A stretch of 64,000 nt of DNA from a virus. How positions within the stretch are numbered: the first letter of the stretch is position 1; the number at the start of each line of letters is the position of its first letter. This document shows, piece after piece, positions 1 through 64,000 of this stretch. Below the pieces are notes generated by a model, which was not told where the DNA came from, ran no database searches, and worked only from the letters and a program-made list of their open reading frames with translations. Where the stretch lies: positions 1 to 64,000 of IMG/VR virus record IMGVR_UViG_3300028610_000244. One strand, 5' to 3'. The position numbers and the translations under genes were made by a program.

Positions 1-137
1 CCCATGAACTCTGCATCAGTGCAGCCCATCCACTTCCACGGGAAGATGTGCGGGATCACCTTTATCGTCGTGGCCCTGAAATGGGCCGCAATGAACTTCG
101 TGTCGATAAAATTGAATTTCTTCGACATGACTCTCAT
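1..137 (-). CDS. Partial CDS, unknown protein
   Basis: The N-terminal 45 codons of a gene that runs off the left edge. The ATG overlaps the TAA of the DnaX-like gene (TAATG junction); a second in-frame ATG lies three codons later at 128 (MSKKFNF). The frame stays open to the edge. I do not recognise the family. Confidence 0.6.
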   Translation of the reverse strand, partial: MRVMSKKFNFIDTKFIAAHFRATTIKVIPHIFPWKWMGCTDAEFM

Positions 138-1177
138 TACTTCTCTCTCCGGCTCAAGGCGATCTTCAATAGCGAAGCCTCAAACACGGCTCCAGGGATG
201 TCACTCGCTCGGACAACACGGCTCAATGCTTCCAGCTCCAGGAGGATGTCCAGGAGGACTTCCAACTTCTCTGGCTCGTTCAGCCGATTCGGGATCATTT
301 CCTGGAGACTCTGAACTACGGTTGTCACAATGTAGTATTCGCTGAATCCTCGCCGCGTTAACTTACTCATCGCCGCTGAGGTCTTCGCTGCGTTACCACT
401 ACTCAGAGCAGTCAGCACCGCCGCGACGTGGCTGCGTTTGGGCTTGCCGTAGAAGTTCTGGACCGCAGACAGTGTCAGAGTGTCACTCGCTATGTTGATG
501 ACCTGATCCAGCAACGTGATCGCATCCCGTAACGATCCGCCGACCATCTTCGCCAGCTCTAGTGTCACGCCGTCCTCTGCTGCCACGCCCTCTGCTGCCA
601 GCACGCAATCCAGATGTGCAGCAATGGCCTTATCCTTTATGGGATAGAAACGATAGAGCTGGCACCTGGACTGCACCGTGGCCGGGATTGCTCCCAGATC
701 GGTTGTGCATAGGATGAACTTGACGTGGCTGGGCGGCTCCTCTATTGTCTTGAGCAGAGCATTGAACGCCGGCTTCGTCAGCATCTGGACTTCATCAATG
801 ATGTAGATTTTGAATCTGCCGTGCATTCCATAGAATCCAACTTCTTCAATCAGCTTCCTGGCGTTGTCAACTTTGTTATGAGTGGCTCCGTCAATCTCTA
901 TCACCGAAATGTCATCGCCGGTCTGCACAGCCTTGCAGCTTCTACACTTCATGCACGGCTCCACGGATGGTCCTTCGGTCTCCAGACAGTTTAGCGACTT
1001 CGCCAAGACGCGGGCAGTAGATGTTTTGCCGGAGCCTTTAATACCTGAAAAGATGTATCCCTGTCGGACACGATCTTTCAGAATGGCTTGTGTCAACGCG
1101 GTCACCGTCTGATCTTGACCCACGATGTCACTGAGTCGCTTCGGTCTGTATTTGAGTGGTAGGGCTAAGTGGTTCAT
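137..1177 (-). CDS. dnaX: DnaX-like clamp-loader ATPase (Pol III gamma/tau type)
   Basis: A 346-residue AAA+ clamp-loader subunit that would open the sliding clamp during phage DNA replication. Visible features in order: RPK near the N-terminus, Walker A GIKGSGKT at 45-52, a four-cysteine zinc module (C64, C75, C78, C81) as in bacterial gamma/tau, Walker B IYIIDEVQ at 124-131, and the SRC arginine-finger motif at 170-172. Lid and collar regions follow. It is shorter than full tau, close to gamma length. No other clamp-loader subunit or clamp is seen here, so it may work with host subunits or with genes outside the window. Confidence 0.9.
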   Translation of the reverse strand: MNHLALPLKYRPKRLSDIVGQDQTVTALTQAILKDRVRQGYIFSGIKGSGKTSTARVLAKSLNCLETEGPSVEPCMKCRSCKAVQTGDDISVIEIDGATHNKVDNARKLIEEVGFYGMHGRFKIYIIDEVQMLTKPAFNALLKTIEEPPSHVKFILCTTDLGAIPATVQSRCQLYRFYPIKDKAIAAHLDCVLAAEGVAAEDGVTLELAKMVGGSLRDAITLLDQVINIASDTLTLSAVQNFYGKPKRSHVAAVLTALSSGNAAKTSAAMSKLTRRGFSEYYIVTTVVQSLQEMIPNRLNEPEKLEVLLDILLELEALSRVVRASDIPGAVFEASLLKIALSRREK

Positions 1178-1545
1178 GGTAGCTCCGGTTTACTGTCTCG
1201 TTTGTGCCTGTATTCCTTGACGATCTTCGCGTGACGCAGGAACATCAGTATCTGAAAGCCGACATGCTCTTCCGGCGTCTGAGCTATATCGGACATCGGA
1301 ATACTGAGCCGCTCAAATCGTCTGGCGATCTTGATCTGAACACAGAGAGCGTCGTCACCAGACATGAAGGTGCGGACTTCACAGTCGGGTATCTCTGTGA
1401 CCAGGGCTTGAGTCTCGTACCAGACCCTGTCCCTGGTCTCATCCCGTCTGGCCTGCTTCTCGGTGCTCAATCGCTCACGGAGCCGACCCAATCTTCTCCG
1501 CCGAAGCAAATCCCGTATCCTGTGTCTGAGACTTGTCCAGGTCAT
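1174..1545 (-). CDS. Unknown 123-residue protein
   Basis: An arginine-rich N-terminus (RRRRLGRLRERL) precedes an acidic and hydrophobic C-terminal half. It starts in an ATGA overlap with the upstream gene, behind GGAGCC, and its end overlaps the dnaX-like start by 4 bp. No family recognised; the basic N-terminus suggests nucleic-acid contact, which is inference only. Confidence 0.65.
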   Translation of the reverse strand: MTWTSLRHRIRDLLRRRRLGRLRERLSTEKQARRDETRDRVWYETQALVTEIPDCEVRTFMSGDDALCVQIKIARRFERLSIPMSDIAQTPEEHVGFQILMFLRHAKIVKEYRHKRDSKPELP

Positions 1546-1946
1546 TGAGTCGGCTCCTGCGGATCGAGGCGGGAGATCAGCTTCGAGTGATCCAGCTTGT
1601 CCATGATGAGGACTTCGATGTACTTGTCGGCTTGGCCCAACTCGTCAATCGTGATCTCATGGACCTCATGCTCACTCGCGTTGTTGGGATCGCCGGGAAT
1701 CTTGTGGTTGATGGCGATGATTAGCTTGTCACCCTCTCGGCTGTAGTTGACGCTGAGCCCAGGGATCATCATAATCTGCCACATAATCTTGTTCCAGGTT
1801 TGGTTCACGGCCTGGACTCGCTTGGTGAGCTGCAACACCACGTTCGGCCAATCACGGCAGTGACGTTTGCGGATCACATTCTGGAGAGCCAGCTCATCAA
1901 TTGCTTCGGCCGGACGTGTTGCTTCGATTTCATTCTTCTCGTTCAT
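1542..1946 (-). CDS. Unknown 134-residue protein
   Basis: A soluble protein without recognised motifs. It lies between the P-loop kinase and the Arg-rich protein, 2 bp from the upstream stop and overlapping downstream by ATGA. The tight coupling to the replication-repair genes on either side is the only hint to its role. Confidence 0.7.
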   Translation of the reverse strand: MNEKNEIEATRPAEAIDELALQNVIRKRHCRDWPNVVLQLTKRVQAVNQTWNKIMWQIMMIPGLSVNYSREGDKLIIAINHKIPGDPNNASEHEVHEITIDELGQADKYIEVLIMDKLDHSKLISRLDPQEPTQ

Positions 1947-1948
1947 TG

Positions 1949-2428
1949 CTAATTCTCCACGTAAATTGCATCGCTAAAATATTCTTCTGTGGGCAGGAAC
2001 ATCTCATAGATTTCCTTCATCTCACAGAAGACACGTTTCCAATAGTTGACTGTCTTACCTCGCAACCCTTTCAATATCTTGTCATCAATGTGGTCCTTCA
2101 TCTCACGCTCTGGGAAGACAACCGCGATGAACTCAGTCATGCAGAGCATATTCGCCACGCGGGCTCGCATCTCGCGGTTCAGGCTGCAATAACACTCATC
2201 CAGGATGACATCGTAGCCGTTCAGCAACAATCTCTCTGCGGCATCGAGTAGTATCTTCTGGACTACATGTTCCGAGGCTTCATCGTGGACGTACTCACCG
2301 CCGTGCAGCATGAATCTGATCTCGTCGCCACCCACGATCATCGTGTTCGGGTGTTCCTTGATGTACTTCCTGGCCCAAGTGGATTTACCGGAACCGATCA
2401 TTCCTATTGGCAAAAGTAGCTTGCTCAT
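1949..2428 (-). CDS. P-loop kinase of the AAA_33/polynucleotide-kinase type
   Basis: A 159-residue ATP-binding protein. Walker A GMIGSGKS lies near residue 10, followed by DEIRFML and VILDECYC, the pattern of AAA_33 kinases such as the kinase domain of phage polynucleotide kinases. It probably phosphorylates a nucleic-acid 5' end or a nucleoside; no phosphatase domain is present. ATG at 2428 is chosen because GGAG lies 11 bp upstream and the ATG overlaps the TGA of the upstream gene; a TTG at 2443 is a weaker alternative. Confidence 0.8.
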   Translation of the reverse strand: MSKLLLPIGMIGSGKSTWARKYIKEHPNTMIVGGDEIRFMLHGGEYVHDEASEHVVQKILLDAAERLLLNGYDVILDECYCSLNREMRARVANMLCMTEFIAVVFPEREMKDHIDDKILKGLRGKTVNYWKRVFCEMKEIYEMFLPTEEYFSDAIYVEN

Positions 2429-2667
2429 TCTCTTGGTCTCCAACCCTTCTTGTCTTGTTCAGTTTTTATACGCCAAGCCTGTTTAAGAACACCGATCCAA
2501 TCCACCAGCCCTTCTCCGGTACTGAAAATTAAATCGCAGTCGTCGGCTGTCACTCTGTCCTCGAAAATCTCTATACGTGTTTCGCAGCCATCGCCGGTGT
2601 CCACGTACAGGTAACGCTCGCTTGGGTTATCATCGTCGGGCCAACAATCTTCTCTTGTCTTTAGCAT
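2425..2667 (-). CDS. Unknown 80-residue acidic protein
   Basis: A small acidic protein without recognised family. Its 3' end overlaps the kinase start by 4 bp (ATGA) and its 5' end overlaps the DUF4326 gene by 7 bp, so it is translationally coupled to both. Confidence 0.65.
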   Translation of the reverse strand: MLKTREDCWPDDDNPSERYLYVDTGDGCETRIEIFEDRVTADDCDLIFSTGEGLVDWIGVLKQAWRIKTEQDKKGWRPRE

Positions 2668-2936
2668 ATTAGCATGTCCACCATTGCAGCCAGGATGTCA
2701 CCGTGACACTCTTTCGGGTGACACCAACACCCCAACCGTTTATCTTTCAATTCGTGAAGGCACACCAGCAGATCACGATTAGTGATGAGCCAATTCTCGT
2801 ACTTGGCGATGACTTCTTTGCGAGTTCCATCGCGGCCGATGTGGAATGGGTTAGCCCACTTGCTGCGGTCGAAATACGCACACTGTCGGCCAATGTAGAC
2901 ATCGAATTCCTCTCTGCAATGAACAACGGTTGTCAC
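2661..2936 (-). CDS. DUF4326 family protein
   Basis: A 91-residue protein with the DUF4326 signature: VYIGRQ, then WANPFHIGR, VIAKYENWL, and a C-terminal LGCWCHPKECHGDILA motif with Cys/His ligands. Function is unknown; the family is common in phages. I choose the GTG at 2936: it overlaps the upstream TGA (GTGA) and has GGGAG 8 bp before it. An ATG at 2987 would overlap the neighbour by 55 bp. Confidence 0.82.
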   Translation of the reverse strand: MTTVVHCREEFDVYIGRQCAYFDRSKWANPFHIGRDGTRKEVIAKYENWLITNRDLLVCLHELKDKRLGCWCHPKECHGDILAAMVDMLIC

Positions 2937-3430
2937 GGTGTCACTCCCACCAAATATATCAGTCGCGTGATCTTCTTTGGGGGCCACTCAAGCTCGACAC
3001 CGATGTTCGCCATTGTCTCGGTAACATTGACACCCATCGCTTCCGGGCATGAGATGAGGGCCAACTTGTTCGCGTGTTCCGGGACGGCCGTCTTCGCTCT
3101 CTGCATCCATCCCGCAGCATTAGTGCGAAGAGCCTTTCGCACGGTGCCCTGCCAGTAACGACAGTTCACGAGTTGACGCCAGTTCCAATCTGGATGCCGC
3201 TTCATCATCCTCTGAGCCTGGGCAGCGATGTCGAACTCCATCCATAAAGCCCAGACCGGCTTGGCGAGATCGAAGTAGTCGTACAGCGTCTCTGACTCCG
3301 GGGGACATATCCGCCGCTGACCGTAGTTCGGGCAACCCTTCGGATGTCCGTGGTAGGGACGCTTGCATAGGTCACGCATTTCTACGTCGATGACCGGATG
3401 CACTATTCTGGCGTGGAAGCTTGTTTTCAT
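2933..3430 (-). CDS. Cysteine-rich putative metal-binding protein (DUF2284-like)
   Basis: A 165-residue protein with clustered cysteines near the N-terminus: C22, then GHPKGCPNYGQRRICPP. That pattern resembles DUF2284-type predicted metal-binding proteins. The C-terminal part has an additional Cys (LISCPEAMGV). Function is unknown; an iron-sulphur or zinc role is inferred from the cysteines only. Confidence 0.65.
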   Translation of the reverse strand: MKTSFHARIVHPVIDVEMRDLCKRPYHGHPKGCPNYGQRRICPPESETLYDYFDLAKPVWALWMEFDIAAQAQRMMKRHPDWNWRQLVNCRYWQGTVRKALRTNAAGWMQRAKTAVPEHANKLALISCPEAMGVNVTETMANIGVELEWPPKKITRLIYLVGVTP

Positions 3431-3618
3431 TCCGGGACTCCGTTGTTGATGGTGATGTGAGCAGCGTTAACCTTGGCTGCTACGATGTGGGACGCCGCCT
3501 CAGTCGCCGCACGTCTGCCGTTCTCCGGGCCAAGGTCGGCCTGGAGGTGCGGCAGCACGGCGTCGTAGATTGCCTTATGTGCTGCTGCGGCTGCGGTTAC
3601 TTCTTCTTTCGTAAACAT
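3427..3618 (-). CDS. Unknown 63-residue alanine-rich protein
   Basis: A short, probably helical protein (TAAAAAHKAIYDAVL). It starts at the recurrent GGAGAAAGTGACATG context directly after the TGA of the upstream gene and ends in an ATGA overlap with the downstream gene. Confidence 0.65.
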   Translation of the reverse strand: MFTKEEVTAAAAAHKAIYDAVLPHLQADLGPENGRRAATEAASHIVAAKVNAAHITINNGVPE

Positions 3619-3619
3619 G

Positions 3620-3796
3620 TCACTTTCTCCAGTTAGATTGAATAAATGTTTCGCCGGCCTCCAGCTCGCCGACCCACGTCACTCCCACCTCGTCCACAAC
3701 ACCTTCGAGCAAGAGTATTCTGCGGCCCTCACTCAGCGGCGTCACCTTCACAGTTTCGCAGACGTATTTGTTTCCTTTAACTTCGACCACAAACAT
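3620..3796 (-). CDS. Unknown 58-residue beta-rich protein
   Basis: The gene begins MFVVEVKGNKYVCE and ends IQSNWRK. The GTGACATG start context and the TGACATG junction to the next gene support it. No family recognised; alternating hydrophobic residues suggest a small beta fold. Confidence 0.65.
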   Translation of the reverse strand: MFVVEVKGNKYVCETVKVTPLSEGRRILLLEGVVDEVGVTWVGELEAGETFIQSNWRK

Positions 3797-3797
3797 G

Positions 3798-4448
3798 TCA
3801 CCTTGCTCCTATGAATGTCACCTTGTCTCTGTACTTCTCTTGCATCTGCGTTATGAGTTTGGAGCTGCATCGCTTGGCGATACGTTGCTGCTGCTTCGCG
3901 GGATAGCCTTTGTGCAGCTTCTTTGGCCGTCTGGTACAGCTCAGATAGTCGGATAGTCTGTCGGCACGGTAGCCTTGGCCGAGATCACGCAGGAGCCGCT
4001 GGTCATAGAAGACGAATAGCCCGTACTTCGGATTCAGCTCCTCAATAACCATGTTGGCGTCGTGCATGAGACTGAACGGCACGCAGAAGAGATACTCGTT
4101 GGGGTGGCATTGCCTGTGCTGCTTACCCTGGGCGTAGTTGATGTGCTTGAGCTTCTTCTGTCGCTCACCGTTAACGAGATCGTTCTTGGCTGTCTTGACC
4201 TCGACTTCGATGATCTTCTTGCCGGTGTCCGCAATGACATCGGCTCCCTTGAATTCATCGACGGCGATCCACTGTCGCTCGAATCGGAAGTATTCTAGCA
4301 ACGCAAGTTTTAGCTCGAATGATGTCACCGTCAAGGGATGCGTTTTGCGTTCTACCTGTCCATCACAGGTATGTCCCATGAACCCACCGCCGCCCTTGGA
4401 GTCACACCACTGGTCTTTCGGTAATTTATGGCATGGGTATTCAATCAT
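3798..4448 (-). CDS. Putative PD-(D/E)XK nuclease
   Basis: A 216-residue protein with the core GADVIADTGKKIIEVEVKTA: an Asp, a turn, then E-V-E-V-K, the PD-(D/E)XK nuclease pattern. A role in DNA processing or host DNA degradation is inference. The start ATG at 4448 (MIEYPCHK) has GAGG 7 bp upstream and an ATGA overlap with a 29-codon gene; an upstream in-frame start at 4490 is less likely because it would swallow that small gene. Confidence 0.7.
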   Translation of the reverse strand: MIEYPCHKLPKDQWCDSKGGGGFMGHTCDGQVERKTHPLTVTSFELKLALLEYFRFERQWIAVDEFKGADVIADTGKKIIEVEVKTAKNDLVNGERQKKLKHINYAQGKQHRQCHPNEYLFCVPFSLMHDANMVIEELNPKYGLFVFYDQRLLRDLGQGYRADRLSDYLSCTRRPKKLHKGYPAKQQQRIAKRCSSKLITQMQEKYRDKVTFIGAR

Positions 4449-4534
4449 TCTTTTCCTCGGTAGTTTGGGCAGCTCTTGTTCCCGCCGCATGGGTTATTGC
4501 AGTTACTGTTTTCGCACACGACTCTCTCACTCAT
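4445..4534 (-). CDS. 29-residue cysteine-rich micro-protein
   Basis: A tiny gene starting MSERVVCENSNCNNPCGG, with four cysteines (7, 12, 16, 22). It has GGGAGAAAG before the ATG and is joined to its neighbours by ATGA overlaps at both ends, which is the main reason to accept so short a gene. A structural zinc site or disulphide-rich peptide is possible; function unknown. Confidence 0.6.
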   Translation of the reverse strand: MSERVVCENSNCNNPCGGNKSCPNYRGKE

Positions 4535-4749
4535 TTCTTTCTCCCGGTGCCGCCGCACATCTTGCACTTTTTCAGCTTGCCCTTTAGTACGACACTACCA
4601 TGACCCTCGCACTCTTCGCACAGCCGAGCTATATGGGCTTTGACCACGGCTTCGAGTTCGGCCAGTGACTGATTGTCTTCCGGGAAGCCTGTCTTCTCTA
4701 AGGCACGCTTCAACATTCGTACTTTTCTAGTGATTGCTTCTCCTGCCAT
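4531..4749 (-). CDS. Small protein with DnaJ-type zinc motifs
   Basis: A 72-residue protein with a helical N-terminus and two CxxCxGxG-type motifs (CEECEGHG and CKMCGGTG) in its last 30 residues, as in the DnaJ cysteine-rich domain. No J domain is present. It starts at AAGTGACATG, with the upstream TGA one base before the ATG. A related zinc pair recurs in the 19780-20265 gene. Confidence 0.75.
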   Translation of the reverse strand: MAGEAITRKVRMLKRALEKTGFPEDNQSLAELEAVVKAHIARLCEECEGHGSVVLKGKLKKCKMCGGTGRKK

Positions 4750-4750
4750 G

Positions 4751-5032
4751 TCACTTGCCTTTCAGGTATCTGAGTTTTGTCTCAAGGCTTCTGATCCGGT
4801 GCTTTACTTCCTGAACCATTATTTCCTTGATCGTAGCCCTGGCTTCTGGGTCAGTGATCTTCACCTTGAAGTCACTCAGGTATGTCGGGTGATTCCCAAC
4901 GGCCACAGTGACCCACGGATTCAGGTCTTCGTCGTTCAGGTGTGGCTCTGAGTCATACCTCGCCAGCTCTTTTGTCCAGGAGAGCAACGCCTTCGAGACA
5001 TCCACCAGTTCTTCCAGGTCTTTGCTAGTCAT
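4751..5032 (-). CDS. Unknown 93-residue protein
   Basis: A soluble protein with a C-terminal coiled segment (VKHRIRSLETKLRYL). It overlaps the upstream HD gene by 8 bp and ends in TGACATG. No family recognised. Confidence 0.65.
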   Translation of the reverse strand: MTSKDLEELVDVSKALLSWTKELARYDSEPHLNDEDLNPWVTVAVGNHPTYLSDFKVKITDPEARATIKEIMVQEVKHRIRSLETKLRYLKGK

Positions 5033-5741
5033 TGAGATACCTCATGGTTTCATCTGTATGGCGTTCGGCGAGGAGCTGGTGCAAGGCACGGCTCGCCATG
5101 TAGTCGGCGAGGTGTACTGTTCGGACGACAGCGTCCATTTCCAGTATCGCCAACTCCACCTGCGTGACGTCGTTCGTCCAGCGGCCCATGTGCAACCTGA
5201 CGGCTGCAATCACAGGCTCTAGTTCTGGCATGATAGTGTAGTGTCCGGTAAGGAAGTCCGCACAGAATCGGCCGTGGTTCTGGTTGGCCTGCCTGTGTTC
5301 GTCCCAGGTGTCCAGCTCGTCCTCGGTGTGCCCGCGTTTCATCATGTCGTGCAGCAGGACGCCGGCTATTGTCTGCGAGTATTGAGGACTGCTGTCGTCT
5401 ATGCCCAGGGAGTCCAGAAGCTGATCGGCGAATGCAACCGCAAGCTTGACGTGATGCACCAACCCACCACGAGTCCGGCAGATCGGCGGGTGATGTCCCT
5501 TAACGCTCGCCGGGATCGTCCAGAAGTAGTCCGGGCAGCAGTTCTGGAACACCGAGACCACGAAGTTATATATGGTCGATTCTGTGATTAGGCTCAGCTC
5601 TTTACCGAGCACGTTGTGTACTGTTGGTTTCGCTTTCATTTCTCCTCCATCGAACCGGGAACATGTTTCGGTGCGGCCCGCAGCTATCGTGCAGCCTTGC
5701 GATTGTCGGGCACATAGGTCACATAGGTCTTGCTTGCTCAT
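5025..5741 (-). CDS. HD-domain phosphohydrolase
   Basis: A 238-residue protein with an HD metal-site layout: GLVHHVKLAV, then GVLLHDMMKRG, then a downstream HMGRW and DAVVRTVHLADYM. HD proteins hydrolyse nucleotides or cyclic nucleotides; the substrate here cannot be read. The first 34 residues add four cysteines (CDLC...C...C) and could be a separate zinc element. A second good start (GGAGGAGAAATG, 5639) would drop them. Confidence 0.75.
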   Translation of the reverse strand: MSKQDLCDLCARQSQGCTIAAGRTETCSRFDGGEMKAKPTVHNVLGKELSLITESTIYNFVVSVFQNCCPDYFWTIPASVKGHHPPICRTRGGLVHHVKLAVAFADQLLDSLGIDDSSPQYSQTIAGVLLHDMMKRGHTEDELDTWDEHRQANQNHGRFCADFLTGHYTIMPELEPVIAAVRLHMGRWTNDVTQVELAILEMDAVVRTVHLADYMASRALHQLLAERHTDETMRYLND

Positions 5742-5917
5742 TGTATCAGCTCCAAGAACCCCAGGTAGGCGTTTTTCGCCATCGCTACCGCGAGTATGGC
5801 GAAGATGATTGAGAAGACCTTATGCACGCCTTCTCCCTGCCAAGTCTGGGCCGACCTAACCATCGAGTAGATAGTGACAGCGACTGCGATTATGAGGCAC
5901 ATGATTGATTCGGTCAT
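5738..5917 (-). CDS. Small membrane protein
   Basis: A 59-residue protein with two hydrophobic segments (SIMCLIIAVAVTIYSMV and VFSIIFAILAVAMAKN). The ATG at 5917 overlaps the stop of the cytidine deaminase gene (ATGA) with GGAG ahead of it; longer upstream extensions are read-through of the deaminase gene in another frame. Confidence 0.7.
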   Translation of the reverse strand: MTESIMCLIIAVAVTIYSMVRSAQTWQGEGVHKVFSIIFAILAVAMAKNAYLGFLELIQ

Positions 5918-6396
5918 GCTAAGTTCTCCGGTCCGAAACTCTTGGGCAGAAGGTCTTTGACGTTCATGCCAGTGGGAGGCAGTGTTGGGTCTTGGCAGAA
6001 AGCCCAGACGATCACTTCCTCGCTGGCTGCGTGTTCGCGGATCAGTTGGCGACAGGCACCGCAGCATGGACACGGCTCGTCGGTGGGTGTCCATACAGTC
6101 ATCTCCATGATGCGTATGTCTGGACCCTCGTGAACGATTGCGTTCGAGATCGCTGTTAGTTCTGCGTGACTCATGCCGTTGTACATCACGTTCTCGACAT
6201 TGCAGCCGCCGTAGATGTTCGCGGTCACTGTGAGCAACGCGGCACCGACATGGAACTTGCTGTAGGGTGCGTAGGCGTTCTTCGCTGCTCGGATCGCTGT
6301 TTCGAGTTGTCGGGCTCGCAGATCGTTGACGTCTTGACCGAAACTACCAGCTCGTCGTGCTTCCCTCACGAAATCTTGTACGTTGATGTCTTTCAT
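5914..6396 (-). CDS. cdd: Cytidine deaminase
   Basis: A 160-residue Zn-dependent nucleoside deaminase that would convert cytidine or deoxycytidine to the uridine form in pyrimidine salvage. Features: AYAPYSKFHVGAAL at 41-54, GGCNVEN at 63-69, the HAE motif at 77-79 (zinc His and catalytic Glu), and CCGACRQ with zinc cysteines C112 and C115. Length is close to tetrameric Cdd enzymes. It starts at GGAGATAGTGACATG. Confidence 0.92.
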   Translation of the reverse strand: MKDINVQDFVREARRAGSFGQDVNDLRARQLETAIRAAKNAYAPYSKFHVGAALLTVTANIYGGCNVENVMYNGMSHAELTAISNAIVHEGPDIRIMEMTVWTPTDEPCPCCGACRQLIREHAASEEVIVWAFCQDPTLPPTGMNVKDLLPKSFGPENLA

Positions 6397-6415
6397 GTCA
6401 CTATCTCCAGTTCGA

Positions 6416-6748
6416 TTATTGATGGTCCGGGTTATGCTCGGTCTCGTACTCTCTCATCTTCAACGCCTCATCCTCGGTCTTCGCTTCGATGACGATGTGC
6501 TTCTTGTCCACGGTCTTGCCGGCGTCGTTCATAACGTAAACGGTGTAGCCGTGATTGACGTGGATGTATATGCTCGGCGTGCAGGAGACTTCGGTTTCTG
6601 ATTTCCTCAGTTGGTTGACGCTGTTGGTCTTAGTGATTATGGGAAAGACTGCGATGCAGTAGCTGGCTTCGTTCTTCGACCACTTGATATATGAGGCTTC
6701 TACGAGGTACTTGTCTTCGCCGGTTTCATCCACTACTTTGATAATCAT
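6416..6748 (-). CDS. Unknown 110-residue protein
   Basis: The first gene after the sigma70-like promoter at 6815-6843, with GGAGCCGAGAGC before its ATG. Beta-rich, acidic C-terminus (EDEALKMREYETEH). No family recognised. Confidence 0.65.
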   Translation of the reverse strand: MIIKVVDETGEDKYLVEASYIKWSKNEASYCIAVFPIITKTNSVNQLRKSETEVSCTPSIYIHVNHGYTVYVMNDAGKTVDKKHIVIEAKTEDEALKMREYETEHNPDHQ

Positions 6749-6802
6749 GCTCTCGGCTCCAGTGTCTGTCTTTCTATTGTGTCGTATCGCACACAGTTCT
6801 AA

Positions 6803-7996
6803 CTATCTGTGTACAGTATAGCACATGGAAAGAATCGTGTCAAGTGATTTTTCCTGCATCACCATATTTTGTAACTCGGCAACGCTTACGTCTTTGGTCA
6901 TTTGTCCTGGCGGCAGCTCGGTGTCGAAGAACGTCTGGGTGAATTGGTTCAGCGTTTCCGGTGTCACGTAGCCCAGGAATAGCTTTAGATCGACGCGGCC
7001 CGGACGCACCAGTGCCGGATCAAGTTTCTCGATGTGGTTCGTCGTCATAATGATGACGCGACCGTGACTCACCGCGATTCCGTCCAGAGTGTTTAGTATT
7101 TCACTGATCCCACCTTTAAGCATCAAGAAATCGCCCTTACTACTCTTATCTTTTTCTGCGTCTCTGTCGCCGGTGGCCTCGTTTGAGTCTACGTCCTCGA
7201 TAACAATGAGTTCCTTGTCTGTACCCAGCTCTGTTATCGTGCTGAGGTTGCTTGCCGGGACTACCGCTACGTCTTGATTCAGGTGTGCCGCTATTGCCCG
7301 GATCAATGATGTCTTGCCGGTTCCGGGAGGGCCATGCAGTAGTATGCCGAGCTGGTACGGGATTCCGTGCAGGATGTACCACTGCTCTTTCTCGCGGAAA
7401 TCCTTGAGCGTCTTTATCAGCTCGTCTTTATCTGCTGCCGGCATCAGGATCGAGTCCAGGTTCCGCTTCGGTTGCTTGATTAGGTTCCAATCTCCGTCGC
7501 CGGAGTGCATCTTTAGCTTCGTCATCTCACAGTTCTCGTCCGGGCACCGCAGATTGTGGAGGATAGCATCAAACAGCTTGTGAGACCGGCCGAGCTTAGA
7601 GAGTGTGATCTCCTCTTTGTCCCGATCCGCGACAGTGTCGATTCTGTCGAGGTCCACCAATATAGGGACATGTCCGTACCACATCAAGTGCTGGCCGTAA
7701 CCCACCGCCTTCGTAGAGAAGTCACCACCCCACCTTCCGTTAACGATCTTGATCCTGCGGAACTTCTTGCTGTATCCTTTACTCTCGAACCAATTCATCA
7801 GGACGTAATAGCTCTCGTTGTTGGACGTCATCGTCATGGATGTGGTCAAGTGCTTCTTCACAAGGGCGGCGACGTTGTATGGCACTTTCCTGAGCAGGTA
7901 CGTGACTATGCCTATCAACCAAGCAGATATGGCTGCGGCCATGAATTCATTTCCGCCCGTGATGTCGTTAATCTTCTGTAGCAGTTGTTCGATCAT
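6803..7996 (-). CDS. BCS1-like AAA ATPase with N-terminal membrane helix
   Basis: A 397-residue protein with the BCS1 layout: a transmembrane helix at about 19-35 (AAAISAWLIGIVTYLL), a BCS1-specific middle domain, then an AAA module with Walker A GPPGTGKT at 222-229, Walker B LIVIED at 263-268, TTN sensor at 318-320 and RPGR at 331-334. BCS1 proteins move folded substrates across membranes in mitochondria; bacterial and phage homologues are uncharacterised. It has GAAGGGTAAGA before the ATG and follows a 35-residue membrane protein. Confidence 0.85.
   Translation of the reverse strand: MIEQLLQKINDITGGNEFMAAAISAWLIGIVTYLLRKVPYNVAALVKKHLTTSMTMTSNNESYYVLMNWFESKGYSKKFRRIKIVNGRWGGDFSTKAVGYGQHLMWYGHVPILVDLDRIDTVADRDKEEITLSKLGRSHKLFDAILHNLRCPDENCEMTKLKMHSGDGDWNLIKQPKRNLDSILMPAADKDELIKTLKDFREKEQWYILHGIPYQLGILLHGPPGTGKTSLIRAIAAHLNQDVAVVPASNLSTITELGTDKELIVIEDVDSNEATGDRDAEKDKSSKGDFLMLKGGISEILNTLDGIAVSHGRVIIMTTNHIEKLDPALVRPGRVDLKLFLGYVTPETLNQFTQTFFDTELPPGQMTKDVSVAELQNMVMQEKSLDTILSMCYTVHR
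6815..6843 (-). promoter_or_regulatory. Sigma70-like promoter
   Basis: On the minus strand TTGACA (6838-6843), a 17-bp spacer ending TGC, and TATACT (6815-6820). It lies inside the last codons of the BCS1-like gene and would transcribe 6748 and downstream genes. Confidence 0.85.
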
Positions 7997-7998
7997 TC

Positions 7999-8106
7999 TT
8001 ACCCTTCCTGCACATCATCTCTATCTGAGTTAGCAACCCATCCTAGTACGTATCCGAAGTATGCAAATCCAAGGCAAAGTAACAGACACCAATTTATACT
8101 AATCAT
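7999..8106 (-). CDS. 35-residue membrane protein
   Basis: A very short gene, starting MISINWCLLLCLGFAYFGY, with one membrane helix and a polar acidic tail. TAGGAGAGCAA before the ATG is a strong ribosome-binding site. It lies immediately upstream of the membrane-anchored AAA ATPase, so a partner role is possible but unproven. Confidence 0.65.
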   Translation of the reverse strand: MISINWCLLLCLGFAYFGYVLGWVANSDRDDVQEG

Positions 8107-8114
8107 TTGCTCTC

Positions 8115-8411
8115 CTAATAGATTGCGTAGACGATTCTGAATGCGATGTGAAGCAGTTGATCTGTACGGAAGCCGATTCTTTTGTTGGCCTTCCATGTGT
8201 CGATTGTGAAGTGAGCGACGGTTTCGGTTATGCCCAGGAAGAGCGAACCCGTGACGAGATAGACGGCACCGCCGCAGATCAGGGCGTGAGCGGCCATCCA
8301 GATGTACCAATCGCGGTGGTGGCCGGGACACTTTAGGGCGTGCATGGCACCGTTCTGTAGCTGAAAGTCGCAGAGTGCGTGAGCACACATTAGCAGGAAG
8401 AATGTTTTCAT
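8115..8411 (-). CDS. DUF3307 membrane protein
   Basis: A 98-residue protein with the DUF3307 pattern: LLMCAHALCDFQLQNGAMH, a K, WYIWMAAHALI and, after a hydrophobic segment, ETVAHFTIDTWK. Several membrane segments carry conserved His and Asp residues. Function unknown; common in phages. It starts by ATGA overlap with the upstream gene. Confidence 0.78.
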   Translation of the reverse strand: MKTFFLLMCAHALCDFQLQNGAMHALKCPGHHRDWYIWMAAHALICGGAVYLVTGSLFLGITETVAHFTIDTWKANKRIGFRTDQLLHIAFRIVYAIY

Positions 8412-8647
8412 TTTCTCGCGTCCATCAATTGTTTAATGAAGTGACTAATATCGTCCAGGCAACCCGCATCGAATACAAGCTTTTCTGCTCGACGCGGCTC
8501 GAATATGTATCGACGCCAGCCTGATTTCCACTCGACGCAACCCAGTAGGATGTGAGAATGGTTCCAGCAGTTGTACACGGATGTCTTCCGCCTGGGGTAT
8601 TGGGCTGTAAGGTCTTGGAACCAAATGTGCTCGTACTTTGTCTTCAC
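8408..8647 (-). CDS. Unknown 79-residue protein (GTG start)
   Basis: The protein reads VKTKYEHIWFQDL through DDISHFIKQLMDARK. I place the start at GTG 8647 because it forms a GTGA overlap with the 54-residue gene upstream and has AGGGA ahead; the ATG at 8725 would overlap that gene by 80 bp. No family recognised. Confidence 0.6.
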   Translation of the reverse strand: MKTKYEHIWFQDLTAQYPRRKTSVYNCWNHSHILLGCVEWKSGWRRYIFEPRRAEKLVFDAGCLDDISHFIKQLMDARK

Positions 8648-8808
8648 GGCTTGATCCCTGCCTTCTTGCAGATGGATCGGTACTTCTTTCGGAGCACTCG
8701 GTCTTTCTTCCTTTGGGTACGCCATTGGCGTATGTCACTCGGTGCGTAGCTTAGCTCCTGGATGATCCAATCTTTCATGTTCAGGATGTAATTGATTAGG
8801 GTTCTCAT
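8644..8808 (-). CDS. 54-residue basic protein
   Basis: A small gene starting MRTLINYILNMKDWI. Its C-terminal half is strongly basic (QRKKDRVLRKKYR). It is accepted because it is tied to the gene before it by ATGA and to the gene after it by GTGA, with GGAGAG next to the start. Confidence 0.6.
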   Translation of the reverse strand: MRTLINYILNMKDWIIQELSYAPSDIRQWRTQRKKDRVLRKKYRSICKKAGIKP

Positions 8809-8972
8809 CTCTCCGGTACTCCGTGGTGCCAGGGATGTCCGGGTGCATCCTTCCAGGGGAAGTTACCTTGAGCCGCTGCCGTTTTGTCCGCTTGATACTG
8901 CCAACCGCAGCCGATGAAGCAACCCGCGATGAAGGCAACGAACATCCAACCTATTGTTGATAGTTTAACCAT
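8805..8972 (-). CDS. 55-residue single-pass membrane protein
   Basis: The N-terminus MVKLSTIGWMFVAFIAGCFI is a signal anchor or lipoprotein-like signal (AGCFIGC), followed by a polar tail. Start at 8972 overlaps the upstream gene by 8 bp with GGAAAGGA ahead. Confidence 0.65.
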   Translation of the reverse strand: MVKLSTIGWMFVAFIAGCFIGCGWQYQADKTAAAQGNFPWKDAPGHPWHHGVPER

Positions 8973-9246
8973 CTGTCGTCCTTTCCGGGGCTCCGTGATG
9001 CTCCATGCACCTGATCGCAAGTGCTGCGATCTTCCTGATGACGTGCATTGTTGGTTCTTCGTGTGGGTCGCCGAACGAGGTGGAGTATGTGGCCTGGGCT
9101 CTATTGAGGTACTCTCGCATCAGCACCAGCTCTTCACCCACGGTCATGGTGTCAGTGTTCAGTTTGTCTTGATAGGCACGCTCTTCGTCCATGCGGTCAA
9201 ACACGGTTTCTCTATATACACCTAAGCTACTTGTTTTCTCGCACAT
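8965..9246 (-). CDS. Unknown 93-residue phage protein
   Basis: Features RMDEERAYQDKL, TVGEELVLMREYLNRAQ and IRKIAALAIRCMEHHGAP. I recall this pattern as a widespread uncharacterised phage family but cannot give it a function. The larger protein at 9408 shows a related ERTRQDNLWG element. Confidence 0.7.
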   Translation of the reverse strand: MCEKTSSLGVYRETVFDRMDEERAYQDKLNTDTMTVGEELVLMREYLNRAQATYSTSFGDPHEEPTMHVIRKIAALAIRCMEHHGAPERTTDG

Positions 9247-9421
9247 TTTCGTCTCCTGTGAATCGGGTCAGGGTAAAATGAAAACACAAAATATGAACTG
9301 ACGTCGTTCTCCTGTGTGTCGGCGTACCCCAGGTTTCATGCTGTATCGCTAATGGGATCGCCCACCAGCTCTTAGTCGTTTCCAAGATAAAAGTTATGTC
9401 CTTGCTCTCATAGTGGAACAT
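9227..9421 (-). CDS. Unknown 64-residue protein
   Basis: The ATG at 9421 (MFHYESKD) has AGGAGCCAAGC ahead and overlaps the upstream stop by 14 bp. Rich in His, Trp and Thr. No family recognised. Confidence 0.55.
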   Translation of the reverse strand: MFHYESKDITFILETTKSWWAIPLAIQHETWGTPTHRRTTSVHILCFHFTLTRFTGDENVRENK

Positions 9422-10052
9422 GCTTGGCTCCTGATCTGGGCAGGTCTTCGTAGTGCCTGGGAGCACAATTACCGTAGCGGTCGATCATCAACACAGCAGC
9501 CTGGGCAATACCACAAGCCTTGACCATGTTGATGCAATAGTCCTGTGCGGACGACCGCATAGCCAGTGACATATAGTGACCGACATAAGCGTGCCAATCG
9601 TTCGCGGTGTTCTTCCGGTCGAACTCATCGCCCCAGAGGTTGTCCTGTCGGGTTCGCTCTTGGATTATGGTGTCTGTGTCTGCTCTTGCTGCAAGCTGGC
9701 ACCATGCCGCGACCATTACCATGTTCTCGCGGAACTTCTCAGTTGAGAATTCTTCATCGCGTCCAGAGTACGTCGCAAGTGAAAGGTGCTTGTGTGCTGC
9801 CGCGAAATAATCTGTGTCCGGTGGGAGCTTGCTGACCTCGTCGGCTACCGTGGTTGCGATTGCGGCAATTAGGTTTTCCGGCCATTCCCCCAATAGATCG
9901 GACAGATTCTTATGTAGGGCTTTTGCTTCTTCGTGGCTGAGATCATATTCTGTTTCCTCAACCTCGAACTCGATATGCAGATTACTCTCGCCCGGTGCGT
10001 CCTCGTCCGGTACTAAAGACCACTCCATATCCATAACTTTGAATCTACTCAT
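9408..10052 (-). CDS. Unknown 214-residue protein
   Basis: The first gene after the promoter at 10102-10130, with GGAGG before the ATG. The N-terminal half is acidic (EFEVEETEYDLSHEEAKAL); the C-terminal half contains IIQERTRQDNLWGDEFDRKN and ends QAAVLMIDRYGNCAPRHYE, a combination I recognise only as a phage hypothetical family. It is the last ordinary gene before the repeat array. Confidence 0.7.
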   Translation of the reverse strand: MSRFKVMDMEWSLVPDEDAPGESNLHIEFEVEETEYDLSHEEAKALHKNLSDLLGEWPENLIAAIATTVADEVSKLPPDTDYFAAAHKHLSLATYSGRDEEFSTEKFRENMVMVAAWCQLAARADTDTIIQERTRQDNLWGDEFDRKNTANDWHAYVGHYMSLAMRSSAQDYCINMVKACGIAQAAVLMIDRYGNCAPRHYEDLPRSGAKHVPL

Positions 10053-10101
10053 TATGAATCCTCCAGTGTATAAATGCACGCACTTCTGAACATCTGTGTA
10101 C

Positions 10102-10130
10102 AGTATAGCACAACTGGGATCAGGTGTCAA
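10102..10130 (-). promoter_or_regulatory. Sigma70-like promoter
   Basis: Minus-strand TTGACA (10125-10130), a 17-bp spacer ending TGC, and TATACT (10102-10107). It sits at the left foot of the TTATCGGAC array and drives the 10052 gene. Confidence 0.87.
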
Positions 10131-10278
10131 GTGAAAACTGTGTGGTAAATATCTACGCAACATTATCGGATGTTGTATTGGTTTGAACGAATGGCAAGGC
10201 TCCAGGGTTTGAAATCGTTTGAAAAATTTTGAGATTTGAAAAGCTCTTGGCTTGAGGACGTGCGGGTAGGAGCGGCCC

Positions 10279-10705
10279 GTCCGATAATAGCATGGGGAAA
10301 GGCCCCGTCCCAGCGGTTATTATCGGACGTTGATGCACGATTTTCGCAGCACAATGCACGATGTTATCGGACGTCAGGCAGCACAGGTTATCGGACCAAG
10401 GCAGGGCGGCTCACGTTATCGGACGTAGGTTATCGGACGTCGTTATTATCGGACCACACCACGTCCGATAACTGAGCGTGACATAACAGGGATTATCGGA
10501 CCAACGTTATCGGACCTCTCTAGGCTCTAGTCCGATAATAAAATCCGGGCTCAACAAACGTCCGATAAGAAGCACGTCCGATAATGTTACGAGGTGCTAC
10601 TGAGTGACGTCCGATAACATATCTGGCGATCAGATACGCATGGTCCGATAATGTTTGCGTGTGCATAGGGAGGAGGTCCGATAATCCGGGGCAGAATTAT
10701 CGGAC
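10279..10705. repeat. Left TTATCGGAC/GTCCGATAA array (17 copies)
   Basis: Exact 9-mers start at 10279, 10320, 10364, 10388, 10416, 10430, 10446, 10463, 10493, 10507, 10530, 10560, 10576, 10609, 10643, 10676 and 10697. The left half is mostly TTATCGGAC, the right half mostly GTCCGATAA. Separating sequences of 5-35 bp are unrelated. No gene is seen between 10140 and 10755. It is not a CRISPR, because repeats are short, in both orientations and irregularly spaced. A protein-binding array is inferred. Confidence 0.9.
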
Positions 10706-10754
10706 CGATGAGATGATAAGCTGGTAGGTTAAGCCAGCGGTAGGTTATAGGACG

Positions 10755-11999
10755 TCAATAGTATTCGCGTCGGTTGCCGTCCGCGTCGTATCCGTTAGCG
10801 TCAAGCCGGACAACGTCGGACATTGCATAGATTGCCGTATCGTCCGGCAACTGGTTTGCGGCAAACGTGTAAAGGATTGCCGCGAATAATTCCGCGTCGG
10901 TTGTATCGCCTTGCCAATTCTTGCCGATGCTGTTTTCATCGGTTGCATTGTCGGCGAATTCGATATCGTTCGCAAGATCGGCGTCGGCATAGACGACAAC
11001 ATTATAAATATTCAAGTGACTAATTACGTCGGCATTTGCGGCAAGCCAATTTAGTGTCCGGCTATATGTCTCTTGCGTTTCATCAGGCAAACCGATTAGA
11101 ATGTTAGGTATTAGCTTGACATTGCATCGCCTAAGCTTTTCGGTTGCCGCGTCGATTGTCTTTTCCGATGCTGGCTTGTGCATCGCGGCAAGTATAGCGT
11201 CGTTATATGTCTCTATTCCCAATTCGACATAACGAATTCCAGACGCGGACAAAAAATCATCGTCAAGTTTTAGCAATTGTGTTGCTGTAGTCTGCACAAT
11301 AAATCCGTCGAATCCGTCCATGTTGTCAACAAAGTATTGAGACAATAGCGGCAACAACCAAAAATTCTCACATTGTCCGAACGTCTTATCGTTTATGTAG
11401 ACAAGCGGACTATTTAGCCGGGCTATTTCGTCCGCTTGCTGATAGACGTCGGCGATTGACGTCTTGACTACGTCGTTCGGCTGTATACAGAATCGGCACT
11501 TGTGCCCGCAACCAGTAGACAACGTCAATCTTGCAATCGTTTTGGCACCAACAAAACTGGAATAGTCAATACCCGTCCGATAATCAGTGCCGAGCTTATC
11601 GCAGCAATCCCGCACAGAATCGCACCAAATAACGTTCGGTAGGTCCGATAAGTTTTCCCGGTCACAATATCCGCCGACAATCACCTTGCCGCTAAAACCG
11701 TCGGCAATCGTTCGGATTAAATGCCAATTGCAATCCAAAGCGGAAAATGCAAGGATATCATAGTCGGCCTGTTTGGCTTGTACGTCGGCGATTGACCGGG
11801 CAAACGTTGTCCGTGCATCGGGAAAATTGCGTTTCATTTCCGCTTGCCAAACAGGAATTTCCCAGACAGGACCGAGGCGATTATATCCCGGCAACGTCCG
11901 ATAAAGTTTATCGTAATATTCGGTTGCCTGTTTGTTCTCGTTTCGGTTTAGCAATCCGCTATAAAATTGCACCAACAGAATTTTCGGTCTTGTTCTCAT
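10755..11999 (-). CDS. Radical SAM enzyme
   Basis: A 414-residue protein. Residues 1-140 resemble a Rossmann/B12-like N-terminal domain (KILLVQFYSG, DYDILAFSALD, GKVIVGGYCD). The radical SAM core follows with CGHKCRFC (C164, C168, C171) binding a 4Fe-4S cluster, then YVELGIETYNDAILAAM and NILIGLPDETQET, typical of B12-dependent or HemN-like radical SAM proteins. Substrate unknown. The start at 11999 follows the island leader GGGGACAAGAGAA. Three copies of GTCCGATAA lie inside the gene (11575, 11643, 11896). Codon use is AT-richer than in genes outside the island. Confidence 0.88.
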   Translation of the reverse strand: MRTRPKILLVQFYSGLLNRNENKQATEYYDKLYRTLPGYNRLGPVWEIPVWQAEMKRNFPDARTTFARSIADVQAKQADYDILAFSALDCNWHLIRTIADGFSGKVIVGGYCDRENLSDLPNVIWCDSVRDCCDKLGTDYRTGIDYSSFVGAKTIARLTLSTGCGHKCRFCIQPNDVVKTSIADVYQQADEIARLNSPLVYINDKTFGQCENFWLLPLLSQYFVDNMDGFDGFIVQTTATQLLKLDDDFLSASGIRYVELGIETYNDAILAAMHKPASEKTIDAATEKLRRCNVKLIPNILIGLPDETQETYSRTLNWLAANADVISHLNIYNVVVYADADLANDIEFADNATDENSIGKNWQGDTTDAELFAAILYTFAANQLPDDTAIYAMSDVVRLDANGYDADGNRREYY

Positions 12000-12117
12000 T
12001 TCTCTTGTCCCCGTTTTGCTCTTGTTCGGTTTACGTTTTGCGTTATGGCGTCCGTCTGGTCTCGTGTTGGACATTCACAAGACGCCATAACACAAACGGT
12101 AAACTTGTGGGGACAAG

Positions 12118-12249
12118 TTAGCTATTCTTGTCTGCCGGTTTGCGTTTGTTTCCTTTTGCCGTCAATCCGTTTTGGTTTTTCGCCGTTATGTTTCCGTATC
12201 CGTCTTTTGTTGCATTTGCCGCGTCGAAATTTCTGTTTTGCTTGTCCAT
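12118..12249 (-). CDS. 43-residue basic, Asn-rich protein
   Basis: Begins MDKQNRNFDAANATKDG and is rich in Asn and Lys throughout, probably disordered. The ATG follows the island leader GGGGACAAACCAAA. No family recognised. Confidence 0.55.
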   Translation of the reverse strand: MDKQNRNFDAANATKDGYGNITAKNQNGLTAKGNKRKPADKNS

Positions 12250-12286
12250 TTTGGTTTGTCCCCGTAAATTGTTTCGGTTTGCTAAG

Positions 12287-12379
12287 CTAACAAAGTGCGA
12301 CGTATGCCGCAATACTGATAATAATTACCGGATACCATTTTGTTTTCCAAGCTTTATACTTTTCGATTAGAGTATACAT
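12287..12379 (-). CDS. 30-residue membrane micro-protein
   Basis: Begins MYTLIEKYKAWKTKWYP, then a hydrophobic helix (VIIISIAAYVALC). The ATG follows CGGGGAAAACAAAA, a variant of the island leader, downstream of the promoter at 12430-12457. Confidence 0.55.
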   Translation of the reverse strand: MYTLIEKYKAWKTKWYPVIIISIAAYVALC

Positions 12380-12429
12380 TTTTGTTTTCCCCGTTTGTTC
12401 TTGCCGTTTGCTTGTCCCTCACTACTTAA

Positions 12430-12457
12430 AGTATACACTATATCCGGCAAGATGCAA
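12430..12457 (-). promoter_or_regulatory. TTTGCAT/TATACTTTAAGT promoter (island)
   Basis: Minus strand: TTGCAT (12452-12457), 16-bp spacer, TATACT (12430-12435), then TTAAGT. An AT tract (AAATTTTATTTTCT) precedes the -35, like an UP element. It directly follows the stop of the 12472 gene and serves the 12379, 12249 and radical SAM genes. Confidence 0.8.
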
Positions 12458-12471
12458 ATAGAAAATAAAAT

Positions 12472-13104
12472 TTATTCTTGCATAAAGGCAAAACAAGGCG
12501 TTTCACAAAAGATCGACCTGTATACCGACACAAAGCTTTTCGGATTCTTGCCGGATTCTCGCCGTATCGCATACCATAGTAAAGCCTGATAATTTGCTGG
12601 CTTTAAGCCTTGCCGTTTGGCGTCGGCCTGTATTCGCTTTTCTAGTCGGTTGTATAGCCTTGCCGTCAATTTCTTTTCTGGTATGCCATACGCTTGCAAA
12701 ATCCATGTGTCAATTGTGACCGCGTCAAGATTGCCTTTTAGATTCTCGGCAAACCGCGAAACCTTGGGACCGCTTATCGGACGTCCTTGTAGCGACCGAA
12801 TAACGTTTGTTAAATGTGCGGGCATACACTTAGCCAACAGATCGGCGAAACGGTCCGGGTTTAGTTTCCTGTCGATATACGCTTGCAATAGCCTTGCCGA
12901 TTGACGCCAATTGCGTTTGACGGATTGACGCGGCGATGTTGACGCCAAAATGTCAACAAACAGACGCCAATTGTCCCCGTATAATTCTTGTATCAAGTTT
13001 TTGGCGTCTGTATACCATTGCAAGGCTTTTCTATCCGCGACGTCTGGCTTGACGCGGCAGCGTAGTCTTATGTTATCGGACGTCGTTTTCGTTTTGGTTC
13101 TCAT
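12472..13104 (-). CDS. HhH-like phage protein
   Basis: A 210-residue protein. The core SGPKVSRFAENLKGNL followed by AVTIDTWILQAYGI, a K/Y-rich linker, GLKPANYQALLWYAIRR is the arrangement of a phage family with an endonuclease III-like helix-hairpin-helix fold (DUF7178-like, from memory). Catalytic residues are not certain, so DNA glycosylase activity is only a possibility. The ATG at 13104 follows the island leader. Two TTATCGGAC copies are inside (12774, 13073). Confidence 0.65.
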   Translation of the reverse strand: MRTKTKTTSDNIRLRCRVKPDVADRKALQWYTDAKNLIQELYGDNWRLFVDILASTSPRQSVKRNWRQSARLLQAYIDRKLNPDRFADLLAKCMPAHLTNVIRSLQGRPISGPKVSRFAENLKGNLDAVTIDTWILQAYGIPEKKLTARLYNRLEKRIQADAKRQGLKPANYQALLWYAIRRESGKNPKSFVSVYRSIFCETPCFAFMQE

Positions 13105-13372
13105 TGTCGTTTGTCCCCGTCCCCGTTTTGTCGTCGAAATGTTGCTGTATTGTGTCCCAAAGATTTTCGAGAAATTCGTTTTTGTCCGCGTCGTATTGCT
13201 CGTAACCGTTATCGGACCCGTGTTCGACGTCTGGATATAGCGGCAAAATCTCGGCATTATAGCGTTTGTACTCATCGGCCAAAAATGCCATTAAATCGGA
13301 TTGACGTTTTCCCTTGTTTGTATGGTCAATTGGATTGCCGAGTTTAACATCGGCGTAGTTTTTGTCAGACAT
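13073..13372 (-). CDS. Unknown 99-residue acidic protein
   Basis: Acidic, with an Asn/Asp-rich C-terminus (GTGTNDNENQNEND). It overlaps the HhH-like gene by 32 bp. One TTATCGGAC copy lies inside at 13209. No family recognised. Confidence 0.6.
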   Translation of the reverse strand: MSDKNYADVKLGNPIDHTNKGKRQSDLMAFLADEYKRYNAEILPLYPDVEHGSDNGYEQYDADKNEFLENLWDTIQQHFDDKTGTGTNDNENQNENDVR

Positions 13373-13382
13373 TATCGGCCCC

Positions 13383-13532
13383 TTAATTGTCCTGCATTAC
13401 ACGAATTGCATCGGCAAAATTCTTTTCGGTTTGCTGGCTTACTTTGTTGGCGAATTTGACCGCTTGCGATACCAAAACCAGATAAAAAATTACAATCAAC
13501 ATGCCGCCGATTAGATAAGATTTAATGCTCAT
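13383..13532 (-). CDS. 49-residue membrane protein
   Basis: Begins MSIKSYLIGGMLIVIFYLVL, a signal anchor, followed by a polar helical tail. It is placed at 13532 by the leader GGGGACAAGAAAA next to the ATG. The promoter at 13585-13612 lies upstream. Confidence 0.6.
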   Translation of the reverse strand: MSIKSYLIGGMLIVIFYLVLVSQAVKFANKVSQQTEKNFADAIRVMQDN

Positions 13533-13584
13533 TTTTCTTGTCCCCGTTTTGCTCTTGTTCGTTTGCTTGTCCCTCACTACTTAA

Positions 13585-13612
13585 AGTATACGCTATAATT
13601 CCGCCGATGCAA
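13585..13612 (-). promoter_or_regulatory. TTTGCAT/TATACTTTAAGT promoter (island)
   Basis: TTGCAT (13607-13612), 16-bp spacer, TATACT (13585-13590), TTAAGT, then the conserved AGTGAGGGACAAGCAAACGA leader. Confidence 0.8.
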
Positions 13613-13615
13613 ATT

Positions 13616-13789
13616 TTATTTCCAAGGAAATAATCTTTTTTCGTGTTTCTTCCATGCAAACAACAAAGCAAACCTTTTCCGGCTAAAATCGGTTTGTGGT
13701 GAAACACCTAAACTTTCTATATCGGTGCCGAGTTGCCTGATTCTCTTGTCTATTCTTGCCGCTATTTTTTCCGCTTTCTTGATTCTCAT
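13616..13789 (-). CDS. 57-residue basic protein
   Basis: Begins MRIKKAEKIAARIDKRI and ends HEKRLFPWK. Highly basic, helical. The ATG follows the island leader GGGGACAAGAAAA; the stop abuts the -35 of the next promoter. Confidence 0.55.
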   Translation of the reverse strand: MRIKKAEKIAARIDKRIRQLGTDIESLGVSPQTDFSRKRFALLFAWKKHEKRLFPWK

Positions 13790-13810
13790 TTTTCTTGTCC
13801 CCGTTTTGCT

Positions 13811-13969
13811 TTACTTAAATATTCCGGCACTGGCTTTTGAATTCCGCAATTTTGTTGGCTTTGTGGTACGCAAAATCCGCATTGCATCGGCAAAACCTTT
13901 TGCAGAGCTGGTAGATTTTGACGAACCACATGTTAGCAGCATCGACAACAAGCTTTTCTTACGTCCCAT
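13811..13969 (-). CDS. 52-residue Ser/Lys-rich protein
   Basis: Begins MGRKKSLLSMLLTCGSS. GGAGGATATT before the ATG is a conventional ribosome site, unlike its neighbours. No family recognised. Confidence 0.5.
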   Translation of the reverse strand: MGRKKSLLSMLLTCGSSKSTSSAKGFADAMRILRTTKPTKLRNSKASAGIFK

Positions 13970-13982
13970 AATATCCTCCGCA

Positions 13983-14312
13983 CTATATGTTTTCCGTTAT
14001 GCAAATAGAATCTGGCATAATTACGCAATTCTCGGCATAAAATTTGACTTGATCGGCAGCGTCCGATAATGTTTCAAACGTGTGCGTTTCCGCTTGTCCA
14101 TTTACTGCAATAATCAATTCGTATGTTTTCCGCCGTTTTAATGGTATGGTCAATCGGCGTTTTGATTCGCAAGCCAATACTTTCAGACGTCCGCCGTGCA
14201 TTTTCTCAAAACGTCCGATAACTGTTATCGGGTCTTTTTCCCTTGTGCAATATGTTGTTGTGCCGGTCGTTCGGCGTTTGTCGTTTCTCTCATAATCTAT
14301 TTTGTATCTCAT
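13983..14312 (-). CDS. Unknown 109-residue basic protein
   Basis: The most upstream island gene. Basic N-terminal half (DYERNDKRRTTG) and a hydrophobic-acidic C-terminal half. It follows the leader GGGGACAAGGCAA and carries two GTCCGATAA copies (14061, 14213). Confidence 0.6.
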   Translation of the reverse strand: MRYKIDYERNDKRRTTGTTTYCTREKDPITVIGRFEKMHGGRLKVLACESKRRLTIPLKRRKTYELIIAVNGQAETHTFETLSDAADQVKFYAENCVIMPDSICITENI

Positions 14313-14354
14313 TTGCCTTGTCCCCGTTTTGCTCTTGTTCGTTTCACTACTGAA

Positions 14355-14382
14355 AGTATACGCTACAATTCAGCCGATGCAA
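14355..14382 (-). promoter_or_regulatory. TTTGCAT/TATACTTTCAGT promoter (island)
   Basis: TTGCAT (14377-14382), 16-bp spacer, TATACT (14355-14360), TTCAGT. Preceded by A/T tract AAATTTTATTTTCT. It is the first promoter of the island. Confidence 0.78.
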
Positions 14383-14470
14383 ATAGAAAATAAAATTTAT
14401 TTTGCGTTTGGCGTCGGCGGTTTTGTGTCGTATGCTTTGCGTATACGATGATATTTTGTGGACGCTTTAC

Positions 14471-14918
14471 GTCCGATAATAATCGGCGGGCTTTTTCCCG
14501 CGACGTCCGATAAGGACCACGTCCGATAAGGAGGGCGGTCTACCTACTCGGAATTCGTCCGATAACGGCACGAGGTCCAGGTCCGATAAAAAATATATTA
14601 TCGGCGGAACTGCCGGGTCCGATAAGTGTCTAAAGTAATGGCACTGGAGGCAAAAGCATGTGACTTATCGGCGTGGTCCGATAATATCGAGATCGCGGAA
14701 TTCTGCGGCGGCGGTTATTATCGGACGAGGCCAATAATGTCGCGGGTTCTGCGTCGTGAGGCCAGGGATTACCGGACGTGTCCGATAATATCGAAACTGG
14801 TCTCTGAACCGGAATTGGATATTATCGGCAGCGTCCGGTAATGTGTCCAGGCTGGTTATCGGACGCTGTGGAGAAAATCAGTTATCGGACGTGTGGGAGC
14901 TGGTTAGTTTTATCGGAC
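14471..14918. repeat. Right TTATCGGAC/GTCCGATAA array (12 copies)
   Basis: Exact copies start at 14471, 14505, 14521, 14557, 14581, 14617, 14676, 14718, 14780, 14856, 14882 and 14910; several TTATCGGC near-copies lie between. Here GTCCGATAA dominates on the left and TTATCGGAC on the right. Together with the left array it brackets the island. No gene is seen from 14383 to 15096. Confidence 0.9.
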
Positions 14919-14926
14919 CAAAGGTC

Positions 14927-15063
14927 CAACCCACCGTTTACTTTTGGGCACGAAAAAGGCAACCCACCGTTTAGTTTTGGTCGAAAAAGGCAACCCACCC
15001 TTTGATTTTTGCCTCGAAAAAGGCAACCCACCGTTCATTTATTTTCCTTGAGTCCAACCCACC
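14927..15063 (+). repeat. CAACCCACC array, five copies at 31-33 bp spacing
   Basis: Copies at 14927, 14960, 14991, 15024 and 15055, all in one orientation and mostly followed by STTT. Steps of 33, 31, 33 and 31 bp equal about three helical turns. Three copies share the flank CGAAAAAGG. The array directly continues the right TTATCGGAC array and lies in noncoding DNA. Confidence 0.88.
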
Positions 15064-15096
15064 CTTTGTTTCAAGGTAATGTCACTAGGCCCCAGG

Positions 15097-15522
15097 TCAA
15101 GCAAATGTCACTCTATATGTCACCACCTTCGCCCAGGATTCAAGTGCTCTGAGTTTTTGAGACAGCGGCCAAAGTATAGGGCGGCGGGAGATTTCGACCC
15201 TCTTTGTCATGCCCTCGGACAATGCCCAGGAAAGTTGCTGGCACCGGCCATAAGTTGTAAAAGGTGTCGATGAGTAAGTCCTGGTTATTACTACCCTTAG
15301 TATTCTTTTCATATTATACATATTAAATTTATAGTTTGAGTCTAAAGAAATTTGACTATCTGTGACGTCCTGGGTATGAGAAATGTTAAGAATATGGTGA
15401 AACACTATGTTCTTCATGTTATTAAACCTAAGCCCAATGTCACTCAACACTTGTATGGTAGCACCTTTTACCAGTTCAAAACCGTATGAATATGTTCCTG
15501 AATATCTAACTCTAGTCCTCAT
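15097..15522 (-). CDS. Unknown 141-residue protein
   Basis: The ATG has GGGAGCAAGTCACT ahead. The middle is unusually AT-rich (about 15290-15430), unlike the flanks, and the C-terminal part has no obvious domain. The open frame is long, but coding status is less certain than for neighbours. Noncoding DNA at 15079-15125 just downstream holds three TGTCAC words. Confidence 0.5.
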   Translation of the reverse strand: MRTRVRYSGTYSYGFELVKGATIQVLSDIGLRFNNMKNIVFHHILNISHTQDVTDSQISLDSNYKFNMYNMKRILRVVITRTYSSTPFTTYGRCQQLSWALSEGMTKRVEISRRPILWPLSQKLRALESWAKVVTYRVTFA

Positions 15523-15555
15523 AGTGACTTGCTCCCAGACGTCGCCAACAACTTT

Positions 15556-16191
15556 TTAATAGTAATTCTCCATCACAGTTGCCTCTCCGGCTGCGTTTCC
15601 TGCCACCATCACGAGCCGCTGTTGTCTCCAAGACCGTCGCTCTTTTCTGTTTTCTTGCCTCGCCAAGACTTTTTCACTCCGTTTCCATGCAGCCTCGACG
15701 TCACCGGCTCGGGCATACCACACCCGACCAGACACCGGATAGCTCCAGTACCATGCCTCAGTTTGGTGCCGTAAAGCGTACCCTTTTTCGACCCTGTACG
15801 CAATCATTTCGCCCATTGTTTTACCCTGTTCCTGCACCAATTCCAGGGCCTTAATTGAGATGCCCAGCTCGGTCAAGACGCCAGAACATTTCAACGCAGT
15901 CACGACTCGGCTACGGTCGCTGTAAGGCATGTAGTATTTCCCACAGACCCCACACATCCGGCATACCCGCATACCCGCAGACACTCCGGCCAGCTTCTCG
16001 GCAGCAGTGAGTATCCGCTTGCATCCGTGTGGCATGTCACGCTTTCTCGGCACTCGTCGCTTCACTACGGCCTCACCGTGTCGCGGTATCCTGTTGCCGT
16101 TAGGCTCCTCGTAGTCGGTCCCAGGCGTGAATCCAACCCTCTTGGTGAATACAAATGGCTCCTTGCTCTCCTTAAACCTTATCCACCACAT
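15556..16191 (-). CDS. Unknown 211-residue basic protein with Cys cluster
   Basis: Contains CRMCGVCGKYYMPYSDRSR near residue 77-95, a possible half zinc site, and basic N- and C-termini. It starts at GGAGGTCGTGACATG and overlaps the upstream gene by 13 bp. Function unknown. Confidence 0.65.
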   Translation of the reverse strand: MWWIRFKESKEPFVFTKRVGFTPGTDYEEPNGNRIPRHGEAVVKRRVPRKRDMPHGCKRILTAAEKLAGVSAGMRVCRMCGVCGKYYMPYSDRSRVVTALKCSGVLTELGISIKALELVQEQGKTMGEMIAYRVEKGYALRHQTEAWYWSYPVSGRVWYARAGDVEAAWKRSEKVLARQENRKERRSWRQQRLVMVAGNAAGEATVMENYY

Positions 16192-16511
16192 GTCACGACC
16201 TCCGCACCCAGTTTAACGAACGCTGAAACAGTCCTGTCCTCGATCACGGCCTCCAGCTCCGATTCCTCACAGAATATCTTGACACCGCCACAGGAGTCAC
16301 CGTACAGCCGCAGATAGACCATGCCAAGCAAGAACTTATCCAGTGTCCAGATGTGAACCTCGTCGGCGTCAACGATCAGACGGGCAAACTCCGGGTACTC
16401 ACACAGAGCGTTCACGGGCAACGCAACCGTGTGCCCCGCCTTCCGCAACGCAGCAACCGCAGCAGCCTGTTCCTTATAGGCGTCACTGTTTCCGATATGC
16501 ACTATCTTCAT
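16179..16511 (-). CDS. Small Rossmann-like protein (paralogue of 22885 gene)
   Basis: A 110-residue protein, MKIVHIGNSDAYKEQ..., ending in a RLIVDADEVHIWTLD...LGMVYL block. The same order (hydrophobic strand, ADEVH, LGMVY) occurs in the 22885-23325 protein, so they are paralogues. The layout is reminiscent of nucleoside 2-deoxyribosyltransferase-like folds; this is a weak inference. Confidence 0.65.
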   Translation of the reverse strand: MKIVHIGNSDAYKEQAAAVAALRKAGHTVALPVNALCEYPEFARLIVDADEVHIWTLDKFLLGMVYLRLYGDSCGGVKIFCEESELEAVIEDRTVSAFVKLGAEVVTCGG

Positions 16512-17116
16512 TTCCGGCACCTCACACACCAGCCTTTGTCGCTGAGTATATTTCTGCCGCACTTCTCACACTGATATATTCCATTACCGGCACCGTGAGG
16601 GTCAGCCTTCGCCTCGATCCTGACCGCATCATCTTTCGATAACTCTTTCAACGCGATCCGGTACTTCTCTTTGAGCCTAATCTGATCCCGCAACGGCAAA
16701 TACTTCTGCCGGCGATGACTGAGGTTGTGTTCGATGTCACGGTACTTCACCCGCAACGCCATAGGATTCGCCCGGACCCGCTTATAGTACGCGGTCAGCT
16801 CCTCACCCTTCTGCTTCGTGACAGCCAGGACAGCCGTGACCAAATCAGGATGAATCCCGACCCGCAGCAGGTCCGTCACTGTCACGAGGGTATCCTCCAG
16901 GATGTCATGGAGCACAGCCACGATTCGCTCTTCAAGCTCATGCAGCTCAAACGCATCCATGACCGCGAAAGGATGCAGTATGTAAGGCATACCGATCTTA
17001 TCAAGTTGGCCGTCATGGGCGTCAACCGCAATCTTGATAGCAATCATCAGTTGATCCTTCAACCCAGCGTCACCGCCCTGCGTTCTCCTGCATTCGTACT
17101 CGCTTATTGTACCCAT
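16508..17116 (-). CDS. SpoT/MESH1-like HD hydrolase with C-terminal zinc ribbon
   Basis: A 202-residue protein matching the (p)ppGpp hydrolase half of RelA/SpoT: AVDAHDGQ (H34), GMPYILHPFAVMDA (H48), VAVLHDILEDT (H70, D71, E74, D75), and VKYRDIEHNL. There is no synthetase or TGS domain. A zinc ribbon (CEKCGRN...WCVRC) is fused at the C-terminus. It could degrade host alarmones or another pyrophosphorylated nucleotide. ATG 17116 has GGAGGCGGTGACATC upstream. Confidence 0.82.
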   Translation of the reverse strand: MGTISEYECRRTQGGDAGLKDQLMIAIKIAVDAHDGQLDKIGMPYILHPFAVMDAFELHELEERIVAVLHDILEDTLVTVTDLLRVGIHPDLVTAVLAVTKQKGEELTAYYKRVRANPMALRVKYRDIEHNLSHRRQKYLPLRDQIRLKEKYRIALKELSKDDAVRIEAKADPHGAGNGIYQCEKCGRNILSDKGWCVRCRK

Positions 17117-17559
17117 GATGTCACCGCCTCCCAATTGTTGCTCAGAATCCAAACAAACTCGGTAACGATGACGCCGAGCACGAAGCTACAGAACGCCCAG
17201 AAGCCACAATCGCAAGCAGGAGCAGGAGCAGGCGGAGACTCAATAATGCACATCGCCTTCGGCAAGGCACGAGTACATCCCGGCCACGTCGCAGGCCCTT
17301 CTCCGAAATCAACACCTTGAGCAGGTTTAACTCGCTGTACAGGGAACCGTGCGGGTTCGTAAGGTGTATCTACCTGAACATCGCCGTTAGGGAGCATTCG
17401 TGCTGTCAACTGACCAGCCATGTACTCGCTAAGGTCATGCAGTGAAGCGATATGCCGGCCCATAGCCAGGAACTGTTCTGACCCAGGAACGCAGCCCACC
17501 TTCTTAACCAGCAGCCACTCATCAATCACGCCTTTACTGACAACCACTCGTCTTATCAT
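17104..17559 (-). CDS. Unknown 151-residue protein with C-terminal membrane helix
   Basis: A soluble N-terminal region, a Pro-rich linker (SPPAPAPACDCG), and a hydrophobic C-terminal segment (FWAFCSFVLGVIVTEFVW). Overlaps the HD hydrolase start by 13 bp. Confidence 0.6.
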   Translation of the reverse strand: MIRRVVVSKGVIDEWLLVKKVGCVPGSEQFLAMGRHIASLHDLSEYMAGQLTARMLPNGDVQVDTPYEPARFPVQRVKPAQGVDFGEGPATWPGCTRALPKAMCIIESPPAPAPACDCGFWAFCSFVLGVIVTEFVWILSNNWEAVTSWVQ

Positions 17560-17744
17560 GGTTGCACCTCGACATCAAAGTCGCCGGCACGGTTCTCAAC
17601 AGCCACTAGATCGCTGGGAGCACACTTCATACTCCGGGCCGCGATTAACCGAGCCATAGCCGCCTCTTGCGTATCACCAGGAGCGACTCCAGACATGTGA
17701 CTCACGGACAGCATCTGCTTCACAACCAATTTCTTTACAATCAT
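17556..17744 (-). CDS. Unknown 62-residue protein
   Basis: Begins MIVKKLVVKQMLSVSHMSG. GAGGAG precedes the ATG and a sigma70-like promoter lies just upstream. No family recognised. Confidence 0.65.
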   Translation of the reverse strand: MIVKKLVVKQMLSVSHMSGVAPGDTQEAAMARLIAARSMKCAPSDLVAVENRAGDFDVEVQP

Positions 17745-17769
17745 AATTTCTCCTCGCAGTACATATATC

Positions 17770-17798
17770 ATTATACCAGACGGACAGCCTGGTGTCAA
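17770..17798 (-). promoter_or_regulatory. Sigma70-like promoter, near consensus
   Basis: TTGACA (17793-17798), 17-bp spacer ending TGG (extended -10), TATAAT (17770-17775). It lies just after the end of the 17804 gene and drives 17744 and downstream genes. Confidence 0.92.
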
Positions 17799-17803
17799 GT
17801 AAA

Positions 17804-18364
17804 TTACTGCCTCCGCCCACTAAATGCACATATCTTGCATCCTTCTGTATACAGGCACGCTTTACAGACAGCACAGCCGCAGCCTCCACAGGTGAACAGC
17901 TCCTGCTTCGCCATGCACGAGACGCAACGCTTGTTAGTGTCCGGCGTGCCCTGCTCGGCTACAAACTTGTCACGGTGCCTGAGCATGAATTCCTTCTCGC
18001 ATTCAGGTTTGAAATGAAACAGCTCAACAGCCACCTGATAGTGTAGATAGATTGCCAGATTCTTCACACCACGGTCCGGGTGATGATACGCCAGCACCGC
18101 GAACGAATCCGCCAAATGATGCACGTAATGCACGGGCAGATATTCGGCCTCATCCATTGCCGCATCAATCACGTCGGATGTCATCTCGATATCCTTCATG
18201 TATGACTGCTTCGCCGGGTCCGCGTTGATCTGGCACTGAGCCCGCAGCCATCGCACACATTTCTTAACCGCCACAGTGTTTTGGTCCGGTGCTCGAAAGC
18301 CCGACAACAGAATCGACTGCATCTTGCAGCCCACGTCACGTACCCATTCTTGTAGCACAAACAT
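17804..18364 (-). CDS. Unknown protein with RING-like cysteine cluster
   Basis: A 186-residue protein. The N-terminal 130 residues are helical with no known motif; the end has CVSCMAKQELFTCGGCGCAV, then CKACLYTEGCKIC, eight or more cysteines in CxxC pairs, resembling a double zinc ribbon or RING. Coupled to the upstream gene by overlap. Confidence 0.65.
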   Translation of the reverse strand: MFVLQEWVRDVGCKMQSILLSGFRAPDQNTVAVKKCVRWLRAQCQINADPAKQSYMKDIEMTSDVIDAAMDEAEYLPVHYVHHLADSFAVLAYHHPDRGVKNLAIYLHYQVAVELFHFKPECEKEFMLRHRDKFVAEQGTPDTNKRCVSCMAKQELFTCGGCGCAVCKACLYTEGCKICAFSGRRQ

Positions 18365-18723
18365 TATAGCGTCCCCTGATTGTCTTTAATGTATTCACGT
18401 ATGTCACGCAGTCTCAGCAGGCTCACGATCTCCCGCTGTCCGCTAAAGGTTTCCAGGCACCAGAACGGGGCGACCCGGCGGATTCGGTATGCTCTCCCGG
18501 TTGGGCCGTTCCAATGATACCGGCCACGGCGTCTACGAAGCACAACGACAGCCTTGCAGCCGCTCATCGCAACGTGTGTCACTGACTCGCTCTTCAACGG
18601 ACAGTCAAAGTGATGCTCAAGCCGGGACATCCAGCCCTTTGCACCGCAACAGGCACAGAAGCCAGCCTGATGTCCGCCGTGGTCGCTAGTGGTAATCAAC
18701 ATCTCTTGCCTGCTTCGCATCAT
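18364..18723 (-). CDS. Zinc-finger paralogue family member
   Basis: A 119-residue protein with FCACCGAKG, then LEHHFDCPLKSESVTHVAM, followed by YHWNGPTGRAYRI. The order CxxC - H - CPL - V.V - W..P.G..Y is shared with proteins at 19780 and 20267 (and in part at 21948 and 22550). Starts at GGAGGACAGTGACATG. Function unknown. Confidence 0.68.
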   Translation of the reverse strand: MMRSRQEMLITTSDHGGHQAGFCACCGAKGWMSRLEHHFDCPLKSESVTHVAMSGCKAVVVLRRRRGRYHWNGPTGRAYRIRRVAPFWCLETFSGQREIVSLLRLRDIREYIKDNQGTL

Positions 18724-18724
18724 G

Positions 18725-18982
18725 TCACTGTCCTCCTCGAAAGTATTCGATCAGCAGCTTGTAGAAGAATTCCTTGTCCAGTTCATCCCGGTCAATGGCC
18801 GCAGGATACCAGACCCTCATGCCGCAGGCTCGGCAAACAAGCACGGACCACAACGCTGAGACACGATGCCAATCAACGCAGCCATTGCAGACGTCGTGGA
18901 CACCGACGCCAGTGTAGCCAGCGTTTGTATCCAGAGTCACGGTCCCTTCTCGCTCACCTACTGCTATCGTGTGCCTACTCAT
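18725..18982 (-). CDS. Zinc-ribbon protein, 85 residues
   Basis: CNGCVDWHRV and LVCRACGMRVWYP form a two-knuckle zinc ribbon in the middle; the C-terminus is helical. Starts at GGAGGACGTGACATG. Function unknown. Confidence 0.65.
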   Translation of the reverse strand: MSRHTIAVGEREGTVTLDTNAGYTGVGVHDVCNGCVDWHRVSALWSVLVCRACGMRVWYPAAIDRDELDKEFFYKLLIEYFRGGQ

Positions 18983-18998
18983 GTCACGTCCTCCGTCC

Positions 18999-19235
18999 TC
19001 AGTCATTGAAGCATTTCACAACATGGTACGTCGTCAAACGTTTGCCGTGCCAGTGTATCGCCGTCACGCCTTTATTGCTCTGTCCCTCAAGCCTCACGAC
19101 ACCGACATCGGCGTACCTAAGATCAGGGAAGTCCCGCTGAGCAATCCTAAACAGGTGCAGAACGTGTTCGATATTGCTTCCATAACTATCCTCGTACAGC
19201 AAGCACTGCTCACCATTGTGTCGTCTGGTTATCAT
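18999..19235 (-). CDS. Unknown 78-residue protein
   Basis: Begins MITRRHNGEQCLLYEDS. The GACGAGTGACATG start context uses the upstream gene's TGA one base before ATG. No family recognised. Confidence 0.6.
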   Translation of the reverse strand: MITRRHNGEQCLLYEDSYGSNIEHVLHLFRIAQRDFPDLRYADVGVVRLEGQSNKGVTAIHWHGKRLTTYHVVKCFND

Positions 19236-19236
19236 G

Positions 19237-19407
19237 TCACTCGTCCCCCAACAAGGATGTGCCACGGCCACGGATAGCCAGGGCCAGGATCACGGCGGCG
19301 ATTACGATAGCCTTCGCAATGTACCTGCATCCCGACAGAAGCGGAATACCTGTGTTGATGTCTTCATCAATTATCTTGAATGCTTCACGTAGTTCTGTAT
19401 GCTTCAT
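19237..19407 (-). CDS. 56-residue membrane protein
   Basis: Begins MKHTELREAFKIIDEDI, with a hydrophobic helix (AIVIAAVILALAI) near the end. GGAAGTGACATG at the start and TGACATG at the stop support it. Confidence 0.65.
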   Translation of the reverse strand: MKHTELREAFKIIDEDINTGIPLLSGCRYIAKAIVIAAVILALAIRGRGTSLLGDE

Positions 19408-19408
19408 G

Positions 19409-19780
19409 TCACTTCCTCCTCAATCTTGCCTGCAACATGCAGAGTTTCTGTTTCCACTTCGGCCAGCCGGAGATAATCCGCTTCGCGTGTGCCGCCGAGC
19501 AGCTTGCTGTGTGCCCTACCTTGACAACGCCGGGATCAGGCGGATAGGTAAACTTCGTCGGCTTCCATAGGACCAGCACGTTTCCGTCCAACATCGTCTC
19601 CGCGTGCAGCTCTTCGGGCTTGACAGCATCTATGCAGTGCATGTACTCGGCTGCGTTCATCAGCTCGGCCGCGATAACACGAGCTGTCCCCAGGAACTGA
19701 GTCCCGGCGTCGTCGGCGATGTCACTGACTCGCTCACCTGTGTTGAGTCTTGCAATGATAACGTCTGCGTTAATCTTCAT
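19409..19780 (-). CDS. Unknown 123-residue protein
   Basis: Begins MKINADVIIARLNTGERVSD; the C-terminal end is basic. Overlaps the upstream gene by 1 bp (TAATG). No family recognised. Confidence 0.62.
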   Translation of the reverse strand: MKINADVIIARLNTGERVSDIADDAGTQFLGTARVIAAELMNAAEYMHCIDAVKPEELHAETMLDGNVLVLWKPTKFTYPPDPGVVKVGHTASCSAAHAKRIISGWPKWKQKLCMLQARLRRK

Positions 19781-20265
19781 TAGAATCTCCCTTCATGCAA
19801 GAGAAGATGATTCCAGATTGCGTCCAGGTGCTTCCGCACCAGCATTGAATTGCCGGCAGCATCAAACATCTCGACCCTGTTGGGCAGCAGCTCGACATGG
19901 TATTCCTTACCACTGGGAGCAGTCCACCAGAAGCGATTCTGTCTCCACTCAATCGCCAGATCACCCGTAGGCTCCGGCTTGAGTCCTGAACCCTTACACC
20001 TATCGCAGGTGATGATCTCGCTTTCATCTTGTATAGTCCAGCGAACTTTGCCGTCACCCTTACACTTCGTGCAGATTTTCGCTGGATCAAGCCGGACCGA
20101 CACAGTGACACTCAGCACAAGGTCACTGGCTAGAGGACAATCCTCGGTGTGCGGGATGTTACCGAATTCGCCCCGCTTATAGCATAAGGAACACCGGCCA
20201 GTCGGGACGCCCATGATCCTGGAGCTAGTCGTAAGCTCTGCCCGTGTAAATTCTCTTTTATACAT
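19780..20265 (-). CDS. Zinc-finger paralogue with DnaJ-type insert
   Basis: A 161-residue protein: N-terminal YKREFTRAELT, CSLCYKRGE...HTEDCPLASD, then CTKCKGDGK...CDRCKGSG (DnaJ-type zinc pair), then FWWTAPSGKEYHVE. It is the 20267 paralogue with an inserted DnaJ-like module, so the modules appear to be shuffled in this region. Confidence 0.7.
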   Translation of the reverse strand: MYKREFTRAELTTSSRIMGVPTGRCSLCYKRGEFGNIPHTEDCPLASDLVLSVTVSVRLDPAKICTKCKGDGKVRWTIQDESEIITCDRCKGSGLKPEPTGDLAIEWRQNRFWWTAPSGKEYHVELLPNRVEMFDAAGNSMLVRKHLDAIWNHLLLHEGRF

Positions 20266-20266
20266 G

Positions 20267-20650
20267 TCATAGGCTCCCTTGATTTAATCCTATCCAATGC
20301 CTGATCTGAGTCAGACTCGTTCTCGACACAATCATACCACCAGGGTCGTCAAACATGCCGTAACAACCTAATGGCCGTCCCACAGTCGCCGCCAGCTTCT
20401 CAACATGGTACTCGGCACCACTCGGGCTCCGCCACCACCACCATCCGTCATGGAACCGGAAGACGACGCCGTTAGGTCTGTGAGCAGCTACCGTCACGCC
20501 GGACACCGCAAGGTCAGCCAGCACGCAATTCGCGTCGTGTGTGATCTCGTCAGCCTCCAGGCCCATGCAGCGGCACAGCACGCATTCCCACGGTTGCGGC
20601 CCGGCCGCTGCCTTCCGGATCAAATCTCTTCGTTCATATTGTCTTATCAT
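20267..20650 (-). CDS. Zinc-finger paralogue family member
   Basis: A 127-residue protein with MIRQYERRDLIRKA, CVLCRCMGLE, ITHDANCVLADLAVSGVTV and WWWWRSPSGAEYHVEKL. Aligns along its length with the 19780 protein outside the DnaJ insert. Function unknown. Confidence 0.7.
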   Translation of the reverse strand: MIRQYERRDLIRKAAAGPQPWECVLCRCMGLEADEITHDANCVLADLAVSGVTVAAHRPNGVVFRFHDGWWWWRSPSGAEYHVEKLAATVGRPLGCYGMFDDPGGMIVSRTSLTQIRHWIGLNQGSL

Positions 20651-21063
20651 TGCATCGCCTTCGCAATCTTCGCCTTGACCTGCTTCTGGACTTCATGGAA
20701 GGACATGTCTTGGACTAACCGCCTGACTCGCTCCTCAATCGCCTCCGGTGTCGCAGCAGCCTCTACAGCCTCGGCCACAAGTCCTCGAACAGTTGCCTCA
20801 GCCTCTCTCGCAACCGCCAGCTTTATCACGTCACGGTAGTCGGACGACAGCTTTGTCCTGGCTCCCCACTTCTTCTCCTCAAAGAGCATATCATTGACAC
20901 GAGCAGCCACTATCGCTTCAATGCGTGCCTCGATGCGGGGCAGGACGTGCTTTACCTCATACTCTTTGAGCACAGAACGTCTGATCTCGACGGCCACGTC
21001 ACCTTCTGCTTCCAGCAGGTGCATCAACGCCGGCAATGAATTGATCTGTATTTTAGTTGACAT
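20647..21063 (-). CDS. Unknown 138-residue helical protein
   Basis: Alanine- and glutamate-rich helices (EAEATVRGLVAEAVEAAATP) suggest a coiled or helical-repeat structure. Start at 21063 has GGGAGACGACG and overlaps the upstream gene by 11 bp. Confidence 0.65.
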   Translation of the reverse strand: MSTKIQINSLPALMHLLEAEGDVAVEIRRSVLKEYEVKHVLPRIEARIEAIVAARVNDMLFEEKKWGARTKLSSDYRDVIKLAVAREAEATVRGLVAEAVEAAATPEAIEERVRRLVQDMSFHEVQKQVKAKIAKAMQ

Positions 21064-21391
21064 CGTCGTCTCCCTCACTTACTTTCGGCTCGAACATATA
21101 TTCTAACGCCTCGGTGTCCCCGAACGCCTTCGCAATCTGTCCTGTGTCAAACAGTTGCTCAAGCCGCAGTGACATCTCCAGGCCCATACGCATCGGGAAT
21201 TCAGCGGTCAGCATACCAATACACATCTGACGTGCCTCCTCGTTTTCATCGTTGTCGAACGGGCACAAGAAGTAGACCCTGAGCAGACCGGCCCAGGCGT
21301 CGAACTTCTGGTCCGGCGTGTATTCTGTTGAGCACATGATCTTGCGGAACCCGTGCCACTCAGTCAAAAAGTAATCGTGTGTGATTTTCAC
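21053..21391 (-). CDS. Unknown 112-residue protein (GTG start)
   Basis: GTG at 21391 is preceded by GGAGGAAACC, the best ribosome site here. It overlaps the SLOG gene by 32 bp. Helical with an acidic C-terminus (PKVSEGDDDVN). No family recognised. Confidence 0.6.
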   Translation of the reverse strand: MKITHDYFLTEWHGFRKIMCSTEYTPDQKFDAWAGLLRVYFLCPFDNDENEEARQMCIGMLTAEFPMRMGLEMSLRLEQLFDTGQIAKAFGDTEALEYMFEPKVSEGDDDVN

Positions 21392-21764
21392 GGTTTCCTC
21401 CAAATGGTATAATGATAACTGGTTTCTTTGCCACAATAGCTTTGTTGATTGTGTCGGCGGTCCCTGTTGAGCAGCCGTCCCAGAAGGCCAACACAGTGTC
21501 TGCCCGCTTCACGATCTTCGCGTTGCGGATCATCCCAGCTCTTTTACCATAGCTCTCCCAATCAGCCGGGAACTCTACGTAAGGAAGCCTGTTATCGAAC
21601 GCATATTTTGCCGCCATCCTATCAGCACCACGGGCACCGCCCGACACGATCTCAATACCCGCAGGCATCACGCCGTGCAGGCAGAACTCAATCCAGGTTG
21701 CCAGCATGGCTTCATTCCTGAACGACCTCGACCCGACCACGGCTAATGATAGTTTCGCTTTCAT
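21360..21764 (-). CDS. SLOG-fold nucleotide-binding protein (DUF2493/YspA type)
   Basis: A 134-residue protein: LAVVGSRSFRNEAML, then IVSGGARGADRMAAKYA, FPADWESYGKRAGMIRN, AFWDGCSTGTADTI and KPVIIIPF. These are the motifs of the DprA/SLOG-like DUF2493 family, predicted to bind nucleotides or NAD derivatives. Such proteins appear in phage and defence contexts, but the ligand here is not known. Confidence 0.82.
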   Translation of the reverse strand: MKAKLSLAVVGSRSFRNEAMLATWIEFCLHGVMPAGIEIVSGGARGADRMAAKYAFDNRLPYVEFPADWESYGKRAGMIRNAKIVKRADTVLAFWDGCSTGTADTINKAIVAKKPVIIIPFGGNRENHTRLLFD

Positions 21765-21964
21765 GTCGTCCTCAACAATTGCACAAGGTTCTCGCCCTCA
21801 AGCAGTTTCTCCAGGCAAGTGACTTCGCACGTCAACAGCCGGTGCTGCACAACCACAGCCGCGTGCTGTGCTGGCCTGCCGGAAGAGACATAGTTCTCCA
21901 GGGCGTTCAGCTTACGATTCGCCACAAATATCTGCACCTTAATTGAGTCACTTTGCATTGACAT
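21761..21964 (-). CDS. Unknown 67-residue protein
   Basis: Begins MSMQSDSIKVQIFVANRK. AGGATACCCG lies ahead of ATG 21964. Overlaps the upstream gene by 17 bp and the SLOG gene by TGATG-like overlap. No family recognised. Confidence 0.55.
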   Translation of the reverse strand: MSMQSDSIKVQIFVANRKLNALENYVSSGRPAQHAAVVVQHRLLTCEVTCLEKLLEGENLVQLLRTT

Positions 21965-22289
21965 CGGGTATCCTATCATTCTCTACTGAATATCGTCCGC
22001 ACTTCGACACCAGCGTCTCATGCGATTCCAGGCTCCAATCCGGCACGACACAAGGCCGATCCACGGCCGGACAATCGCCACAGATGACATCCCTGGGTGC
22101 AGTCATAGTAAGGCCCTGAATCGCCAGCACGGCAGGGTCCGCAAACGGGCAACTAGGCTCATGCTGAATCATGTCGCCGTCTACAAGGCTTTCACCGCCG
22201 CACAGGTTACATACCTGGACAACGTAGCCGGTATGGTCTTCATCGGCCCTGGTCAAATCCTCACGGGTATAAATCTTCTTGGTATCCAT
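21948..22289 (-). CDS. Zinc-finger paralogue (probable leaderless mRNA)
   Basis: A 113-residue protein: KKIYTREDLT, CNLCGGES, IQHEPSCPFAD, then CGDCP...CVVPDW and LVSKCGRYSVE. Clear paralogue of the 22550 protein. The ATG lies exactly six bases after the TATACT of the promoter at 22296-22323 (TATACT-TTAACT-ATG), so the transcript probably begins at the start codon. Confidence 0.72.
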   Translation of the reverse strand: MDTKKIYTREDLTRADEDHTGYVVQVCNLCGGESLVDGDMIQHEPSCPFADPAVLAIQGLTMTAPRDVICGDCPAVDRPCVVPDWSLESHETLVSKCGRYSVENDRIPDVNAK

Positions 22290-22295
22290 AGTTAA

Positions 22296-22323
22296 AGTAT
22301 ACGGTATATTTGCTGGGATGCAA
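22296..22323 (-). promoter_or_regulatory. TTTGCAT/TATACT promoter
   Basis: TTGCAT (22318-22323), 16-bp spacer, TATACT (22296-22301), TTAACT, then the ATG of the 21948 gene. Confidence 0.78.
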
Positions 22324-22338
22324 ATTATTTCTTAAAAA

Positions 22339-22548
22339 TTATTGTCGATGTGCCTCCAAGTCCTTCCTGATTCTCTTCTCCAGTATCCGCAGAGCTTTCA
22401 GCTCGGCCTCATCCTGCAAACGCATGACACGCATGACCGCAGCCTTTGTGGGGCTCGCACCCATCCCACCACCGGGAACGAAGTCCTTCACAGCCTTGAT
22501 CCTGGCTTCCAGACTGTAAATCCTGAGCGTAATTCCACCTAACATCAT
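22339..22548 (-). CDS. Unknown 69-residue helical protein
   Basis: Begins MMLGGITLRIYSLEARIK; long basic helix at the end (ALRILEKRIRKDLEAH). Start context GGAGGCAGTGATATG, a one-base variant of the recurrent AGTGACATG. Confidence 0.6.
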   Translation of the reverse strand: MMLGGITLRIYSLEARIKAVKDFVPGGGMGASPTKAAVMRVMRLQDEAELKALRILEKRIRKDLEAHRQ

Positions 22549-22549
22549 A

Positions 22550-22885
22550 TCACTGCCTCCCGCTTTGAACATCATATCGTCCGCACGACACCAACAATGA
22601 TTCGTGCGTGGCTTCTTTCCAGCCACCTGTACTGGCAACCATACAACCCTCACCGCCTTCGGCAGGGCACGTCTGACAGATCGCAGCCCTGGGCTTCGTC
22701 AAACGTGTCACCATGACGCCCAAGGTGTCTGAGCAGTGCAGCGGGCAGTCGGTATCATGTGCAATCTCAAAGCCGTGGTCCAGGCTCTCGTTACCACAGA
22801 GAGAACAAACCTGACGGACACCGCCGTAGGTTCCCTCATCCTCATGTGTCAGATCGTCCCTGGTGTAAGATCGTTTAGTCGCCAT
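22550..22885 (-). CDS. Zinc-finger paralogue family member
   Basis: A 111-residue protein: KRSYTRDDLTHEDEG, VCSLCGNESLDHG, IAHDTDCPLHC, CQTCPAEGGEGC and LLVSCGRYDVQ. Paralogue of the 21948 protein. TGATG junction to the upstream gene, GGAGGAAG before the start. Confidence 0.72.
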   Translation of the reverse strand: MATKRSYTRDDLTHEDEGTYGGVRQVCSLCGNESLDHGFEIAHDTDCPLHCSDTLGVMVTRLTKPRAAICQTCPAEGGEGCMVASTGGWKEATHESLLVSCGRYDVQSGRQ

Positions 22886-23325
22886 CAGTGGCTTCCTCCG
22901 TTTTCGCATTGCCCGCAGCTACCGTGACATCCGCAGGCACAAGCCTCCGTGATCGGATTCGACTTAACCATCTTGGGCACAGGTACGAACTCGATGTCCA
23001 TCAGCTTCGGTCCAGACTCAGCTTCCGGGCCTTCACCCTGTGCGAACATCCGCAACATGTCACCATCGAAGCCGAATATCTTTATCATCCAGTGCAGCTT
23101 GTAGTGTCTGGCATGGATACTAAAGAAGTACACCATGCCCAGCTCGAACGAATCGTCCGGCGTGACATGGAATAGATGAACCTCGTCAGCGTCAATGATT
23201 CGACGCACCATCTGCTCGCCGCACTCGACCTCGCCTACATACACTTCGTCACCTGATTCGCGGTGCTTGCCGATATGCTCAACCGCAGCCGTCGTTTCCG
23301 CATCTCCAATAAATACAATATTCAT
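22885..23325 (-). CDS. Rossmann-like paralogue with Cys-rich tail
   Basis: A 146-residue protein beginning MNIVFIGDAETTAAVEHI, with RIIDADEVHLFHV and ELGMVYFF matching the 16179 protein. It adds a C-terminal metal-binding-like tail CACGCHGSCGQCENGG. Possibly nucleoside-deoxyribosyltransferase-like fold; not proven. Confidence 0.65.
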   Translation of the reverse strand: MNIVFIGDAETTAAVEHIGKHRESGDEVYVGEVECGEQMVRRIIDADEVHLFHVTPDDSFELGMVYFFSIHARHYKLHWMIKIFGFDGDMLRMFAQGEGPEAESGPKLMDIEFVPVPKMVKSNPITEACACGCHGSCGQCENGGSH

Positions 23326-23519
23326 GTCACTACCCCCTCGTAATTGATGTCGTCAATGGATTCTTTGATCTCGCCAAAGCCACGGGTATGAATCTCTTTG
23401 GCCGCGTCGTCCATTGCCCGTGCGTAATCTGCACTCCTGTCCAGGTCCAGAGCAATAGGCACCTCGACGCCGAACGAACACGTTACTGTCACTGTCTTGG
23501 TTTCTCCACTCGCACTCAT
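23322..23519 (-). CDS. Unknown 65-residue protein
   Basis: Begins MSASGETKTVTVTCSFG. ATGA junctions at both ends; start GGAGACAGTGACATG. Its own last codons (GTA GTG ACA TGA) spell the same motif in another frame. Confidence 0.65.
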   Translation of the reverse strand: MSASGETKTVTVTCSFGVEVPIALDLDRSADYARAMDDAAKEIHTRGFGEIKESIDDINYEGVVT

Positions 23520-23692
23520 GTCACTGTCTCCTCATGTCTGAATGTCCATTTCCCACGAACGCCACGGCGTATTAGCTTTCCGTTCTTGAACACCGCCCAC
23601 TGGTGTCCGCAGGCCGTACACCAACGAATAGCTTTATGCCACCTCGTCTTGCCGTGCTTGCAGTATTCACAGAAGCCCGCGAAGTCACTCAT
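23516..23692 (-). CDS. 58-residue zinc-ribbon protein
   Basis: Begins MSDFAGFCEYCKHGKTRWH and continues IRWCTACGHQW: CxxC-x16-CxxC zinc ribbon. GTGACATGAG start; ends GAG ACA GTG ACA TGA. Confidence 0.68.
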   Translation of the reverse strand: MSDFAGFCEYCKHGKTRWHKAIRWCTACGHQWAVFKNGKLIRRGVRGKWTFRHEETVT

Positions 23693-23865
23693 GTCACCCA
23701 CTCCTTAATTGTGATGACAATAAACCAGCCGAGCATCACAGGCCAGATCAGCCCAGCTATCAACGGTACGTAGATTTTCGGCCAGAGCCCGATGTTGTCG
23801 TACTTCTTGGGCCGCATCAGTTCAAAGATTATGCCGAACGCAGCCGCTATATAAAGATACCACAT
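23689..23865 (-). CDS. 58-residue two-helix membrane protein
   Basis: Begins MWYLYIAAAFGIIFELM; second segment VPLIAGLIWPVMLGWFIVI. GGAGATAGTGACATG precedes it and it ends in GTG ACA TGA, overlapping the next start. Confidence 0.68.
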   Translation of the reverse strand: MWYLYIAAAFGIIFELMRPKKYDNIGLWPKIYVPLIAGLIWPVMLGWFIVITIKEWVT

Positions 23866-23869
23866 GTCA

Positions 23870-24532
23870 CTATCTCCTCTTGAGTCTTGTCAAAAACTTT
23901 GTTTCCAAACGCCCGTAGTCGTAGGCGAAACAATCGAAGTCGAAATACTCGTGATGCAGCGGCTCCCAGCCGTAGTGGTACAGGATCGCGTTCACTTGTG
24001 CCATGCAGATCGAGAAATTGATTCGCTCGAAAGGATGACCGGCGACGAAATACTGGATGTAGTTCGCCAACAGCTCGGCACAGAACGTGTCACGCAGCAC
24101 GAACATGCAGTCCTGCATCTCAGACAAGAACGCAAATACATGATCCTCGTGCGGCAGATGCAGCTCGTAACCTGTCGGCAGATTGACAAGATGAAGAGTC
24201 CCGGTCAATCGCTCTGCTCGGAAAACAGGCACGATCTTCTCGGTGTTTGGCAAACCCTTGAACCAACCCTTCTTGAGAAGTGGTCGCCAAGAGTCTTTGG
24301 TCACGCCTCGAAATTGGCTCGTGGTTGCGACGTAGGGTCCATCGGTGTTTGTGAATCCGGTGTAGCCGCCAGCACTGACCAGCTTGTGCATGGACATCAG
24401 CATATCACAGAAGCGAGCCTCATGCCGGCCAGAGAACCAAGACTGAAAGTAGTGCGTGGCGTCTTCCATGTTCTTCAAGTATTGAGGATCAACATGATCC
24501 TGCTCGAATCTTGTAAACCAGCTCTTATTCAT
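23870..24532 (-). CDS. Unknown 220-residue protein, possibly divergent Fic fold
   Basis: The C-terminal part has GHPFERINFSICMAQVNAIL then a G and an H/D-rich end. The position of HPF, an Asn four residues later, and the following helix recall the Fic active-site loop, but the diagnostic GNGR is missing. It could be a Fic pseudoenzyme or an unrelated helical protein. Start GGAGGAAGTGACACATG. Confidence 0.55.
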   Translation of the reverse strand: MNKSWFTRFEQDHVDPQYLKNMEDATHYFQSWFSGRHEARFCDMLMSMHKLVSAGGYTGFTNTDGPYVATTSQFRGVTKDSWRPLLKKGWFKGLPNTEKIVPVFRAERLTGTLHLVNLPTGYELHLPHEDHVFAFLSEMQDCMFVLRDTFCAELLANYIQYFVAGHPFERINFSICMAQVNAILYHYGWEPLHHEYFDFDCFAYDYGRLETKFLTRLKRR

Positions 24533-24776
24533 GTGTCACTTCCTCCAACACAATTCGCTCGATAGAGTACCAGCCACCATAGCCTCGACACATCTTGAAG
24601 TGGATGTCGTTCTGGATGCAGTGCTCGATGATTACACCCACGGTCATGCCCATGCTGCTATGCACGCTGACCCCACCAACCTCGAACATCGCAATCACGC
24701 GGGCTTTCGCTGCGTTCGTCAGCCGGTAAGGAAACACCGAGCCCGTCGCTATTCGTCTGCCATCTAACTTAGCCAT
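24525..24776 (-). CDS. Unknown 83-residue protein
   Basis: Begins MAKLDGRRIATGSVFPYRL. TAATG junction with the upstream gene and GAGG before the start. No family recognised. Confidence 0.62.
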   Translation of the reverse strand: MAKLDGRRIATGSVFPYRLTNAAKARVIAMFEVGGVSVHSSMGMTVGVIIEHCIQNDIHFKMCRGYGGWYSIERIVLEEVTHE

Positions 24777-24997
24777 TATCTAGTCCTCGATAAAATTTCG
24801 GCAAAGTGTCGCCGCACAATAGTCGTGTATGTCACTGACGTCACCTCCCAGTGCGGATCAAGGCACACCGGCTGGCCCATGAGGAAGTTGAACGCATTGG
24901 GCTCGTTGCTGAATCCGTCCAAGGCGTTGAGCTTCATGTTGGGCTCGCCCTGAAAGAGAAAGAAGCCATTGACTGCGATGTCACCGAACATGCTCAT
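24776..24997 (-). CDS. Unknown 73-residue protein
   Basis: Begins MSMFGDIAVNGFFLFQGEP. ATGA overlap with the upstream gene; the middle reads NFLMGQPVCLDPHWEVTSV. No family recognised. Confidence 0.6.
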   Translation of the reverse strand: MSMFGDIAVNGFFLFQGEPNMKLNALDGFSNEPNAFNFLMGQPVCLDPHWEVTSVTYTTIVRRHFAEILSRTR

Positions 24998-25239
24998 AGA
25001 AAATCCTTTATAGTTTTGCCAACACTACGATGGTTCTCAACTGCCTTGCGTATCAGCATTGCCACTTTCGTTTCCAGGTCGTCAAGGAACTCACCGCTCA
25101 CTCGTGTCGGGAGCCAACCGAGACGCTTGGCACCGTACCGCAAAGCCATCTTGCGGCACTCGCTCCTGTTGAGCACCGAAGGCGTATGGAACTTCTCTAC
25201 CTTCTCAACTCCGTCGTATTCAGTTCTCGTCGCTGTCAT
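24994..25239 (-). CDS. Unknown 81-residue basic protein
   Basis: Begins MTATRTEYDGVEKVEKF; helical C-terminus (DLETKVAMLIRKAVENH). Overlaps the upstream small gene by 20 bp. No family recognised. Confidence 0.6.
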   Translation of the reverse strand: MTATRTEYDGVEKVEKFHTPSVLNRSECRKMALRYGAKRLGWLPTRVSGEFLDDLETKVAMLIRKAVENHRSVGKTIKDFL

Positions 25240-25381
25240 CAAGCTCTTCCTTTATTGTCTGCATCAGTTGGTTCAGCACCGTGAAGCACGTAATGATTCC
25301 GTTCAGGGTTCGCTCGTGTTTCATCAATCGCCAGAGCAAGAGCCCCAGGAGCAGCCATTGTAGTATTTCATTGTAGATCAT
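25220..25381 (-). CDS. 53-residue membrane-anchored protein
   Basis: Begins MIYNEILQWLLLGLLLWRL, a signal anchor, then an amphipathic acidic helix (TIKEELDDSDEN). GGAGAGCTGGTGCT before the ATG and an ATGA overlap with the upstream stop. Confidence 0.58.
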   Translation of the reverse strand: MIYNEILQWLLLGLLLWRLMKHERTLNGIITCFTVLNQLMQTIKEELDDSDEN

Positions 25382-25797
25382 AGCACCAGCTCTCCGTTCA
25401 ACATCGTTCCGCTTGTCGGGTCATACCAGTGACGGTCCCCGCTATGGCGTGCCCCACAGTCCTCGCAGCAGGCCGGAGATTGGTCATCTGGATAGATTAC
25501 GTTCTCGTGGCTGCACGCCATCTGCTTGATGAGACGGTCGCGGTGCGGCCAGACATACCAGCAGCCGCCGCGAGCACAGAACAGCTCCCGCTCAAAGGCG
25601 TCCGGTGACATCTGCGACATTTTTACCGAGATAACAATCTTCATTTGTCCGGGCCAAGCCTCGACAAGTGCTCTTGCCTGCTCGATACTCAGCACCAGGG
25701 CATGATCTTCGTCGCCCCAACAATTGCCGCTATGATTGCTCGGCTCGTGGCCGATGTAGTAATTACTGTTGTGTGCTTGTACATTGAATGTTATCAT
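25378..25797 (-). CDS. Unknown 139-residue protein with zinc motif
   Basis: Begins MITFNVQAHNSNYYIGHEP. The C-terminal third has C-x2-H near CSHENV and CCEDCGARHSGDRHW, a likely zinc site. Start at AGAGTGACATG; the long upstream open frame is a shadow of the next gene. Confidence 0.62.
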   Translation of the reverse strand: MITFNVQAHNSNYYIGHEPSNHSGNCWGDEDHALVLSIEQARALVEAWPGQMKIVISVKMSQMSPDAFERELFCARGGCWYVWPHRDRLIKQMACSHENVIYPDDQSPACCEDCGARHSGDRHWYDPTSGTMLNGELVL

Positions 25798-25798
25798 G

Positions 25799-26164
25799 TC
25801 ACTCTGTGCCTCCAGATTTAAGCTGACGGAATTTCGAGCGGAGCAGGTCGCCGGACACGTTCCAGAACTGTCCTCGGAACTTCTTGCCGCCACGGTTTCG
25901 GCTGTACGTGCCCTGCCATAGATAGACGTGACCATCTTCTTCGCCGTTGTCGCCGATGAAGTCGTGGATGTCCTCGTACAACCAGGGCGAAGAATCCAGG
26001 CCACCGAAGTCCGACTGAATCACAACCAAGTCACCATATTCGCCCAAGGTGTAGAGGATGAATCCCTCGTAACTGGTATGGTCTTTCGGCTTCAAATGTC
26101 CCCATGTATCTTGCCGGACATCTGCTGCCTTGCGTGCCGCGTATGCGTCTACTATTTCAGCCAT
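25799..26164 (-). CDS. Unknown 121-residue protein
   Basis: Begins MAEIVDAYAARKAADVRQD; the end is basic (KFRGQFWNVSGDLLRSKFRQ). GGAGGTAGTGACATG start. No family recognised. Confidence 0.65.
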   Translation of the reverse strand: MAEIVDAYAARKAADVRQDTWGHLKPKDHTSYEGFILYTLGEYGDLVVIQSDFGGLDSSPWLYEDIHDFIGDNGEEDGHVYLWQGTYSRNRGGKKFRGQFWNVSGDLLRSKFRQLKSGGTE

Positions 26165-26177
26165 GTCACTACCTCCT

Positions 26178-26285
26178 CTATTTGCTTAGGTCATGGAACG
26201 CTATGGTCCCGGCAAGCACAATTCCGATTGCCGCCAGCACAAGCATCGCTTTCACAAATCCCGCCGTCGTCGCCAACACTAACAT
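26178..26285 (-). CDS. 35-residue membrane protein
   Basis: Begins MLVLATTAGFVKAMLVLAAI; almost entirely hydrophobic. GGAGGTGACATG before it; TAG followed by the AGAGGAGGTAGTGACATG of the next gene. Confidence 0.62.
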   Translation of the reverse strand: MLVLATTAGFVKAMLVLAAIGIVLAGTIAFHDLSK

Positions 26286-26539
26286 GTCACCTCCTCGAAT
26301 TCAACATCCGGATAGATATCTTCCAACATATCACGGGCGTAGTCTCTGTCACTCTCTTCACGGAACACAGCAATCAGAAGCCCATCGGCCTGGAGTCCTG
26401 GCCCCATCTCACATCGGGTCTTGATGCTTTCCGCTGTCGCTCTCGGTATGTACGCACGAGACTGCCTGCCGTCCTGGATGAATGTCACCTCTACGTTGCC
26501 ATCGCAATCAAAATCTTTCTTAGCTATATCAACTTGCAT
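26279..26539 (-). CDS. Unknown 86-residue protein
   Basis: Begins MQVDIAKKDFDCDGNVEV; reads like a small alpha-beta protein. GGAGATGTGACATG start. Ends EEVTC, where GTGACATG overlaps the next start. Confidence 0.63.
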   Translation of the reverse strand: MQVDIAKKDFDCDGNVEVTFIQDGRQSRAYIPRATAESIKTRCEMGPGLQADGLLIAVFREESDRDYARDMLEDIYPDVEFEEVTC

Positions 26540-26540
26540 G

Positions 26541-26786
26541 TCACATCTCCGGTTCGTCTTGATACTCTACGGTTTCGATCTCAAAGCCCATGTGCTCGGC
26601 CCTCTGCTCTATGGCAACTCGGATGTCGGTGCGGGTGCGTCCCCACTCCCAGATCGTCGGGTCGCCTTTGACCCATGCCTTGAAGCCGGGGTTTGCTGGC
26701 TGATCCAGAAGTATTAGTCCGCGTCCCGGCACTAACGCCGTTTGCTGGGGCTGCTTTGGTGCAATGATTATTGTCACCTTATCCAT
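26541..26786 (-). CDS. Unknown 81-residue protein
   Basis: Begins MDKVTIIIAPKQPQQTALV. GGAGACGGTGACAG before the ATG. No family recognised. Confidence 0.62.
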   Translation of the reverse strand: MDKVTIIIAPKQPQQTALVPGRGLILLDQPANPGFKAWVKGDPTIWEWGRTRTDIRVAIEQRAEHMGFEIETVEYQDEPEM

Positions 26787-27129
26787 CTGTCACCGTCTCC
26801 ACCTTAGTCGTCACTATCACCCGGATCGCAGTGCCAACCATGCTCTCCGGTTTCGTCTCGAATCTGTGTGCTTCCTGGATGTCATAGGTGCCGCCAGCAT
26901 AGGGTGCCAGCAGGTAGTAAGCCGAGCTGCGAATCTCATCAAACTGCAACACCCAGGCTTCCGTCCTGGTCCCCGACAGCAACGCCATGACCAGCTCGTG
27001 TCGGCCGTAGAAGCAGTCATCGCAAGAGCAGTCGATTCCGGGCTCTCGGCCCTCAGCAGCTTCCGCATCGAAGTACGGACTCCTGGGATCATTGACGCAC
27101 AGATGTTCAAATAGCTCTTTGTCGGTCAT
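26779..27129 (-). CDS. Unknown 116-residue protein
   Basis: Begins MTDKELFEHLCVNDPRSP; contains a CSCDDCFYGRHE cysteine cluster. GTAAGTGACATG start. No family recognised. Confidence 0.62.
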   Translation of the reverse strand: MTDKELFEHLCVNDPRSPYFDAEAAEGREPGIDCSCDDCFYGRHELVMALLSGTRTEAWVLQFDEIRSSAYYLLAPYAGGTYDIQEAHRFETKPESMVGTAIRVIVTTKVETVTDG

Positions 27130-27130
27130 G

Positions 27131-27352
27131 TCACTTACCATCCCGTCCTGCAAGAGATTTCGCTGCGTCGTCAAGCCACTTGATACCCAGGCCCAGGCCC
27201 TCGACCACTAAAACCAGCGGCCAAACAATCACGACCAGAAACGGTATATTGTTCTTGATCTTGAACATATAGTTTAGGACCAGAGTAAGCCAACCCATTG
27301 CCAAATACAGAACAATGAATACTGTTATCCATAGAATCAAATGTAGTGACAT
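27131..27352 (-). CDS. 73-residue two-helix membrane protein
   Basis: Begins MSLHLILWITVFIVLYLAM; second helix NIPFLVVIVWPLVLVVEGL. The start context GGAGGAAGTGACATGTCACT makes a 14-bp palindrome centred on the ATG. Confidence 0.66.
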   Translation of the reverse strand: MSLHLILWITVFIVLYLAMGWLTLVLNYMFKIKNNIPFLVVIVWPLVLVVEGLGLGIKWLDDAAKSLAGRDGK

Positions 27353-27353
27353 G

Positions 27354-27602
27354 TCACTTCCTCCACTTTTTGTTCTCGTGAACACAGAAGCCAGCCCACT
27401 CTGCATCGAACTCATCACTCTCGACGTCACTCAGTCGGCGAGCCGGACTATCAAACCACATCTGCACAGCGTCCAGGCTCTTGAACTTCTTTTCCTTCAA
27501 GTCCTTGGCGGTGCCGTTGTTCGTGACCAGCCAGCCTTTGCCGTCTTCCAGCAGCAGCAGGCCGGCGTCACTTAGTTGTTTTCTCAGCTTCAAAAGTTTC
27601 AT
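27354..27602 (-). CDS. Unknown 82-residue protein
   Basis: Begins MKLLKLRKQLSDAGLLLLED. First gene after the promoter at 27663-27690. Ends in TGACATG. No family recognised. Confidence 0.63.
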   Translation of the reverse strand: MKLLKLRKQLSDAGLLLLEDGKGWLVTNNGTAKDLKEKKFKSLDAVQMWFDSPARRLSDVESDEFDAEWAGFCVHENKKWRK

Positions 27603-27662
27603 CAGTTTTCCTTCGTGTGAAACAGTGTCGGCACATTCCGTTCTCCAATACCTTACACTTAA

Positions 27663-27690
27663 AGTATAACACAGATTTCCCAGGATGCAA
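27663..27690 (-). promoter_or_regulatory. TTTGCAT/TATACTTTAAGT promoter
   Basis: TTGCAT (27685-27690), 16-bp spacer, TATACT (27663-27668), TTAAGTG. It lies directly after the stop of the 27692 gene. Confidence 0.82.
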
Positions 27691-27691
27691 A

Positions 27692-27862
27692 TTATTTCTT
27701 ATATAAAATCGTCACTATCACATAGTCGGATTTATGCCGCCACCTGGATGAATGGCTTGTTGTCTTGACGTCCACTATGTCAAGACCGGCAGTTTTCTTC
27801 TCAATTTGCATATTCAAGCTGTCGGGGTGCATCGCATCGCCGATTATAATCATCGTCTGCAT
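27692..27862 (-). CDS. Unknown 56-residue protein
   Basis: Begins MQTMIIIGDAMHPDSLN; a basic-aromatic end (SHSSRWRHKSDYVIV). AAAGGACCGATA precedes ATG 27862. An in-frame ATG at 27937 would add 25 residues, but these span a strong hairpin (27884-27911), so I prefer the shorter form. Confidence 0.52.
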   Translation of the reverse strand: MQTMIIIGDAMHPDSLNMQIEKKTAGLDIVDVKTTSHSSRWRHKSDYVIVTILYKK

Positions 27863-27883
27863 TATCGGTCCTTTCAAAGGGTT

Positions 27884-27911
27884 GGCCGAGCCCGTGGGGA
27901 CAGGCTCGGCC
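27884..27911 (-). promoter_or_regulatory. Intercistronic hairpin
   Basis: A perfect 9-bp stem, GGCCGAGCC/GGCTCGGCC, with a 10-nt loop. No U-run follows, so it is not a standard terminator; it could set relative expression of the two genes around it. Confidence 0.5.
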
Positions 27912-27929
27912 GGTTTAGGGAGGATGATG

Positions 27930-28499
27930 TCATTCATATTTGTCGCCGTCTACTGTGAATTCCCACTCATTCGCCTCGATGGTTTCCTGGACAGCCTCGT
28001 CGCTGAGCATATAGTCGTGCTGCTTTGAGAGCATGGTCCCATAATCACCGCACAGGTCTTTCAGGAATTCGTCGCACATCTCTTTGTATTGGTCTGACTC
28101 AGTGAACTCCTCATAGTCAGGATCGAAATCATCCTGGGCCTCAAAGATCGAGCCCTGTACGCTGATAGCGTTCTGGAACTCCCAGGCGGTCTTGTACGTC
28201 TCACAGGCACCCTCTTGGGGCTCACAGCCTGCTACGTGTGGCTTACAGCCGCAGCCGTGGTTCTCCAGGACCAGAGCCGCAGCTTCCTCGGCACCTTCGA
28301 TCCATTTGCCGTTGGCGTAGATCGGATTAAGCCCGAACGCTACGAGCTTGAGTCCGATATTCTTGGCGTCCTCGAAGTCGCCGTCCCACCATTCATCGTG
28401 AACGTTGATGTCACTGTATGCCAGGATAGCAGTCTCTTTTGCCTCGTCCGATAATTCGTCAAACTCATAAACTTTGGTTGTTACTGTGTACTCTTTCAT
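27930..28499 (-). CDS. Unknown 189-residue acidic protein
   Basis: Begins MKEYTVTTKVYEFDELS, followed by DEAKETAI and DEWWDGDFEDAKNIGLKL; this YEFDELS-DEAK start is a recurrent phage family without known function. A Cys-rich stretch (HGCGCKPHVAGCEPQEGAC) sits mid-protein. Its ELSDE codons contain a TTATCGGAC copy (28446-28454). Confidence 0.68.
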   Translation of the reverse strand: MKEYTVTTKVYEFDELSDEAKETAILAYSDINVHDEWWDGDFEDAKNIGLKLVAFGLNPIYANGKWIEGAEEAAALVLENHGCGCKPHVAGCEPQEGACETYKTAWEFQNAISVQGSIFEAQDDFDPDYEEFTESDQYKEMCDEFLKDLCGDYGTMLSKQHDYMLSDEAVQETIEANEWEFTVDGDKYE

Positions 28500-28531
28500 G
28501 GTCTGGTCTCCAGTGTTCTGCTTACACTTAA

Positions 28532-28559
28532 AGTATAAGACATTTTCACCAGGATGCAA
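28532..28559 (-). promoter_or_regulatory. TTTGCAT/TATACTTTAAGT promoter
   Basis: TTGCAT (28554-28559), 16-bp spacer, TATACT (28532-28537), TTAAGTG. The -35 immediately follows the stop of the 28563 gene. Confidence 0.82.
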
Positions 28560-28562
28560 ATT

Positions 28563-28955
28563 CTATTTTGAAATAATTATTGTGCTTCCTGCTTTGGTCT
28601 GGAAACCCCAATGCAGGGCCGACTCGTCAAACGTCAGCGGCAAGATGTCGGCGAAGGCACAGTGAACGTCGGCGATAACATACTCTTTCGACTTGACCAC
28701 CAGCGGCCCCGTTTTCGGGAACTGCGGCAAGAATTGTGTCCGTGTGCCCGCCGAGATTGTGGGGCCGGTAACAGTGACGATGATGTCGGCGTCGGGGTGC
28801 TTCTTGTTGTACGCCTTTGCCTGGGCGTTCCAATCCTTGATGATGGCGTCCCGAGCTGCACGAACAGCCTCTGAGTCCACCATACCTTTGAAGGCGATGG
28901 TGGCCGTGTCAGCGGCCCCGAGTAGCTCGATGATTGCTTTCTTGGTCTTTGCCAT
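28563..28955 (-). CDS. Unknown 130-residue protein
   Basis: Begins MAKTKKAIIELLGAADTA; middle DADIIVTVTGPTISAG. It is alone between two promoters. CTGGAG precedes the ATG. No family recognised. Confidence 0.65.
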   Translation of the reverse strand: MAKTKKAIIELLGAADTATIAFKGMVDSEAVRAARDAIIKDWNAQAKAYNKKHPDADIIVTVTGPTISAGTRTQFLPQFPKTGPLVVKSKEYVIADVHCAFADILPLTFDESALHWGFQTKAGSTIIISK

Positions 28956-28989
28956 TTTCGTTCTCCAGTGCGTTTCACTTTACACTTAA

Positions 28990-29017
28990 AGTATAACCCA
29001 CCTTCACCAGGATGCAA
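28990..29017 (-). promoter_or_regulatory. TTTGCAT/TATACTTTAAGT promoter
   Basis: TTGCAT (29012-29017), 16-bp spacer, TATACT (28990-28995), TTAAGTG. The U-run of the terminator at 29027-29068 lies directly upstream. Confidence 0.82.
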
Positions 29018-29026
29018 ATAGAAAAT

Positions 29027-29068
29027 AAAAAAAAGCTGGCCCACGGTGCTTATCAAGAGGGCCAGCTT
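29027..29068 (-). terminator. Rho-independent terminator
   Basis: A perfect 10-bp stem, AAGCTGGCCC (29033-29042) with GGGCCAGCTT (29059-29068), 16-nt loop, followed on the minus strand by a run of eight T. It ends the noncoding transcript from the promoter at 29393. Confidence 0.92.
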
Positions 29069-29386
29069 GTATGCCATATTTAAGTCGTGGGTGCCCGCCG
29101 ACGCGGGGATCGTAACCCGTTCACCCCCAACCGCAGATGCAGCTCGCTACACCGCTCTGCCGACATGCGGGATTGTGGGTGGTTTCAGTTCTATCGGCCC
29201 CTGTTGTCGGACAGGGCACAATGCGATTGAAGATCAGTCTACAGAATATTATGATCCAAGGAAACATGAGGCACAGGCAGAAGGGGTTCGACTGCCCGGC
29301 CCAATATTTCCGGGAATGGGCTAAACTACGAATGCTTCATATTGACCTCCACGATAAATAATATTGTTTTGCCTTGTCCTTCATCT
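29033..29386 (-). ncRNA. Self-contained noncoding transcript, about 350 nt
   Basis: This interval has its own promoter and terminator but no convincing gene. The RNA would contain several GC-rich hairpins, for example GCCCTGT...ACAGGGGC near 29200-29217 and a GGCAG/CTGCC arm at about 29276-29296. A perfect ribosome site (GGAGG) precedes an ATG at about 29340 that stops after four codons, so a short leader peptide is possible. A T-arm-like GGGTTACGATCCC is present but no full tRNA cloverleaf closes. Confidence 0.65.
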
Positions 29387-29392
29387 ACTTAA

Positions 29393-29420
29393 AGTATAAT
29401 ACATTTTCACCAGGATGCAA
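29393..29420 (-). promoter_or_regulatory. TTTGCAT/TATACTTTAAGT promoter of the noncoding RNA
   Basis: TTGCAT (29415-29420), 16-bp spacer, TATACT (29393-29398), TTAAGTAG. Confidence 0.82.
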
Positions 29421-29421
29421 A

Positions 29422-29667
29422 TCAAAAATCAAATTCTTTCAAATATTCTGGCCCCTGCACGCCTTTCTTAAACCGATCCCACCGCCAACTATTCTGGTAC
29501 GGTCCGGTCACTGAGTTGGCGAAGTCATCCTCTCGGCGAGCCATGTCGAACCGAGCCCCACCTGTCTGAGGCGTCTTGAGCCACACCGTGCGGAACACAC
29601 GATACCAAGTGTGCCGAACAATCCCACCATCATCAGGCAACGGCAATGCACGTCGTATTCGTTTCAT
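29422..29667 (-). CDS. Unknown 81-residue basic protein
   Basis: Begins MKRIRRALPLPDDGGIVRH. ATCAGTGACATG start. It ends at the -35 of the noncoding RNA promoter. No family recognised. Confidence 0.6.
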   Translation of the reverse strand: MKRIRRALPLPDDGGIVRHTWYRVFRTVWLKTPQTGGARFDMARREDDFANSVTGPYQNSWRWDRFKKGVQGPEYLKEFDF

Positions 29668-29668
29668 G

Positions 29669-29854
29669 TCACTGATACTTCCTCCGCTTTGGCATACAAG
29701 GCGGTCTGACGACACTGTGTTCATCCCACCCTACGTTGCCGGTGTCACGCATCCAAGTGCATCCCTCCACGGACTCCCGGCCGTGTTCGCAGCCACCGCA
29801 CTCGGACTCAACAGCCGTCCTAATCTGTTCTTCGATCTCGATGTCACTCAACAT
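29669..29854 (-). CDS. 61-residue Cys-rich protein
   Basis: Begins MLSDIEIEEQIRTAVESE, then CGGCEHGRESVEGCTWMRD. Starts at GGAGGTCGTGACATG. Likely zinc or iron binding; function unknown. Confidence 0.62.
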   Translation of the reverse strand: MLSDIEIEEQIRTAVESECGGCEHGRESVEGCTWMRDTGNVGWDEHSVVRPPCMPKRRKYQ

Positions 29855-29855
29855 G

Positions 29856-30089
29856 TCACGACCTCCTAATCTTTCGGCTAACCCACACACTGAGTCGCAT
29901 CCGCCACCCAGGCCGATAGAACGCACACTGCCCATCCCAGTTCAGTTGCGAGCAGGGCTTCGTCCAACCTATAGCCCACCGTCGAACCCAGGATTCGCCC
30001 GGCACATGTATCGAGCCGTGGCAGTAATGTGTCTTGCGAAACCGCCGAGTCTTCATCCACTTGCAGTCTATACAGTAAGTCTTTATCAT
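29856..30089 (-). CDS. 77-residue Cys-rich basic protein
   Basis: Begins MIKTYCIDCKWMKTRRFRK, with further His/Cys at HYCHG, PCSQLNWDGQC. Aromatic basic tail. TGACATG junction. This Cys pattern is common in small phage proteins of unknown function. Confidence 0.65.
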   Translation of the reverse strand: MIKTYCIDCKWMKTRRFRKTHYCHGSIHVPGESWVRRWAIGWTKPCSQLNWDGQCAFYRPGWRMRLSVWVSRKIRRS

Positions 30090-30090
30090 G

Positions 30091-30444
30091 TCACTCGACC
30101 CCCAAGGCTATGACCGCGTCCAGCTCACCGAGCAGCTTGTCTTGCTCTTTGTAGCCGGAGATATGTTCTTGCGGCAGCGTATTGCGTACCAGATACCTGA
30201 CGGCCTTGAACAGCGTCTCAACCTGCGTGTCCTCTGGGTCTGTCTCAGACCTCACTGTCACCGCTTCTCTCGCAGCAGCAGCCGCCCTGTCTTTCTCCAC
30301 TATCACGCGGTCCTGCTCTGCGTTCGTCGCCGTGTCCCAGGTCAACGAGCACGTCACACAAAGTTTCAGGGTCGTAAGACTGTTCACTCTTGAGCGTTCT
30401 GTTGTCGCGGGTTCGCCGCAGAACTTACATTTGTGTTCGCTCAT
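30091..30444 (-). CDS. 117-residue zinc-ribbon protein
   Basis: Begins MSEHKCKFCGEPATTERS, then LKLCVTCSLTW: CxxC-CxxC zinc ribbon, followed by a charged helix. GCGTGACATG start one base after the upstream TGA. Confidence 0.68.
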   Translation of the reverse strand: MSEHKCKFCGEPATTERSRVNSLTTLKLCVTCSLTWDTATNAEQDRVIVEKDRAAAAAREAVTVRSETDPEDTQVETLFKAVRYLVRNTLPQEHISGYKEQDKLLGELDAVIALGVE

Positions 30445-30445
30445 G

Positions 30446-30895
30446 TCACGCACCCACCTTTCCATCGACTTCGACACCTCGCATGTAGAAGCCCGGCTTG
30501 TGTGTTTCATCCCGGAGCTTATGCACCATCGCTTCCAGACGCTTGATAGCGGCGAGCTGATCCTTGAAGTATGCGGTGTTGATCTCCCAATCCTTGATCT
30601 GTTCGCGGTCGATACCGCCGTCACCGTCCTGGAAGTCGCCGATGCTCTTTGCGTCCTGTTCCTTGAGCCCGGCGTAGGCCGACAACGACGCAGACGTCAG
30701 TATGGTGTCAAACATTCGCAGCTCGACAACGACCTCATCGCTGATCCAATCCGAGCCAAGCTTGATAGCGTGCTTGTCGTCAATAATCGCCATGACTTCC
30801 TCGACACCTTCGCCGGTCAGATCATCGACGTTGTGGATGTCACTACCTGGATGTAGTCTCCCGTACATCTCTAATATGAAATCGTCACTTGCCAT
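30446..30895 (-). CDS. Unknown 149-residue protein
   Basis: Begins MASDDFILEMYGRLHPG; contains acidic loops (DFQDGDGGIDREQIKD) and a C-terminal helix. No family recognised. Confidence 0.65.
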   Translation of the reverse strand: MASDDFILEMYGRLHPGSDIHNVDDLTGEGVEEVMAIIDDKHAIKLGSDWISDEVVVELRMFDTILTSASLSAYAGLKEQDAKSIGDFQDGDGGIDREQIKDWEINTAYFKDQLAAIKRLEAMVHKLRDETHKPGFYMRGVEVDGKVGA

Positions 30896-30897
30896 AA

Positions 30898-31104
30898 TCA
30901 AACCCTCACAACGTTCAACTCTTTCACCAAATACGTTTCCAGTGCCAGGACCGCGTTGATGTACGGGTCGCCGGCCTTCCAGTGGTTTGCACAGATGTCG
31001 TCTATGCGAAACCTGCTATAGGTGGGCAGGCTTGCCACACCAAGTATGTCGTACTTCTTCCACAGCCACTGGATTGCCTTGCTTCTGTATTCTGAATAGG
31101 TCAT
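30898..31104 (-). CDS. Unknown 68-residue protein
   Basis: Begins MTYSEYRSKAIQWLWKK. Start GGAGGATGACATG. No family recognised. Confidence 0.62.
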   Translation of the reverse strand: MTYSEYRSKAIQWLWKKYDILGVASLPTYSRFRIDDICANHWKAGDPYINAVLALETYLVKELNVVRV

Positions 31105-31105
31105 G

Positions 31106-31294
31106 TCATCCTCCACCATCTAAAGTTTTTGCACCAGCGTGTATCATTTTGCCGCCGATCCAAACCCAGAGCAACGGGACGAATACCAACCACACGGCTA
31201 TGGAAGCCTGCTCGAAGTTTCCAACCACGAGTCCCACAGCAAACACCACGGCGTACTTAAACCAGTTCTCATTCATCGTCATGCCACCTCTCAT
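31106..31294 (-). CDS. 62-residue membrane protein
   Basis: Begins MRGGMTMNENWFKYAVVFAV; two hydrophobic stretches. The 31294 ATG overlaps the upstream TGA (ATAGTGACATGA); later in-frame ATGs at 31282 and 31276 are possible. Confidence 0.62.
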   Translation of the reverse strand: MRGGMTMNENWFKYAVVFAVGLVVGNFEQASIAVWLVFVPLLWVWIGGKMIHAGAKTLDGGG

Positions 31295-31509
31295 GTCACT
31301 ATGAATTTCTCCGCACCTTCGCTGATGGTCTCGGCTTCCTCCTCCACGGCGTCGTCCAGCTCAAACTGGTTCTCCTCGCTCGGCCAAAGGCTCAACGCCT
31401 TATCCATTGCCTCATCCCAGGACGCGAAGACACCGACGCCGTTAGGTTCTAGTTTGGTCTTACCCACCCAATAGTCACCGAATACTGATCTCATTACTGC
31501 GTAGTTCAT
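31291..31509 (-). CDS. Unknown 72-residue acidic protein
   Basis: Begins MNYAVMRSVFGDYWVGK; very acidic middle (ELDDAVEEEAETISEG). GGTGGTGACATG start, TGACATG junction. Confidence 0.63.
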   Translation of the reverse strand: MNYAVMRSVFGDYWVGKTKLEPNGVGVFASWDEAMDKALSLWPSEENQFELDDAVEEEAETISEGAEKFIVT

Positions 31510-31510
31510 G

Positions 31511-31741
31511 TCACCACCTTTCATCTTGTTGTATCCATTTGGCCCACTGCTTAAATCCCCATGTCCCAGATGAGACCATAGGCACGCCACACTTGTAATC
31601 ACCAAAGACATCCAGCAGCACCGTGCCGATCTTCACGTTCTGTTCCGGCGTGAACAAACAGCCGCCGAAGTATTCGTCCCGTGTCAATTTACTCTTGGCG
31701 TAAACTCGTGCCTTCGCTATGTCAACAGGTATTGCAAGCAT
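31511..31741 (-). CDS. Unknown 76-residue protein
   Basis: Begins MLAIPVDIAKARVYAKS; middle FGGCLFTPEQNVKIG. GAGCGAGTGACATG start directly after the upstream TGA. No family recognised. Confidence 0.63.
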   Translation of the reverse strand: MLAIPVDIAKARVYAKSKLTRDEYFGGCLFTPEQNVKIGTVLLDVFGDYKCGVPMVSSGTWGFKQWAKWIQQDERW

Positions 31742-31742
31742 G

Positions 31743-31871
31743 TCACTCGCTCCAGAAGAATTCTTCGCGTCCCCACTCATAGCCGTCAATAATACACTGC
31801 GTCACTATGCCGACCGCAGCACCCAGGGCAAAGTAGGGTATGCAACAAAACATCTTTATCTTTTTTAACAT
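31743..31871 (-). CDS. 42-residue membrane protein
   Basis: Begins MLKKIKMFCCIPYFALGAAV; one membrane helix and an acidic aromatic tail (EWGREEFFWSE). AGGTAGTGACATG start and TGACATG end. Confidence 0.62.
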   Translation of the reverse strand: MLKKIKMFCCIPYFALGAAVGIVTQCIIDGYEWGREEFFWSE

Positions 31872-31875
31872 GTCA

Positions 31876-32196
31876 CTACCTCAAAGAGATAATCTCATAT
31901 TCGTGGCCGTTGGTGCTAAACTTTGCTCCAGCCACGCACCGATGCCACGGCAGGCGATGTGCTGCCACAGGACGCATGGTTCCATTCACATCGCCCATCT
32001 CGTTCCACTGCGATCCCAGGTTAGGGCCTCGCCATGTCACTAACTTCAACGTCTTTGTCACTCCGTCGATGTTCACAAGCATGTCACTGTCTCCGGTATA
32101 AAGCTTCGCCGTGCAGCCGATCATATCGTAGCCGGTGCCTTGATGCACACCATCAACGACCGGCAGGCCGCGTCTACATCCATCACACTGATTCAT
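31876..32196 (-). CDS. 106-residue zinc-knuckle protein
   Basis: Begins MNQCDGCRRGLPVVDGVHQG, with later IGCTAKLYTGDSDM: a four-ligand Cys/His knuckle known from small phage proteins. An in-frame ATG at 32083 follows a full GGAGACAGTGACATG context, so a shorter second product from codon 39 is possible. Confidence 0.68.
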   Translation of the reverse strand: MNQCDGCRRGLPVVDGVHQGTGYDMIGCTAKLYTGDSDMLVNIDGVTKTLKLVTWRGPNLGSQWNEMGDVNGTMRPVAAHRLPWHRCVAGAKFSTNGHEYEIISLR

Positions 32197-32205
32197 TGCA
32201 TCGCC

Positions 32206-32586
32206 TCAATTCTGATACGGTCCAGCGTCACCAAACTTGCTTCCCTCATCGGCCTCGGTCGCTGGTCGCTGAGAGTCGTTGACCAAACTTTTCAGGTCGT
32301 CCGTCATGCTCTCTGAATCATAACCGGCTTCGCTAAGAATTTTCCGCAGCTCGGTCAGCGTCTCGCGGCACTTGTGTTTGCGGTCAGCGGGCTCGATGTG
32401 GTGGGCCTGTACCCAGGTGCCGTGGTCCGGGAGGCCGGGTCCGGTTAAGCGAAAAATACTGCCTTGTGTCTCGGAAATTGTCGCTATCTGTCCGAGCAAG
32501 GCCGAGTCCGCCGCAACGTACTCCAGCTCTGTCGCGTCCGCAGTGACTCGGACCTCATCGCCTATTTTATATTGACGCTCGCTCAT
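32206..32586 (-). CDS. 126-residue KOW-like protein
   Basis: Begins MSERQYKIGDEVRVTAD, followed by LLGQIATISETQGS and DHGTWVQAHHIEPAD: an SH3/KOW-like small barrel, then a helical tail. Overlaps the upstream gene by 4 bp. Confidence 0.63.
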   Translation of the reverse strand: MSERQYKIGDEVRVTADATELEYVAADSALLGQIATISETQGSIFRLTGPGLPDHGTWVQAHHIEPADRKHKCRETLTELRKILSEAGYDSESMTDDLKSLVNDSQRPATEADEGSKFGDAGPYQN

Positions 32587-32738
32587 TTTTGGCTCCAGTT
32601 CAAATTCGTTCGAGAGAACCCGTGAACAAAGCAGACCGGGCATTTGCCTGTCTCAAAAGCTTTGCCACATATCGGGCACACATAATAGATCAGTGTTGTA
32701 ATCCCTTTTGGTGTCTTCTGTTTCTTCTTTGCTCCCAT
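32583..32738 (-). CDS. 51-residue zinc-ribbon protein (probable leaderless mRNA)
   Basis: Begins MGAKKKQKTPKGITTL; zinc ribbon CPICGKAFETGKCPVC. The ATG lies six bases after TATACT (TATACT-TTAAGT-ATG), leaving no room for a ribosome site. Confidence 0.66.
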   Translation of the reverse strand: MGAKKKQKTPKGITTLIYYVCPICGKAFETGKCPVCFVHGFSRTNLNWSQK

Positions 32739-32744
32739 ACTTAA

Positions 32745-32772
32745 AGTATAAGCCATAAACGTCAGGATGCAA
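32745..32772 (-). promoter_or_regulatory. TTTGCAT/TATACTTTAAGT promoter
   Basis: TTGCAT (32767-32772), 16-bp spacer, TATACT (32745-32750), TTAAGT, then ATG of the 32583 gene. Confidence 0.82.
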
Positions 32773-32786
32773 ATCAAAAATATTAT

Positions 32787-33086
32787 TTATTTGCCGCTAT
32801 GCTTTTCCTGCTTCCCGATGTAGTGGACATTATCAGCCACGGCCTCGACCACCATAACCACTTCCTGCTTGTTCGCTGTCTTGATCTTGGAAGCTGCACG
32901 CAACACTTGATCTTTGTCAGCTTCTCGGCCGACCACTTCGATCACTACGCACTTCTCGCGGTGCCCAAGCCAGTAGCCGGTGCCGGTTGTAATCGTGAAG
33001 CCGGTCCCGAATAATAGGTAGTCCAGACAGATTCGCTCGATTCGCTCCCTATTCACATCCTCGGTATAGATTTTGAAAAGTATCAT
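32787..33086 (-). CDS. Unknown 99-residue protein
   Basis: Begins MILFKIYTEDVNRERIE; GTGYWLGHREKCVVIEVVG. An alpha-beta fold is likely. TGATG junction with the upstream gene. No family recognised. Confidence 0.64.
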   Translation of the reverse strand: MILFKIYTEDVNRERIERICLDYLLFGTGFTITTGTGYWLGHREKCVVIEVVGREADKDQVLRAASKIKTANKQEVVMVVEAVADNVHYIGKQEKHSGK

Positions 33087-33520
33087 CAAAATATCTCCAT
33101 CTTATTCAAGTAGTCACCGAGTTTCTTATCGGTCTCTGTCGGATTCGGGTAGCCGCCGTAGAAGCTTTCGCCCTGGATGTCGCCGACTGTCAGCTTGACG
33201 TTCAGGTATTCATACATGCCCTGAATGTGGCTGATGCTCGCGGCCCGCTTCATGCCCCAGGCAACGACCGCAGGGACGCCGCCAGGGTCAAGGTCAGCGT
33301 TCATGTTCGAGGCCCAGAAGCATTGCTTCACCAAGTCCATCTTGCCGGCCTCACAAGCCGCCAGGAGCTTCTTGGCGAATTCCGGCCAGACGTAGCCGTT
33401 CTCATTCTTCTGGAAGCCAGACAGCCATTTGGATGCGTAGGCATTATATTCTGGGTCCGCCTTCTTGGCAGCGGCGTCGGCCTTATGGTGCGACTCGAAT
33501 AATTCAAGCATCTTACTCAT
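33086..33520 (-). CDS. Unknown 144-residue protein
   Basis: Begins MSKMLELFESHHKADAAAK; ends YPNPTETDKKLGDYLNKM. ATGA overlap with upstream gene. No family recognised. Confidence 0.65.
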   Translation of the reverse strand: MSKMLELFESHHKADAAAKKADPEYNAYASKWLSGFQKNENGYVWPEFAKKLLAACEAGKMDLVKQCFWASNMNADLDPGGVPAVVAWGMKRAASISHIQGMYEYLNVKLTVGDIQGESFYGGYPNPTETDKKLGDYLNKMEIF

Positions 33521-33669
33521 ATCTTCGTCTCAAAGGCTTCACACCAGTTTGTGTCTGCGTTGCAGTCTTGATCCCACTTGCAGGCCGAACACGTCGGTTT
33601 GTTATCGGACAACACCTCATGCAGCGTGTCTAAGGGACACCATAGAACCGTCGCCGTAAATATCAGCAT
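33517..33669 (-). CDS. 50-residue Cys-rich protein
   Basis: The C-terminal part CSACKWDQDCNADTNWC has a regular Cys spacing (2, 6, 6) and ends in an ATGA overlap, which supports the frame. The start is unclear: ATG 33669 would overlap the neighbour by 53 bp. A TTATCGGAC copy lies within (33602-33610). Confidence 0.5.
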   Translation of the reverse strand: MLIFTATVLWCPLDTLHEVLSDNKPTCSACKWDQDCNADTNWCEAFETKI

Positions 33670-33847
33670 GATCCTGAATAGGCCAGAATTCCCCATAGCA
33701 GTCGGTTTTATGAAGCTCGCCATCAAGGCCGATCTTCTCGAATGCAAACTTGCCGCCGTTCATCTGTATCTGAATCCCGAGAGGCGGTTCTGCCTGCATC
33801 GCTTGGCACAGCGTTTCTTCTGCCATCATTGTGTTCTTTGCATCCAT
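33617..33847 (-). CDS. Unknown 76-residue protein
   Basis: Begins MDAKNTMMAEETLCQAM. GAGGAGAACGAA before the ATG; first gene after the promoter at 33880. No family recognised. Confidence 0.6.
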   Translation of the reverse strand: MDAKNTMMAEETLCQAMQAEPPLGIQIQMNGGKFAFEKIGLDGELHKTDCYGEFWPIQDHADIYGDGSMVSLRHAA

Positions 33848-33879
33848 TTCGTTCTCCTCAAGTCATTGCTTATACTTAA

Positions 33880-33907
33880 AGTATAACACAGAACTCTGAG
33901 AATCAAA
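33880..33907 (-). promoter_or_regulatory. Weak member of the TATACTTTAAGT promoter family
   Basis: TATACT (33880-33885) followed by TTAAGT; the -35 is TTTGAT (33902-33907) at 16 bp, a poorer match than the others. Confidence 0.62.
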
Positions 33908-33947
33908 ATGGGTTCTAAAAATTTTTGCTATTTATTTTCTGGCGTTT

Positions 33948-34118
33948 TCAATTTGGTTCGTATTTCAACGCAGCCGTAATCAATCCATGCTCGGCGTGAA
34001 GCTGTACTTGTATCAATGCTAACGGTGCGTTAATCTGTACGCTGGCAGGCTTGGCCTTGAACCGGCTGTCTGCTTCGATCTCTTTCTTCTTTGCTTCCAA
34101 GTATTCTCGAATCGTCAT
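33948..34118 (-). CDS. Unknown 56-residue protein
   Basis: Begins MTIREYLEAKKKEIEADS. GGAGAAAGACG before the ATG. No family recognised. Confidence 0.58.
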   Translation of the reverse strand: MTIREYLEAKKKEIEADSRFKAKPASVQINAPLALIQVQLHAEHGLITAALKYEPN

Positions 34119-34182
34119 CGTCTTTCTCCACTCTTGACAGATGTCACTCGCCCTCGTCGGGGCCTCCGTGCCCATCTCGCCG

Positions 34183-35766
34183 TCAGTCGATCAGCTTGGC
34201 TGTCCTGCTTGCAGGATCAACCCAATACTTCTGCCCGCAGAAACTGCACTTGATATTCAAGCAGTTCCCGGCCTCTGGTCCCCGGAGAAACCCGCGAGCC
34301 GGTGTCCGTTCACATTCAGCACAGTAGTCCGCGTCGATCTGCTCCCACAAACCACGGCCTTCGATCTTATCGTTCTCGGCCGCTGCTGCTTCGACGTGGC
34401 CTCGAATCATCGAACCCACCGCGTCACGAACCCGCTCCCACCAACCCACTTTCTTCACGACTTCCCAATCCATGACTGTTTCAGTGGTGCCGAGCTTCGC
34501 GGTGTAGCCACCGAAGACTCTGACGACAGGTTGGATTGTCACCCTAATGGTATCGACCTCAATGATCTTGGCTAACCCACCGTCTTTCCATGTCACCATG
34601 TCTCCGACCTCGAACTCCGAAACAAACTCGTCGGGGTCAATGACGTACTCGTCGTGCAATTCTCTTGTAATCCCTGGACGACTCAGCAACAAAGCGTCAG
34701 CCTTGGCGAACTCCTGGGCAGAGAGTAGCCCCTGCATCCACCGCATCTTGGCAGTGAGTTGGTCGTCAGCAATCGCCCAGACGCCGTGCAGCCAAGCCCG
34801 TTGCTGTTGCTTGTACCTGTCAGCTTCTTTAAGAATCTCCGCGATCCGCTTCGCACCTTCACCGCCCATCGCCTTCTCCAAGACTTCCGCGTTATCGACT
34901 GTGTTCACAATAGTCACAGTGACAGGTTCGCCGACACGGTGACATCTGTCCTCAGCCTGTGAGAATGTCCGCTCGTTTCTTTGTGTGACCTGAGCCATGA
35001 TCCGCTTTTCCAACTCAGCATAGTCTGTCTTGGTAGGGTGTAAGATTGTCTCGCCAGCGGTCTCGGCACCCACAGGACTGTACATCCTCCGTAGCTGCTC
35101 CCGCTTCTGGGCCTGCGTCCTGGGCCAAATCTGCACGCCGGTATGGTCGTCAACGATCTTCTTCCAGCCGAGCCCGTATATCTTTCGGATGTCTATTGTC
35201 ACACCTGAGCCGTGATAGGTCCGTGCCGCTCGCCCTGTTGGTGACTTGCCGAAATCCTTGTCCGCGATGTCGCGGTACTCGTGACGTCGGTGCATGTACA
35301 TCTTCCTGAAATGATCTGACCCGCCGCTCGGATTACCCATGACGATCATCTTATCAATCATCCGTTTCTGGTGACTATACAGTCCGGCATATCCATGCAC
35401 CGGCCCGCCAGTGTGCCCGAAGAAGCTTCCGCCGACGTTGGAGAACGCCTCACTACATAGACGGTGCCGCAAGCGGAATTCCTTCCAGAACGCGGTCGTT
35501 TCTCTCTTGCTGAAATAGGTGCTGGAGAGAGCCCGCTCAAAGGCCATCTTGCAGCCCTCGTAACTGCTGTCGGTGTCTTGCTTACCAAGGGTAGTGACAC
35601 CCTTACTCACAAGTGTTGGCCCGCTGGCTTCCGTCAACAAGAAAATCTTGCAGGTCGTGACAGTCTGGGGCCTGCCCTTGTTCGGACCTTTCTTGAACTT
35701 CTTGAACCTGTCTTGCTTGAAGCCCACATGGTAACGGCGTGTTTCTGATTTAATCTCTACGTTCAT
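34183..35766 (-). CDS. Chimeric protein with orphan SNF2 motif VI and zinc ribbon
   Basis: A 527-residue protein. Residues 15-100 (FKKFKKGPNKGRP...RALSSTYFSKRETTAFW) are paralogous to the N-terminus of the 36311 protein. Residues 266-300 carry SQAEDRCHRVGEPVTVTIVN, the motif VI region of SNF2-type helicases, but no Walker A or DEAH box is present. A KOW-like stretch follows (EFEVGDMVTWKDGGLAKIIE, about 392-411), then a C-terminal zinc ribbon (CAECERTP...CSFCGQKYW). It may be a remnant or re-purposed helicase arm. GGAGAAACGAT before the ATG. Confidence 0.68.
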   Translation of the reverse strand: MNVEIKSETRRYHVGFKQDRFKKFKKGPNKGRPQTVTTCKIFLLTEASGPTLVSKGVTTLGKQDTDSSYEGCKMAFERALSSTYFSKRETTAFWKEFRLRHRLCSEAFSNVGGSFFGHTGGPVHGYAGLYSHQKRMIDKMIVMGNPSGGSDHFRKMYMHRRHEYRDIADKDFGKSPTGRAARTYHGSGVTIDIRKIYGLGWKKIVDDHTGVQIWPRTQAQKREQLRRMYSPVGAETAGETILHPTKTDYAELEKRIMAQVTQRNERTFSQAEDRCHRVGEPVTVTIVNTVDNAEVLEKAMGGEGAKRIAEILKEADRYKQQQRAWLHGVWAIADDQLTAKMRWMQGLLSAQEFAKADALLLSRPGITRELHDEYVIDPDEFVSEFEVGDMVTWKDGGLAKIIEVDTIRVTIQPVVRVFGGYTAKLGTTETVMDWEVVKKVGWWERVRDAVGSMIRGHVEAAAAENDKIEGRGLWEQIDADYCAECERTPARGFLRGPEAGNCLNIKCSFCGQKYWVDPASRTAKLID

Positions 35767-35791
35767 ATCGTTTCTCCAGGTACAATTCGTG

Positions 35792-35971
35792 TCATTTATT
35801 CATCACTGCTCTAACACAGGCGGCAATAATGATAGCAGTGGCAACATAGGCCAGCCCGCGTTCGGTTGGGTCCGAGATGGTTAGGAACTCGTCCTTGATC
35901 GGATTCAACTCATCACATCCCGCCAGCAATAAAAGCGGCAGGCACGCCCACATCCACATACGTCTTAACAT
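35792..35971 (-). CDS. 59-residue lipoprotein
   Basis: Begins MLRRMWMWACLPLLLLAGC, a type II signal peptide with lipobox LLAGC, then a short polar part and a C-terminal hydrophobic segment. GGAGGAAGTGACATG start. Confidence 0.68.
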   Translation of the reverse strand: MLRRMWMWACLPLLLLAGCDELNPIKDEFLTISDPTERGLAYVATAIIIAACVRAVMNK

Positions 35972-36249
35972 GTCACTTCCTCCTCGAACGGTTGCTGGCA
36001 ACCAGGACACCACGTATTATTTTCGAGTCCACGTCGCCCACAGGCTGTGCAAATCTTCGCCTTCTTATGCTTCTCACAGGTGTCACCGACGACCAGAAGA
36101 TTATGCAGCTCCTGCTCATCCATGTCTTCATGCTCATGGTTGAATCGGTCCAGCTCACACCTCACCTGAAATTGAACAGACAGATGGTAGTCATAGTGCT
36201 CAGTCCCGAAGCTGAAATCAAAATATACACAGGTCAAACAGCACTTCAT
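35965..36249 (-). CDS. 94-residue zinc-binding protein
   Basis: Begins MKCCLTCVYFDFSFGTEHYD and ends with ICTACGRRG...CPGCQQPFEEE, a zinc ribbon. GGAAGTGACATG start. Function unknown. Confidence 0.65.
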   Translation of the reverse strand: MKCCLTCVYFDFSFGTEHYDYHLSVQFQVRCELDRFNHEHEDMDEQELHNLLVVGDTCEKHKKAKICTACGRRGLENNTWCPGCQQPFEEEVTC

Positions 36250-36310
36250 GTCACTTCCTTTTTACTATATCTATATAGTAATATCCACCGAAATTACTAC
36301 ATATATGTTG

Positions 36311-37015
36311 TTATTTGCGGTGCCACCATCGCTTCTTTTTCTTGGTTTCGATCCTGTCAAGTCGCGGCTCAATAGGCTCCGGGGGGATGTACTCCGGCTC
36401 GACCGGGGAGATTGTGTACTGCAACCAAAGGGGGCCTTTCGACCAACCGAGACCGCACAGCACCGGCCCTGGCTCCGCGTGGCCTGTCACCTTCATCTTA
36501 AATGATTTTATCTCTGAGAGGTTCTCGTGAATAACGACGTCAGGGCCAATCTTCTGGGCCTCAGTAATAACCTTTCCCACCTCAATGGATGACGCAACGG
36601 CCTCCTCCGGCGTTTCGACCTGCATCTCAACCTGGACATCGTCCAGCGTGGGCTCAAAAGGTGGTAAGAGTATCGGGATGTGTTCAGTCTCAGGCTTCGC
36701 AGGTATTGGATAGTCCTCGAAGAACACTTGCCAGAACTCAGTCTTCCCAGGTTTGCCAATCGGTGAAGACTTGAGAGCACGAGCCAGTGATGTTTTGCGG
36801 CAAGCATGGTCGCAATGCTCATCCTGCCAGCTCTGCCACGTCCAACCGTAGCCTCTAACCTCTTCGCCGAGATCGTTCAGCTCGATAATCTCGCACACAG
36901 TAAACACTCGTGGTTGCCGACGCCTCGGGCCTTTCTTGAACACCAATGTATCTTTGTCCACGGTCCAGAGCACTTTATATCTGGCGTTGTTTAATGTGGT
37001 TCGCAGTATCAACAT
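36311..37015 (-). CDS. 234-residue paralogue of the chimeric SNF2-like protein's N-terminus
   Basis: Residues about 20-105 (VFKKGPRRRQPRVFTVCEI ... RALKSSPIGKPGKTEFWQ) align with the first 100 residues of the 34183 protein. The rest is proline- and glutamate-rich, ending in a basic tail (RIETKKKKRWWHRK). GAGGAGACGAT precedes the ATG. The AT-rich tract downstream (36250-36310) contains a TTACTATAT/ATATAGTAA inverted repeat. Confidence 0.64.
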   Translation of the reverse strand: MLILRTTLNNARYKVLWTVDKDTLVFKKGPRRRQPRVFTVCEIIELNDLGEEVRGYGWTWQSWQDEHCDHACRKTSLARALKSSPIGKPGKTEFWQVFFEDYPIPAKPETEHIPILLPPFEPTLDDVQVEMQVETPEEAVASSIEVGKVITEAQKIGPDVVIHENLSEIKSFKMKVTGHAEPGPVLCGLGWSKGPLWLQYTISPVEPEYIPPEPIEPRLDRIETKKKKRWWHRK

Positions 37016-37131
37016 ATCGTCTCCTCAATGTTCGGCCGGGAAGCCGGTCCACTTTAACTCCTCAGATTCGACGGTTAGTAGGCTAAGGCCAACGGCTATA
37101 ACTTGTTACGTGTCAGTCGGCAGGTGCCGGC

Positions 37132-37155
37132 CGATGTCACTACGTAGTGACATCG
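37132..37155. repeat. 24-bp perfect palindrome built from two GTGACAT words
   Basis: Half-sites CGATGTCACTAC and GTAGTGACATCG meet without spacer in the 158-bp gap between two genes. It could be an operator for a dimeric protein or form an RNA hairpin. Nearby noncoding DNA carries further TGTCA words. Confidence 0.85.
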
Positions 37156-37173
37156 CTCGTCAGTTCCCGGTCG

Positions 37174-37515
37174 TTATTGCATGTCCCTCAGTATGTCACT
37201 ACCTAGTGTCAAATCAGCTTCCTGAGCTTCACATAGAATCGCAAGACCCAGGTCCAGATCAGTAATGCCAGTGGCTGCACCGTGAACACTTGACGCCACA
37301 GCTCGGCGGCAGTTCATCGGGACTTCACACTGCAAGCAAAACGGGCGTTCGTCGCCGCCGTGGTGGATTGTCAGCTTGCCGCAATCACAGAACCAAGCTG
37401 ACGGGGCAATCGAAGTCCCGAAAACGTGACCGCAGTGGCTACAATACGGTTCTGATTCGCTTGTGAGTTTCGGGCTCTGGGGGATTTCTTCGTGGCACCT
37501 CTCGCACTTACTCAT
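37174..37515 (-). CDS. 113-residue double zinc-ribbon protein
   Basis: Begins MSKCERCHEEIPQSPKL; YCSHCGHVFG, WFCDCGKL and FCLQCEVPM give three to four Cys pairs. Transcribed from the promoter at 37641. Function unknown; a nucleic-acid-binding role is plausible. Confidence 0.65.
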   Translation of the reverse strand: MSKCERCHEEIPQSPKLTSESEPYCSHCGHVFGTSIAPSAWFCDCGKLTIHHGGDERPFCLQCEVPMNCRRAVASSVHGAATGITDLDLGLAILCEAQEADLTLGSDILRDMQ

Positions 37516-37640
37516 TGTTTGCTCTCCTCGTCTCGTTCCAGTTAAAAGAACTGGCCGACTCGGCTTGATCCTATTCCGCAGCGATCCGGGCGTCCTGGTC
37601 TGCATTGCCGCCGCTACTGGCCGAGTCTGCCAACACTTAA

Positions 37641-37668
37641 AGTATAACACATTTCTGAGAAGATGCAA
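37641..37668 (-). promoter_or_regulatory. TTTGCAT/TATACTTTAAGT promoter
   Basis: TTGCAT (37663-37668), 16-bp spacer, TATACT (37641-37646), TTAAGTG. The leader of about 120 nt contains GACTCGGC and GCCGAGTC, able to pair. Confidence 0.82.
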
Positions 37669-37670
37669 AT

Positions 37671-37708
37671 ATTTTGTAAGAAAAAAGTGGTAGTTTTTCT
37701 TACAAAAT
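37671..37708 (-). terminator. AT-rich hairpin terminator
   Basis: A perfect 15-bp inverted repeat, ATTTTGTAAGAAAAA and TTTTTCTTACAAAAT, with 8-nt loop. It lies between the stop of the 37716 gene (with an overlapping TTATCGGAC at 37708) and the next promoter, and its 3' arm begins with a U-run. It is AT-rich, so termination strength is uncertain. Confidence 0.6.
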
Positions 37709-37715
37709 TATCGGA

Positions 37716-37955
37716 CTATCTGGACCGTGTAGGCAGAGCGACTTCATCCATGTTGTCGATTTCCGTTTCCTTCTCAGCCACGGTCATCTTGTCCGGTCGC
37801 TTGTCAGTCTCCCGTGTGATAACGTCGTCCATCCGTCGCCTTGCTTTGTTCGCCACCATGTTGTCAAGCCAAGCCTGGACACCAGCGGTGTCGATCATCT
37901 CGTCTTTCAACACGCGGTCCTGTGCGTCTGATACTGTCACTGTGTATGTTGCCAT
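37716..37955 (-). CDS. Unknown 79-residue protein
   Basis: Begins MATYTVTVSDAQDRVLK; ends EIDNMDEVALPTRSR. GGAGCGAGTGACATG start. Last gene of the tail operon before the terminator. Confidence 0.65.
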   Translation of the reverse strand: MATYTVTVSDAQDRVLKDEMIDTAGVQAWLDNMVANKARRRMDDVITRETDKRPDKMTVAEKETEIDNMDEVALPTRSR

Positions 37956-37975
37956 GTCACTCGCTCCTTGTTATG

Positions 37976-38443
37976 TTATGCGATTCGTTCAAAAGTACAA
38001 TAGTCAGTGAGTACGCTAAGTTTAGCACTGGCATTATTATGCCAAAAATAAACTTCGATATAATCACCGGCAGTCAGACTGAGAGTTGTTGTCTGCATCG
38101 CCGGAGCATGATTATCAGAAGAGGCTAAAGCGTGTCCAGCAGGACCACGCTCACTTTGAGAAGCACCATTCTTATAGAGCCGAGTAATAGTTCCGAAGCC
38201 TGCGGCAGAAGACTGACCCTCAAGAGTTGCCACCGCTGTTATTTTATAGATACCAGTCGCTTCGGCCGTCCATCGTTTATTTGTCACGGTATCGACTTCA
38301 TTCAAATTGTCATAGTCTACCGAAGTAAACGGGAGCTTAGTCCACGTAGAGGGGTTAACTGTCGTAGCCGGCATTCCTGTCTTAGCATACGACTCGAAAC
38401 CACCACCACCACCACCGCCGCCTTTAATTCCTGATGCAAACAT
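37976..38443 (-). CDS. Tail-associated protein with C1q-like beta domain
   Basis: A 155-residue protein: MFASGIKGGGGGGGGFES linker, then a beta-sandwich reading GIYKITAVATLEGQSS, ITRLYKNG, LSLTAGDYIEVYFWH, typical of C1q/TNF-like domains at tips of phage tail fibres. The N-terminus matches that of the 38727 protein. Likely a virion surface or receptor-contact protein. Confidence 0.72.
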   Translation of the reverse strand: MFASGIKGGGGGGGGFESYAKTGMPATTVNPSTWTKLPFTSVDYDNLNEVDTVTNKRWTAEATGIYKITAVATLEGQSSAAGFGTITRLYKNGASQSERGPAGHALASSDNHAPAMQTTTLSLTAGDYIEVYFWHNNASAKLSVLTDYCTFERIA

Positions 38444-38444
38444 G

Positions 38445-38717
38445 TTATTCTCCTGCGATAAAGTCTTGAAAAGCTTTCCTTGCGTGCGTTGCAATTTTGG
38501 AGGCTGGCAGAAAGACACACCGCTCGACCTCAGCAACCTGTGCAGGGCTCAGCTCAACGGCCTCGCCTCGGTTGATCTTGATAGCGATCTCCACGAAATC
38601 CACAGACGCCGCCTGGGTGTAGAGTACATTCGCCACCGTCTTATGGAACGTGCAGTTCTTGACCGGAGTCCCATCAATATCTTTGAGCACGATGTCACTA
38701 AAATTCAATGTTCTCAT
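38445..38717 (-). CDS. Small structural-region protein
   Basis: A 90-residue protein beginning MRTLNFSDIVLKDIDGTPV; pattern similar to the 41558 protein (charged start, hydrophobic VLLDTLL-like core, then a KL/EVEL helix). Probably a chaperone or tail accessory; not proven. Confidence 0.6.
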   Translation of the reverse strand: MRTLNFSDIVLKDIDGTPVKNCTFHKTVANVLYTQAASVDFVEIAIKINRGEAVELSPAQVAEVERCVFLPASKIATHARKAFQDFIAGE

Positions 38718-38726
38718 AGTTCTCCT

Positions 38727-40274
38727 CTATGCGTCCGTAATATAGAAAATGTTGAACGTCACTGGACCCGTGTCTACAAGCGTGGTGAAGTCCTGTGCAT
38801 TGGCATCTTGGTACATAAACATTCGTATATCATTGGCTACGATATTCAGGTCCACTTGCAGGGTATCATCGCCGGAAGCATTGACTCGAATACTAGCTAT
38901 TCCAGCAACCGCATTTCCAGTTAGATCAGAAGCTTTTATATAGAGTACATCACCGCCCGAAGATAGTTGAAAACCACCAGTGGTGTCACCTTTTCCAAGA
39001 TTATCTACTTCTGAAATAATATCACCATTCCAGATGTCTTCTGTTTTGACTTTCAAGGTCGTTGCATTTGTGCCATCCTGTACAATTAGGCGAAGAAATC
39101 TAAGCACTCTACCAGCAGTACCATCCCCAACCAAGTCGGGGGTTATGGTGACATAGTCTCCGTTGTCAGTATAGGTCAGTCCGGCACCTGTACGCAACGC
39201 ACCATCACTACTGGCTGCACCAAGATAGTCCGGTGTCGCACCTGAGTCAACCCCTACTTTCCCCATGAGGGAGTGACTTGAGCCATCAGCGGAAACATGT
39301 GTTGCCGCTGCATCCCAACCCGTCAACTTACCTGTCGGCATCAAACCATTCTGGGCGTTAGTAGCGTCCCGCGTAGCTGCGGTATGCTGTGCCGATGTCA
39401 TGTGATAGTATTCGTCAGTGGTCCCGCCCTGCAATCCTGCCGTGTTGTTGTGTGTAATTGTTGAGCCAAACTGAACCCAGGAGGCTCCGTTCCAGACATA
39501 GTTTCTGTCCTCGTCTTCGACCCAACAGGCTCCGCCTTCGTCACCAAAAGCGGTGTAGGCCACAAACCAAACGCTGCCATCGAATTCAACGATATCGTTG
39601 ACGGCGGCACCGTCCCAGTTGGCATGGGGTCCGCCCCCGGTTGCATCTAACAGGAATCTTTCACCCGTAACTTCTGACGGAGGAACCGCTGTATTATCCA
39701 CGATGTCAATGACACTATTCTGCCAATCAAGCCCAATCAGCAAGCCATCGACATAATCTTTTCTGGTCACATGCGTTCCGTCCGTTGGGGGGTTTGAAGA
39801 AATGATCGTGGCATGTGTCACTGTATCAGCGGTCCCAAGACCTAATTCGGCGGCGGTGACTACATGGGGATTGCCACTCGTCAGTCCTCGGTGTGTAGCG
39901 TTGAGACCGACTATGCTGTGACTCGACCCATCACTTGAGGCATGAGCAGTCCCTGCATCCACGGCCCATGTCGTGCCGTCCCATACGTAGTTTGCGTCTA
40001 CATCTTCGACCCAGCAAGCTCCGCCTTCATCACCTGCTGCGGTGTAGGTGACTGCCCAGGTAGTGCCATTGAATTCAACTACATCGTTGACAGCGGCTCC
40101 ATCCCAGTTGGCATGGACTCCGCCCCCGGTGGGGTCTAACAAGTATCTGTCACCATCAACTTCTGTCGGAGGGGCAGCGGTGTTATCTGCAATCGCCAGA
40201 ACACTATTCTGCCAATCAAGGTCTGACAGTGCCAGACCACCACCAGCTCCGCTTTTAATTCCTGATGCAAACAT
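38727..40274 (-). CDS. Tail fibre with two DUF2793-like repeats
   Basis: A 515-residue protein: MFASGIKSGAGGG N-terminus, two copies (about residues 16-105 and 181-271) of a DWQNSV...DGDRYLLDPTGGG...ANWDGAAVNDVVEF...GDEGGACWVED module as in DUF2793, linkers rich in H, A and T, and a C-terminal beta domain. Typical of modular tail fibres. Starts at AGGGAGTGACATG. Confidence 0.8.
   Translation of the reverse strand: MFASGIKSGAGGGLALSDLDWQNSVLAIADNTAAPPTEVDGDRYLLDPTGGGVHANWDGAAVNDVVEFNGTTWAVTYTAAGDEGGACWVEDVDANYVWDGTTWAVDAGTAHASSDGSSHSIVGLNATHRGLTSGNPHVVTAAELGLGTADTVTHATIISSNPPTDGTHVTRKDYVDGLLIGLDWQNSVIDIVDNTAVPPSEVTGERFLLDATGGGPHANWDGAAVNDIVEFDGSVWFVAYTAFGDEGGACWVEDEDRNYVWNGASWVQFGSTITHNNTAGLQGGTTDEYYHMTSAQHTAATRDATNAQNGLMPTGKLTGWDAAATHVSADGSSHSLMGKVGVDSGATPDYLGAASSDGALRTGAGLTYTDNGDYVTITPDLVGDGTAGRVLRFLRLIVQDGTNATTLKVKTEDIWNGDIISEVDNLGKGDTTGGFQLSSGGDVLYIKASDLTGNAVAGIASIRVNASGDDTLQVDLNIVANDIRMFMYQDANAQDFTTLVDTGPVTFNIFYITDA
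39462..40225 (-). repeat. Intragenic duplication in the tail-fibre gene
   Basis: The DUF2793-like module is repeated with a period of about 500 bp (39462-39730 and 39960-40225), nearly identical in long stretches, indicating a recent duplication. Confidence 0.7.
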
Positions 40275-40283
40275 GTCACTCCC

Positions 40284-40637
40284 TTATGCGTAGGCCACGA
40301 CTAGCTTTTCGCCATCAACAACTACGAGCATTTGTAGCTCGTCCAGATTGTCAACGTTAAATGAAAAGACTTCACCAGCCGCTAACGGCCACGAGTTAGT
40401 GACTGCCGCAACGTCGCCAGTTCTCACCCACACCTTGCCGGTGTTGTCCGGGTGTCCCATGACGAGAAGCTCATTGCAGACGGCATCGCTGCCTTGTACT
40501 TCATCGTTTGCCCCGCTCCCAGTGAAGTGCAGAACATCTTGCATCACTGTACCTTTGCGGCCGTGAATTTCGCGGCCCTTGCTCGTTGCTTTTCCGAGGT
40601 ATCCGATTATTGATGCTGCTGTGTCGCCTAGTGCCAT
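40284..40637 (-). CDS. Structural protein with GYLGKA..GRE motif
   Basis: A 117-residue protein starting MALGDTAASIIGYLGKATSK then GREIHG, followed by a small beta domain (VWVRTGD, FSFNVDNLDELQMLVVV). Shares the GYLGKA-x3-GRE element with the 40651 and 46037 proteins. Probably a virion decoration or tail protein. Confidence 0.66.
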   Translation of the reverse strand: MALGDTAASIIGYLGKATSKGREIHGRKGTVMQDVLHFTGSGANDEVQGSDAVCNELLVMGHPDNTGKVWVRTGDVAAVTNSWPLAAGEVFSFNVDNLDELQMLVVVDGEKLVVAYA

Positions 40638-40650
40638 TTTGTTCTCCTTG

Positions 40651-41496
40651 TTAGTCTGTTACCACATGTCCCTGTGCCATCATTCTGAAAGATTCCAATC
40701 CGCTGAGATTATCTTGGATCAATACTTCGAGCATTTCACCACCCATAAGCCGTAGCGTCACGCCATGCTTTGATGGACCCGCGTATGTATTTCTGAATCT
40801 GTATCCGAAAGAGCCCGCAGGTGCTTTATCCGTGTAGGCGGCGTCAAAACATAAGAGGCCGATGTCACCGTTGCTCTTGATATTCCACACGTTATCAATT
40901 ACTTCATTGTTTACCCGAAGGACTACGCCGTTGGTTAATGCGGCGAGGTTGCCGAACAAAGCATCATCCATCGCGGAACCACTCTGAATATATCCTGTGA
41001 TCCTTGTAATATCTACTTCAAGATCGCGGGGGACACCAACAGGACCAATCTGGAATATTTCAGTCGTGACAGAACCGTTCACAGCCAGTTCATCGGTTGC
41101 AGTGATAACCGCCGAGAGTGCGGTCGTGAATTTTTTATCAATAGGCGTGTCCAATGTCACTACCTGTCCAGCCGGAGCCCCGATCTGTTTGCCAAAATAG
41201 AAAAACCCTTCACCAGAAAAGATGCCGACCACGTTGCCGGCGTCAAAGCCGGTCGTGTCTGCGATAGTGATTGTCATGTCTTCCAGTGCAGTTTCTACCG
41301 TAAGTGTGGTAGGGACTCCTGCCGCCTGGATGAAGTCAAGGTCCAGTGCCCGCGTGTGCTGATCCTGGACGTTGACCGGAATGCCACCGTTGTCCTCACC
41401 TGGAACCCAAAGCTCACGGCCCCATTGAGTAGCTTTACCCAGGTAGCCCATTAACCGGGCTGCACCTACCTCTTCACCATATTGCTCATGTGCCAT
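40651..41496 (-). CDS. Structural protein with GYLGKA..GRE motif
   Basis: A 281-residue beta-rich protein; the motif is at residues 17-28 (GYLGKATQWGRE). The rest includes TIADTTGFDAGNVVGIF and FRNTYAGPSKHGVTLRL. Transcribed from the promoter at 41527 with the downstream genes. Likely a tail or adhesion protein. Confidence 0.68.
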   Translation of the reverse strand: MAHEQYGEEVGAARLMGYLGKATQWGRELWVPGEDNGGIPVNVQDQHTRALDLDFIQAAGVPTTLTVETALEDMTITIADTTGFDAGNVVGIFSGEGFFYFGKQIGAPAGQVVTLDTPIDKKFTTALSAVITATDELAVNGSVTTEIFQIGPVGVPRDLEVDITRITGYIQSGSAMDDALFGNLAALTNGVVLRVNNEVIDNVWNIKSNGDIGLLCFDAAYTDKAPAGSFGYRFRNTYAGPSKHGVTLRLMGGEMLEVLIQDNLSGLESFRMMAQGHVVTD

Positions 41497-41526
41497 TTAG
41501 TATAGTTCCTTTAGCATTATAGGACC

Positions 41527-41555
41527 ATACTACCATAAATGCAGGCTAAATGCAA
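41527..41555 (-). promoter_or_regulatory. Sigma70-like promoter
   Basis: TTGCAT (41550-41555), 17-bp spacer ending TGG (extended -10), TAGTAT (41527-41532). Upstream of the 41496 gene. Confidence 0.72.
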
Positions 41556-41557
41556 GC

Positions 41558-41893
41558 TTATTCTGTCTCCAATCCGGTAGGTTTATCCTCGATCATCGCC
41601 AACGCCTGCCCGTGCATCAGCGGAAGAAATCCAGGCTGCTTGCCCTCAATGGCCTTCTTGATCTGATTCAGCTCATCCAGGGTCAGCTCGACCTCGTCCT
41701 CGGCCTTGGAGAGCTTCACAGATAGCTCGAACCGCTGCTTCTTATACTCTGAGGCTTCTGGGGCCTCATCACCCGCCACCTGCCCGAGTAGCGTATCCAG
41801 GAGCACGGTCTTGAGAGTCAGTGGACCCTTATCCTTCACCACCATGTCTACGCGGTCAAGTCCTTTGAATGCTTGTGTCAGGTTCAATTTCAT
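41558..41893 (-). CDS. Unknown 111-residue structural-region protein
   Basis: Begins MKLNLTQAFKGLDRVDM; LTLKTVLLDTLLGQVAG, then KLSKAEDEVELTLDELNQI. Resembles the 38445 protein in layout. Between two fibre genes. Confidence 0.62.
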   Translation of the reverse strand: MKLNLTQAFKGLDRVDMVVKDKGPLTLKTVLLDTLLGQVAGDEAPEASEYKKQRFELSVKLSKAEDEVELTLDELNQIKKAIEGKQPGFLPLMHGQALAMIEDKPTGLETE

Positions 41894-41912
41894 TTCAGTT
41901 CTCCTTGCTTGA

Positions 41913-44900
41913 TTATTTTGTCACCCATGCACCGGCTTCGTAGAAATTGAAGACGGCTGTTGTCGTGTTATAAATCACCATGCCATTGACCGCAGTCAAG
42001 GCGTTACGCTGTGTCGTAGTCATCTGTGCTGTTTCAAGAGCACCGCTCAACTTGGTACTACCGGCAGCACGACATCGAAGAATTTCTTTTATTCCCGAAG
42101 CGACAGTTTGGACCTGAATCACGAAATCAAAATCAAGATTACCTGATGTCGAATTCGCCTTATGGGCTCCGATCTCAGCACACAATACCGGAACGTCAGC
42201 GGCGTCAGTGTGATGCCCAGTGAATCCCATACCGCCACCTGAGCCTAGTTCCTGTGGTGTTGAGTCGTGAAAATTTGCTTGCATGTTGTCGGCGGACACG
42301 ACTTCGAGCGGCAACGTGTATGTAGCAGTTGCTTGAGTTGGGTCGCCTATCACGAGTTGTTCTGTGTGAATCCTACCCTCAACTCTGATTCCCATATCAA
42401 ATTCCAGGATACCATCAACGCCAACGTCGTTGTCGGTGACATACATCTTTGTACCGTCAGGACTGAATGTTATCGAGTTCGGCACGGTTGCAATCGTTGT
42501 CAGGTCCAGCGATCTTGAAAGTATGCCGGTTGTTATGTCCCATGCCGTTGACAGATCGTACTCGTGAATGTCATCTTCCGCCGAGCCATCCACTACATAC
42601 AAACGCCGGCCATCTGGGCTAAATGAGAAGCCCTCAATGTTGTCCATAGAGGCGTCGAACTTCGTCGTGTATGTTGCGGTAGTGACATCCCAGGCCGTAG
42701 TCAGTGTCCAGAGCTGGACTTCATTTAGTGTCCCATCACTGATGAACATCTTGAGACCATCGGGCTTGAAGCGGATACCTATCGGAGTCGTAGAGCTGGT
42801 AGATACGTCCTTTAGGTTCGTCGCGGATGCCGTCGATAACGTCCAAGCAGTTGAGAGCGTATACATGTTGACTTCATCACCGGCAGAACCGACAATGTAC
42901 ATCTTGGTTCCATCAAGGTTGAAGCAGACACCCATCGGATTGGCTTCCTCGGTGGTCGTGCTCATCGTAGATGTCCAGGTCATTGAGGACACATCCCACG
43001 GAGTTGAGAGAGCAAACTCATTGATCTCATCATCCACATTACAGACGATGAAGACCTTCTTGCCATCAGGGCTAAACGCCGAATCGTGCGGCCCAGTGCC
43101 CCAGGTGGCTAACGCAAACGTCTGCTTATATATTGCTGTCGTGGTGTTCCATAAATTATGATGACTGCCCTGAGTCTCACCATTAGTGTAGGTGGTGACA
43201 CCGTCGTTGATAAGCCCAGTGATCTCGACGTCTTGGAGTAGCTGGATGCCGTCAGTGCTGAATCGAGCCAGTACAGTTGTTTGCTGGTTGATTTCAGTCT
43301 CATTATAGCTCTGGACAGTGAGAGGCCCGCTCTGTTCTTTCTTGATGAAGTTGCTTGTGCCACCGACAAAGACGAACGCTGTTTCTCCAGGTGAATCAAA
43401 TCCACTTGGACCCTCTACGAGTATATTGTTACGAATATATGTGTAGCCGTCACTGTCTATGGAGGCAACCGTGACATCAGCACTGTCTTTGACATAAACT
43501 TTCTTGGCTCCGGCAGCATCACCAACCCGGAGAACCACATCCTCTGTAACCGACCTAATCCCCATCTCTGTCTGGCCCTGCATGTAGAGACCACCGACAG
43601 GGCTCCCATGAATGTAGGCTCGTCTGGCGGCGTTGATAAAGAGCCGGATATAGTCGTCGCCTTCGTCGGCCTTACGATAGATATAGAGCTTTTTGCCATC
43701 ACTAACATCACTAACATCGGTGTCACCGAAGCAAACAATGTCACCAGTGACATCAGGTTGGACCTTTAGGTCTCCTGTACTCCATATCTCAGGAGCCCTT
43801 ACTCCGCCAACCACTTTCAGCCAACCACCATACTCAAACCGAGCCACCTCTGTGCCGCTGTAGCCCATAGAGTAGATGGTCGTTACATCATTGCTGGCAA
43901 TCCGCAACTCATCACCGGCCTCGACCCCGATTGCGAAAGTAGTCAAATACATATTGAGCTTTGGTCCGGTCTCGTTGGGGAACTGAACCAAGTTCGGCTT
44001 GACAGTGCCAACGACCGTGAGAACGCCACCCGCATACGTGAAGTTATTACTGCCCACTAAGCCCGCACCCACCGAATTTCCGTAAGCGACTTGGCCTACA
44101 GTGAATCCCTGCAAGTCTGCACCGAAGTAAGAATGGTCAGTGACTTGTGCCGTCGTGATCGTGATGCCCGTACTCTTATCCCATGCAGTGAAAACAGGAT
44201 CGGTTTCGACCAACAGATAAGCCTGCAAGTCGGTGATCTGTGCCTCAGTGATTGTGATACCTGTACTCCGGTCCCAAGCCATGAAGACAGGATCGGTCTC
44301 ATCGCCGGTAACGAAATGATTCAGGTCTGTGATCTGCGACTCGGTGATCGTGATACCAGTCGATCTATCCCAAGCCATGAAGACAGGATCGGTTTCATCG
44401 GCGGTGACGAAATGATCGAGGTCGCTGATCTGTGACTCGGTAATTACGATGCCGGTGCTTTTGTCCCAGGCCGAGAAGACAGGATCGGTTTCTGTCACCA
44501 ATACATCTTGTCCGCCAGACTGCAAGCCAAAGGGTGCATTGACCACCCCGGCTGGAGATATGAAGAGTCGATAAGAACTGGTGTCAGCGATTGAAAAACC
44601 ACCTGCGGGAGTAGGTGTCCCGGTGGCCCCTGCTCTCAAGAACCATCGGTCCCCACCTGGAGCCGTGTTATTGATTTCAATACATGCGTTTTGCCCGCCA
44701 ACGGACTCGGAGCCCTTCACAACGAGTCTATTATTTATCACCGGGATAGTAGCTGTGCCCGTGACCACCAAGTCACCAATCGCTACGTCGTCGCCGGTGA
44801 CAGTAGGTGACACCGTTGTTCCGACTCGCTTCCAGTGCTCACCATGCAGAACATTAGCACCGAACTCTTCCCACTTGTCGGCGTTTGCCGCGAATGTCCC

Positions 44901-45713
44901 TGTCTGTGCTCCGGTGACATTGCAAACGTAGATCATCCTATTGTCTATAAAGTATTCGCCCTGAGTCCAAGTTGCTCCGTCAACCCACTCTTGGGTCTGG
45001 AGAAGATTGTCCTCGGTTAGCGAAGAGATATCAATTTTGTAATACGGAAACGTTACCGCCGCATTTGTTTTTAGTGAGAATGTGTTGTCGCTGCTAAACC
45101 TGGAGAAGACGGTGGTCCCTTCTTCGTACTCCATGTGCCCGTCCAGGATCAGGGCCGCATCTGAGAGAGCTGCGAACACATCCGTTGGATAGCTTTGATC
45201 GAAGAGTAAAAGTCCGGTGTCGTCGGCTCCCAACCATATCTGGAACCTAACAGGGCTCGAAGCCGCAACAGCTCCTGTCTTCATGGTGAGCTTCTGGAGC
45301 AACGTGTGTGCAGTCACCGGATTAGAGTATTCGTAAACGGTGCCCGACCACTCACCGGATTGATCCGGTTGGGCTTCTAAATCCGCCTGGAATGAAAACG
45401 CCCGCATGATCTTGGCGTCAGTGACACTTGCTTCTCCATCGAACATGCTGTGGCCCAGGAAGTGAAGCGTGCCATCGGCTCGCTCTGTGGCGACATGGTT
45501 TCCGATAGCAGCAACACCGACACTTTTCCCAAGCCATAACGACCTGGGGCCTGTTTCAAAATCGGCCGGTTGCCAGACACCATTGATCCTGCTCTGAATT
45601 TCGGTGTAGCCGGTGTCACTGTCTACAGTGAATCGCAGACTATTGTCCAGGTCTTCACGACCTGCTAGGTAGATTGTTTCTTTATCATTTTCTATTGCAG
45701 GAGTATACGACAT
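41913..45713 (-). CDS. Large tail fibre with tandem repeats and beta-propeller-like region
   Basis: A 1266-residue protein. N-terminal 400 residues are beta-rich. Residues about 405-520 hold four tandem 31-32-residue units around DETDPVFMAWDRSTGITITE, a motif common in tail fibres. Residues about 870-1105 hold five or more units with FSPDGKKVFIV, FNLDGTKMYIV, FKPDGLKMFIS, FSPDGRRLYVV and FSPDGTKMYVT, a YVTN/WD-like beta propeller. The C-terminus (GMVIYNTTTAVFNFYEAGAW) is a typical fibre tip. Likely the main host-recognition protein. Confidence 0.85.
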   Translation of the reverse strand: MSYTPAIENDKETIYLAGREDLDNSLRFTVDSDTGYTEIQSRINGVWQPADFETGPRSLWLGKSVGVAAIGNHVATERADGTLHFLGHSMFDGEASVTDAKIMRAFSFQADLEAQPDQSGEWSGTVYEYSNPVTAHTLLQKLTMKTGAVAASSPVRFQIWLGADDTGLLLFDQSYPTDVFAALSDAALILDGHMEYEEGTTVFSRFSSDNTFSLKTNAAVTFPYYKIDISSLTEDNLLQTQEWVDGATWTQGEYFIDNRMIYVCNVTGAQTGTFAANADKWEEFGANVLHGEHWKRVGTTVSPTVTGDDVAIGDLVVTGTATIPVINNRLVVKGSESVGGQNACIEINNTAPGGDRWFLRAGATGTPTPAGGFSIADTSSYRLFISPAGVVNAPFGLQSGGQDVLVTETDPVFSAWDKSTGIVITESQISDLDHFVTADETDPVFMAWDRSTGITITESQITDLNHFVTGDETDPVFMAWDRSTGITITEAQITDLQAYLLVETDPVFTAWDKSTGITITTAQVTDHSYFGADLQGFTVGQVAYGNSVGAGLVGSNNFTYAGGVLTVVGTVKPNLVQFPNETGPKLNMYLTTFAIGVEAGDELRIASNDVTTIYSMGYSGTEVARFEYGGWLKVVGGVRAPEIWSTGDLKVQPDVTGDIVCFGDTDVSDVSDGKKLYIYRKADEGDDYIRLFINAARRAYIHGSPVGGLYMQGQTEMGIRSVTEDVVLRVGDAAGAKKVYVKDSADVTVASIDSDGYTYIRNNILVEGPSGFDSPGETAFVFVGGTSNFIKKEQSGPLTVQSYNETEINQQTTVLARFSTDGIQLLQDVEITGLINDGVTTYTNGETQGSHHNLWNTTTAIYKQTFALATWGTGPHDSAFSPDGKKVFIVCNVDDEINEFALSTPWDVSSMTWTSTMSTTTEEANPMGVCFNLDGTKMYIVGSAGDEVNMYTLSTAWTLSTASATNLKDVSTSSTTPIGIRFKPDGLKMFISDGTLNEVQLWTLTTAWDVTTATYTTKFDASMDNIEGFSFSPDGRRLYVVDGSAEDDIHEYDLSTAWDITTGILSRSLDLTTIATVPNSITFSPDGTKMYVTDNDVGVDGILEFDMGIRVEGRIHTEQLVIGDPTQATATYTLPLEVVSADNMQANFHDSTPQELGSGGGMGFTGHHTDAADVPVLCAEIGAHKANSTSGNLDFDFVIQVQTVASGIKEILRCRAAGSTKLSGALETAQMTTTQRNALTAVNGMVIYNTTTAVFNFYEAGAWVTK

Positions 45714-46037
45714 TTATATTACCCACCAATTAAGTCCATCTGATCGGATTGTTTTTGATTCATATAGGCCAAGTACGATGAGGGCCGCTGAGCCGTCAAC
45801 GGTGTCAGGAACCGTTGCGATGAAGCCACACTGGTAGGTTGCGTCGATACACTTAATAGTGAAGGTTTGTTTCTTACAGTACACCACTGGAGGCAATGTC
45901 GCCGTTACAGTATTGCTCAATCCATTAAGCAAGATAAGTGATCTTGAACCTGTTGGTCCCTCAAGGATGTCACCGTCATTGATGAATGTTGCTACTCTAT
46001 CGAGCCCAATGTTGGATGGTTTGTACTCAAGAACCAT
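45714..46037 (-). CDS. Small structural protein
   Basis: A 107-residue beta-rich protein: VTATLPPVVYCKKQTFTIK, ALIVLGLYESKTIRSDG. It follows the first operon gene and abuts the large fibre gene without gap. Probably a fibre-associated or trimer-cap domain. Confidence 0.62.
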   Translation of the reverse strand: MVLEYKPSNIGLDRVATFINDGDILEGPTGSRSLILLNGLSNTVTATLPPVVYCKKQTFTIKCIDATYQCGFIATVPDTVDGSAALIVLGLYESKTIRSDGLNWWVI

Positions 46038-46414
46038 TAGACTATCTCAGCCTCAGACATCGGTCCATCGGCGGGAACCTTTATAATGTGGATCGTGTCG
46101 CCGGTCGTGATAAACTTGAGATGAATGTCAGAGAATCTGATCCCACCGAGCCGCACAGAATCTTTGGCGTTGAGTGGTATGAAGTTCGCAGCACCTACTA
46201 CGTTGTATAGACTGAATTGAATAACATCAACGTTATCCGGTCCCGCTATAACAAGCACCTCAGCCAGCTCGCCATCATCAGTGCCTTGCCAGACCTCAGC
46301 ATCGCCGGTAGATGTGTGGACCGTGAACGGATCAGGAGCCACTATGCGAGTAATGACTTCTCGCCCAGTAGGGCACGCCTTACCTAAATAACCTGCTAAA
46401 TTTTCACTGGTCAT
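46037..46414 (-). CDS. Structural protein with GYLGKA..GRE motif
   Basis: A 125-residue protein beginning MTSENLAGYLGKACPT then GREVITR; the remainder is a small beta domain (VLVIAGPDNVDVIQFSL). Third paralogue in the operon and first gene after the promoter at 46448. Confidence 0.67.
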   Translation of the reverse strand: MTSENLAGYLGKACPTGREVITRIVAPDPFTVHTSTGDAEVWQGTDDGELAEVLVIAGPDNVDVIQFSLYNVVGAANFIPLNAKDSVRLGGIRFSDIHLKFITTGDTIHIIKVPADGPMSEAEIV

Positions 46415-46447
46415 AGTGTTTCCTTCCGCGAAACTTAACCTATGACC

Positions 46448-46476
46448 ATGCTACCACAAACTGAACGTCTTGTCAA
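46448..46476 (-). promoter_or_regulatory. Sigma70-like promoter of the tail operon
   Basis: TTGACA (46471-46476), 17-bp spacer ending TGG (extended -10), TAGCAT (46448-46453). The -35 overlaps the stop region of the 46473 gene. Confidence 0.8.
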
Positions 46477-46703
46477 GCATTTTTTCTGGAGTCTGTTACT
46501 CGACTTTCAACCAATTTAATAACTATGACCGTGTGATCTGAGAACTTGGAGTTGACCAACCCCGCTTTCCTGGCCGTCTTCCACGCTTTCTCGATCCCTT
46601 GTGGTGAATTGTAGAGCCACGAACCGCCCTCGCATACTTGCCAGAGTCGGCCCGTGGTCCCGTGTCTTAACGCATATTGTTTGTCAGTTGGTAGGTCGCT
46701 CAT
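46473..46703 (-). CDS. Unknown 76-residue protein
   Basis: Begins MSDLPTDKQYALRHGTTG; ends KLVESRVTDSRKNA. Abuts the upstream stop. No family recognised. Confidence 0.62.
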   Translation of the reverse strand: MSDLPTDKQYALRHGTTGRLWQVCEGGSWLYNSPQGIEKAWKTARKAGLVNSKFSDHTVIVIKLVESRVTDSRKNA

Positions 46704-46967
46704 CTATGACATCACTGCGAAGCAGATGTAAGCACCAAGAGCCAGTGCAGTGAACACCGAGCCAATCCACACATTGAATGTGATCGCGTGGCCGGTGTGG
46801 ATGTCACTCCGGGTCTTGAGAGCCCGACTAATTTCTTTGTAGCATGGATCGCAAAGATCACCGAGCTTGAAGTCACAGGTGCTTCCTCTGTGACCTTTGA
46901 TCTCGTTGCTTCCATCGGTGTGTTCCTTCCCACACCACTCGCACTTGTATGTAATCGTATAGGTCAT
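46704..46967 (-). CDS. Zinc ribbon plus membrane helix, 87 residues
   Basis: YKCEWCGKEH and LGDLCDPCYKEI form a zinc ribbon; the end is hydrophobic (IGSVFTALALGAYICFAV). GAGAGTGACATG start. Confidence 0.65.
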   Translation of the reverse strand: MTYTITYKCEWCGKEHTDGSNEIKGHRGSTCDFKLGDLCDPCYKEISRALKTRSDIHTGHAITFNVWIGSVFTALALGAYICFAVMS

Positions 46968-46968
46968 G

Positions 46969-47133
46969 TCACTCTCTTCCCATAGATTCTAAATCCGCCG
47001 ACAGATCATGGAAGCAGTTCATTGCTTTCTCCCTGTCTGCAAACTCTTCACTCATTTGAGCCAGCTTGTTCTCGTGCTCCACATACCCTTTCGGGTCTGT
47101 CTCAACTATAACGACTTGTACCCTGAACGCCAT
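46969..47133 (-). CDS. Unknown 54-residue protein
   Basis: Begins MAFRVQVVIVETDPKGYVE; acidic helical end. GGTGAGTGACATG start, one base after the upstream TGA. Confidence 0.62.
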   Translation of the reverse strand: MAFRVQVVIVETDPKGYVEHENKLAQMSEEFADREKAMNCFHDLSADLESMGRE

Positions 47134-47134
47134 G

Positions 47135-47257
47135 TCACTCACCGTCCTCTCGGCACCATGTCCGACTCTTCTCTTTCTTCTTGTCCTCATGGACCCTCGT
47201 CCCTGGCGGCATCTGCCTACGCGGAAGTCGCGGTTTCAATTTCTTCTTAGCCGCCAT
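47135..47257 (-). CDS. 40-residue basic micro-protein
   Basis: Begins MAAKKKLKPRLPRRQMPP; highly basic with one Cys. GGTAGTGACATG at start and TGACATG at end. Possible nucleic-acid binder; inference only. Confidence 0.58.
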   Translation of the reverse strand: MAAKKKLKPRLPRRQMPPGTRVHEDKKKEKSRTWCREDGE

Positions 47258-47261
47258 GTCA

Positions 47262-48461
47262 CTACCTCCGCCTTCTTGACTTTGCTTTGATTGAGAGGAC
47301 CGGCGTCAAGCTGTACTCGACGTTGCAGAGATCAGCCTGATTACGCATGACATCTTCGATATCCTTATAGGCTCCAGGTGCCTCATCCAAATCTGTTTTG
47401 GATGTTAGGTCATGCAAGACACCGAGATCATCAAGTAGCCGCCTCTGGGCTTCCAGGTCCAGCGTCTTCTTGGCGGCAGTGCGTGACATCGGTCGGCCGG
47501 CACCGTGGGATGTGGATAAGAACGACATCTTCTCGCCAGTGTGCGAGACAATGAACGACCTCGTGCCCATGCTTCCAGGGATGATTCCTCTGGCGTCACC
47601 GAAGTAAGGACCAGCAGCACCCTTGCGATGCACGAGCACATTCCGGCCGAGGTGGTTCTCCATCTTTGCGTGGTTGTGACATATATCAACGTGGCTAGTG
47701 ACACAGGTGCCGGGCCAGATCGCTCGGAACGCTTTCAAAATATTCAGCATCATCTTCGCTCTGCTCTTCTTGGCGAAGTCGATGCAGTAAGCCATCTCCC
47801 GCATGTACTCATCATAGCCCTTATGGCCGCGACGAAAGAACGCCAAATCACTGTCAGGTGTCACCTGTGAGAAATTCTTTTCATTTTCTTGCTTCGCCCA
47901 ATTATTATAGAAGTCTGCAACTTGTTTACCGAGGTTCCTGGAACCGCTGTGAATCATCACCCAGATGTCACCGTGTTGGTCAACCTGGACTTCGATGAAG
48001 TGATTGCCGCCGCCAAGTGTACCGAGCTGCTTGAGAGCCCGCTCGTATTGCTTGTTGACCACCTGCCCCATCAAATCAAGGTCCGGCATTTCGTGAACAC
48101 CGCACGGCTTGTCGTGCCACTTGTGCCCAACAGGTACGGCCTGCTGGATCAGTGCTCGGAGATTCTCCTGGTGATCTCGCATCGCACCGATTACCATACC
48201 GCCCAACCGGCACGCTATCATCCCGCAGCCGATGTCAACACCTACGGCGTTTGGGACCACGACATCCTGGGTCGCCAAGATACCACCGATGGGCATACCA
48301 TAACCGACGTGCATGTCAGGCATAGCTGCAAGGTGATGGACTGCGAACGGCAGACGTCTCAGGTTTCTGAGCTGCTTCCAGCAGTCTTCACTCAGCGACT
48401 TTGGGTTCACCCAGAACTTCACAGGCAGGTGCCCGTCCTCAAGGTTCCATTCAGCTTTCAT
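47262..48461 (-). CDS. rtcB: RNA-splicing ligase RtcB
   Basis: A 399-residue RNA ligase that joins 2',3'-cyclic-phosphate or 3'-phosphate ends to 5'-OH ends using GTP and Mn2+. Motifs: NAVGVDIGCGM (metal Asp and Cys at 76 and 79), LGTLGGGNHFIEV, HSGSRNLGKQV, SHVDICHNHAKMEN, IPGSMGTRSFIVS and the guanylylated-His motif STSHGAGR. Length matches the bacterial family. It would repair tRNAs cut by host anticodon nucleases. GGAGGACAAA before ATG 48461; overlaps the dUTPase gene by 11 bp. Confidence 0.95.
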   Translation of the reverse strand: MKAEWNLEDGHLPVKFWVNPKSLSEDCWKQLRNLRRLPFAVHHLAAMPDMHVGYGMPIGGILATQDVVVPNAVGVDIGCGMIACRLGGMVIGAMRDHQENLRALIQQAVPVGHKWHDKPCGVHEMPDLDLMGQVVNKQYERALKQLGTLGGGNHFIEVQVDQHGDIWVMIHSGSRNLGKQVADFYNNWAKQENEKNFSQVTPDSDLAFFRRGHKGYDEYMREMAYCIDFAKKSRAKMMLNILKAFRAIWPGTCVTSHVDICHNHAKMENHLGRNVLVHRKGAAGPYFGDARGIIPGSMGTRSFIVSHTGEKMSFLSTSHGAGRPMSRTAAKKTLDLEAQRRLLDDLGVLHDLTSKTDLDEAPGAYKDIEDVMRNQADLCNVEYSLTPVLSIKAKSRRRR

Positions 48462-49263
48462 TTTGTCCTCCTGGTATTGTGCTTTGGTATCTGCGAACAG
48501 TGCAGTCCGGTTGTCCACAATATTTGCAGCCGTCACCGGCTCCTACACAATTCTTCATCTGACCTGGGGCCTGCAAGACATACCCTTCGCCTCCGCATCT
48601 TGTGCAGTTCGGGTCTGGCTCAGGAAGGATCGACGCCACATCCTCTTTCGGACCCGTGTTGAATTTCGTATCCAGGCAATCACAGTACGGCGGGTCATCC
48701 AGGGCGAGTACACCTTTGGCCCACTCGATGTAATACTCCTGTGCCTCTGGTGACAAGTCTTCCAGTGACTCGCCGGTCAATGATCCCAGCTCAGGATTCA
48801 TGTCCGGGTGTTCCAGGAACAGCTTCCATGCCTTGTCCTTGATCTCGATGCAGTAGCCGTCGTCTTGTCGCTTGATGTTCTTCGTCAGCTTACTTGAGTA
48901 CATGCCGCAAACCATCTCCGGTGTCATGCCCAGAGCTTGAGCGAAGCTGATCCAGAAATGCAGCATGTCAATTATTTCTTTGCGACAAGACTCGATATCT
49001 TTGATCTCGTAACGTCTGCCTTCCTGGGCTTCTTGACACCAGTGCTTCCAGTAGGTGCAGTTTCGCAGCTCTTCCATCTCACTGCTCATTGCCTTAATGA
49101 AGTTGTCGATCCAGACGCCGGCGTCAAGCTTGGCTCCCTGGTAATCTCGGAAATCTGTTTGCTGTCCGGCTACCGAGAACGTCTTGGCAAACCGTGCGGC
49201 GTCAAAACCTATACGCTCATTGAACGTCTCTTGCATCTTAAACAGATCGGCTATTGTGAACAT
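48451..49263 (-). CDS. dUTPase of the all-alpha (dimeric) type with zinc-finger tail
   Basis: A 270-residue protein. The N-terminal 150 residues carry SSEMEELRNCTYWKHWC and CRKEIIDMLHFWISFAQALGM, the metal-binding E/D pattern of all-alpha NTP pyrophosphohydrolases (dUTPase_2). It would hydrolyse dUTP to dUMP, matching cytidine deaminase in the window. The last 90 residues add zinc-ligand clusters (CDCLDTK, CTRCGGEG, CKYCGQPDC), unusual for the family. Confidence 0.8.
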   Translation of the reverse strand: MFTIADLFKMQETFNERIGFDAARFAKTFSVAGQQTDFRDYQGAKLDAGVWIDNFIKAMSSEMEELRNCTYWKHWCQEAQEGRRYEIKDIESCRKEIIDMLHFWISFAQALGMTPEMVCGMYSSKLTKNIKRQDDGYCIEIKDKAWKLFLEHPDMNPELGSLTGESLEDLSPEAQEYYIEWAKGVLALDDPPYCDCLDTKFNTGPKEDVASILPEPDPNCTRCGGEGYVLQAPGQMKNCVGAGDGCKYCGQPDCTVRRYQSTIPGGQNES

Positions 49264-49555
49264 GTCGCCTCCACTCTCTTAATTGTTCTGCGTATGTGGG
49301 TACACCCGCGTCATTGAACTTGCACTGGCACACCTTGATCGGATCAGCTCCGCCTTCTCGCTCAGCACCAAAGTGATACTTGAAGCCAGCGACGTACATA
49401 CGGTGACATCTGATCCAGCACCAGAAGCTCCGCCGCTTCGGCCAAGGCTCGTAATGGCAGCTACCGTCGCCGGTGGCACACTCACCAAATGAGCGTAGGT
49501 GTTTGCAGTCGGTTTCGGCTCCAGGTTCTGCGTGACATAGATAGGCTTTACTCAT
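49238..49555 (-). CDS. 105-residue Cys-rich protein
   Basis: Begins MSKAYLCHAEPGAETDCKH; several Cys/His clusters (FWCWIRCHRMY, KVCQCKF). ATGA overlap with upstream gene. Probably metal binding; function unknown. Confidence 0.6.
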   Translation of the reverse strand: MSKAYLCHAEPGAETDCKHLRSFGECATGDGSCHYEPWPKRRSFWCWIRCHRMYVAGFKYHFGAEREGGADPIKVCQCKFNDAGVPTYAEQLREWRRHVHNSRSV

Positions 49556-49746
49556 GGGCTTCTTCGCTCCACAATAATATTTCTGAACCTCAGCAGCGGA
49601 CACTTCACCGGGTACGAGAAGTCATGCGTCGGGGTGACGTCCTCCGCAGCCCCGCAATGCGACTCCTGGGTAAACGGACAGTTCATACACCCTTCATCAA
49701 TCTGGATGGTGAACGTGTCACCTGATGTAGTTGTGGTCTTAGCCAT
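49552..49746 (-). CDS. 64-residue Cys-rich protein
   Basis: Begins MAKTTTTSGDTFTIQIDEG; CMNCPFTQESHCG and KCPLL. Overlaps the upstream gene by 8 bp. Function unknown. Confidence 0.6.
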   Translation of the reverse strand: MAKTTTTSGDTFTIQIDEGCMNCPFTQESHCGAAEDVTPTHDFSYPVKCPLLRFRNIIVERRSP

Positions 49747-50215
49747 CGTTGTTGATCCTCCCATGCTCGTAAGGTATGTCACAGCATATCAACTCGGCTT
49801 GCAGGTTTGCTAACGCCTCAGTGATCGGCTTGACCAGCTCCATTGCTTCATCGGCAGTCCACTCATAGGTGTAGGCAGTGACACCGTCTCCCTTCCGCTT
49901 GTAGCGTGACGTCAAGTGCTCCAGCTTACGGATCGCCTCCAGGGCTTGCCCTTGTCGCTTCTTGCCGATCCTGGCAAACTTCTCTCGTCTGGTCTCAGTC
50001 TGTTTCAGGACAGGCACGGTCTTGACAGATTCTTTAGCCGCCGTTGACACATGTACGAGCGGCGACGGTATCAACTCTACCCCTGGCACTTCCTTTGTCG
50101 AACCTGGGACCGTTCGATCCCAGTTAATCGGCGTCCAATCTACACAGGCTTCGTCTCTGCCCGTACACTCATCGCGGTAGGTGTCACAAGCTAAGCATCT
50201 TTTGTCAACTGCCAT
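49739..50215 (-). CDS. Unknown 158-residue protein
   Basis: Begins MAVDKRCLACDTYRDECTG, a Cys cluster, then a Pro/Thr linker and a basic helical region (RREKFARIGKKRQGQALEAI). TAATG-type junction upstream. Function unknown. Confidence 0.62.
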   Translation of the reverse strand: MAVDKRCLACDTYRDECTGRDEACVDWTPINWDRTVPGSTKEVPGVELIPSPLVHVSTAAKESVKTVPVLKQTETRREKFARIGKKRQGQALEAIRKLEHLTSRYKRKGDGVTAYTYEWTADEAMELVKPITEALANLQAELICCDIPYEHGRINNDG

Positions 50216-50418
50216 TAGACTTCCTCCACGTTCATAATTTCGCCTTCGCCCAGGTCTGTCTCGCTGATAAGGTCTTCCAGCTCAAAGGGATCATGGAAAG
50301 CACCTGGGACCATGAGCGTAACCCGAACGGTGACATCGGCTGTCACTTCATGGCATTGACCCTTCGCCATCGAAACATGGATGTCATGCTCTGCGTCTCT
50401 TGCGTCTTCGTCACACAT
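50215..50418 (-). CDS. Unknown 67-residue acidic protein
   Basis: Begins MCDEDARDAEHDIHVSMAK; acidic end (ETDLGEGEIMNVEEV). Overlaps the upstream gene by 8 bp; an in-frame ATG at 50370 is an alternative. Confidence 0.55.
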   Translation of the reverse strand: MCDEDARDAEHDIHVSMAKGQCHEVTADVTVRVTLMVPGAFHDPFELEDLISETDLGEGEIMNVEEV

Positions 50419-50545
50419 CTTTCTTCTCCTCGATGTACGGATAGGTCACGTAACGTCCCGGCAGGTTCGGGTGCTCGACCGCCATCATTCGGCACCTGCA
50501 ATCATCAATAGGTTCGCCGCAGTTGTGGCAGACGCCGTCACTCAT
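50411..50545 (-). CDS. 44-residue zinc-ribbon protein
   Basis: Begins MSDGVCHNCGEPIDDCRCRM, a CxxC-x6-CxC zinc site. ATGA overlap with the upstream gene. Confidence 0.62.
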   Translation of the reverse strand: MSDGVCHNCGEPIDDCRCRMMAVEHPNLPGRYVTYPYIEEKKDV

Positions 50546-50772
50546 TTCTTCCTCGTCTGCTTGTGAATCTTGATTGAGGCCCAGAACATTGCCTCGACCG
50601 AGACGATCACGTACAGGTCTCCAGGCTCTTCGTCCAGCTTCGCCCTGATCCACTCCTCAGCGGCGGCAGTGTCGTCAAACTGTTCAGGCACGATGTCCGG
50701 CTTCCACTCCTCGAAGAAGCTGTTGGACAGCACCATCACTTTTCCTTTTGGTGGACATTCTGGCTGTTTCAT
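50542..50772 (-). CDS. Unknown 76-residue protein
   Basis: Begins MKQPECPPKGKVMVLSN; DTAAAEEWIRAKLDEEP. ATGA overlaps at both ends. No family recognised. Confidence 0.63.
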   Translation of the reverse strand: MKQPECPPKGKVMVLSNSFFEEWKPDIVPEQFDDTAAAEEWIRAKLDEEPGDLYVIVSVEAMFWASIKIHKQTRKK

Positions 50773-51581
50773 TCGTAGTTCCTCACTGTTTCAGCAATCG
50801 GAAATTGTGGCACGCCTGAATCGTAGAAGTCCCAGCAATGGATCGTCAGCATCTGTCCAATGACTTCTTCACGCTCGGCCCACATCTCGTATCGGTCAGC
50901 GTAAGGACCGTCTGGGCTCGCACCAAAGGTCGTCTTGTCGTTGATCGGCTCACCTGGGAAATGCCCAGGTCGCCACAGCCGGTACACCGGCGTGCCGGCA
51001 GCTTTGCCTTTGCCTTCCCAGACCGCCGCAATCATAAACTCAGCGTGCTTGAGGGGCTTGCGTTTCATCAATCGGCCAAGAGCAGAGCCCCAACGATACG
51101 GTGTGTTGGATCGGAAGATCAGGCCCTCATAACCTTGTTCCAGCCACTGCTCGTAGTAGGCGTCAACTTCTTCGATACATGTCACTTGCCTCGTGAGACA
51201 GTCACCACCTACTATTTCGTAGCGATCCACGAAGTCCATCGCAGGGCTCGCCTTGCAGAGACCATCGAAGACCGGGAAGATCAAGTCTTTGCTTAATGGC
51301 TTCTCTTTCTTCACTGCTCCGTTGGTCCGCTGGATGCTGATGCCCATCTCAATTGGGAAGCAGGCTTCGCCGTCTCGCGTCCAACCTTGCGGCACCGGAC
51401 CTAACTGCTCGCGGATCATTCTCTGAATATGAGGCTTGTGTTCGTTGCCTTCTCGTGTCAAGACAGTGACACCGTCATCCATGAAACGGATACCGTTGTG
51501 TTTCGGCTGCACGAACGCCGGGAAGATAGCTCGCTTCGCTTCCCACACTGTCGCCTTCATATAGATTTTTGACTTACTCAT
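50769..51581 (-). CDS. ATP-dependent DNA ligase
   Basis: A 270-residue nucleotidyltransferase: motif I KHNGIR (adenylated Lys27), FDGLC (motif III), YEGLIFRS (motif IV), LMKRKPLKHAEF (motif V), then an OB-like C-terminal domain. It seals nicks in DNA. Motif I has Asn where most ligases have Asp. Compact, like phage T7-type ligases. GAGGAGAGAAAA before ATG 51581; longer in-frame starts would run into the tRNA-Gln gene. Confidence 0.87.
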   Translation of the reverse strand: MSKSKIYMKATVWEAKRAIFPAFVQPKHNGIRFMDDGVTVLTREGNEHKPHIQRMIREQLGPVPQGWTRDGEACFPIEMGISIQRTNGAVKKEKPLSKDLIFPVFDGLCKASPAMDFVDRYEIVGGDCLTRQVTCIEEVDAYYEQWLEQGYEGLIFRSNTPYRWGSALGRLMKRKPLKHAEFMIAAVWEGKGKAAGTPVYRLWRPGHFPGEPINDKTTFGASPDGPYADRYEMWAEREEVIGQMLTIHCWDFYDSGVPQFPIAETVRNYE

Positions 51582-51603
51582 TTTTCTCTCCTCAGTAGTT
51601 AAA

Positions 51604-51672
51604 GCCCTGCTACGAATCGAACGTAAGTTGCCGGGGTCAAATCCCGGTGTAATAGCCACTATACGACAGGGC
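51604..51672 (-). tRNA. tRNA-Gln (anticodon TTG)
   Basis: A 69-nt cloverleaf: acceptor GCCCTGT/GCAGGGC, anticodon stem CCGGG/CCCGG with loop ATTTGAC (TTG, reads CAA), T-arm TTACG/CGTAG. No CCA is encoded. GGTATAAT with CACGC lies directly 5'. Confidence 0.85.
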
Positions 51673-51792
51673 CGGTATAATTGCGTGACACAGTCGATGA
51701 ACGTGGCCTTTGTTCATTCGGCAGGCACCTGCGTCAGGCGTTAGTCCTGTTTCAGTTGCGGGTGTCACTTGCCCGCAACGTCAGAATATACT
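51673..51792 (-). ncRNA. Structured spacer between the two tRNAs
   Basis: Contains an 8-bp hairpin GTTGCGGG/CCCGCAAC with TGTCACTTG-type loop (about 51755-51780) and a 6-bp ATGAAC/GTTCAT hairpin. It ends with a TCACGC-ATTATAC leader before tRNA-Gln. No gene seen. Confidence 0.5.
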
Positions 51793-51865
51793 GGGAACAC
51801 CTGGAGTCGAACCAGGAGTCTCTCGGTTATCGGCCGAGTGCTTTAGCCAGTTAAGCTATGCTCCC
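51793..51865 (-). tRNA. tRNA-Ile (anticodon GAT), with C33
   Basis: A 73-nt cloverleaf: acceptor GGGAGCA/TGTTCCC, anticodon stem CTCGG/CCGAG with loop CCGATAA (GAT), T-arm CCTGG/CCAGG. Position 33, nearly always T, is C here. No CCA encoded. A CACGCTATCATA leader precedes it. Confidence 0.87.
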
Positions 51866-51994
51866 TTATGATAGCGTGCGTAGTACACCGAGTCGTTACC
51901 GTCCCGATGCCGGGCACCTACGCTGCGTTTCCTGAGTCGCTCGACGCGGTAGCATAAAGCTTCTCAGTTCCCCCGTTTGGTATAATAGCGTGAG
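51866..51994 (-). ncRNA. Structured noncoding segment
   Basis: Between tRNA-Ile and the Tyr-like tRNA. Potential stems: GCGTAG with CTACGC, CCCG with CGGG inside it, and CTGAG with CTCAG. It begins with CACGCTATTATACC, like the tRNA leaders. No T-arm is seen, so it is not a tRNA. Confidence 0.45.
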
Positions 51995-52082
51995 AGCCAT
52001 ACAGGGATCAAACCTGCGTCTCCCGAACCCGACCGTGGATGTACGGTCTACAGCCACCTGTCCAATTGCTCAGTGTACGGCC
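51995..52082 (-). tRNA. Probable divergent tRNA-Tyr (GTA), long variable arm
   Basis: 88 nt. Acceptor GGCCGTA/TATGGCT pairs over 7 bp with two wobble pairs; D-loop AGCAATTGGA; anticodon loop CTGTAGA (GTA); T-arm CAGG-TTTGATC-CCTG. The anticodon stem is weak (two wobbles and one mismatch) and the variable region is long, as in bacterial tRNA-Tyr. It may be degenerate. Confidence 0.5.
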
Positions 52083-52261
52083 TCGCAATATGAGGACTTG
52101 GTTCGGACGCATCATCTAAATGCTAATGGCCCATCAGTACAGCCGTTGCAGGGCAGCGGGCAGGGCCACGCTTGTGTCCCATCAGTTAGTAAGCACTTGT
52201 CCTCACTGCCCTGCAACGGTTGGTATTTTGTTTTCAAAGAGCTTCGTTCCTCACTGCTTAA
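52083..52261 (-). ncRNA. Leader of the tRNA transcript with 14-bp stem
   Basis: The first segment from the promoter at 52262. A perfect 14-bp inverted repeat, CCGTTGCAGGGCAG (52143-52156) with CTGCCCTGCAACGG (52206-52219), encloses about 49 nt. ACTGATGGG occurs twice nearby. No gene seen. Confidence 0.6.
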
Positions 52262-52289
52262 AGTATAACATATAATTGAATATATGCAA
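52262..52289 (-). promoter_or_regulatory. TTTGCAT/TATACTTTAAGC promoter of the tRNA cluster
   Basis: TTGCAT (52284-52289), 16-bp spacer, TATACT (52262-52267), TTAAGC. Confidence 0.8.
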
Positions 52290-52318
52290 ATGAAAACTTT
52301 GAGAATTTGAAGATTCTA

Positions 52319-52864
52319 TTATCGGACTAACTGGACTCCGTTGATCCCAAATTGCCGCCGCAGTTCTTTTCCGGCCACGACGCCCATGTAGTGTGTCACG
52401 GTCTGCAACAGTGCCGAGCAATAGATCGGCCCATGACCTTGACGGTGAGTCGGTACGTGCATCAGCTCATGCAGAGCCGTGATGCGGTGGTTCATGCAGC
52501 CGTTGCCTGGGAATTTCAGCGTGACATCAAACGCCAGGGTCTGCCCGTACACACTTATCTGCTTACGGTTACAGACCGCCGTCTGTTTGCGGCGTCTGCT
52601 AAACTGCACCTTGAACTTCACCTTACCGAATCGGTCAACGAACCACTTATCCGTAGAGACCTTCCGCAAGAAACCCAGCATCGCTGGATTGCTCATCCGT
52701 TCCTCGGGCAGCACCTTCTTCATCTCCCACTCAGACCTATACTCACGACGCTGCTGACTGTCACGACCTAGTGCCTTGTACTTGTATGGTTCCCAATGAG
52801 GCGTCGATGGATGCTTACCAAAACCATCATTCGACACGGGTGTCATCTCAATAGTCATATCCAT
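52319..52864 (-). CDS. Putative zinc metallopeptidase (HExxH)
   Basis: A 181-residue protein with HELMH at 132-136 and GHG at 143-145, giving an HExxH-x7-H zinc site like SprT/WLM-type peptidases. The N-terminal half is basic. Target unknown. Its stop codon overlaps a TTATCGGAC copy (52319-52327). GGAGGACTGAT before the start. Confidence 0.72.
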   Translation of the reverse strand: MDMTIEMTPVSNDGFGKHPSTPHWEPYKYKALGRDSQQRREYRSEWEMKKVLPEERMSNPAMLGFLRKVSTDKWFVDRFGKVKFKVQFSRRRKQTAVCNRKQISVYGQTLAFDVTLKFPGNGCMNHRITALHELMHVPTHRQGHGPIYCSALLQTVTHYMGVVAGKELRRQFGINGVQLVR

Positions 52865-52865
52865 A

Positions 52866-53144
52866 TCAGTCCTCCACCAATGTCACCATGTAGGGAAGGC
52901 TTTGGCTCTCGGAGCCATCTTCCCATGCGATCTGTAGACCACAGACCGGACCCACCAGGATGCCGGTAACGATGCCGGTCTGCTTCCCGTACTTAGCCTT
53001 ATGGGCTTTGGTCAGCATCCCCAAGTCGGCGGACTTGACTCTCTTGTTCATGTACTCTGCTTTCAGGTCTGTCACCTGGGCCAGTTGGCTCTCCGCCTGA
53101 TCGTGCTGCTCTTGCTGCATCTGATATAGTCTTGTCTGATCCAT
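52866..53144 (-). CDS. Unknown 92-residue protein
   Basis: Begins MDQTRLYQMQQEQHDQAES; a helical N-terminus then a small beta part (GIVTGILVGPVCGLQIAW). CAGGAGAACGCA before the ATG. Two 25-bp direct repeats lie just upstream. Confidence 0.62.
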   Translation of the reverse strand: MDQTRLYQMQQEQHDQAESQLAQVTDLKAEYMNKRVKSADLGMLTKAHKAKYGKQTGIVTGILVGPVCGLQIAWEDGSESQSLPYMVTLVED

Positions 53145-53156
53145 TGCGTTCTCCTG

Positions 53157-53213
53157 TTTGTCTATCTTTACGTGGACTTTTCTCAACTTTTGTCTATGTT
53201 TATATGGACTTTT
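53157..53213 (-). repeat. Tandem 25-bp direct repeat before the 53144 gene
   Basis: Minus-strand copies AAAAGTCCAYRTAAASATAGACAAA at 53157-53181 and 53189-53213 (period 32 bp, about three helical turns). One copy overlaps the stop of the 53200 gene. Possible operator. Confidence 0.75.
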
Positions 53214-53550
53214 GGGGGTAGTAGTGACCCCAATACCATTGGTCAATCGTGTCCAGGGTGCCGTATGCGTGTCCCTTATGGATGACGCCATAGCCTTTGA
53301 TCCCAAAGACTTCGCCGGTTGCCTTGACGACCATAAGCTTACCAGAGCCGCCCACGTCGATCTTGTCGTACTTCTTGCCGAATTTGATCCAGGTTGTGTG
53401 GTTGACTCGGTTGGGCTCGCAGTCTACGTTGTCAAGCACGAGCTGTGCCAGTTGATCTGCTTCGAGCTTCTGGGCAAGAGCCAGGAGCTTGTCGGCGTAT
53501 TCCTGTTCTGCTATACTTACGAAGTCACGTTTCTCTGCGAATCCAGCCAT
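53200..53550 (-). CDS. Unknown 116-residue phage protein
   Basis: Begins MAGFAEKRDFVSIAEQEYA; the C-terminal half reads GKLMVVKATGEVFGIKGYG, then VIHKGHAYGTLDTI, a recurrent phage hypothetical family. First gene after the promoter at 53591. Confidence 0.67.
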   Translation of the reverse strand: MAGFAEKRDFVSIAEQEYADKLLALAQKLEADQLAQLVLDNVDCEPNRVNHTTWIKFGKKYDKIDVGGSGKLMVVKATGEVFGIKGYGVIHKGHAYGTLDTIDQWYWGHYYPQKSI

Positions 53551-53590
53551 GTCATTCTCCTCGATACTCGGTTGCGTCCTCACTGCTTAA

Positions 53591-53619
53591 AGTATACTAC
53601 ACAGATTGATTCTATGCAA
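53591..53619 (-). promoter_or_regulatory. TTTGCAT/TATACTTTAAGC promoter
   Basis: TTGCAT (53614-53619), 17-bp spacer, TATACT (53591-53596), TTAAGC; preceded by the A/T tract AAATTTTATTTTCT. Confidence 0.8.
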
Positions 53620-53680
53620 ATAGAAAATAAAATTTATTTATGTTTTGCATTCCATGAATATTGGCGTAGACTTTGAAGAG

Positions 53681-53714
53681 ACTATAAAAATAGCCAGGGT
53701 CCGAAGACCCCGGC
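53681..53714 (-). terminator. Rho-independent terminator with TTCG tetraloop
   Basis: Stem GCCGGGGTC/GACCCTGGC (53706-53714 with 53693-53701), TTCG loop, followed by TATTTTTATAG. It lies 33 bp downstream of the protease gene and upstream of the next promoter. Confidence 0.92.
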
Positions 53715-53746
53715 GTACTGGAGGAGAGGAGTGAGAGGTGAAGTGC

Positions 53747-54547
53747 TTATTGAAAGATGCGAATACGTAGCTCCGCATCAAGTCTGTTGAGTGGCGTGGC
53801 AAAGCCCATAGAGGCTGTGCTGTTTAGTCGGGCTATTATGATGCCGGCGACCTTTCCATCTACTATGGCAGGTCCGCCGCTGCATCCACCCCAAGCAAAA
53901 CCGTCGTAGACAAATTTATTTTTCCAGTTTTCACTTGACACGCGAGCCCAAGTTATGATAAGCTGGGGCTCGTCGCCGAATGGCGTGCCTATGCAAATGA
54001 CCTCAGCACCAAGAACAGGAGACGGACCCATATCCAACCACGGCCCACATCGGCCTTCTATAATGACCAGGGCTAGATCGTCATTGAAGTCCTCAAGAAC
54101 CTCTACGGCTCTATACTCTACGCCGTCAGGTCCGGTAACGAAGACGGTCTCATCCGCTATTCGGTCATCCACTACGTGCTTCGCAGTAAGCAGCTTATTA
54201 TCGGACACAAAGACGCCGGTGCCCCGTGTCGGTCCACGGAATACAGTTATCGGACCATTTTGTCTCGGCTTCTGCATGACCCGGAGAGTGGCCGAGCTTG
54301 ACCGTAATCGTAGAAGGTCCAACCCACCGTTTGCAGAACCCAACCCACCGTCTGTTAGGTCCAACCCACCCTCCGTAGAACCCAACCCACCCTTGAGCTG
54401 AGCGATCCTGTTGTGCAGAGAATCCAACCCACCCTCTTGCATGTGGTTCCAATGTCGCAGGCTGACTAAGTCACTCTCTTGGCGGTTGCACAAGAAGACT
54501 GTTAATCCAAGTGTCACGGTAAGCAAGATGTTTGTCAGTGTCTTCAT
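53747..54547 (-). CDS. Trypsin-like (S1C/HtrA-type) serine protease
   Basis: A 266-residue protein with N-terminal signal anchor (ILLTVTLGLTVFLC), a GGL heptad-like linker at 39-78, then a chymotrypsin-fold protease with His124 (LLTAKHVV), Asp157 (NDDLALV) and Ser223 (GGCSGGPA). Probably exported or periplasmic. No PDZ domain. The linker is encoded by five CAACCCACC copies on the plus strand, and two TTATCGGAC copies fall in the catalytic domain. GGGAGAACT before ATG 54547. Confidence 0.85.
   Translation of the reverse strand: MKTLTNILLTVTLGLTVFLCNRQESDLVSLRHWNHMQEGGLDSLHNRIAQLKGGLGSTEGGLDLTDGGLGSANGGLDLLRLRSSSATLRVMQKPRQNGPITVFRGPTRGTGVFVSDNKLLTAKHVVDDRIADETVFVTGPDGVEYRAVEVLEDFNDDLALVIIEGRCGPWLDMGPSPVLGAEVICIGTPFGDEPQLIITWARVSSENWKNKFVYDGFAWGGCSGGPAIVDGKVAGIIIARLNSTASMGFATPLNRLDAELRIRIFQ
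54198..54255 (+). repeat. TTATCGGAC pair inside the protease gene
   Basis: Exact copies at 54198-54206 and 54247-54255, 49 bp apart, within codons around VSDNK and GPIT. Other isolated copies: 28446, 33602, 37708 and 52319. Confidence 0.85.
54320..54433 (+). repeat. CAACCCACC array inside the protease gene
   Basis: Copies at 54320, 54341, 54362, 54383 and 54425: steps 21, 21, 21 and 42 bp. All share an orientation and most are followed by STC/STT as in the 14.93 kb array. In the gene frame they encode repeated GGL units. Confidence 0.9.
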
Positions 54548-54558
54548 AGTTCTCCCTA

Positions 54559-54888
54559 TTAAGCGGATGGGTCTTGTGTAAATGTGGGGCATTCCCAAAC
54601 TGGTGACACTACGCAGTGCCTGACGCAATTCCCATAAATCTGTTGAGCCTTGGGACAATTACCCTGCTCGCCAGGATGAAATCGCTTGCAGTCAAAACAA
54701 AGACAATACTGTCGATGTTTGCCCATGAGATCGGCTCGGACCCACACTCGCTGGCCGTGATGCTCGTACTGCGTGAATCGTTTTGCAGGTCTACGGATGC
54801 CTCGGACCACGGCTCGGCCAACCCAGACGAAGCAGGCCAGTAAGAAGGCCATCCCTGCCGCCACCATTGTGCCTACGATATATTCCAT
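54559..54888 (-). CDS. 109-residue membrane protein with Cys-rich tail
   Basis: Begins MEYIVGTMVAAGMAFLLACF (signal anchor), then basic RAVVRGIRRPAKR and a Cys cluster (YCLCFDCKRF, NCPKAQQ, NCVRHCVV, ECPTF). This tail pattern occurs in many small phage proteins of unknown function. Confidence 0.67.
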   Translation of the reverse strand: MEYIVGTMVAAGMAFLLACFVWVGRAVVRGIRRPAKRFTQYEHHGQRVWVRADLMGKHRQYCLCFDCKRFHPGEQGNCPKAQQIYGNCVRHCVVSPVWECPTFTQDPSA

Positions 54889-54961
54889 TTCGATTCTCCC
54901 AAGGAGAGGCCGACCGGGCGATGTCTATAACACCGATCCCGATCTCCTGGCCCCGTTAAGG

Positions 54962-55618
54962 TTAAAGTAGTGCCAACGCCTGCTTCACCGCTTTGCGGGT
55001 TTCAGGTGTTTGGCTGGCTTTCAGGATTGACTTGATGTCCAGACCACCATCGCTTTCCTTTGCCGTGACTAACACATTTTTCATAGAGGCGACGAGATTG
55101 ACAATCGTCCTATCCCGCTCATCGACTTCACCTTTGACACCGCCTAGAGCAAGTTCCATATCTTCGGGTGTAATGTCCTGGGGACGTTTACGCATTAAGC
55201 CCAGGTAGCCGCCACCAGCGATGCCGATAAGTCCGAGACCCATAGCAAGCACGCCGGTCGTCGGATTAAAGATGAAGTCCTCACGGGCAACTGCGATCTC
55301 GACGTCACCGTCTACTGTGCCTTTCAGGATGTCATCATTCAGTTTCTTCTTCTCAATCATGTGCTGCAACTCTTGGTCCGTGAGTATAACGGCAGCGTTA
55401 AAGTCGGTCTGTAGTCGTAGCACCGATGCCAAGCTCGGATAGCCGAACAAGCCCCTGTAGTCGTCGGGATCGCCGACACCGGCCTCTGCATTGTAAGCCT
55501 TGACGTCTTTATCAACGCGGCCCGGCGACAGTTCCTGGGACAACGTACCAATACAGCCGCCACCGATCACCACTATTGCCAACACAAGGTAAGCAAGTGT
55601 TCTCTTAATTCTTCTCAT
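54962..55618 (-). CDS. 218-residue lipoprotein or membrane protein
   Basis: Begins MRRIKRTLAYLVLAIVVIGG, with GGGCIG as a possible lipobox. A second hydrophobic stretch (GVLAMGLGLIGIAGGGYLGL) lies mid-protein. Function unknown; possibly envelope-associated. The 54889-54961 gap upstream of its downstream neighbour holds no gene. Confidence 0.65.
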   Translation of the reverse strand: MRRIKRTLAYLVLAIVVIGGGCIGTLSQELSPGRVDKDVKAYNAEAGVGDPDDYRGLFGYPSLASVLRLQTDFNAAVILTDQELQHMIEKKKLNDDILKGTVDGDVEIAVAREDFIFNPTTGVLAMGLGLIGIAGGGYLGLMRKRPQDITPEDMELALGGVKGEVDERDRTIVNLVASMKNVLVTAKESDGGLDIKSILKASQTPETRKAVKQALALL

Positions 55619-56085
55619 TTCTCGTATCTCCTAATAACTCCATCTACTAACGCTTCGACTGCGGAAATATACGATGATTTCCGCTTTAAGAATTCTCTAT
55701 GCAAATCCACCCTGACGTCCAGGTCCGGGATGTTATTGATGACGAGACTTGCGGCTTTGAATCGCTCATCCAACTCAACTTCTTGTTTCATCAATTCCGT
55801 GTAGACGAGGATGTGGGTGACGCTACAGTCTGTGATCTCCTCAATGTAGTCGGCCTTCGCTACGTCGGTCTTCGCTATATGGCAAAGGATGCTGGCCCCA
55901 CTCCCCAGGGATAGCCGGACTTCTTGAAGCTCAGGCGTCTCCTCAAGGTGGCCGATGTCACTGTATTGGACGTCCATGATCTCTGGAGGTCTCGTGGTCA
56001 AGATCGACTCCTGGAACGCGGCAGGGTTTGTGGAGTAGACTGTGATCGACTCTCTGGATTGGAAGACGAGGGTTATTGGTGTCAT
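55615..56085 (-). CDS. Unknown 156-residue protein
   Basis: Begins MTPITLVFQSRESITVYST; C-terminal helical region. ATG 56085 overlaps the upstream TGA and has GGAGGAG ahead. No family recognised. Confidence 0.64.
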   Translation of the reverse strand: MTPITLVFQSRESITVYSTNPAAFQESILTTRPPEIMDVQYSDIGHLEETPELQEVRLSLGSGASILCHIAKTDVAKADYIEEITDCSVTHILVYTELMKQEVELDERFKAASLVINNIPDLDVRVDLHREFLKRKSSYISAVEALVDGVIRRYEK

Positions 56086-56288
56086 GCCACACACTCCTCC
56101 AATTCGGGGAACAAGACTTCGACGTCGCCACCATGAATCTCGCTGAACGCTTGTAACAAAGTTTGTCGGCAGGCGTCCAGTTCTCTTCCGCTATCCTGGT
56201 CCTCGGCAGGACACGCTACGAGGCATTCACTCTCGATGGTGGTGAATACAATGCCGTTTATGTATATAATTGCAGTCGTAATATTCAT
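56082..56288 (-). CDS. Unknown 68-residue protein
   Basis: Begins MNITTAIIYINGIVFTTIE; two cysteines. TTGGAGAACAGA before ATG 56288; just downstream of the promoter at 56313. Confidence 0.63.
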   Translation of the reverse strand: MNITTAIIYINGIVFTTIESECLVACPAEDQDSGRELDACRQTLLQAFSEIHGGDVEVLFPELEECVA

Positions 56289-56312
56289 TCTGTTCTCCAA
56301 TCCAATATCACC

Positions 56313-56341
56313 AGTATATCAACATCAAAGCTCTTTGTCAA
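56313..56341 (-). promoter_or_regulatory. Sigma70-like promoter
   Basis: TTGACA (56336-56341), 17-bp spacer, TATACT (56313-56318). Embedded in the last codons of the 56325 gene; drives the 56288 gene. Confidence 0.87.
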
Positions 56342-56564
56342 CCATTTTCAGGATTATTTTCATCTTTTGGTTCGGCAGCTCCTGGACATAGCCCACCCAC
56401 AATTGGACGCACTCTGGGCACCTACGCAGAATAGCCCCATGCCGGTTGAGTACGATCCCGTACAGTACAACCTTATCACGAGCCACGATCACGGGCTTGC
56501 CTAACGCACTCTCACACTTCCTACAATATATCTTTGGATACTGCTCTTGTCTCGGTGTTCCCAT
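56325..56564 (-). CDS. 79-residue zinc-binding protein
   Basis: Begins MGTPRQEQYPKIYCRKCES; second Cys pair CPECVQLW. Basic. AGGAAGG before ATG 56564; overlaps nothing but lies close to the primase stop. Function unknown. Confidence 0.62.
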   Translation of the reverse strand: MGTPRQEQYPKIYCRKCESALGKPVIVARDKVVLYGIVLNRHGAILRRCPECVQLWVGYVQELPNQKMKIILKMVDKEL

Positions 56565-56575
56565 TAGTTGCCTTC

Positions 56576-58951
56576 CTAGAATGGTGGTTGGTCGTCGTTC
56601 TCGGGTACGTCTTGCCATGCTGTTTTGAATCCTGCTACCTTGTTCCAGGAGTCACGGCACTCCTCAAGTGATGGGATAACATAGCATCTTGGATTGGTGC
56701 AGAATGAGAGCCCAGTGGCGTATGAAGCTCCCGGTTGCGGGCTGACCTTCACTGTCCTTATGGCAGGATGTCCACTAGGTAGAATGCGTGTAAGGAATTT
56801 GGTTAAACGGATCATAGAGCATCGGTTCATGTAGGTGCCGGCGTATTGCTTTACGAAGTTGATGAAGTCGAGGAGCATCTCTTGTTTTGGTAACGCAGTC
56901 ACCCAGGTTTCGTGACGTGCAAACACTCGGCCCTCATGTAGCTTATCATACCACCACGATTCCTCGGGGCTGAGGTTGAGTTGTTTCTGTTCGTTCAGGG
57001 CGTCAGTGGCGGGGGCCTCACGGAGATTTACGGCCGTAAGGTCCAATGTCATCAAGTGATGCAGCAACGCCTCATAGCCGCCGTTGTCCAGCTCGGCTGC
57101 GATCTCACCAAAATATTTTGTATCATTGCGATGATCTTCTGCGGTATCGAGGATGAAAAATCGACGGTCGTCCATTGCAACAGGTACAACCCACTCACTG
57201 TTCGAGGCCATCATAAGGTGAATATAGTTCGGAGAAGCTTCGGAGTCGATACCTTTCTGCTCGACAACGATGTGCTCCTCTGTGATGATAGCTTTGAGGG
57301 TGCCTTCGGCCTTCTTGTCACCAGCAAAGAACGCTTCGTCAGCGAAGAGCATGACTGTGTCTCGCAGGTGTGCGTTGAACGAACCCACCAGATGCTTTGA
57401 TTGTGAGATTTGTAGGAAGTGCTGTCCCCATAGCTTGCCGATGGCTTTGGCAAAGAACGACTTGCCTGTTCCCTGCTTACCCCTCATCACCACTGCGGTG
57501 CCACCGGGGTGATTCGGGTTCTGTACTGCATCCGCCAACCATGTCATCAGATAGGTGTAGTGCCCTTCATTGCCGAGACAGATGTTGGTCTTGATGTGCT
57601 CAAGGAACTTTTCGCAGCTTCCAGGTATGGCCTCACATGTGAACCCACGCCATAGATTGTAGGCTCCGGCCACTTCCTGTCCGGGCACGAATACAATTGC
57701 ATCGAATTGCCTGCGGTTATTGTTCTGTAGCCACCACTTACCCATCGGCATGAACTGGTCAGCACCATTTTTATCCTCACCACATTTAACTTTGCGGTGC
57801 ATGTATCGGTTCGTGAAGTCCGCGAAGGTCTGCATCTCCAGCTTCGGTCTATCAAATGCGTAGTCGTGCTCCTCGGAAATGACTCGGCACTTGCCGCCGA
57901 CCGAGGCGATGACTGCGTGACGTGCGTTCAGCTCTTTGAGGGCAGGATCAATAGCCCATTCCTTCGACCGTTCGATCTGTCGCAAGGCGTAATACTCAGC
58001 ACGCGATCCAAGAGAGATCACTGATTCAGAGATGGCGAAGTCTGGGTCTGTGATGATGGAGAAGATCACGTCATCGGATATACCCGCACGGTGCAGCTCA
58101 CAACAAACGCAGAACAGCGTCTCTGATCTGGAGTCAAACCGATTCGGATCGTCTGGGTCTCGCCCCACGTTGATGAGTACCTTAACCCACCCCTTGACAA
58201 CCTTTGTGCCCAGCTTGTCCAGCTCATCGAGATCACCTATCCGGGCAACGTTGGATGTATTGACGTTGGGAGTCAGCTCTGACTTACCTCCGCTAAACCC
58301 AGAAGAGGCGGACGTCTGGACTGCTTGTGCAGCGGTGAAGTCTGCTACCGGATATGATGCCGTGGCGTCGAAATGAATCAGCTCGGCCATGACCTCCTCA
58401 CGGCCCTTCTTACGCTTCTTCGCATTCGGCCGGTTCATGGTCCCAGGCAGTCGCATGATCCTGCTGATGTCGTGACAGTTGTCACCACCGAGCAATATCT
58501 CAAGCTGCATGTTGTACCGCTTGGCATCTTCGGCCTTGGCGACGTCACCATCTATCTGTATCGGTTCTTCGAGTCGCCAGAAGGCTTGGTAGCCGCCACC
58601 CGAGAAGATGACACATGTCGGCACAGGCTTGAACCCACGAATCTTCTCAAGGATTCTCGGCTGTTCGTCAGAGAGCGGTTCACCGGCACGGGGATCAACA
58701 TCGACGTGTAAATACTCAACTGTTGCAATGTCTTGGCGTGAAGCTTTCTTGGTGACGGCTGCTGTCGTGGGATTGACTGAGAAGTAAATGTTATGGCCGG
58801 GACCATTCTTGGTGAGCCAAGCGTTAACTTTCTTTTCTGCTTTGGCCTCGAAGGTTACAGTGTTGAGCTTTCCGCCCTCTACTGGAATCGCCGTCAGCAC
58901 CCACGGTCCGTTCGGCCTGAATTGTTTCAAGAAGTCAAGAGGTAGTGACAT
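56576..58951 (-). CDS. Primase-polymerase / helicase fusion
   Basis: A 791-residue replication protein. N-terminal archaeo-eukaryotic primase-like domain: HVDVD (Asp84, Asp86), SGGGYQAFWRL at 117-127, ISRIMRLPGTMN near 162-173. A central linker has CVCCELH. The C-terminal half is an SF3-like helicase (DUF5906/VapE-like): Walker A GKQGTGKS at 491-498, LFADEAFFAG as Walker B region, MMASNSEWVVP as sensor, DDRRFF as arginine finger. It would prime and unwind the phage replication fork. Confidence 0.88.
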   Translation of the reverse strand: MSLPLDFLKQFRPNGPWVLTAIPVEGGKLNTVTFEAKAEKKVNAWLTKNGPGHNIYFSVNPTTAAVTKKASRQDIATVEYLHVDVDPRAGEPLSDEQPRILEKIRGFKPVPTCVIFSGGGYQAFWRLEEPIQIDGDVAKAEDAKRYNMQLEILLGGDNCHDISRIMRLPGTMNRPNAKKRKKGREEVMAELIHFDATASYPVADFTAAQAVQTSASSGFSGGKSELTPNVNTSNVARIGDLDELDKLGTKVVKGWVKVLINVGRDPDDPNRFDSRSETLFCVCCELHRAGISDDVIFSIITDPDFAISESVISLGSRAEYYALRQIERSKEWAIDPALKELNARHAVIASVGGKCRVISEEHDYAFDRPKLEMQTFADFTNRYMHRKVKCGEDKNGADQFMPMGKWWLQNNNRRQFDAIVFVPGQEVAGAYNLWRGFTCEAIPGSCEKFLEHIKTNICLGNEGHYTYLMTWLADAVQNPNHPGGTAVVMRGKQGTGKSFFAKAIGKLWGQHFLQISQSKHLVGSFNAHLRDTVMLFADEAFFAGDKKAEGTLKAIITEEHIVVEQKGIDSEASPNYIHLMMASNSEWVVPVAMDDRRFFILDTAEDHRNDTKYFGEIAAELDNGGYEALLHHLMTLDLTAVNLREAPATDALNEQKQLNLSPEESWWYDKLHEGRVFARHETWVTALPKQEMLLDFINFVKQYAGTYMNRCSMIRLTKFLTRILPSGHPAIRTVKVSPQPGASYATGLSFCTNPRCYVIPSLEECRDSWNKVAGFKTAWQDVPENDDQPPF

Positions 58952-59363
58952 AGTTGATTATTTCCTGTAAGTCTTTCGTCGTCAGTAGTGCCCACTCGCG
59001 GAGCTTCGCTTGGGTGGCTCCGTCCTTCGCCACTTTGCGTGCTGCGGTCTTGGCGTCGAACAGCAGGTGCTCTCTGGTCTCAGCTACGTACAGAAGCAGA
59101 TAGGCGATACCATGATCGGTTCCGCGTTCCCGACACGCCATGTGTCGCCGCATAAGCCAAACCCGCTGTTGCGGTGAGAAGTGTTTGATCTGGACAGTTG
59201 TATCCGCTCGCTTCGGCCACTCTTCCCGGAACTTCAACTCAAGCCAGCCGTCGATGTGCTGGACATCTGGTGTCCCTGGACAAGCTGGATTCTCGACACT
59301 GGTTGCATCGAATCCCAGCTTGTTCATCGCCTTAACAAGAACTTGTCTTTGATTCTGTTCCAT
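58935..59363 (-). CDS. VRR-NUC/PD-(D/E)XK nuclease-like protein
   Basis: A 142-residue protein: ENPACPGTPDVQHIDGWLEL then K, the D...ELK nuclease core, and SPQQRVWLMRRH with a following helix as in small Holliday-junction-resolvase-like VRR-NUC proteins. It overlaps the primase gene by 17 bp, consistent with a recombination or replication role. Confidence 0.75.
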   Translation of the reverse strand: MEQNQRQVLVKAMNKLGFDATSVENPACPGTPDVQHIDGWLELKFREEWPKRADTTVQIKHFSPQQRVWLMRRHMACRERGTDHGIAYLLLYVAETREHLLFDAKTAARKVAKDGATQAKLREWALLTTKDLQEIINYVTTS

Positions 59364-59366
59364 GAA

Positions 59367-59819
59367 CTACTCTAGCTCCGCTGGACGACGTTCTCCATTA
59401 TCTGCCACCGGCTCGTACATCACCAGTGTCACCAGCTCATGTTGTAGGAAGCCGTCATAGACTCGCCGCATTGTCGCATGGAGGCCGTGATAGGTCTGAC
59501 ACTTCGGGTCATGCTCCAGCTTGAGCAGCGTGCCGTAGTTCATCAGGTCCGCGAAGGACATGACCTTGACGTCGTAGATCGTGGCGAGCTGATCTTCATA
59601 CAGCGGCGGCATTGAGGCCCCACCTGGAGGCGTCCCATCATTGGTGTAATCGTGCGTGTCAGCCGCAGTGTCTCGAAGATTGACAGTGTCGCCAACCTTG
59701 AGATCGCTCCACTTGAGGCCCTTACGAACAGTCAGGTTGATAGCCCTGGGCTTCTCTTCGCCGGGTATCTCAACCTTCTCGGTATTATGCACGTTGACTT
59801 TGAATAGTAGTGTTCTCAT
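59367..59819 (-). CDS. 150-residue protein, possibly ASCH-like
   Basis: Begins MRTLLFKVNVHNTEKVEIP; LKWSDLKVGDTVNLRD, ATIYDVKVMSFADL and VTLVMYEPV recall the strand order of ASCH domains (RNA or nucleotide binding). The match is from memory and weak. TAATG-type junction with polA. Confidence 0.6.
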   Translation of the reverse strand: MRTLLFKVNVHNTEKVEIPGEEKPRAINLTVRKGLKWSDLKVGDTVNLRDTAADTHDYTNDGTPPGGASMPPLYEDQLATIYDVKVMSFADLMNYGTLLKLEHDPKCQTYHGLHATMRRVYDGFLQHELVTLVMYEPVADNGERRPAELE

Positions 59820-61768
59820 TACATCGAGTCTCCCCAACTCCTGCCGATCTCTATGTCCACTTTGGACGGTACGACCAGCGGTACACAGTCTGTCATTATT
59901 TGAGCCATGTCCTTGGCTGTCTTATCCTCATATACAGTTGTACACAATTCGTCATGTATTTGCAACTGAATTCTGATATCCGCCTCATCTATAAGCACCA
60001 TCGCCAGCTTCGTCTGATCGGCGGCACTGCCTTGGATCAGGTTGTTCAGGGCCTTACGCTCCATTCCGGCACCGGGCGGGTAATGAATATGCCGGCCTAA
60101 AATTGTTATAATATATTTTCGATTCCAAGCCACCTTCTCGGCCATGTCCTTGATCTCGCCAAGGAAAGGCACCTTCGCGTTAAACTCCGCCAAGAACGCT
60201 CGGCCTTCTGGACCCGCCACTTCTCGCTCAGCTCCACGGATGTTAACCCACTCTGTAGCGAACCCGCAGGACTTGCACATCTTGGCCTGTCCCATACCGT
60301 AGGTTAGGCCCAGGAATACGGCCTTGGCTCGCTTCCTGAGCTTGTCGAACTTCTCTGGATCATTAGCCTTAATGATGCCGAACGCCATTTCGGTTGTCAT
60401 GTCGTGCCAATCAAAGCCCTTAAAGAAGCCGTCTACAGCGGCCTGTGTGCCTGCACAGTCTGCGATATGTGCGTAGTGGACGAACAGCCGGGGCTCTTGC
60501 TGCGAGTAGTCACAGGAGGCCCAGCGGCCTCCCTCGTCCGGCAGGTAGATCGACCGCCACATCTTACCGAGGACCGGGTGCCTGCTAGGCTGCTGCTGTA
60601 GGTTTGGGGCACTGCTGGATAAACGCCCAGGGCCGGCACCTTTGACGTCGTCGGAGTTGTCCTGCTGCGTGCGGAGCTGGTTAAACGTCGTGTGAATCCT
60701 ACCCTTGACCTCGTGTTTGCGGACTGACTTCACGAATGTGTTCCGGACCTTGTTATAGGATCGGGCTTCAAGGATCGCGTTCACCAGCGGCATGTCTTGG
60801 TTCGGTTCCAGGAATTCTTTCTTGACACTCGCTTGACCTTCCGGAAACTTTCCGGACGGCTCTGTGCGGCCGTAAGGAATTTGCTGGACATCCAGGGCCG
60901 CTTGTACGAGCTTAGTCTTGTTGATCTGGTCTACCTTAATCCTGATACCTGACTCAGCGTAGATGATGTCCAGAAACTCTTGCTCCTTAACAATCGTCAA
61001 GGCTTCGACCTTGTCAAGCTGATCGAAATCAATCCTGATTCCGCGTCGTCGCATCTTCAAGAGCACCGGCAATACTCTACACTCCAGATTGTAGATGCCC
61101 CAGATGTCCTGGTCATCAATGATCCGCTCTTGCTTCCTGAGAATCTTTAACGGTAATATTGCATCCTCGGTGGCGTAAGGTCCGACAAACTTCGCCGGCA
61201 ACCGCCACATGTTTTTCTTCATGTCTTTGTCGGACCAACCATAGGCGGCGGCAGCGTCGGCAAGTAGTGTTTCATCTTTGCCGAGGAAGCCATATTTCTT
61301 CGCCTGCGTCTCAAGGCCATAGGATAGTTGGTTCTCATCAATCAACGGCTCGGCAATCTGAATGTCCTTGAACGTGGCGTGACGGAATATGATGCCTCGC
61401 TCTGCAAGGTAGTCCAAGTCATACTGTAGGTTGGCACCGCAGATTGCTCCGGTAAAGACCGCCGCCTGATCCTTCATGTACTGCTCAACATGCTTCGGGT
61501 CAAGGTTGCCGCCGCCCTCGTGACGTGTTGGCAGATAGAACGCCGGCCCATCTTCGATAGCAAAACTGATCCCACACGTATACCCATCCCGCCGAACTCC
61601 TGGGCCTAACGTCGTTAGTGTGGGATCACACCCTTCTGTATCCAGACCGATCCGCGAGATGCCCTGCCAGGACGGAAGATCGTTCAAATTGGGTGCTGTC
61701 CAATCGCTCTCCGGGGAGAACATCGGTTGCTGACCAACATAGTCTATGTATTTTCCTCTACGAGCCAT
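59819..61768 (-). CDS. polA: Family A DNA polymerase with 3'-5' exonuclease
   Basis: A 649-residue replicative polymerase. Exonuclease: D43 and E45 (GLDTEG), NLQYDLDY around 113-120, YATED near 198-202. Polymerase: motif A CDYSQQEPR (D420), motif B K482...L486...Y490 G491, motif C HDE at 605-607. The position equivalent to E. coli F762 is Leu486. No 5'-3' exonuclease domain, as usual in phages. Start 61768 overlaps the upstream gene by 11 bp. Confidence 0.95.
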   Translation of the reverse strand: MARRGKYIDYVGQQPMFSPESDWTAPNLNDLPSWQGISRIGLDTEGCDPTLTTLGPGVRRDGYTCGISFAIEDGPAFYLPTRHEGGGNLDPKHVEQYMKDQAAVFTGAICGANLQYDLDYLAERGIIFRHATFKDIQIAEPLIDENQLSYGLETQAKKYGFLGKDETLLADAAAAYGWSDKDMKKNMWRLPAKFVGPYATEDAILPLKILRKQERIIDDQDIWGIYNLECRVLPVLLKMRRRGIRIDFDQLDKVEALTIVKEQEFLDIIYAESGIRIKVDQINKTKLVQAALDVQQIPYGRTEPSGKFPEGQASVKKEFLEPNQDMPLVNAILEARSYNKVRNTFVKSVRKHEVKGRIHTTFNQLRTQQDNSDDVKGAGPGRLSSSAPNLQQQPSRHPVLGKMWRSIYLPDEGGRWASCDYSQQEPRLFVHYAHIADCAGTQAAVDGFFKGFDWHDMTTEMAFGIIKANDPEKFDKLRKRAKAVFLGLTYGMGQAKMCKSCGFATEWVNIRGAEREVAGPEGRAFLAEFNAKVPFLGEIKDMAEKVAWNRKYIITILGRHIHYPPGAGMERKALNNLIQGSAADQTKLAMVLIDEADIRIQLQIHDELCTTVYEDKTAKDMAQIMTDCVPLVVPSKVDIEIGRSWGDSM

Positions 61769-62210
61769 ACTTGTCAAGGTTCCTTTGTTTGACACCCGTG
61801 ACGTAGCCAAACCTATCTGCACGCTTGGCAATCCGTCCGACTATGGTGGCCCAGCCTTTATCTGCTCCGTGGAACTCAACGCCCAGAGCGTGCATTATGT
61901 CAAGCACACCAGCGAACGCGGACATCAGCGGATCAAATGTGAAGCACTCCGGCATCTGCGTCGGCATCCGCTTGCCGAGGATTAGTTCATTCTCATCGTC
62001 CAGGTTACAGCTTATTACACCATAATCCGTTTCCTGGTAGAAGCAGCACTGGCGGCAAGTGAACAGCACTTGCTTATTCTGCCAGCGGATCGCATCCCGG
62101 ATCATCTTTCGGAGCGTGTGTTTCAGCTCCGGCCCGGACATCGGCTCGAAGTCCTGATCCTCGTCATCAACCTCTCTAATTGAAACCTCAACTTTCTTCT
62201 TCCGTGTCAT
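61758..62210 (-). CDS. Unknown 150-residue protein
   Basis: Begins MTRKKKVEVSIREVDDEDQ; CRQCCFYQET and a later C (FTFDPLMS region), then a helical C-terminus. Between the Tat-signal protein and PolA with overlaps on both sides, so probably co-translated with replication genes. Confidence 0.65.
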   Translation of the reverse strand: MTRKKKVEVSIREVDDEDQDFEPMSGPELKHTLRKMIRDAIRWQNKQVLFTCRQCCFYQETDYGVISCNLDDENELILGKRMPTQMPECFTFDPLMSAFAGVLDIMHALGVEFHGADKGWATIVGRIAKRADRFGYVTGVKQRNLDKYGS

Positions 62211-62599
62211 CTGATCTCCATGACGCTAATTACTCTTACCTTGAATTCTTCTGACTTGAACCCCACAGACCCCAATGTCCCAATCTTCTTGGTAGGATCG
62301 ACACCCGCCGTCCGCTCGATCTGGAGAATGTCACCTACGTCGGGCACGAGACTAACATCCTCGGTACTCCAACTGATCTCACGTAGAGATGCTTCCCACA
62401 ACTTCCGCTGTGAGTCACCAAGGTAGATCGCTTGGAGACCGAATGGTATCTCCTGGCATGTCACTCGGTAGTGTGTGTTGGCCTCTTTCGGTTCCGGTTT
62501 GGGAGTCGCCGCATGGCGAATCAGTCCGGTGCCTAGACCTATTCCCGCACCTGTTGCCACGACAGCCGATCTGAATAGAAAGTTTCTTCTCGTTATCAT
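62207..62599 (-). CDS. 130-residue protein with twin-arginine (Tat) signal
   Basis: Begins MITRRNFLFRSAVVATGAG: TRRNFLF is a consensus Tat motif, followed by a hydrophobic region and Ala-x-Ala-like site (RHAATP). The mature part is a small beta-rich domain (GDILQIERT). It would be exported folded by the host Tat system, unexpected within a replication operon. GTGGTGACACG before ATG. Confidence 0.7.
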   Translation of the reverse strand: MITRRNFLFRSAVVATGAGIGLGTGLIRHAATPKPEPKEANTHYRVTCQEIPFGLQAIYLGDSQRKLWEASLREISWSTEDVSLVPDVGDILQIERTAGVDPTKKIGTLGSVGFKSEEFKVRVISVMEIR

Positions 62600-63762
62600 C
62601 GTGTCACCACCTTTACTTCTTTGGCCGCTCGTGTCACCGCTGTGTACAGCCACTTGTTTCCGTCTGTGCCGAAGGCTGCTGATTCATCGAAGATCAGCAC
62701 CTTGTCCCACTCCGAACCCTGGCTCTTATGTACGGTCAACGCATAACCGTAATCAAACTCCTGGGCTTCCTTCCTGATCCAGAAAGGTATCTGCGTTGGC
62801 TCATCTGACATGAAGTGGTGCCGGTGAGCCTCGACGGCTGTATAGTTTGCCTTGCAGTCTGGGTCAAAGATTATTAGGTCCAGGAACTCATCACCGTCAA
62901 AACAAGATTCTGTTTCCCAGATCGCTCCGTTGAGAAGCCCGACTTCGTGATCGTTTCGCAGACACACCAGCCGGTCGCCCTCTTCGGGTGTCGGTGACTT
63001 TCTGCCCAGTAAGGTTCTGATCTTTCGGTTCGTGGCTTTGCGAGTAGCGTTGCGGCCCACGAGTATTTGGTCGAAGCCCATGACGTCGTCAGGTGTCACT
63101 GAACCCCACTCCACAACCATGTCACCGTCCGGCCTGATCCACTCACCCTGCCTGATTCGGGTAGCGAGCTGGATGATCGGATTGCCTTGAGCCTGTCGGT
63201 GAATCTCATCGAGCATAAAGTCGGGCTCTGCTTGGATGAACCATCCGGCTCCGAACACTGGTGGCAACTGAGCAGGATCGCCCAGCACGAGTATCTTGGT
63301 GCCGAAGCTCATCAAGTCCATTGCCATCTGCTCGTTAACCATAGAACATTCATCGACAATGATTAGGTCCGCCGTCTTGACAGGTGAATCTTCGTTCAGG
63401 ACAAAGTTCGGTGAGTTGAGCTTCTTGGTCTCGAACGCGATCTTTTGCTCCAGGTCTGCGATCACCACCGGGTCGTCGGTGTTGGCTAACGAAACCTCCA
63501 GGTCTTTCAGCTTCTTTTGGCTGCGGTCTTTGGGGCAGTAGATGAGCTGATGAATCGTAAAGGCTTCGCAACCTTTCTGTCTCAAGACGTAGGCTGCTTT
63601 ACCAGTGAACGCACAGAACAACGTGGCTCCCGAGGCGGCATACTTGGCAATGGTTGTCTTGCCCGAGCCTGCAAAGCCGAAGAGGCGGAACACCTGTTGG
63701 TCCGAGTGCATCCATCGGCCGATGGCGTCTATTGCCTGCTGTTGTTGTCCCGATAACTTCAT
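62596..63762 (-). CDS. SF1B DNA helicase (RecD2/Dda-like)
   Basis: A 388-residue helicase: motif I GFAGSGKT at 29-36, Ia FTGKAAYVL, motif II DECS at 137-140, motif III GDPAQLPPV at 161-169, ALTVHKSQGSEWDKVL (motif V) and LYTAVTRA (motif VI). Similar in size to T4 Dda; a 5'-3' helicase acting at forks or recombination intermediates. ATGA overlap with the upstream gene. Confidence 0.92.
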   Translation of the reverse strand: MKLSGQQQQAIDAIGRWMHSDQQVFRLFGFAGSGKTTIAKYAASGATLFCAFTGKAAYVLRQKGCEAFTIHQLIYCPKDRSQKKLKDLEVSLANTDDPVVIADLEQKIAFETKKLNSPNFVLNEDSPVKTADLIIVDECSMVNEQMAMDLMSFGTKILVLGDPAQLPPVFGAGWFIQAEPDFMLDEIHRQAQGNPIIQLATRIRQGEWIRPDGDMVVEWGSVTPDDVMGFDQILVGRNATRKATNRKIRTLLGRKSPTPEEGDRLVCLRNDHEVGLLNGAIWETESCFDGDEFLDLIIFDPDCKANYTAVEAHRHHFMSDEPTQIPFWIRKEAQEFDYGYALTVHKSQGSEWDKVLIFDESAAFGTDGNKWLYTAVTRAAKEVKVVTR

Positions 63763-63905
63763 GCCGGCCTCTCTACAACAAGTAAATCATAAGGATCGAC
63801 TAGACCACAGTTACAGCAGATAAAGTGCAGCTCATCATCACTTATGATATTCCTGCCTATTTCTCCGCAGTTTGGACACTGAGTTGTTAGTTCACGATCT
63901 TCCAT
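63759..63905 (-). CDS. 48-residue zinc-ribbon protein
   Basis: Begins MEDRELTTQCPNCGEIGR; second pair CCNCGLVD, a classical zinc ribbon as in TFIIB-like or RNA polymerase zinc ribbons. ATGA overlap with the helicase start supports the frame. Confidence 0.68.
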   Translation of the reverse strand: MEDRELTTQCPNCGEIGRNIISDDELHFICCNCGLVDPYDLLVVERPA

Positions 63906-63909
63906 TTCT

Positions 63910-64000
63910 TCACCATGAAAACACAAGGTCTATGATGTACCCATCACCTAGTCCCGCTGCAATGAGAGCGGCGTCAATGACTTTTCGTTTCTCCTCACCA
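63910..64000 (-). CDS. Partial CDS, C-terminus of an unknown protein
   Basis: The last 29 codons of a gene entering from the right edge, ending GDGYIIDLVFSW. Too short to classify. Confidence 0.55.
   Translation of the reverse strand, partial: GEEKRKVIDAALIAAGLGDGYIIDLVFSW

Follow-up and report, generated by a model that had tools for sequence, protein, structure and literature searches.

In lambda bar-type minigenes, a very short open reading frame (ORF) comes immediately after a strong ribosome site; to our knowledge, few non-coding RNAs of lytic-type phages have been characterised. The locus described here contains such a short ORF at the head of a longer transcription unit, and from its sequence we read the unit as a probable phage non-coding RNA gene (probability about 55%). 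The analysed window is a stretch of 64,000 nucleotides that forms the first part of a 97,868-base virus record (IMGVR_UViG_3300028610_000244). The record belongs to a tailed phage encoding a terminase, a portal, a major head protein, a T5-A1-like DNA transfer protein, a family A DNA polymerase and RtcB, with its long genes on the minus strand. The nearest IMG/VR relatives, recruited by their primase-helicase and DNA transfer protein, are G002, G003, G004 and G010-G015.

The unit is bounded by a promoter and a terminator. The promoter, TTTGCATCCTGGTGAAAATGTATTATACTTTAAG (29421->29388, minus strand), has a -35-like TTTGCA (29421-29416) and a -10 TATACT (29398-29393), which place the inferred transcription start near 29386. 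It belongs to a family, ATTTGCATC...TTATACTTTAAGTA, with 12 copies in the record, all on the coding strand (positions 12436, 13591, 22302, 27669, 28538, 28996, 29399, 32751, 33886, 37647, 52268 and 53597); the window holds four near-exact copies compared with zero expected from shuffles, and similar members of the class precede genes in G003. At the other end, an intrinsic terminator (29068->29022, minus strand) is formed by AAGCTGGCCC, a 16-nt loop, GGGCCAGCTT and eight Ts. A simple scan did not pick it up because its loop exceeds 8 nt. Its stem, already described as 10 bp long in an earlier note on this DNA, is perfect; on the two strands of the genome together, only three perfect stems of at least 8 bp precede a T run, and this is the longest (shuffled genomes contain 0-2 per strand). 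The same note had proposed an orphan 350-nt transcript; its anatomy holds, while the length is closer to 360 nt and the strand, which the note left unstated, is minus throughout. At the sequence level, this is the delimited unit, from promoter to terminator, expected of a non-coding RNA gene.

Most promoters of the 12-member class are followed by a short leader and then by a ribosome site and an ATG. This phage-specific family, kept in related phages, often continues into an initial transcribed stretch like GTGAGGA. Only two members have no normal-size gene behind them: the promoter at 29421-29388 and the one at 52290-52257. Because the latter drives a tRNA operon, the class does make RNA-only transcripts. 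That operon (52290-51600, minus strand) encodes tRNA-Ile and tRNA-Gln, carries a boxA-like leader, GAGGAACGAAGCTCTTTGA, common to the relatives, and contains further tRNA-like stretches (for example, 52085-51990) with the repeated spacer ACGC[AT]AT[TC]ATA between them.

No believable gene had been seen between the promoter and the terminator, and the coding analysis agrees: all six frames score as non-coding, and neither Pfam nor PHROGs has a match to the unit. The longest frames have a codon-usage score of -3.8 bits, compared with 13.9 +/- 6.4 for coding windows, and the best-scoring segment anywhere reaches 8.5, with shuffles averaging 8.2. Coding signal is absent, as it is from a non-coding RNA gene. 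A recoded TAG with read-through was considered and rejected; 11 of the 48 long genes end in TAG.

Part of the unit is conserved in a second phage. A module of about 130 nt at its 3' end (29090..29222, minus strand) is homologous to L030:12612-12768 of G003 (IMGVR_UViG_3300031280_000008), with 82% identity over 61 nt in a short-word search (E about 1e-9), an extended alignment of about 130 nt and its best-conserved core at 29154-29095. The proteins neighbouring the module are only about 35-45% identical between the two phages, and outside the module the region shows DNA similarity only in promoters and in two stretches of coding sequence (71%). In both phages the module occupies a syntenic place upstream of a homologous gene, which in the source phage matches phrog_5162. 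The G003 copy sits between a gene end and the next promoter, without a dedicated promoter or terminator. Looking for the interval in related phages, as the earlier note had suggested, brought up a conserved non-coding module and not a conserved protein. The phrog_5162 match itself (27930-28499, minus strand; function unknown) is in the region directly downstream of the unit. Many phages with genomes of about 100 kb or more carry relatives of this gene, and its G003 homologue has tblastn relatives in 75 phage records, including Acinetobacter, Caulobacter, Klebsiella and Pseudomonas phages.

Among the phage records, the IMG/VR and GTDB genomes searched by pattern, and the neighbourhoods of phrog_5162-type genes, the G003 copy is the only real homologue; a covariance search of 748 kb of collected loci added no other real one. 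Matches in Rhodobiaceae and Bacteroidales were isolated 25-nt matches and were rejected as homologues, as was a 16-bit match in locus L068 that sits where synteny puts coding genes. One genome search did not recover the known G003 copy, and we gave its negatives no weight; several relatives' sequences stop short of the corresponding region, so that absence there is uninformative.

Folding the two copies together with RNAalifold yields a junction of three helices, all on the minus strand. P1 pairs CC...CCGAC (29206..29215), invariant in both phages, with GTCGG.GG (29093..29102); P2 is the hairpin GCAGA...TCTGC (29133..29160), with three one-sided changes and all pairs kept; and P3 is the hairpin GGGRT/ATCCC (29105..29128), with one one-sided change, its pair kept, around the conserved loop GAACRGGTYACG. 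Two two-sided changes fall in the RNAalifold fold of these two sequences, both in a weak 2-bp stem, and do not amount to firm covariation. Compared with column shuffles, and with two sequences only, the consensus fold has p 0.03 by energy and p 0.10 by SCI. The comparison suggests, with modest support, that a three-helix junction is compatible with the shared part. When the full transcript is folded to its minimum energy, parts of the module take other pairings than in this two-phage consensus.

The several GC hairpins reported for the unit fare unequally against shuffling. A 5' hairpin of about 20 pairs (29260..29311, minus strand) stands out: the 110 nt around it (29342-29233) have a z-score of -3.5, and none of 200 shuffles is as stable. 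The 3' GC hairpins are no more stable than shuffles (z -0.9 to +0.3), nor does the GC-rich 3' module by itself exceed chance, and the whole transcript has a z-score of -1.9. A possible end-closing helix on the minus strand would join 29344..29360, which runs into the Shine-Dalgarno site, to 29077..29095. Its 12 bp with one 2-nt bulge (29360-29349 with 29092-29077) are equalled by 4 of 200 shuffles, and the minimum-energy fold extends it to 15 pairs. A resemblance between the plus strand near 29088-29119 and a type I-E CRISPR repeat hairpin was set aside: the stem is weaker in G003, and the transcript is made from the other strand. Among possible targets, a 14-nt stretch of perfect complementarity close to the start of the gene at 69295-70905 does not rise above chance (E 0.35).

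From these elements we propose the following course of events. The transcript, made by host RNA polymerase, would run for about 360 nt on the minus strand, from near 29386 to near 29027, and end at the terminator. The 5' part combines the ribosome site and four-codon ORF with the strong hairpin and the helix towards the 3' side; its probable role is to stabilise the RNA or to tune ribosome access. The other part, the conserved 3' module of about 130 nt, probably folds into the junction of P1, P2 and P3 and would expose the P3 loop GAACRGGUYACG. A role as cis leader of the next gene is unlikely, because here a terminator follows the module and in G003 an independent promoter follows it; we infer action in trans, with a host RNA or protein as the most likely binding partner during infection. 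Of the readings considered, we favour a genuine non-coding RNA, probably trans-acting; behind it we rank, in this order, a decayed gene, a small protein, a minigene and a degenerate tRNA. The regulatory or structural phage RNA for which the earlier note saw a candidate is the best reading of the unit and is partly supported, weakened by conservation in one other phage only, by the lack of the module's own promoter and terminator there, and by 3' GC hairpins that do not exceed shuffles.

The first of these alternatives is unlikely but the strongest of the four. The promoter, leader and Shine-Dalgarno site may be the remnants of a cassette that has lost its ORF, leaving an emptied slot; the transcript would then be a by-product, and the conserved 3' stretch either a leftover or an element acting at the DNA level. 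The leader, ribosome site and ATG are exactly where genes of this promoter class start, the ORF ends after four codons, and the small genes in this region differ widely among the relatives, all of which would suit a vacated gene position. However, no frame retains residual coding signal, yet the promoter, ribosome site and terminator are intact, and the similarity of the module in the second phage implies constraint at the nucleotide level.

We consider it improbable that the unit encodes a small protein. The candidate is a 48-aa frame (29267-29121, minus strand), homologous to a 49-aa frame in G003 that overlaps its upstream gene as ATGA. The two frames are 37% identical over 46 residues, both end in CxCGWG, and in one alignment the indels before the stop codon are mostly multiples of three. 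However, the codon-usage scores of both (-3.8 in the source phage, -13.1 in G003) are in the non-coding range; 29 codons differ non-synonymously compared with 8 synonymously, and all codon positions change equally, so that neither purifying selection on codons nor phage-like codon usage is found. In addition, the ATG of the 48-aa frame has no ribosome site in the source phage, there is no family match, and the DNA similarity runs on beyond the stop codon. A conserved protein of 48/49 aa was rejected on its codon usage and substitution pattern. The non-coding codon usage, the mostly non-synonymous changes and the similarity past the stop together indicate that selection appears to act on the nucleotide sequence. 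Another frame similar in both phages, AASxVGxExVTIP, was also rejected: in the source phage a stop codon lies directly upstream, no start codon is nearby and its score is within the shuffle range, and no phage match to it was found.

The third alternative takes the short ORF itself as the working part of the unit and the rest as its stabiliser, acting through rapid initiation and peptidyl-tRNA drop-off or through ribosome loading. The mini-ORF, ATG AAG CAT TCG TAG (MKHS; 29340-29326, minus strand), begins 5 nt after the Shine-Dalgarno site GGAGG (29346..29350), and the unit has in this respect the very short ORF and efficient ribosome site of a lambda bar-type minigene. The pattern GGAGG(N4-9)ATG is found at 28 places on the coding strand compared with only 3 per 98 kb on the opposite one, and by chance about 0.01 such sites would be expected in 363 nt; the perfect ribosome site attributed to this four-codon ORF is real. 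Reviews describe peptidyl-tRNA drop-off as arising from mini-genes and short ORFs (PMC8012679, PMC3856088). A minigene is nonetheless very improbable as the purpose of the unit: conservation lies in the 3' module and not in the mini-ORF, no homologue of the 5' half was found, and the whole 5' part is absent from G003.

Least credible of all is a degenerate or split tRNA, to which D-arm-like and T-arm-like stretches seen by eye (GCAG..CTGC and GGGTTACGATCCC), split tRNA genes in the relatives and the RtcB of this phage group lend some appeal, but neither ARAGORN, whether or not introns are allowed, nor the tRNA model of Rfam (RF00005) finds a cloverleaf, G003 does not keep the T-stem-like pairs, and tRNA identity was rejected. 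More broadly, the Rfam 15 covariance models give chance-level matches only (up to E 5-10) and place the unit in no family, in keeping with the first impression that tRNA or known-RNA folds do not close.

The relatives' RNA-only operons contain observations of their own. Four tRNA genes (Pro, Ser, Ser and Thr by ARAGORN) in three relatives carry insertions of 65-92 nt in the anticodon arm, each inside the RNA-only operon of its phage (G002:C1:15185-15323, locus L026; G004:C1:6724-6882, locus L031; G015:C1:4593-4763 and 4228-4369, locus L061; all on the minus strand); when these 611 kb were shuffled or reversed, 0-1 such calls resulted. Because G002, G003, G004 and the source phage encode RtcB, an RNA ligase, splicing by enzymes or a decoy for an anticodon nuclease deserves consideration. 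Split tRNA genes in RtcB-encoding phages may be a more interesting lead than the RNA unit. The same operons, and G003, hold a second conserved RNA element, GAACAACGAGGCGTCAACTAAAGACTGTCCACGCCTACAA-[variable hairpin]-GGAGAGTAAAGGGGCAGC (G003:C1:23320-23430, plus strand; G004:C1:6723-6620, G015:C1:4595-4490 and G002:C1:15185-15010, minus strand), whose hairpin stem varies in sequence between phages with its pairing kept. It has a possible pseudoknot, CTGTCC/GGGCAG, and a spacer like GCTTTTACTGTAGGTC upstream; its G003 copy has no Rfam match, and it is absent from the source-phage genome.

Returning to the non-coding RNA reading, the unit could conceivably be the first representative of a so far undescribed class of phage RNAs that act in trans, though we hold this only tentatively. 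In that case the conserved loop exposed by the three-helix junction would bind a host RNA or protein in the course of infection, and the RNA would come from a free-standing gene here and from a module downstream of a gene in the relative. The promoter and terminator are clear, coding content is lacking and the 3' module is conserved; the unit is a well-delimited candidate for the use of trans-acting RNA by lytic-type phages, and the conserved P3 loop is the first place to seek a partner. Like the phage group's own tRNA and tRNA-like genes (window 52260-51600; G002, G004 and G015), it would give an RNA-only transcript from the same promoter class, but it has no cloverleaf, boxA-like leader or shared element. 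Like lambda bar-type minigenes, it has a very short ORF directly after a strong ribosome site, but here about 300 nt of structured RNA come after the ORF, and conservation does not lie in the ORF. It differs from the described phage small non-coding RNAs in matching no Rfam 15 family in sequence or structure, and in having its conserved part in a single relative, there without its own promoter or terminator; with that class, however, it shares its own promoter and intrinsic terminator, the lack of a normal-length ORF and a conserved non-coding part.

Follow-up and report, generated by a model that had tools for sequence, protein, structure and literature searches.

Results

Two arrays of one nine-letter word in a phage genome

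The window, that is, the whole stretch of 64,000 bp that was analyzed, comprises positions 1 to 64,000 of the 97,868-bp IMG/VR record IMGVR_UViG_3300028610_000244 (called G000). The record belongs to a tailed phage, as a terminase, a portal, and a major head protein were recognized. The best named matches of its PolA, primase, and portal (46–51% identity) are among PaMx11/Ab18-like Pseudomonas phages and Bordetella phages (e.g. FP1), and its conserved genes lie on the - strand in the stretches examined. All sequences used in this work come from metagenome contigs, in part fragmentary, the genes are simple ORF calls, and profiles were run on selected proteins. The gene that closes the PolA/primase/helicase module encodes a 266-aa protein with a hydrophobic N terminus and a Trypsin_2 domain (PF13365, E 4e-18; Pfam). 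It carries one of two arrays built from the same word:

14927..15063, - strand: noncoding array of five GGTGGGTTG sites in one orientation, with gaps of 31/33/31/33 bp in gene sense
53747..54547, - strand: trypsin-like protease gene, product anchored or secreted, Trypsin_2, with an array in the N-terminal linker
54320..54433, - strand: protease array of five GGTGGGTTG sites read as GGT GGG TTG (GGL), in steps of 21/21/21/42 bp

The word has nine letters, CAACCCACC being its form on the + strand and GGTGGGTTG the same word on the coding strand. The sequence-only reading had reported five copies in the protease gene at 54320-54433 in 21/21/21/42-bp steps, and this was confirmed by exact matches starting at 54320, 54341, 54362, 54383, and 54425, all on the + strand. 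The identical 9-mer was also found in the distant noncoding array, as that reading had claimed, with five copies at 14927-15063 that start at 14927, 14960, 14991, 15024, and 15055 (steps of 33, 31, 33, and 31 bp). In total, CAACCCACC occurs 11 times in the window versus 0.49 copies expected from shuffles, none of 100 shuffles reached 11, and 10 of 13 exact 9-mers fall in the two clusters. The sites are asymmetric and keep a single orientation relative to transcription; AACCCACC is present 27 times on the + strand of the 97,868-bp record and not once on the - strand. The conserved site is wider than the 9-mer (rAg-GGTGGGTTG-g..TT), and 31 noncoding and 15 coding sites have in common an A two bases before the word, a G after it, and a T at +5.

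A shorter form, GGTGGGTT, is the most over-represented octamer of G000 coding DNA when compared with synonymous shuffles, and its copies are dispersed (e.g. 57382, 65188, and 79307 in record coordinates). Its observed versus expected counts in coding DNA were 16/1.5 in G000, 4/0.6 in G002, 5/0.7 in G006, and 0/0.6 in G003 (relatives described below), an excess that may in part reflect codon-pair bias. As the octamer is enriched in G000, G002, and G006 but not in G003, a Chi-like or KOPS-like role was not adopted. Coding DNA of G001 shows instead an excess of GGTGGGTC, a variant that is present in the array of G001 itself. Among other repeated elements of the window, AGTGACATG is a recurrent start-codon context, with GTGAC just before ATG, dispersed on the - strand (e.g. 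47262, 40279, and 23697), and many of its copies follow a Shine-Dalgarno-like stretch. A 96-bp tandem repeat of 2.8 copies lies at 44229-44492, while genes for an RtcB-like RNA ligase and a BCS1-like AAA ATPase were noted at 47262-48536 and 6803-7996, respectively.

Both arrays recur in related phages

Three related IMG/VR contigs were found via the primase (70–76% identity), namely G001 (L011), G002 (L012), and G003 (L013), and two more, G006 and G007, were found via the DNA pattern. A protease profile scan returned the same five contigs and no others. The proteases of G006 and G007 are near-identical to each other, and these two contigs were counted once, giving four further distinct phages beside G000. 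The protease and the noncoding array were present in all four, and the array within the protease gene was also kept in three of them: the exact sites in the protease number five in G000, two in G001, three in G003, five in G006/G007, and zero in G002. The noncoding array of G002 is down to two sites. Taken together, the two noncoding sites and the lack of exact protease sites in G002 indicate that the arrays are not essential in their exact form.

Neither clustered sites nor the partner word GTCCGATAA (see below) were detected in the more distant contigs G004 and G005, which have related replication genes, and GGTGGGTTG was absent from the examined half of Tunturi_3, an acidobacterial phage that is similar in length and encodes a DUF7178 homologue. 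Contigs with GGTGGGTTG near GTCCGATAA beyond G001, G002, and G003 held single copies that were read as chance, and further IMG/VR contigs with paired GGTGGGTTG mostly showed single pairs or other repeats. Two contigs, L058 (4555-4660) and L104 (4098-4330), contain noncoding-looking GGTGGG repeats, phased at about 10/11 bp, near a terminator and without GTCCGATAA.

Codon choice and helical phasing

The sequence-only reading had proposed synonymous codon choice in homologous proteases as a check, and this analysis revealed that the codons of the 9-mer are kept, the opposite of the unrelated codons that it had named as refuting its idea. GGT GGG TTG encodes 15 of the 16 linker GGLs of G000, G001, G003, and G006, the sixteenth being GGC GGG TTG, whereas about 1% was expected for each (0.6–1.2% per GGL from the codon usage of each phage), with GGL copies of one gene not being fully independent and G003 having two identical neighboring units. 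The spacers between the GGL units differ, within as well as between lineages. The number of GGL copies per protease varies from 0 to 5 among the aligned homologues, and the G002 protease carries ESGLKVSRDP at the position of the repeat. Judged from this alignment, the GGL protein repeat is dispensable.

In the noncoding array, no in-register ORF runs across the sites, which occupy all three frames, each of them stopped inside the array. When one mismatch was allowed, the gaps were 31-33-31-33 in G000, 11-21-31-21-11-21-21 in G003, and 33 in G002, while G001 and G006, two diverged phages, have the identical geometry 11-31-21-11-31-21-11. Thus, each of the 26 gaps from five phages is 11, 21, 31, or 33 bp, which corresponds to one, two, or three turns of the helix. 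Their phasing at 10.5 bp is R = 0.936, a value not reached by any of 2000 random gap sets, and no opposite-strand site was found in the noncoding arrays of the five phages. Only 11 of the 26 gaps are divisible by 3, which excludes codon register as the cause of the spacing.

These data bear on the possibility that the repeat matters at the protein level only, i.e. that tandem duplication lengthened the linker, the noncoding array being an unrelated chance or decayed copy. In its favor, a step of 21 bp does equal seven codons, and two neighboring units of G003 are identical. However, the codons are identical over three diverged lineages despite diverged spacers, a protein may have any number of copies from 0 to 5, and the noncoding arrays are phased yet out of codon register, so that we regard this explanation as extremely improbable. 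Rather, codon conservation together with helical phasing off the codon register argues for selection on double-stranded DNA, and the two arrays are very probably phased protein-binding sites under such selection. Three independent homologous proteases (and a near-duplicate contig) retain these codons while the number of protein repeats ranges from 0 to 5, and selection on DNA with the GGL repeat as its by-product is strongly supported.

The sequence-only reading had left open whether the selection acts on DNA or RNA. The DNA part of that claim gained from the codons, the phasing, and the flanks, while the RNA part is disfavored by the helical phasing. An RNA or G-quadruplex element, in which the G-rich sense strand folds in the mRNA or in a displaced strand, would fit a G-rich word that is strictly gene-sense (27:0), and 11-bp doublets do form a canonical motif in some relatives. 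Nevertheless, no canonical G3 motif (loops up to 7) occurs in the noncoding arrays of G000 and G002 or in any protease array, and a quadruplex does not need a fixed phasing of 11/21/31 bp. A G-quadruplex was therefore rejected as a property common to the arrays, its canonical motif being confined to the noncoding arrays of some relatives, and this type of element is a very improbable explanation.

Surroundings of the noncoding array

The following features accompany the noncoding array and the 3' side of the protease gene:

10163..10705, both orientations: GTCCGATAA array 1, beyond the DUF7178 gene; layout repeated in three relatives
12472..13104, - strand: DUF7178 gene, between both GTCCGATAA arrays in four phages; predicted HhH-GPD 8-oxoguanine-glycosylase-like fold
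14472..14918, both orientations: GTCCGATAA array 2, directly adjoining the noncoding GGTGGGTTG array
15297..15346, no strand: AT-rich 50-mer, 84% AT, the top of the 97.9-kb record, 234 bp from the noncoding array
15556..16191, - strand: gene for a basic 211-aa protein; in four phages, a homologue precedes the noncoding array by about 0.46–0.59 kb
53586..53625, - strand: first early-type promoter, TTGCAT-N17-TATACT, after a terminator-like hairpin 3' of the protease gene

The AT-rich 50-mer sits between the basic-protein gene and the noncoding array and is a candidate DNA-unwinding element. In G000, G001, G003 (tied first), and G006, the most AT-rich 50-mer of the contig is found 150–290 bp upstream of this array, and no AT-rich block lies within 500 bp of the protease arrays. 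The basic protein matched no PDB fold at E below 0.001.

On the 3' side of the noncoding array (in gene sense), the order is GTCCGATAA words, the DUF7178 gene, promoter-like sites, and the second set of GTCCGATAA words in G000, G001, G003, and G006. The 8-base core of GTCCGATAA has 44 copies in the window, on both strands, mostly in the two noncoding arrays plus singles. It was considered as a host signal and rejected, the doublets being scattered over unrelated bacterial phyla; matches to the word in literature text were of primer type, judging by titles and abstracts. The DUF7178 protein models as an HhH-GPD 8-oxoguanine-glycosylase-like fold: its predicted structure (mean pLDDT 74) gave a VIA Z of 11.5 over 163 residues with 3knt, while a Foldseek search with the same model returned nothing with E below 0.001. 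DUF7178 relatives occur in mycobacteriophages, some of them annotated as glycosylase. The gene was not found in G002, a 35.5-kb fragment in which the noncoding array is reduced, and a literature text search retrieved no paper mentioning DUF7178.

Early promoters and possible transcription control

Strong early-type promoters, TTGCAT-N17-TATACTTTAAG, are distributed over 12435-53619 on the - strand of G000, and the DUF7178 gene and the protease enclose nearly all of them. In five phages, the protease gene is succeeded by a hairpin resembling a terminator and by a promoter of the TTGCAT type or a close variant of it. At eight promoters of five phages, GTCCGATAA stands 28, 38, or 48 bp upstream of the -35 box and in one orientation, and owing to these fixed distances and the single orientation it is probably the site of a transcription regulator, activator-like in character.

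The main rival to a replication origin is transcription control, in which the arrays would be operators or enhancers, perhaps of a stoperator-like or looping kind, of a phage regulator for the early region between them. Direct repeats 21 bp apart are used by AraC-type regulators, and this reading is favored by (i) the confinement of nearly all TTGCAT-N17-TATACT promoters of G000 to the region between protease and DUF7178 gene, (ii) the promoter 3' of the protease in five phages, and (iii) the activator-site look of the partner word at its set distances from eight promoters. On the other hand, the GGTGGGTTG sites are not promoter-proximal (at the protease locus they lie 0.6–0.7 kb upstream), no regulator was found, and the AT-rich block near the noncoding array is left unexplained. 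We therefore consider transcription control possible, though on the unlikely side.

A known system of this kind is the stoperators of Cluster A mycobacteriophages, sites that occur throughout the genome (PMC6550527). The sites described here resemble them in being short and asymmetric, in keeping one orientation to transcription, and in lying also outside promoters, and DUF7178 relatives are found in mycobacteriophages. They differ in forming phased clusters at two loci, with the shorter GGTGGGTT being the dispersed element.

Discussion

The combination of phased direct repeats, an AT-rich block, and adjoining regulatory boxes, as known from iteron origins and SPP1, favors an origin role for the noncoding array. 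In the explanation that we prefer, GGTGGGTTG would be the word recognized by one sequence-specific protein that binds double-stranded DNA, and its sites would be iteron-like direct repeats on one helix face, placed at two positions of the genome. The noncoding array, the AT-rich block, and the abutting GTCCGATAA boxes would most likely form the core of a replication origin, where the protein would load side by side, wrap or bend the DNA, and help to open the AT-rich block. The protease array might then serve as another origin, in fork control, or in handcuffing, and the GGL repeat of the protein would be its tolerated by-product. We put the probability of this explanation as a whole, i.e. iteron-like sites of one protein with the noncoding set at a replication origin and a second set in the protease gene, at about one in two. 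A single binding protein common to both loci is likely on the grounds of the sites themselves; the protein, its use by both loci, and the origin function are what we infer.

Direct repeats in one orientation and in helical register are a feature of iteron origins that is present here. Profile scans of about 40 proteins revealed no origin-binding protein or initiator. At third codon positions, GC skew showed no consistent switch at the arrays across the relatives, and the switch seen in G000 has the sign of a terminus, not of an origin.

Iteron origins with second iteron loci are familiar from the plasmids P1 (oriR/incA) and F (incC), and the origin of phage lambda is located inside gene O. Like these systems, the phage has direct repeats spaced by about two helix turns, a second set elsewhere that may serve in control, and putative origin repeats within a gene, and it differs in the word, in the 11-31-21 spacing pattern, and in gene context. 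Phage SPP1 has two origins, oriL and oriR, consisting of direct repeats and an AT-rich region, one in gene 38 and one intergenic, that are bound by one protein (PMC6316719). As in SPP1, there are two distant sets of direct repeats, one genic and one intergenic, and an AT-rich block near the intergenic set. Unlike in SPP1, the gene that carries the array is a protease rather than the initiator, no gp38 homologue was recognized, and the coding array has no AT-rich block.

The sequence-only reading had also suggested centromere-like or packaging sites. In favor of such a partition or packaging site (centromere-like, or pac/cos-related), ParR/parC-type centromeres use 11-bp phased direct repeats. 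However, the terminase genes are about 80 kb distant up the map (about 16 kb when measured around the circle), and no ParA/ParM/ParB-like match was obtained among the proteins scanned, a non-exhaustive set that included the array neighbors. The suggestion found no support; the surroundings look more like those of a replication origin or of a region controlling early transcription, and we consider a partition or packaging site improbable.

Returning to the origin, a more specific and rather doubtful proposal is that the protease array is a functional second iteron set, which the same initiator would pair with the origin array across 7–39 kb (handcuffing or fork stalling). The two sets would then bracket the early region and couple replication control to early transcription, the linker having been shaped by DNA-level selection.

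For this uncultured phage clade, distantly related to the PaMx11/Ab18 group, the arrays mark a probable origin or control region. The protease linker is a clear natural case of a protein repeat that owes its existence to a phased protein-binding array in the underlying DNA, and the homologues allow this to be tested codon by codon. It also serves as a warning that low-complexity linkers of phage proteins can be DNA signals.
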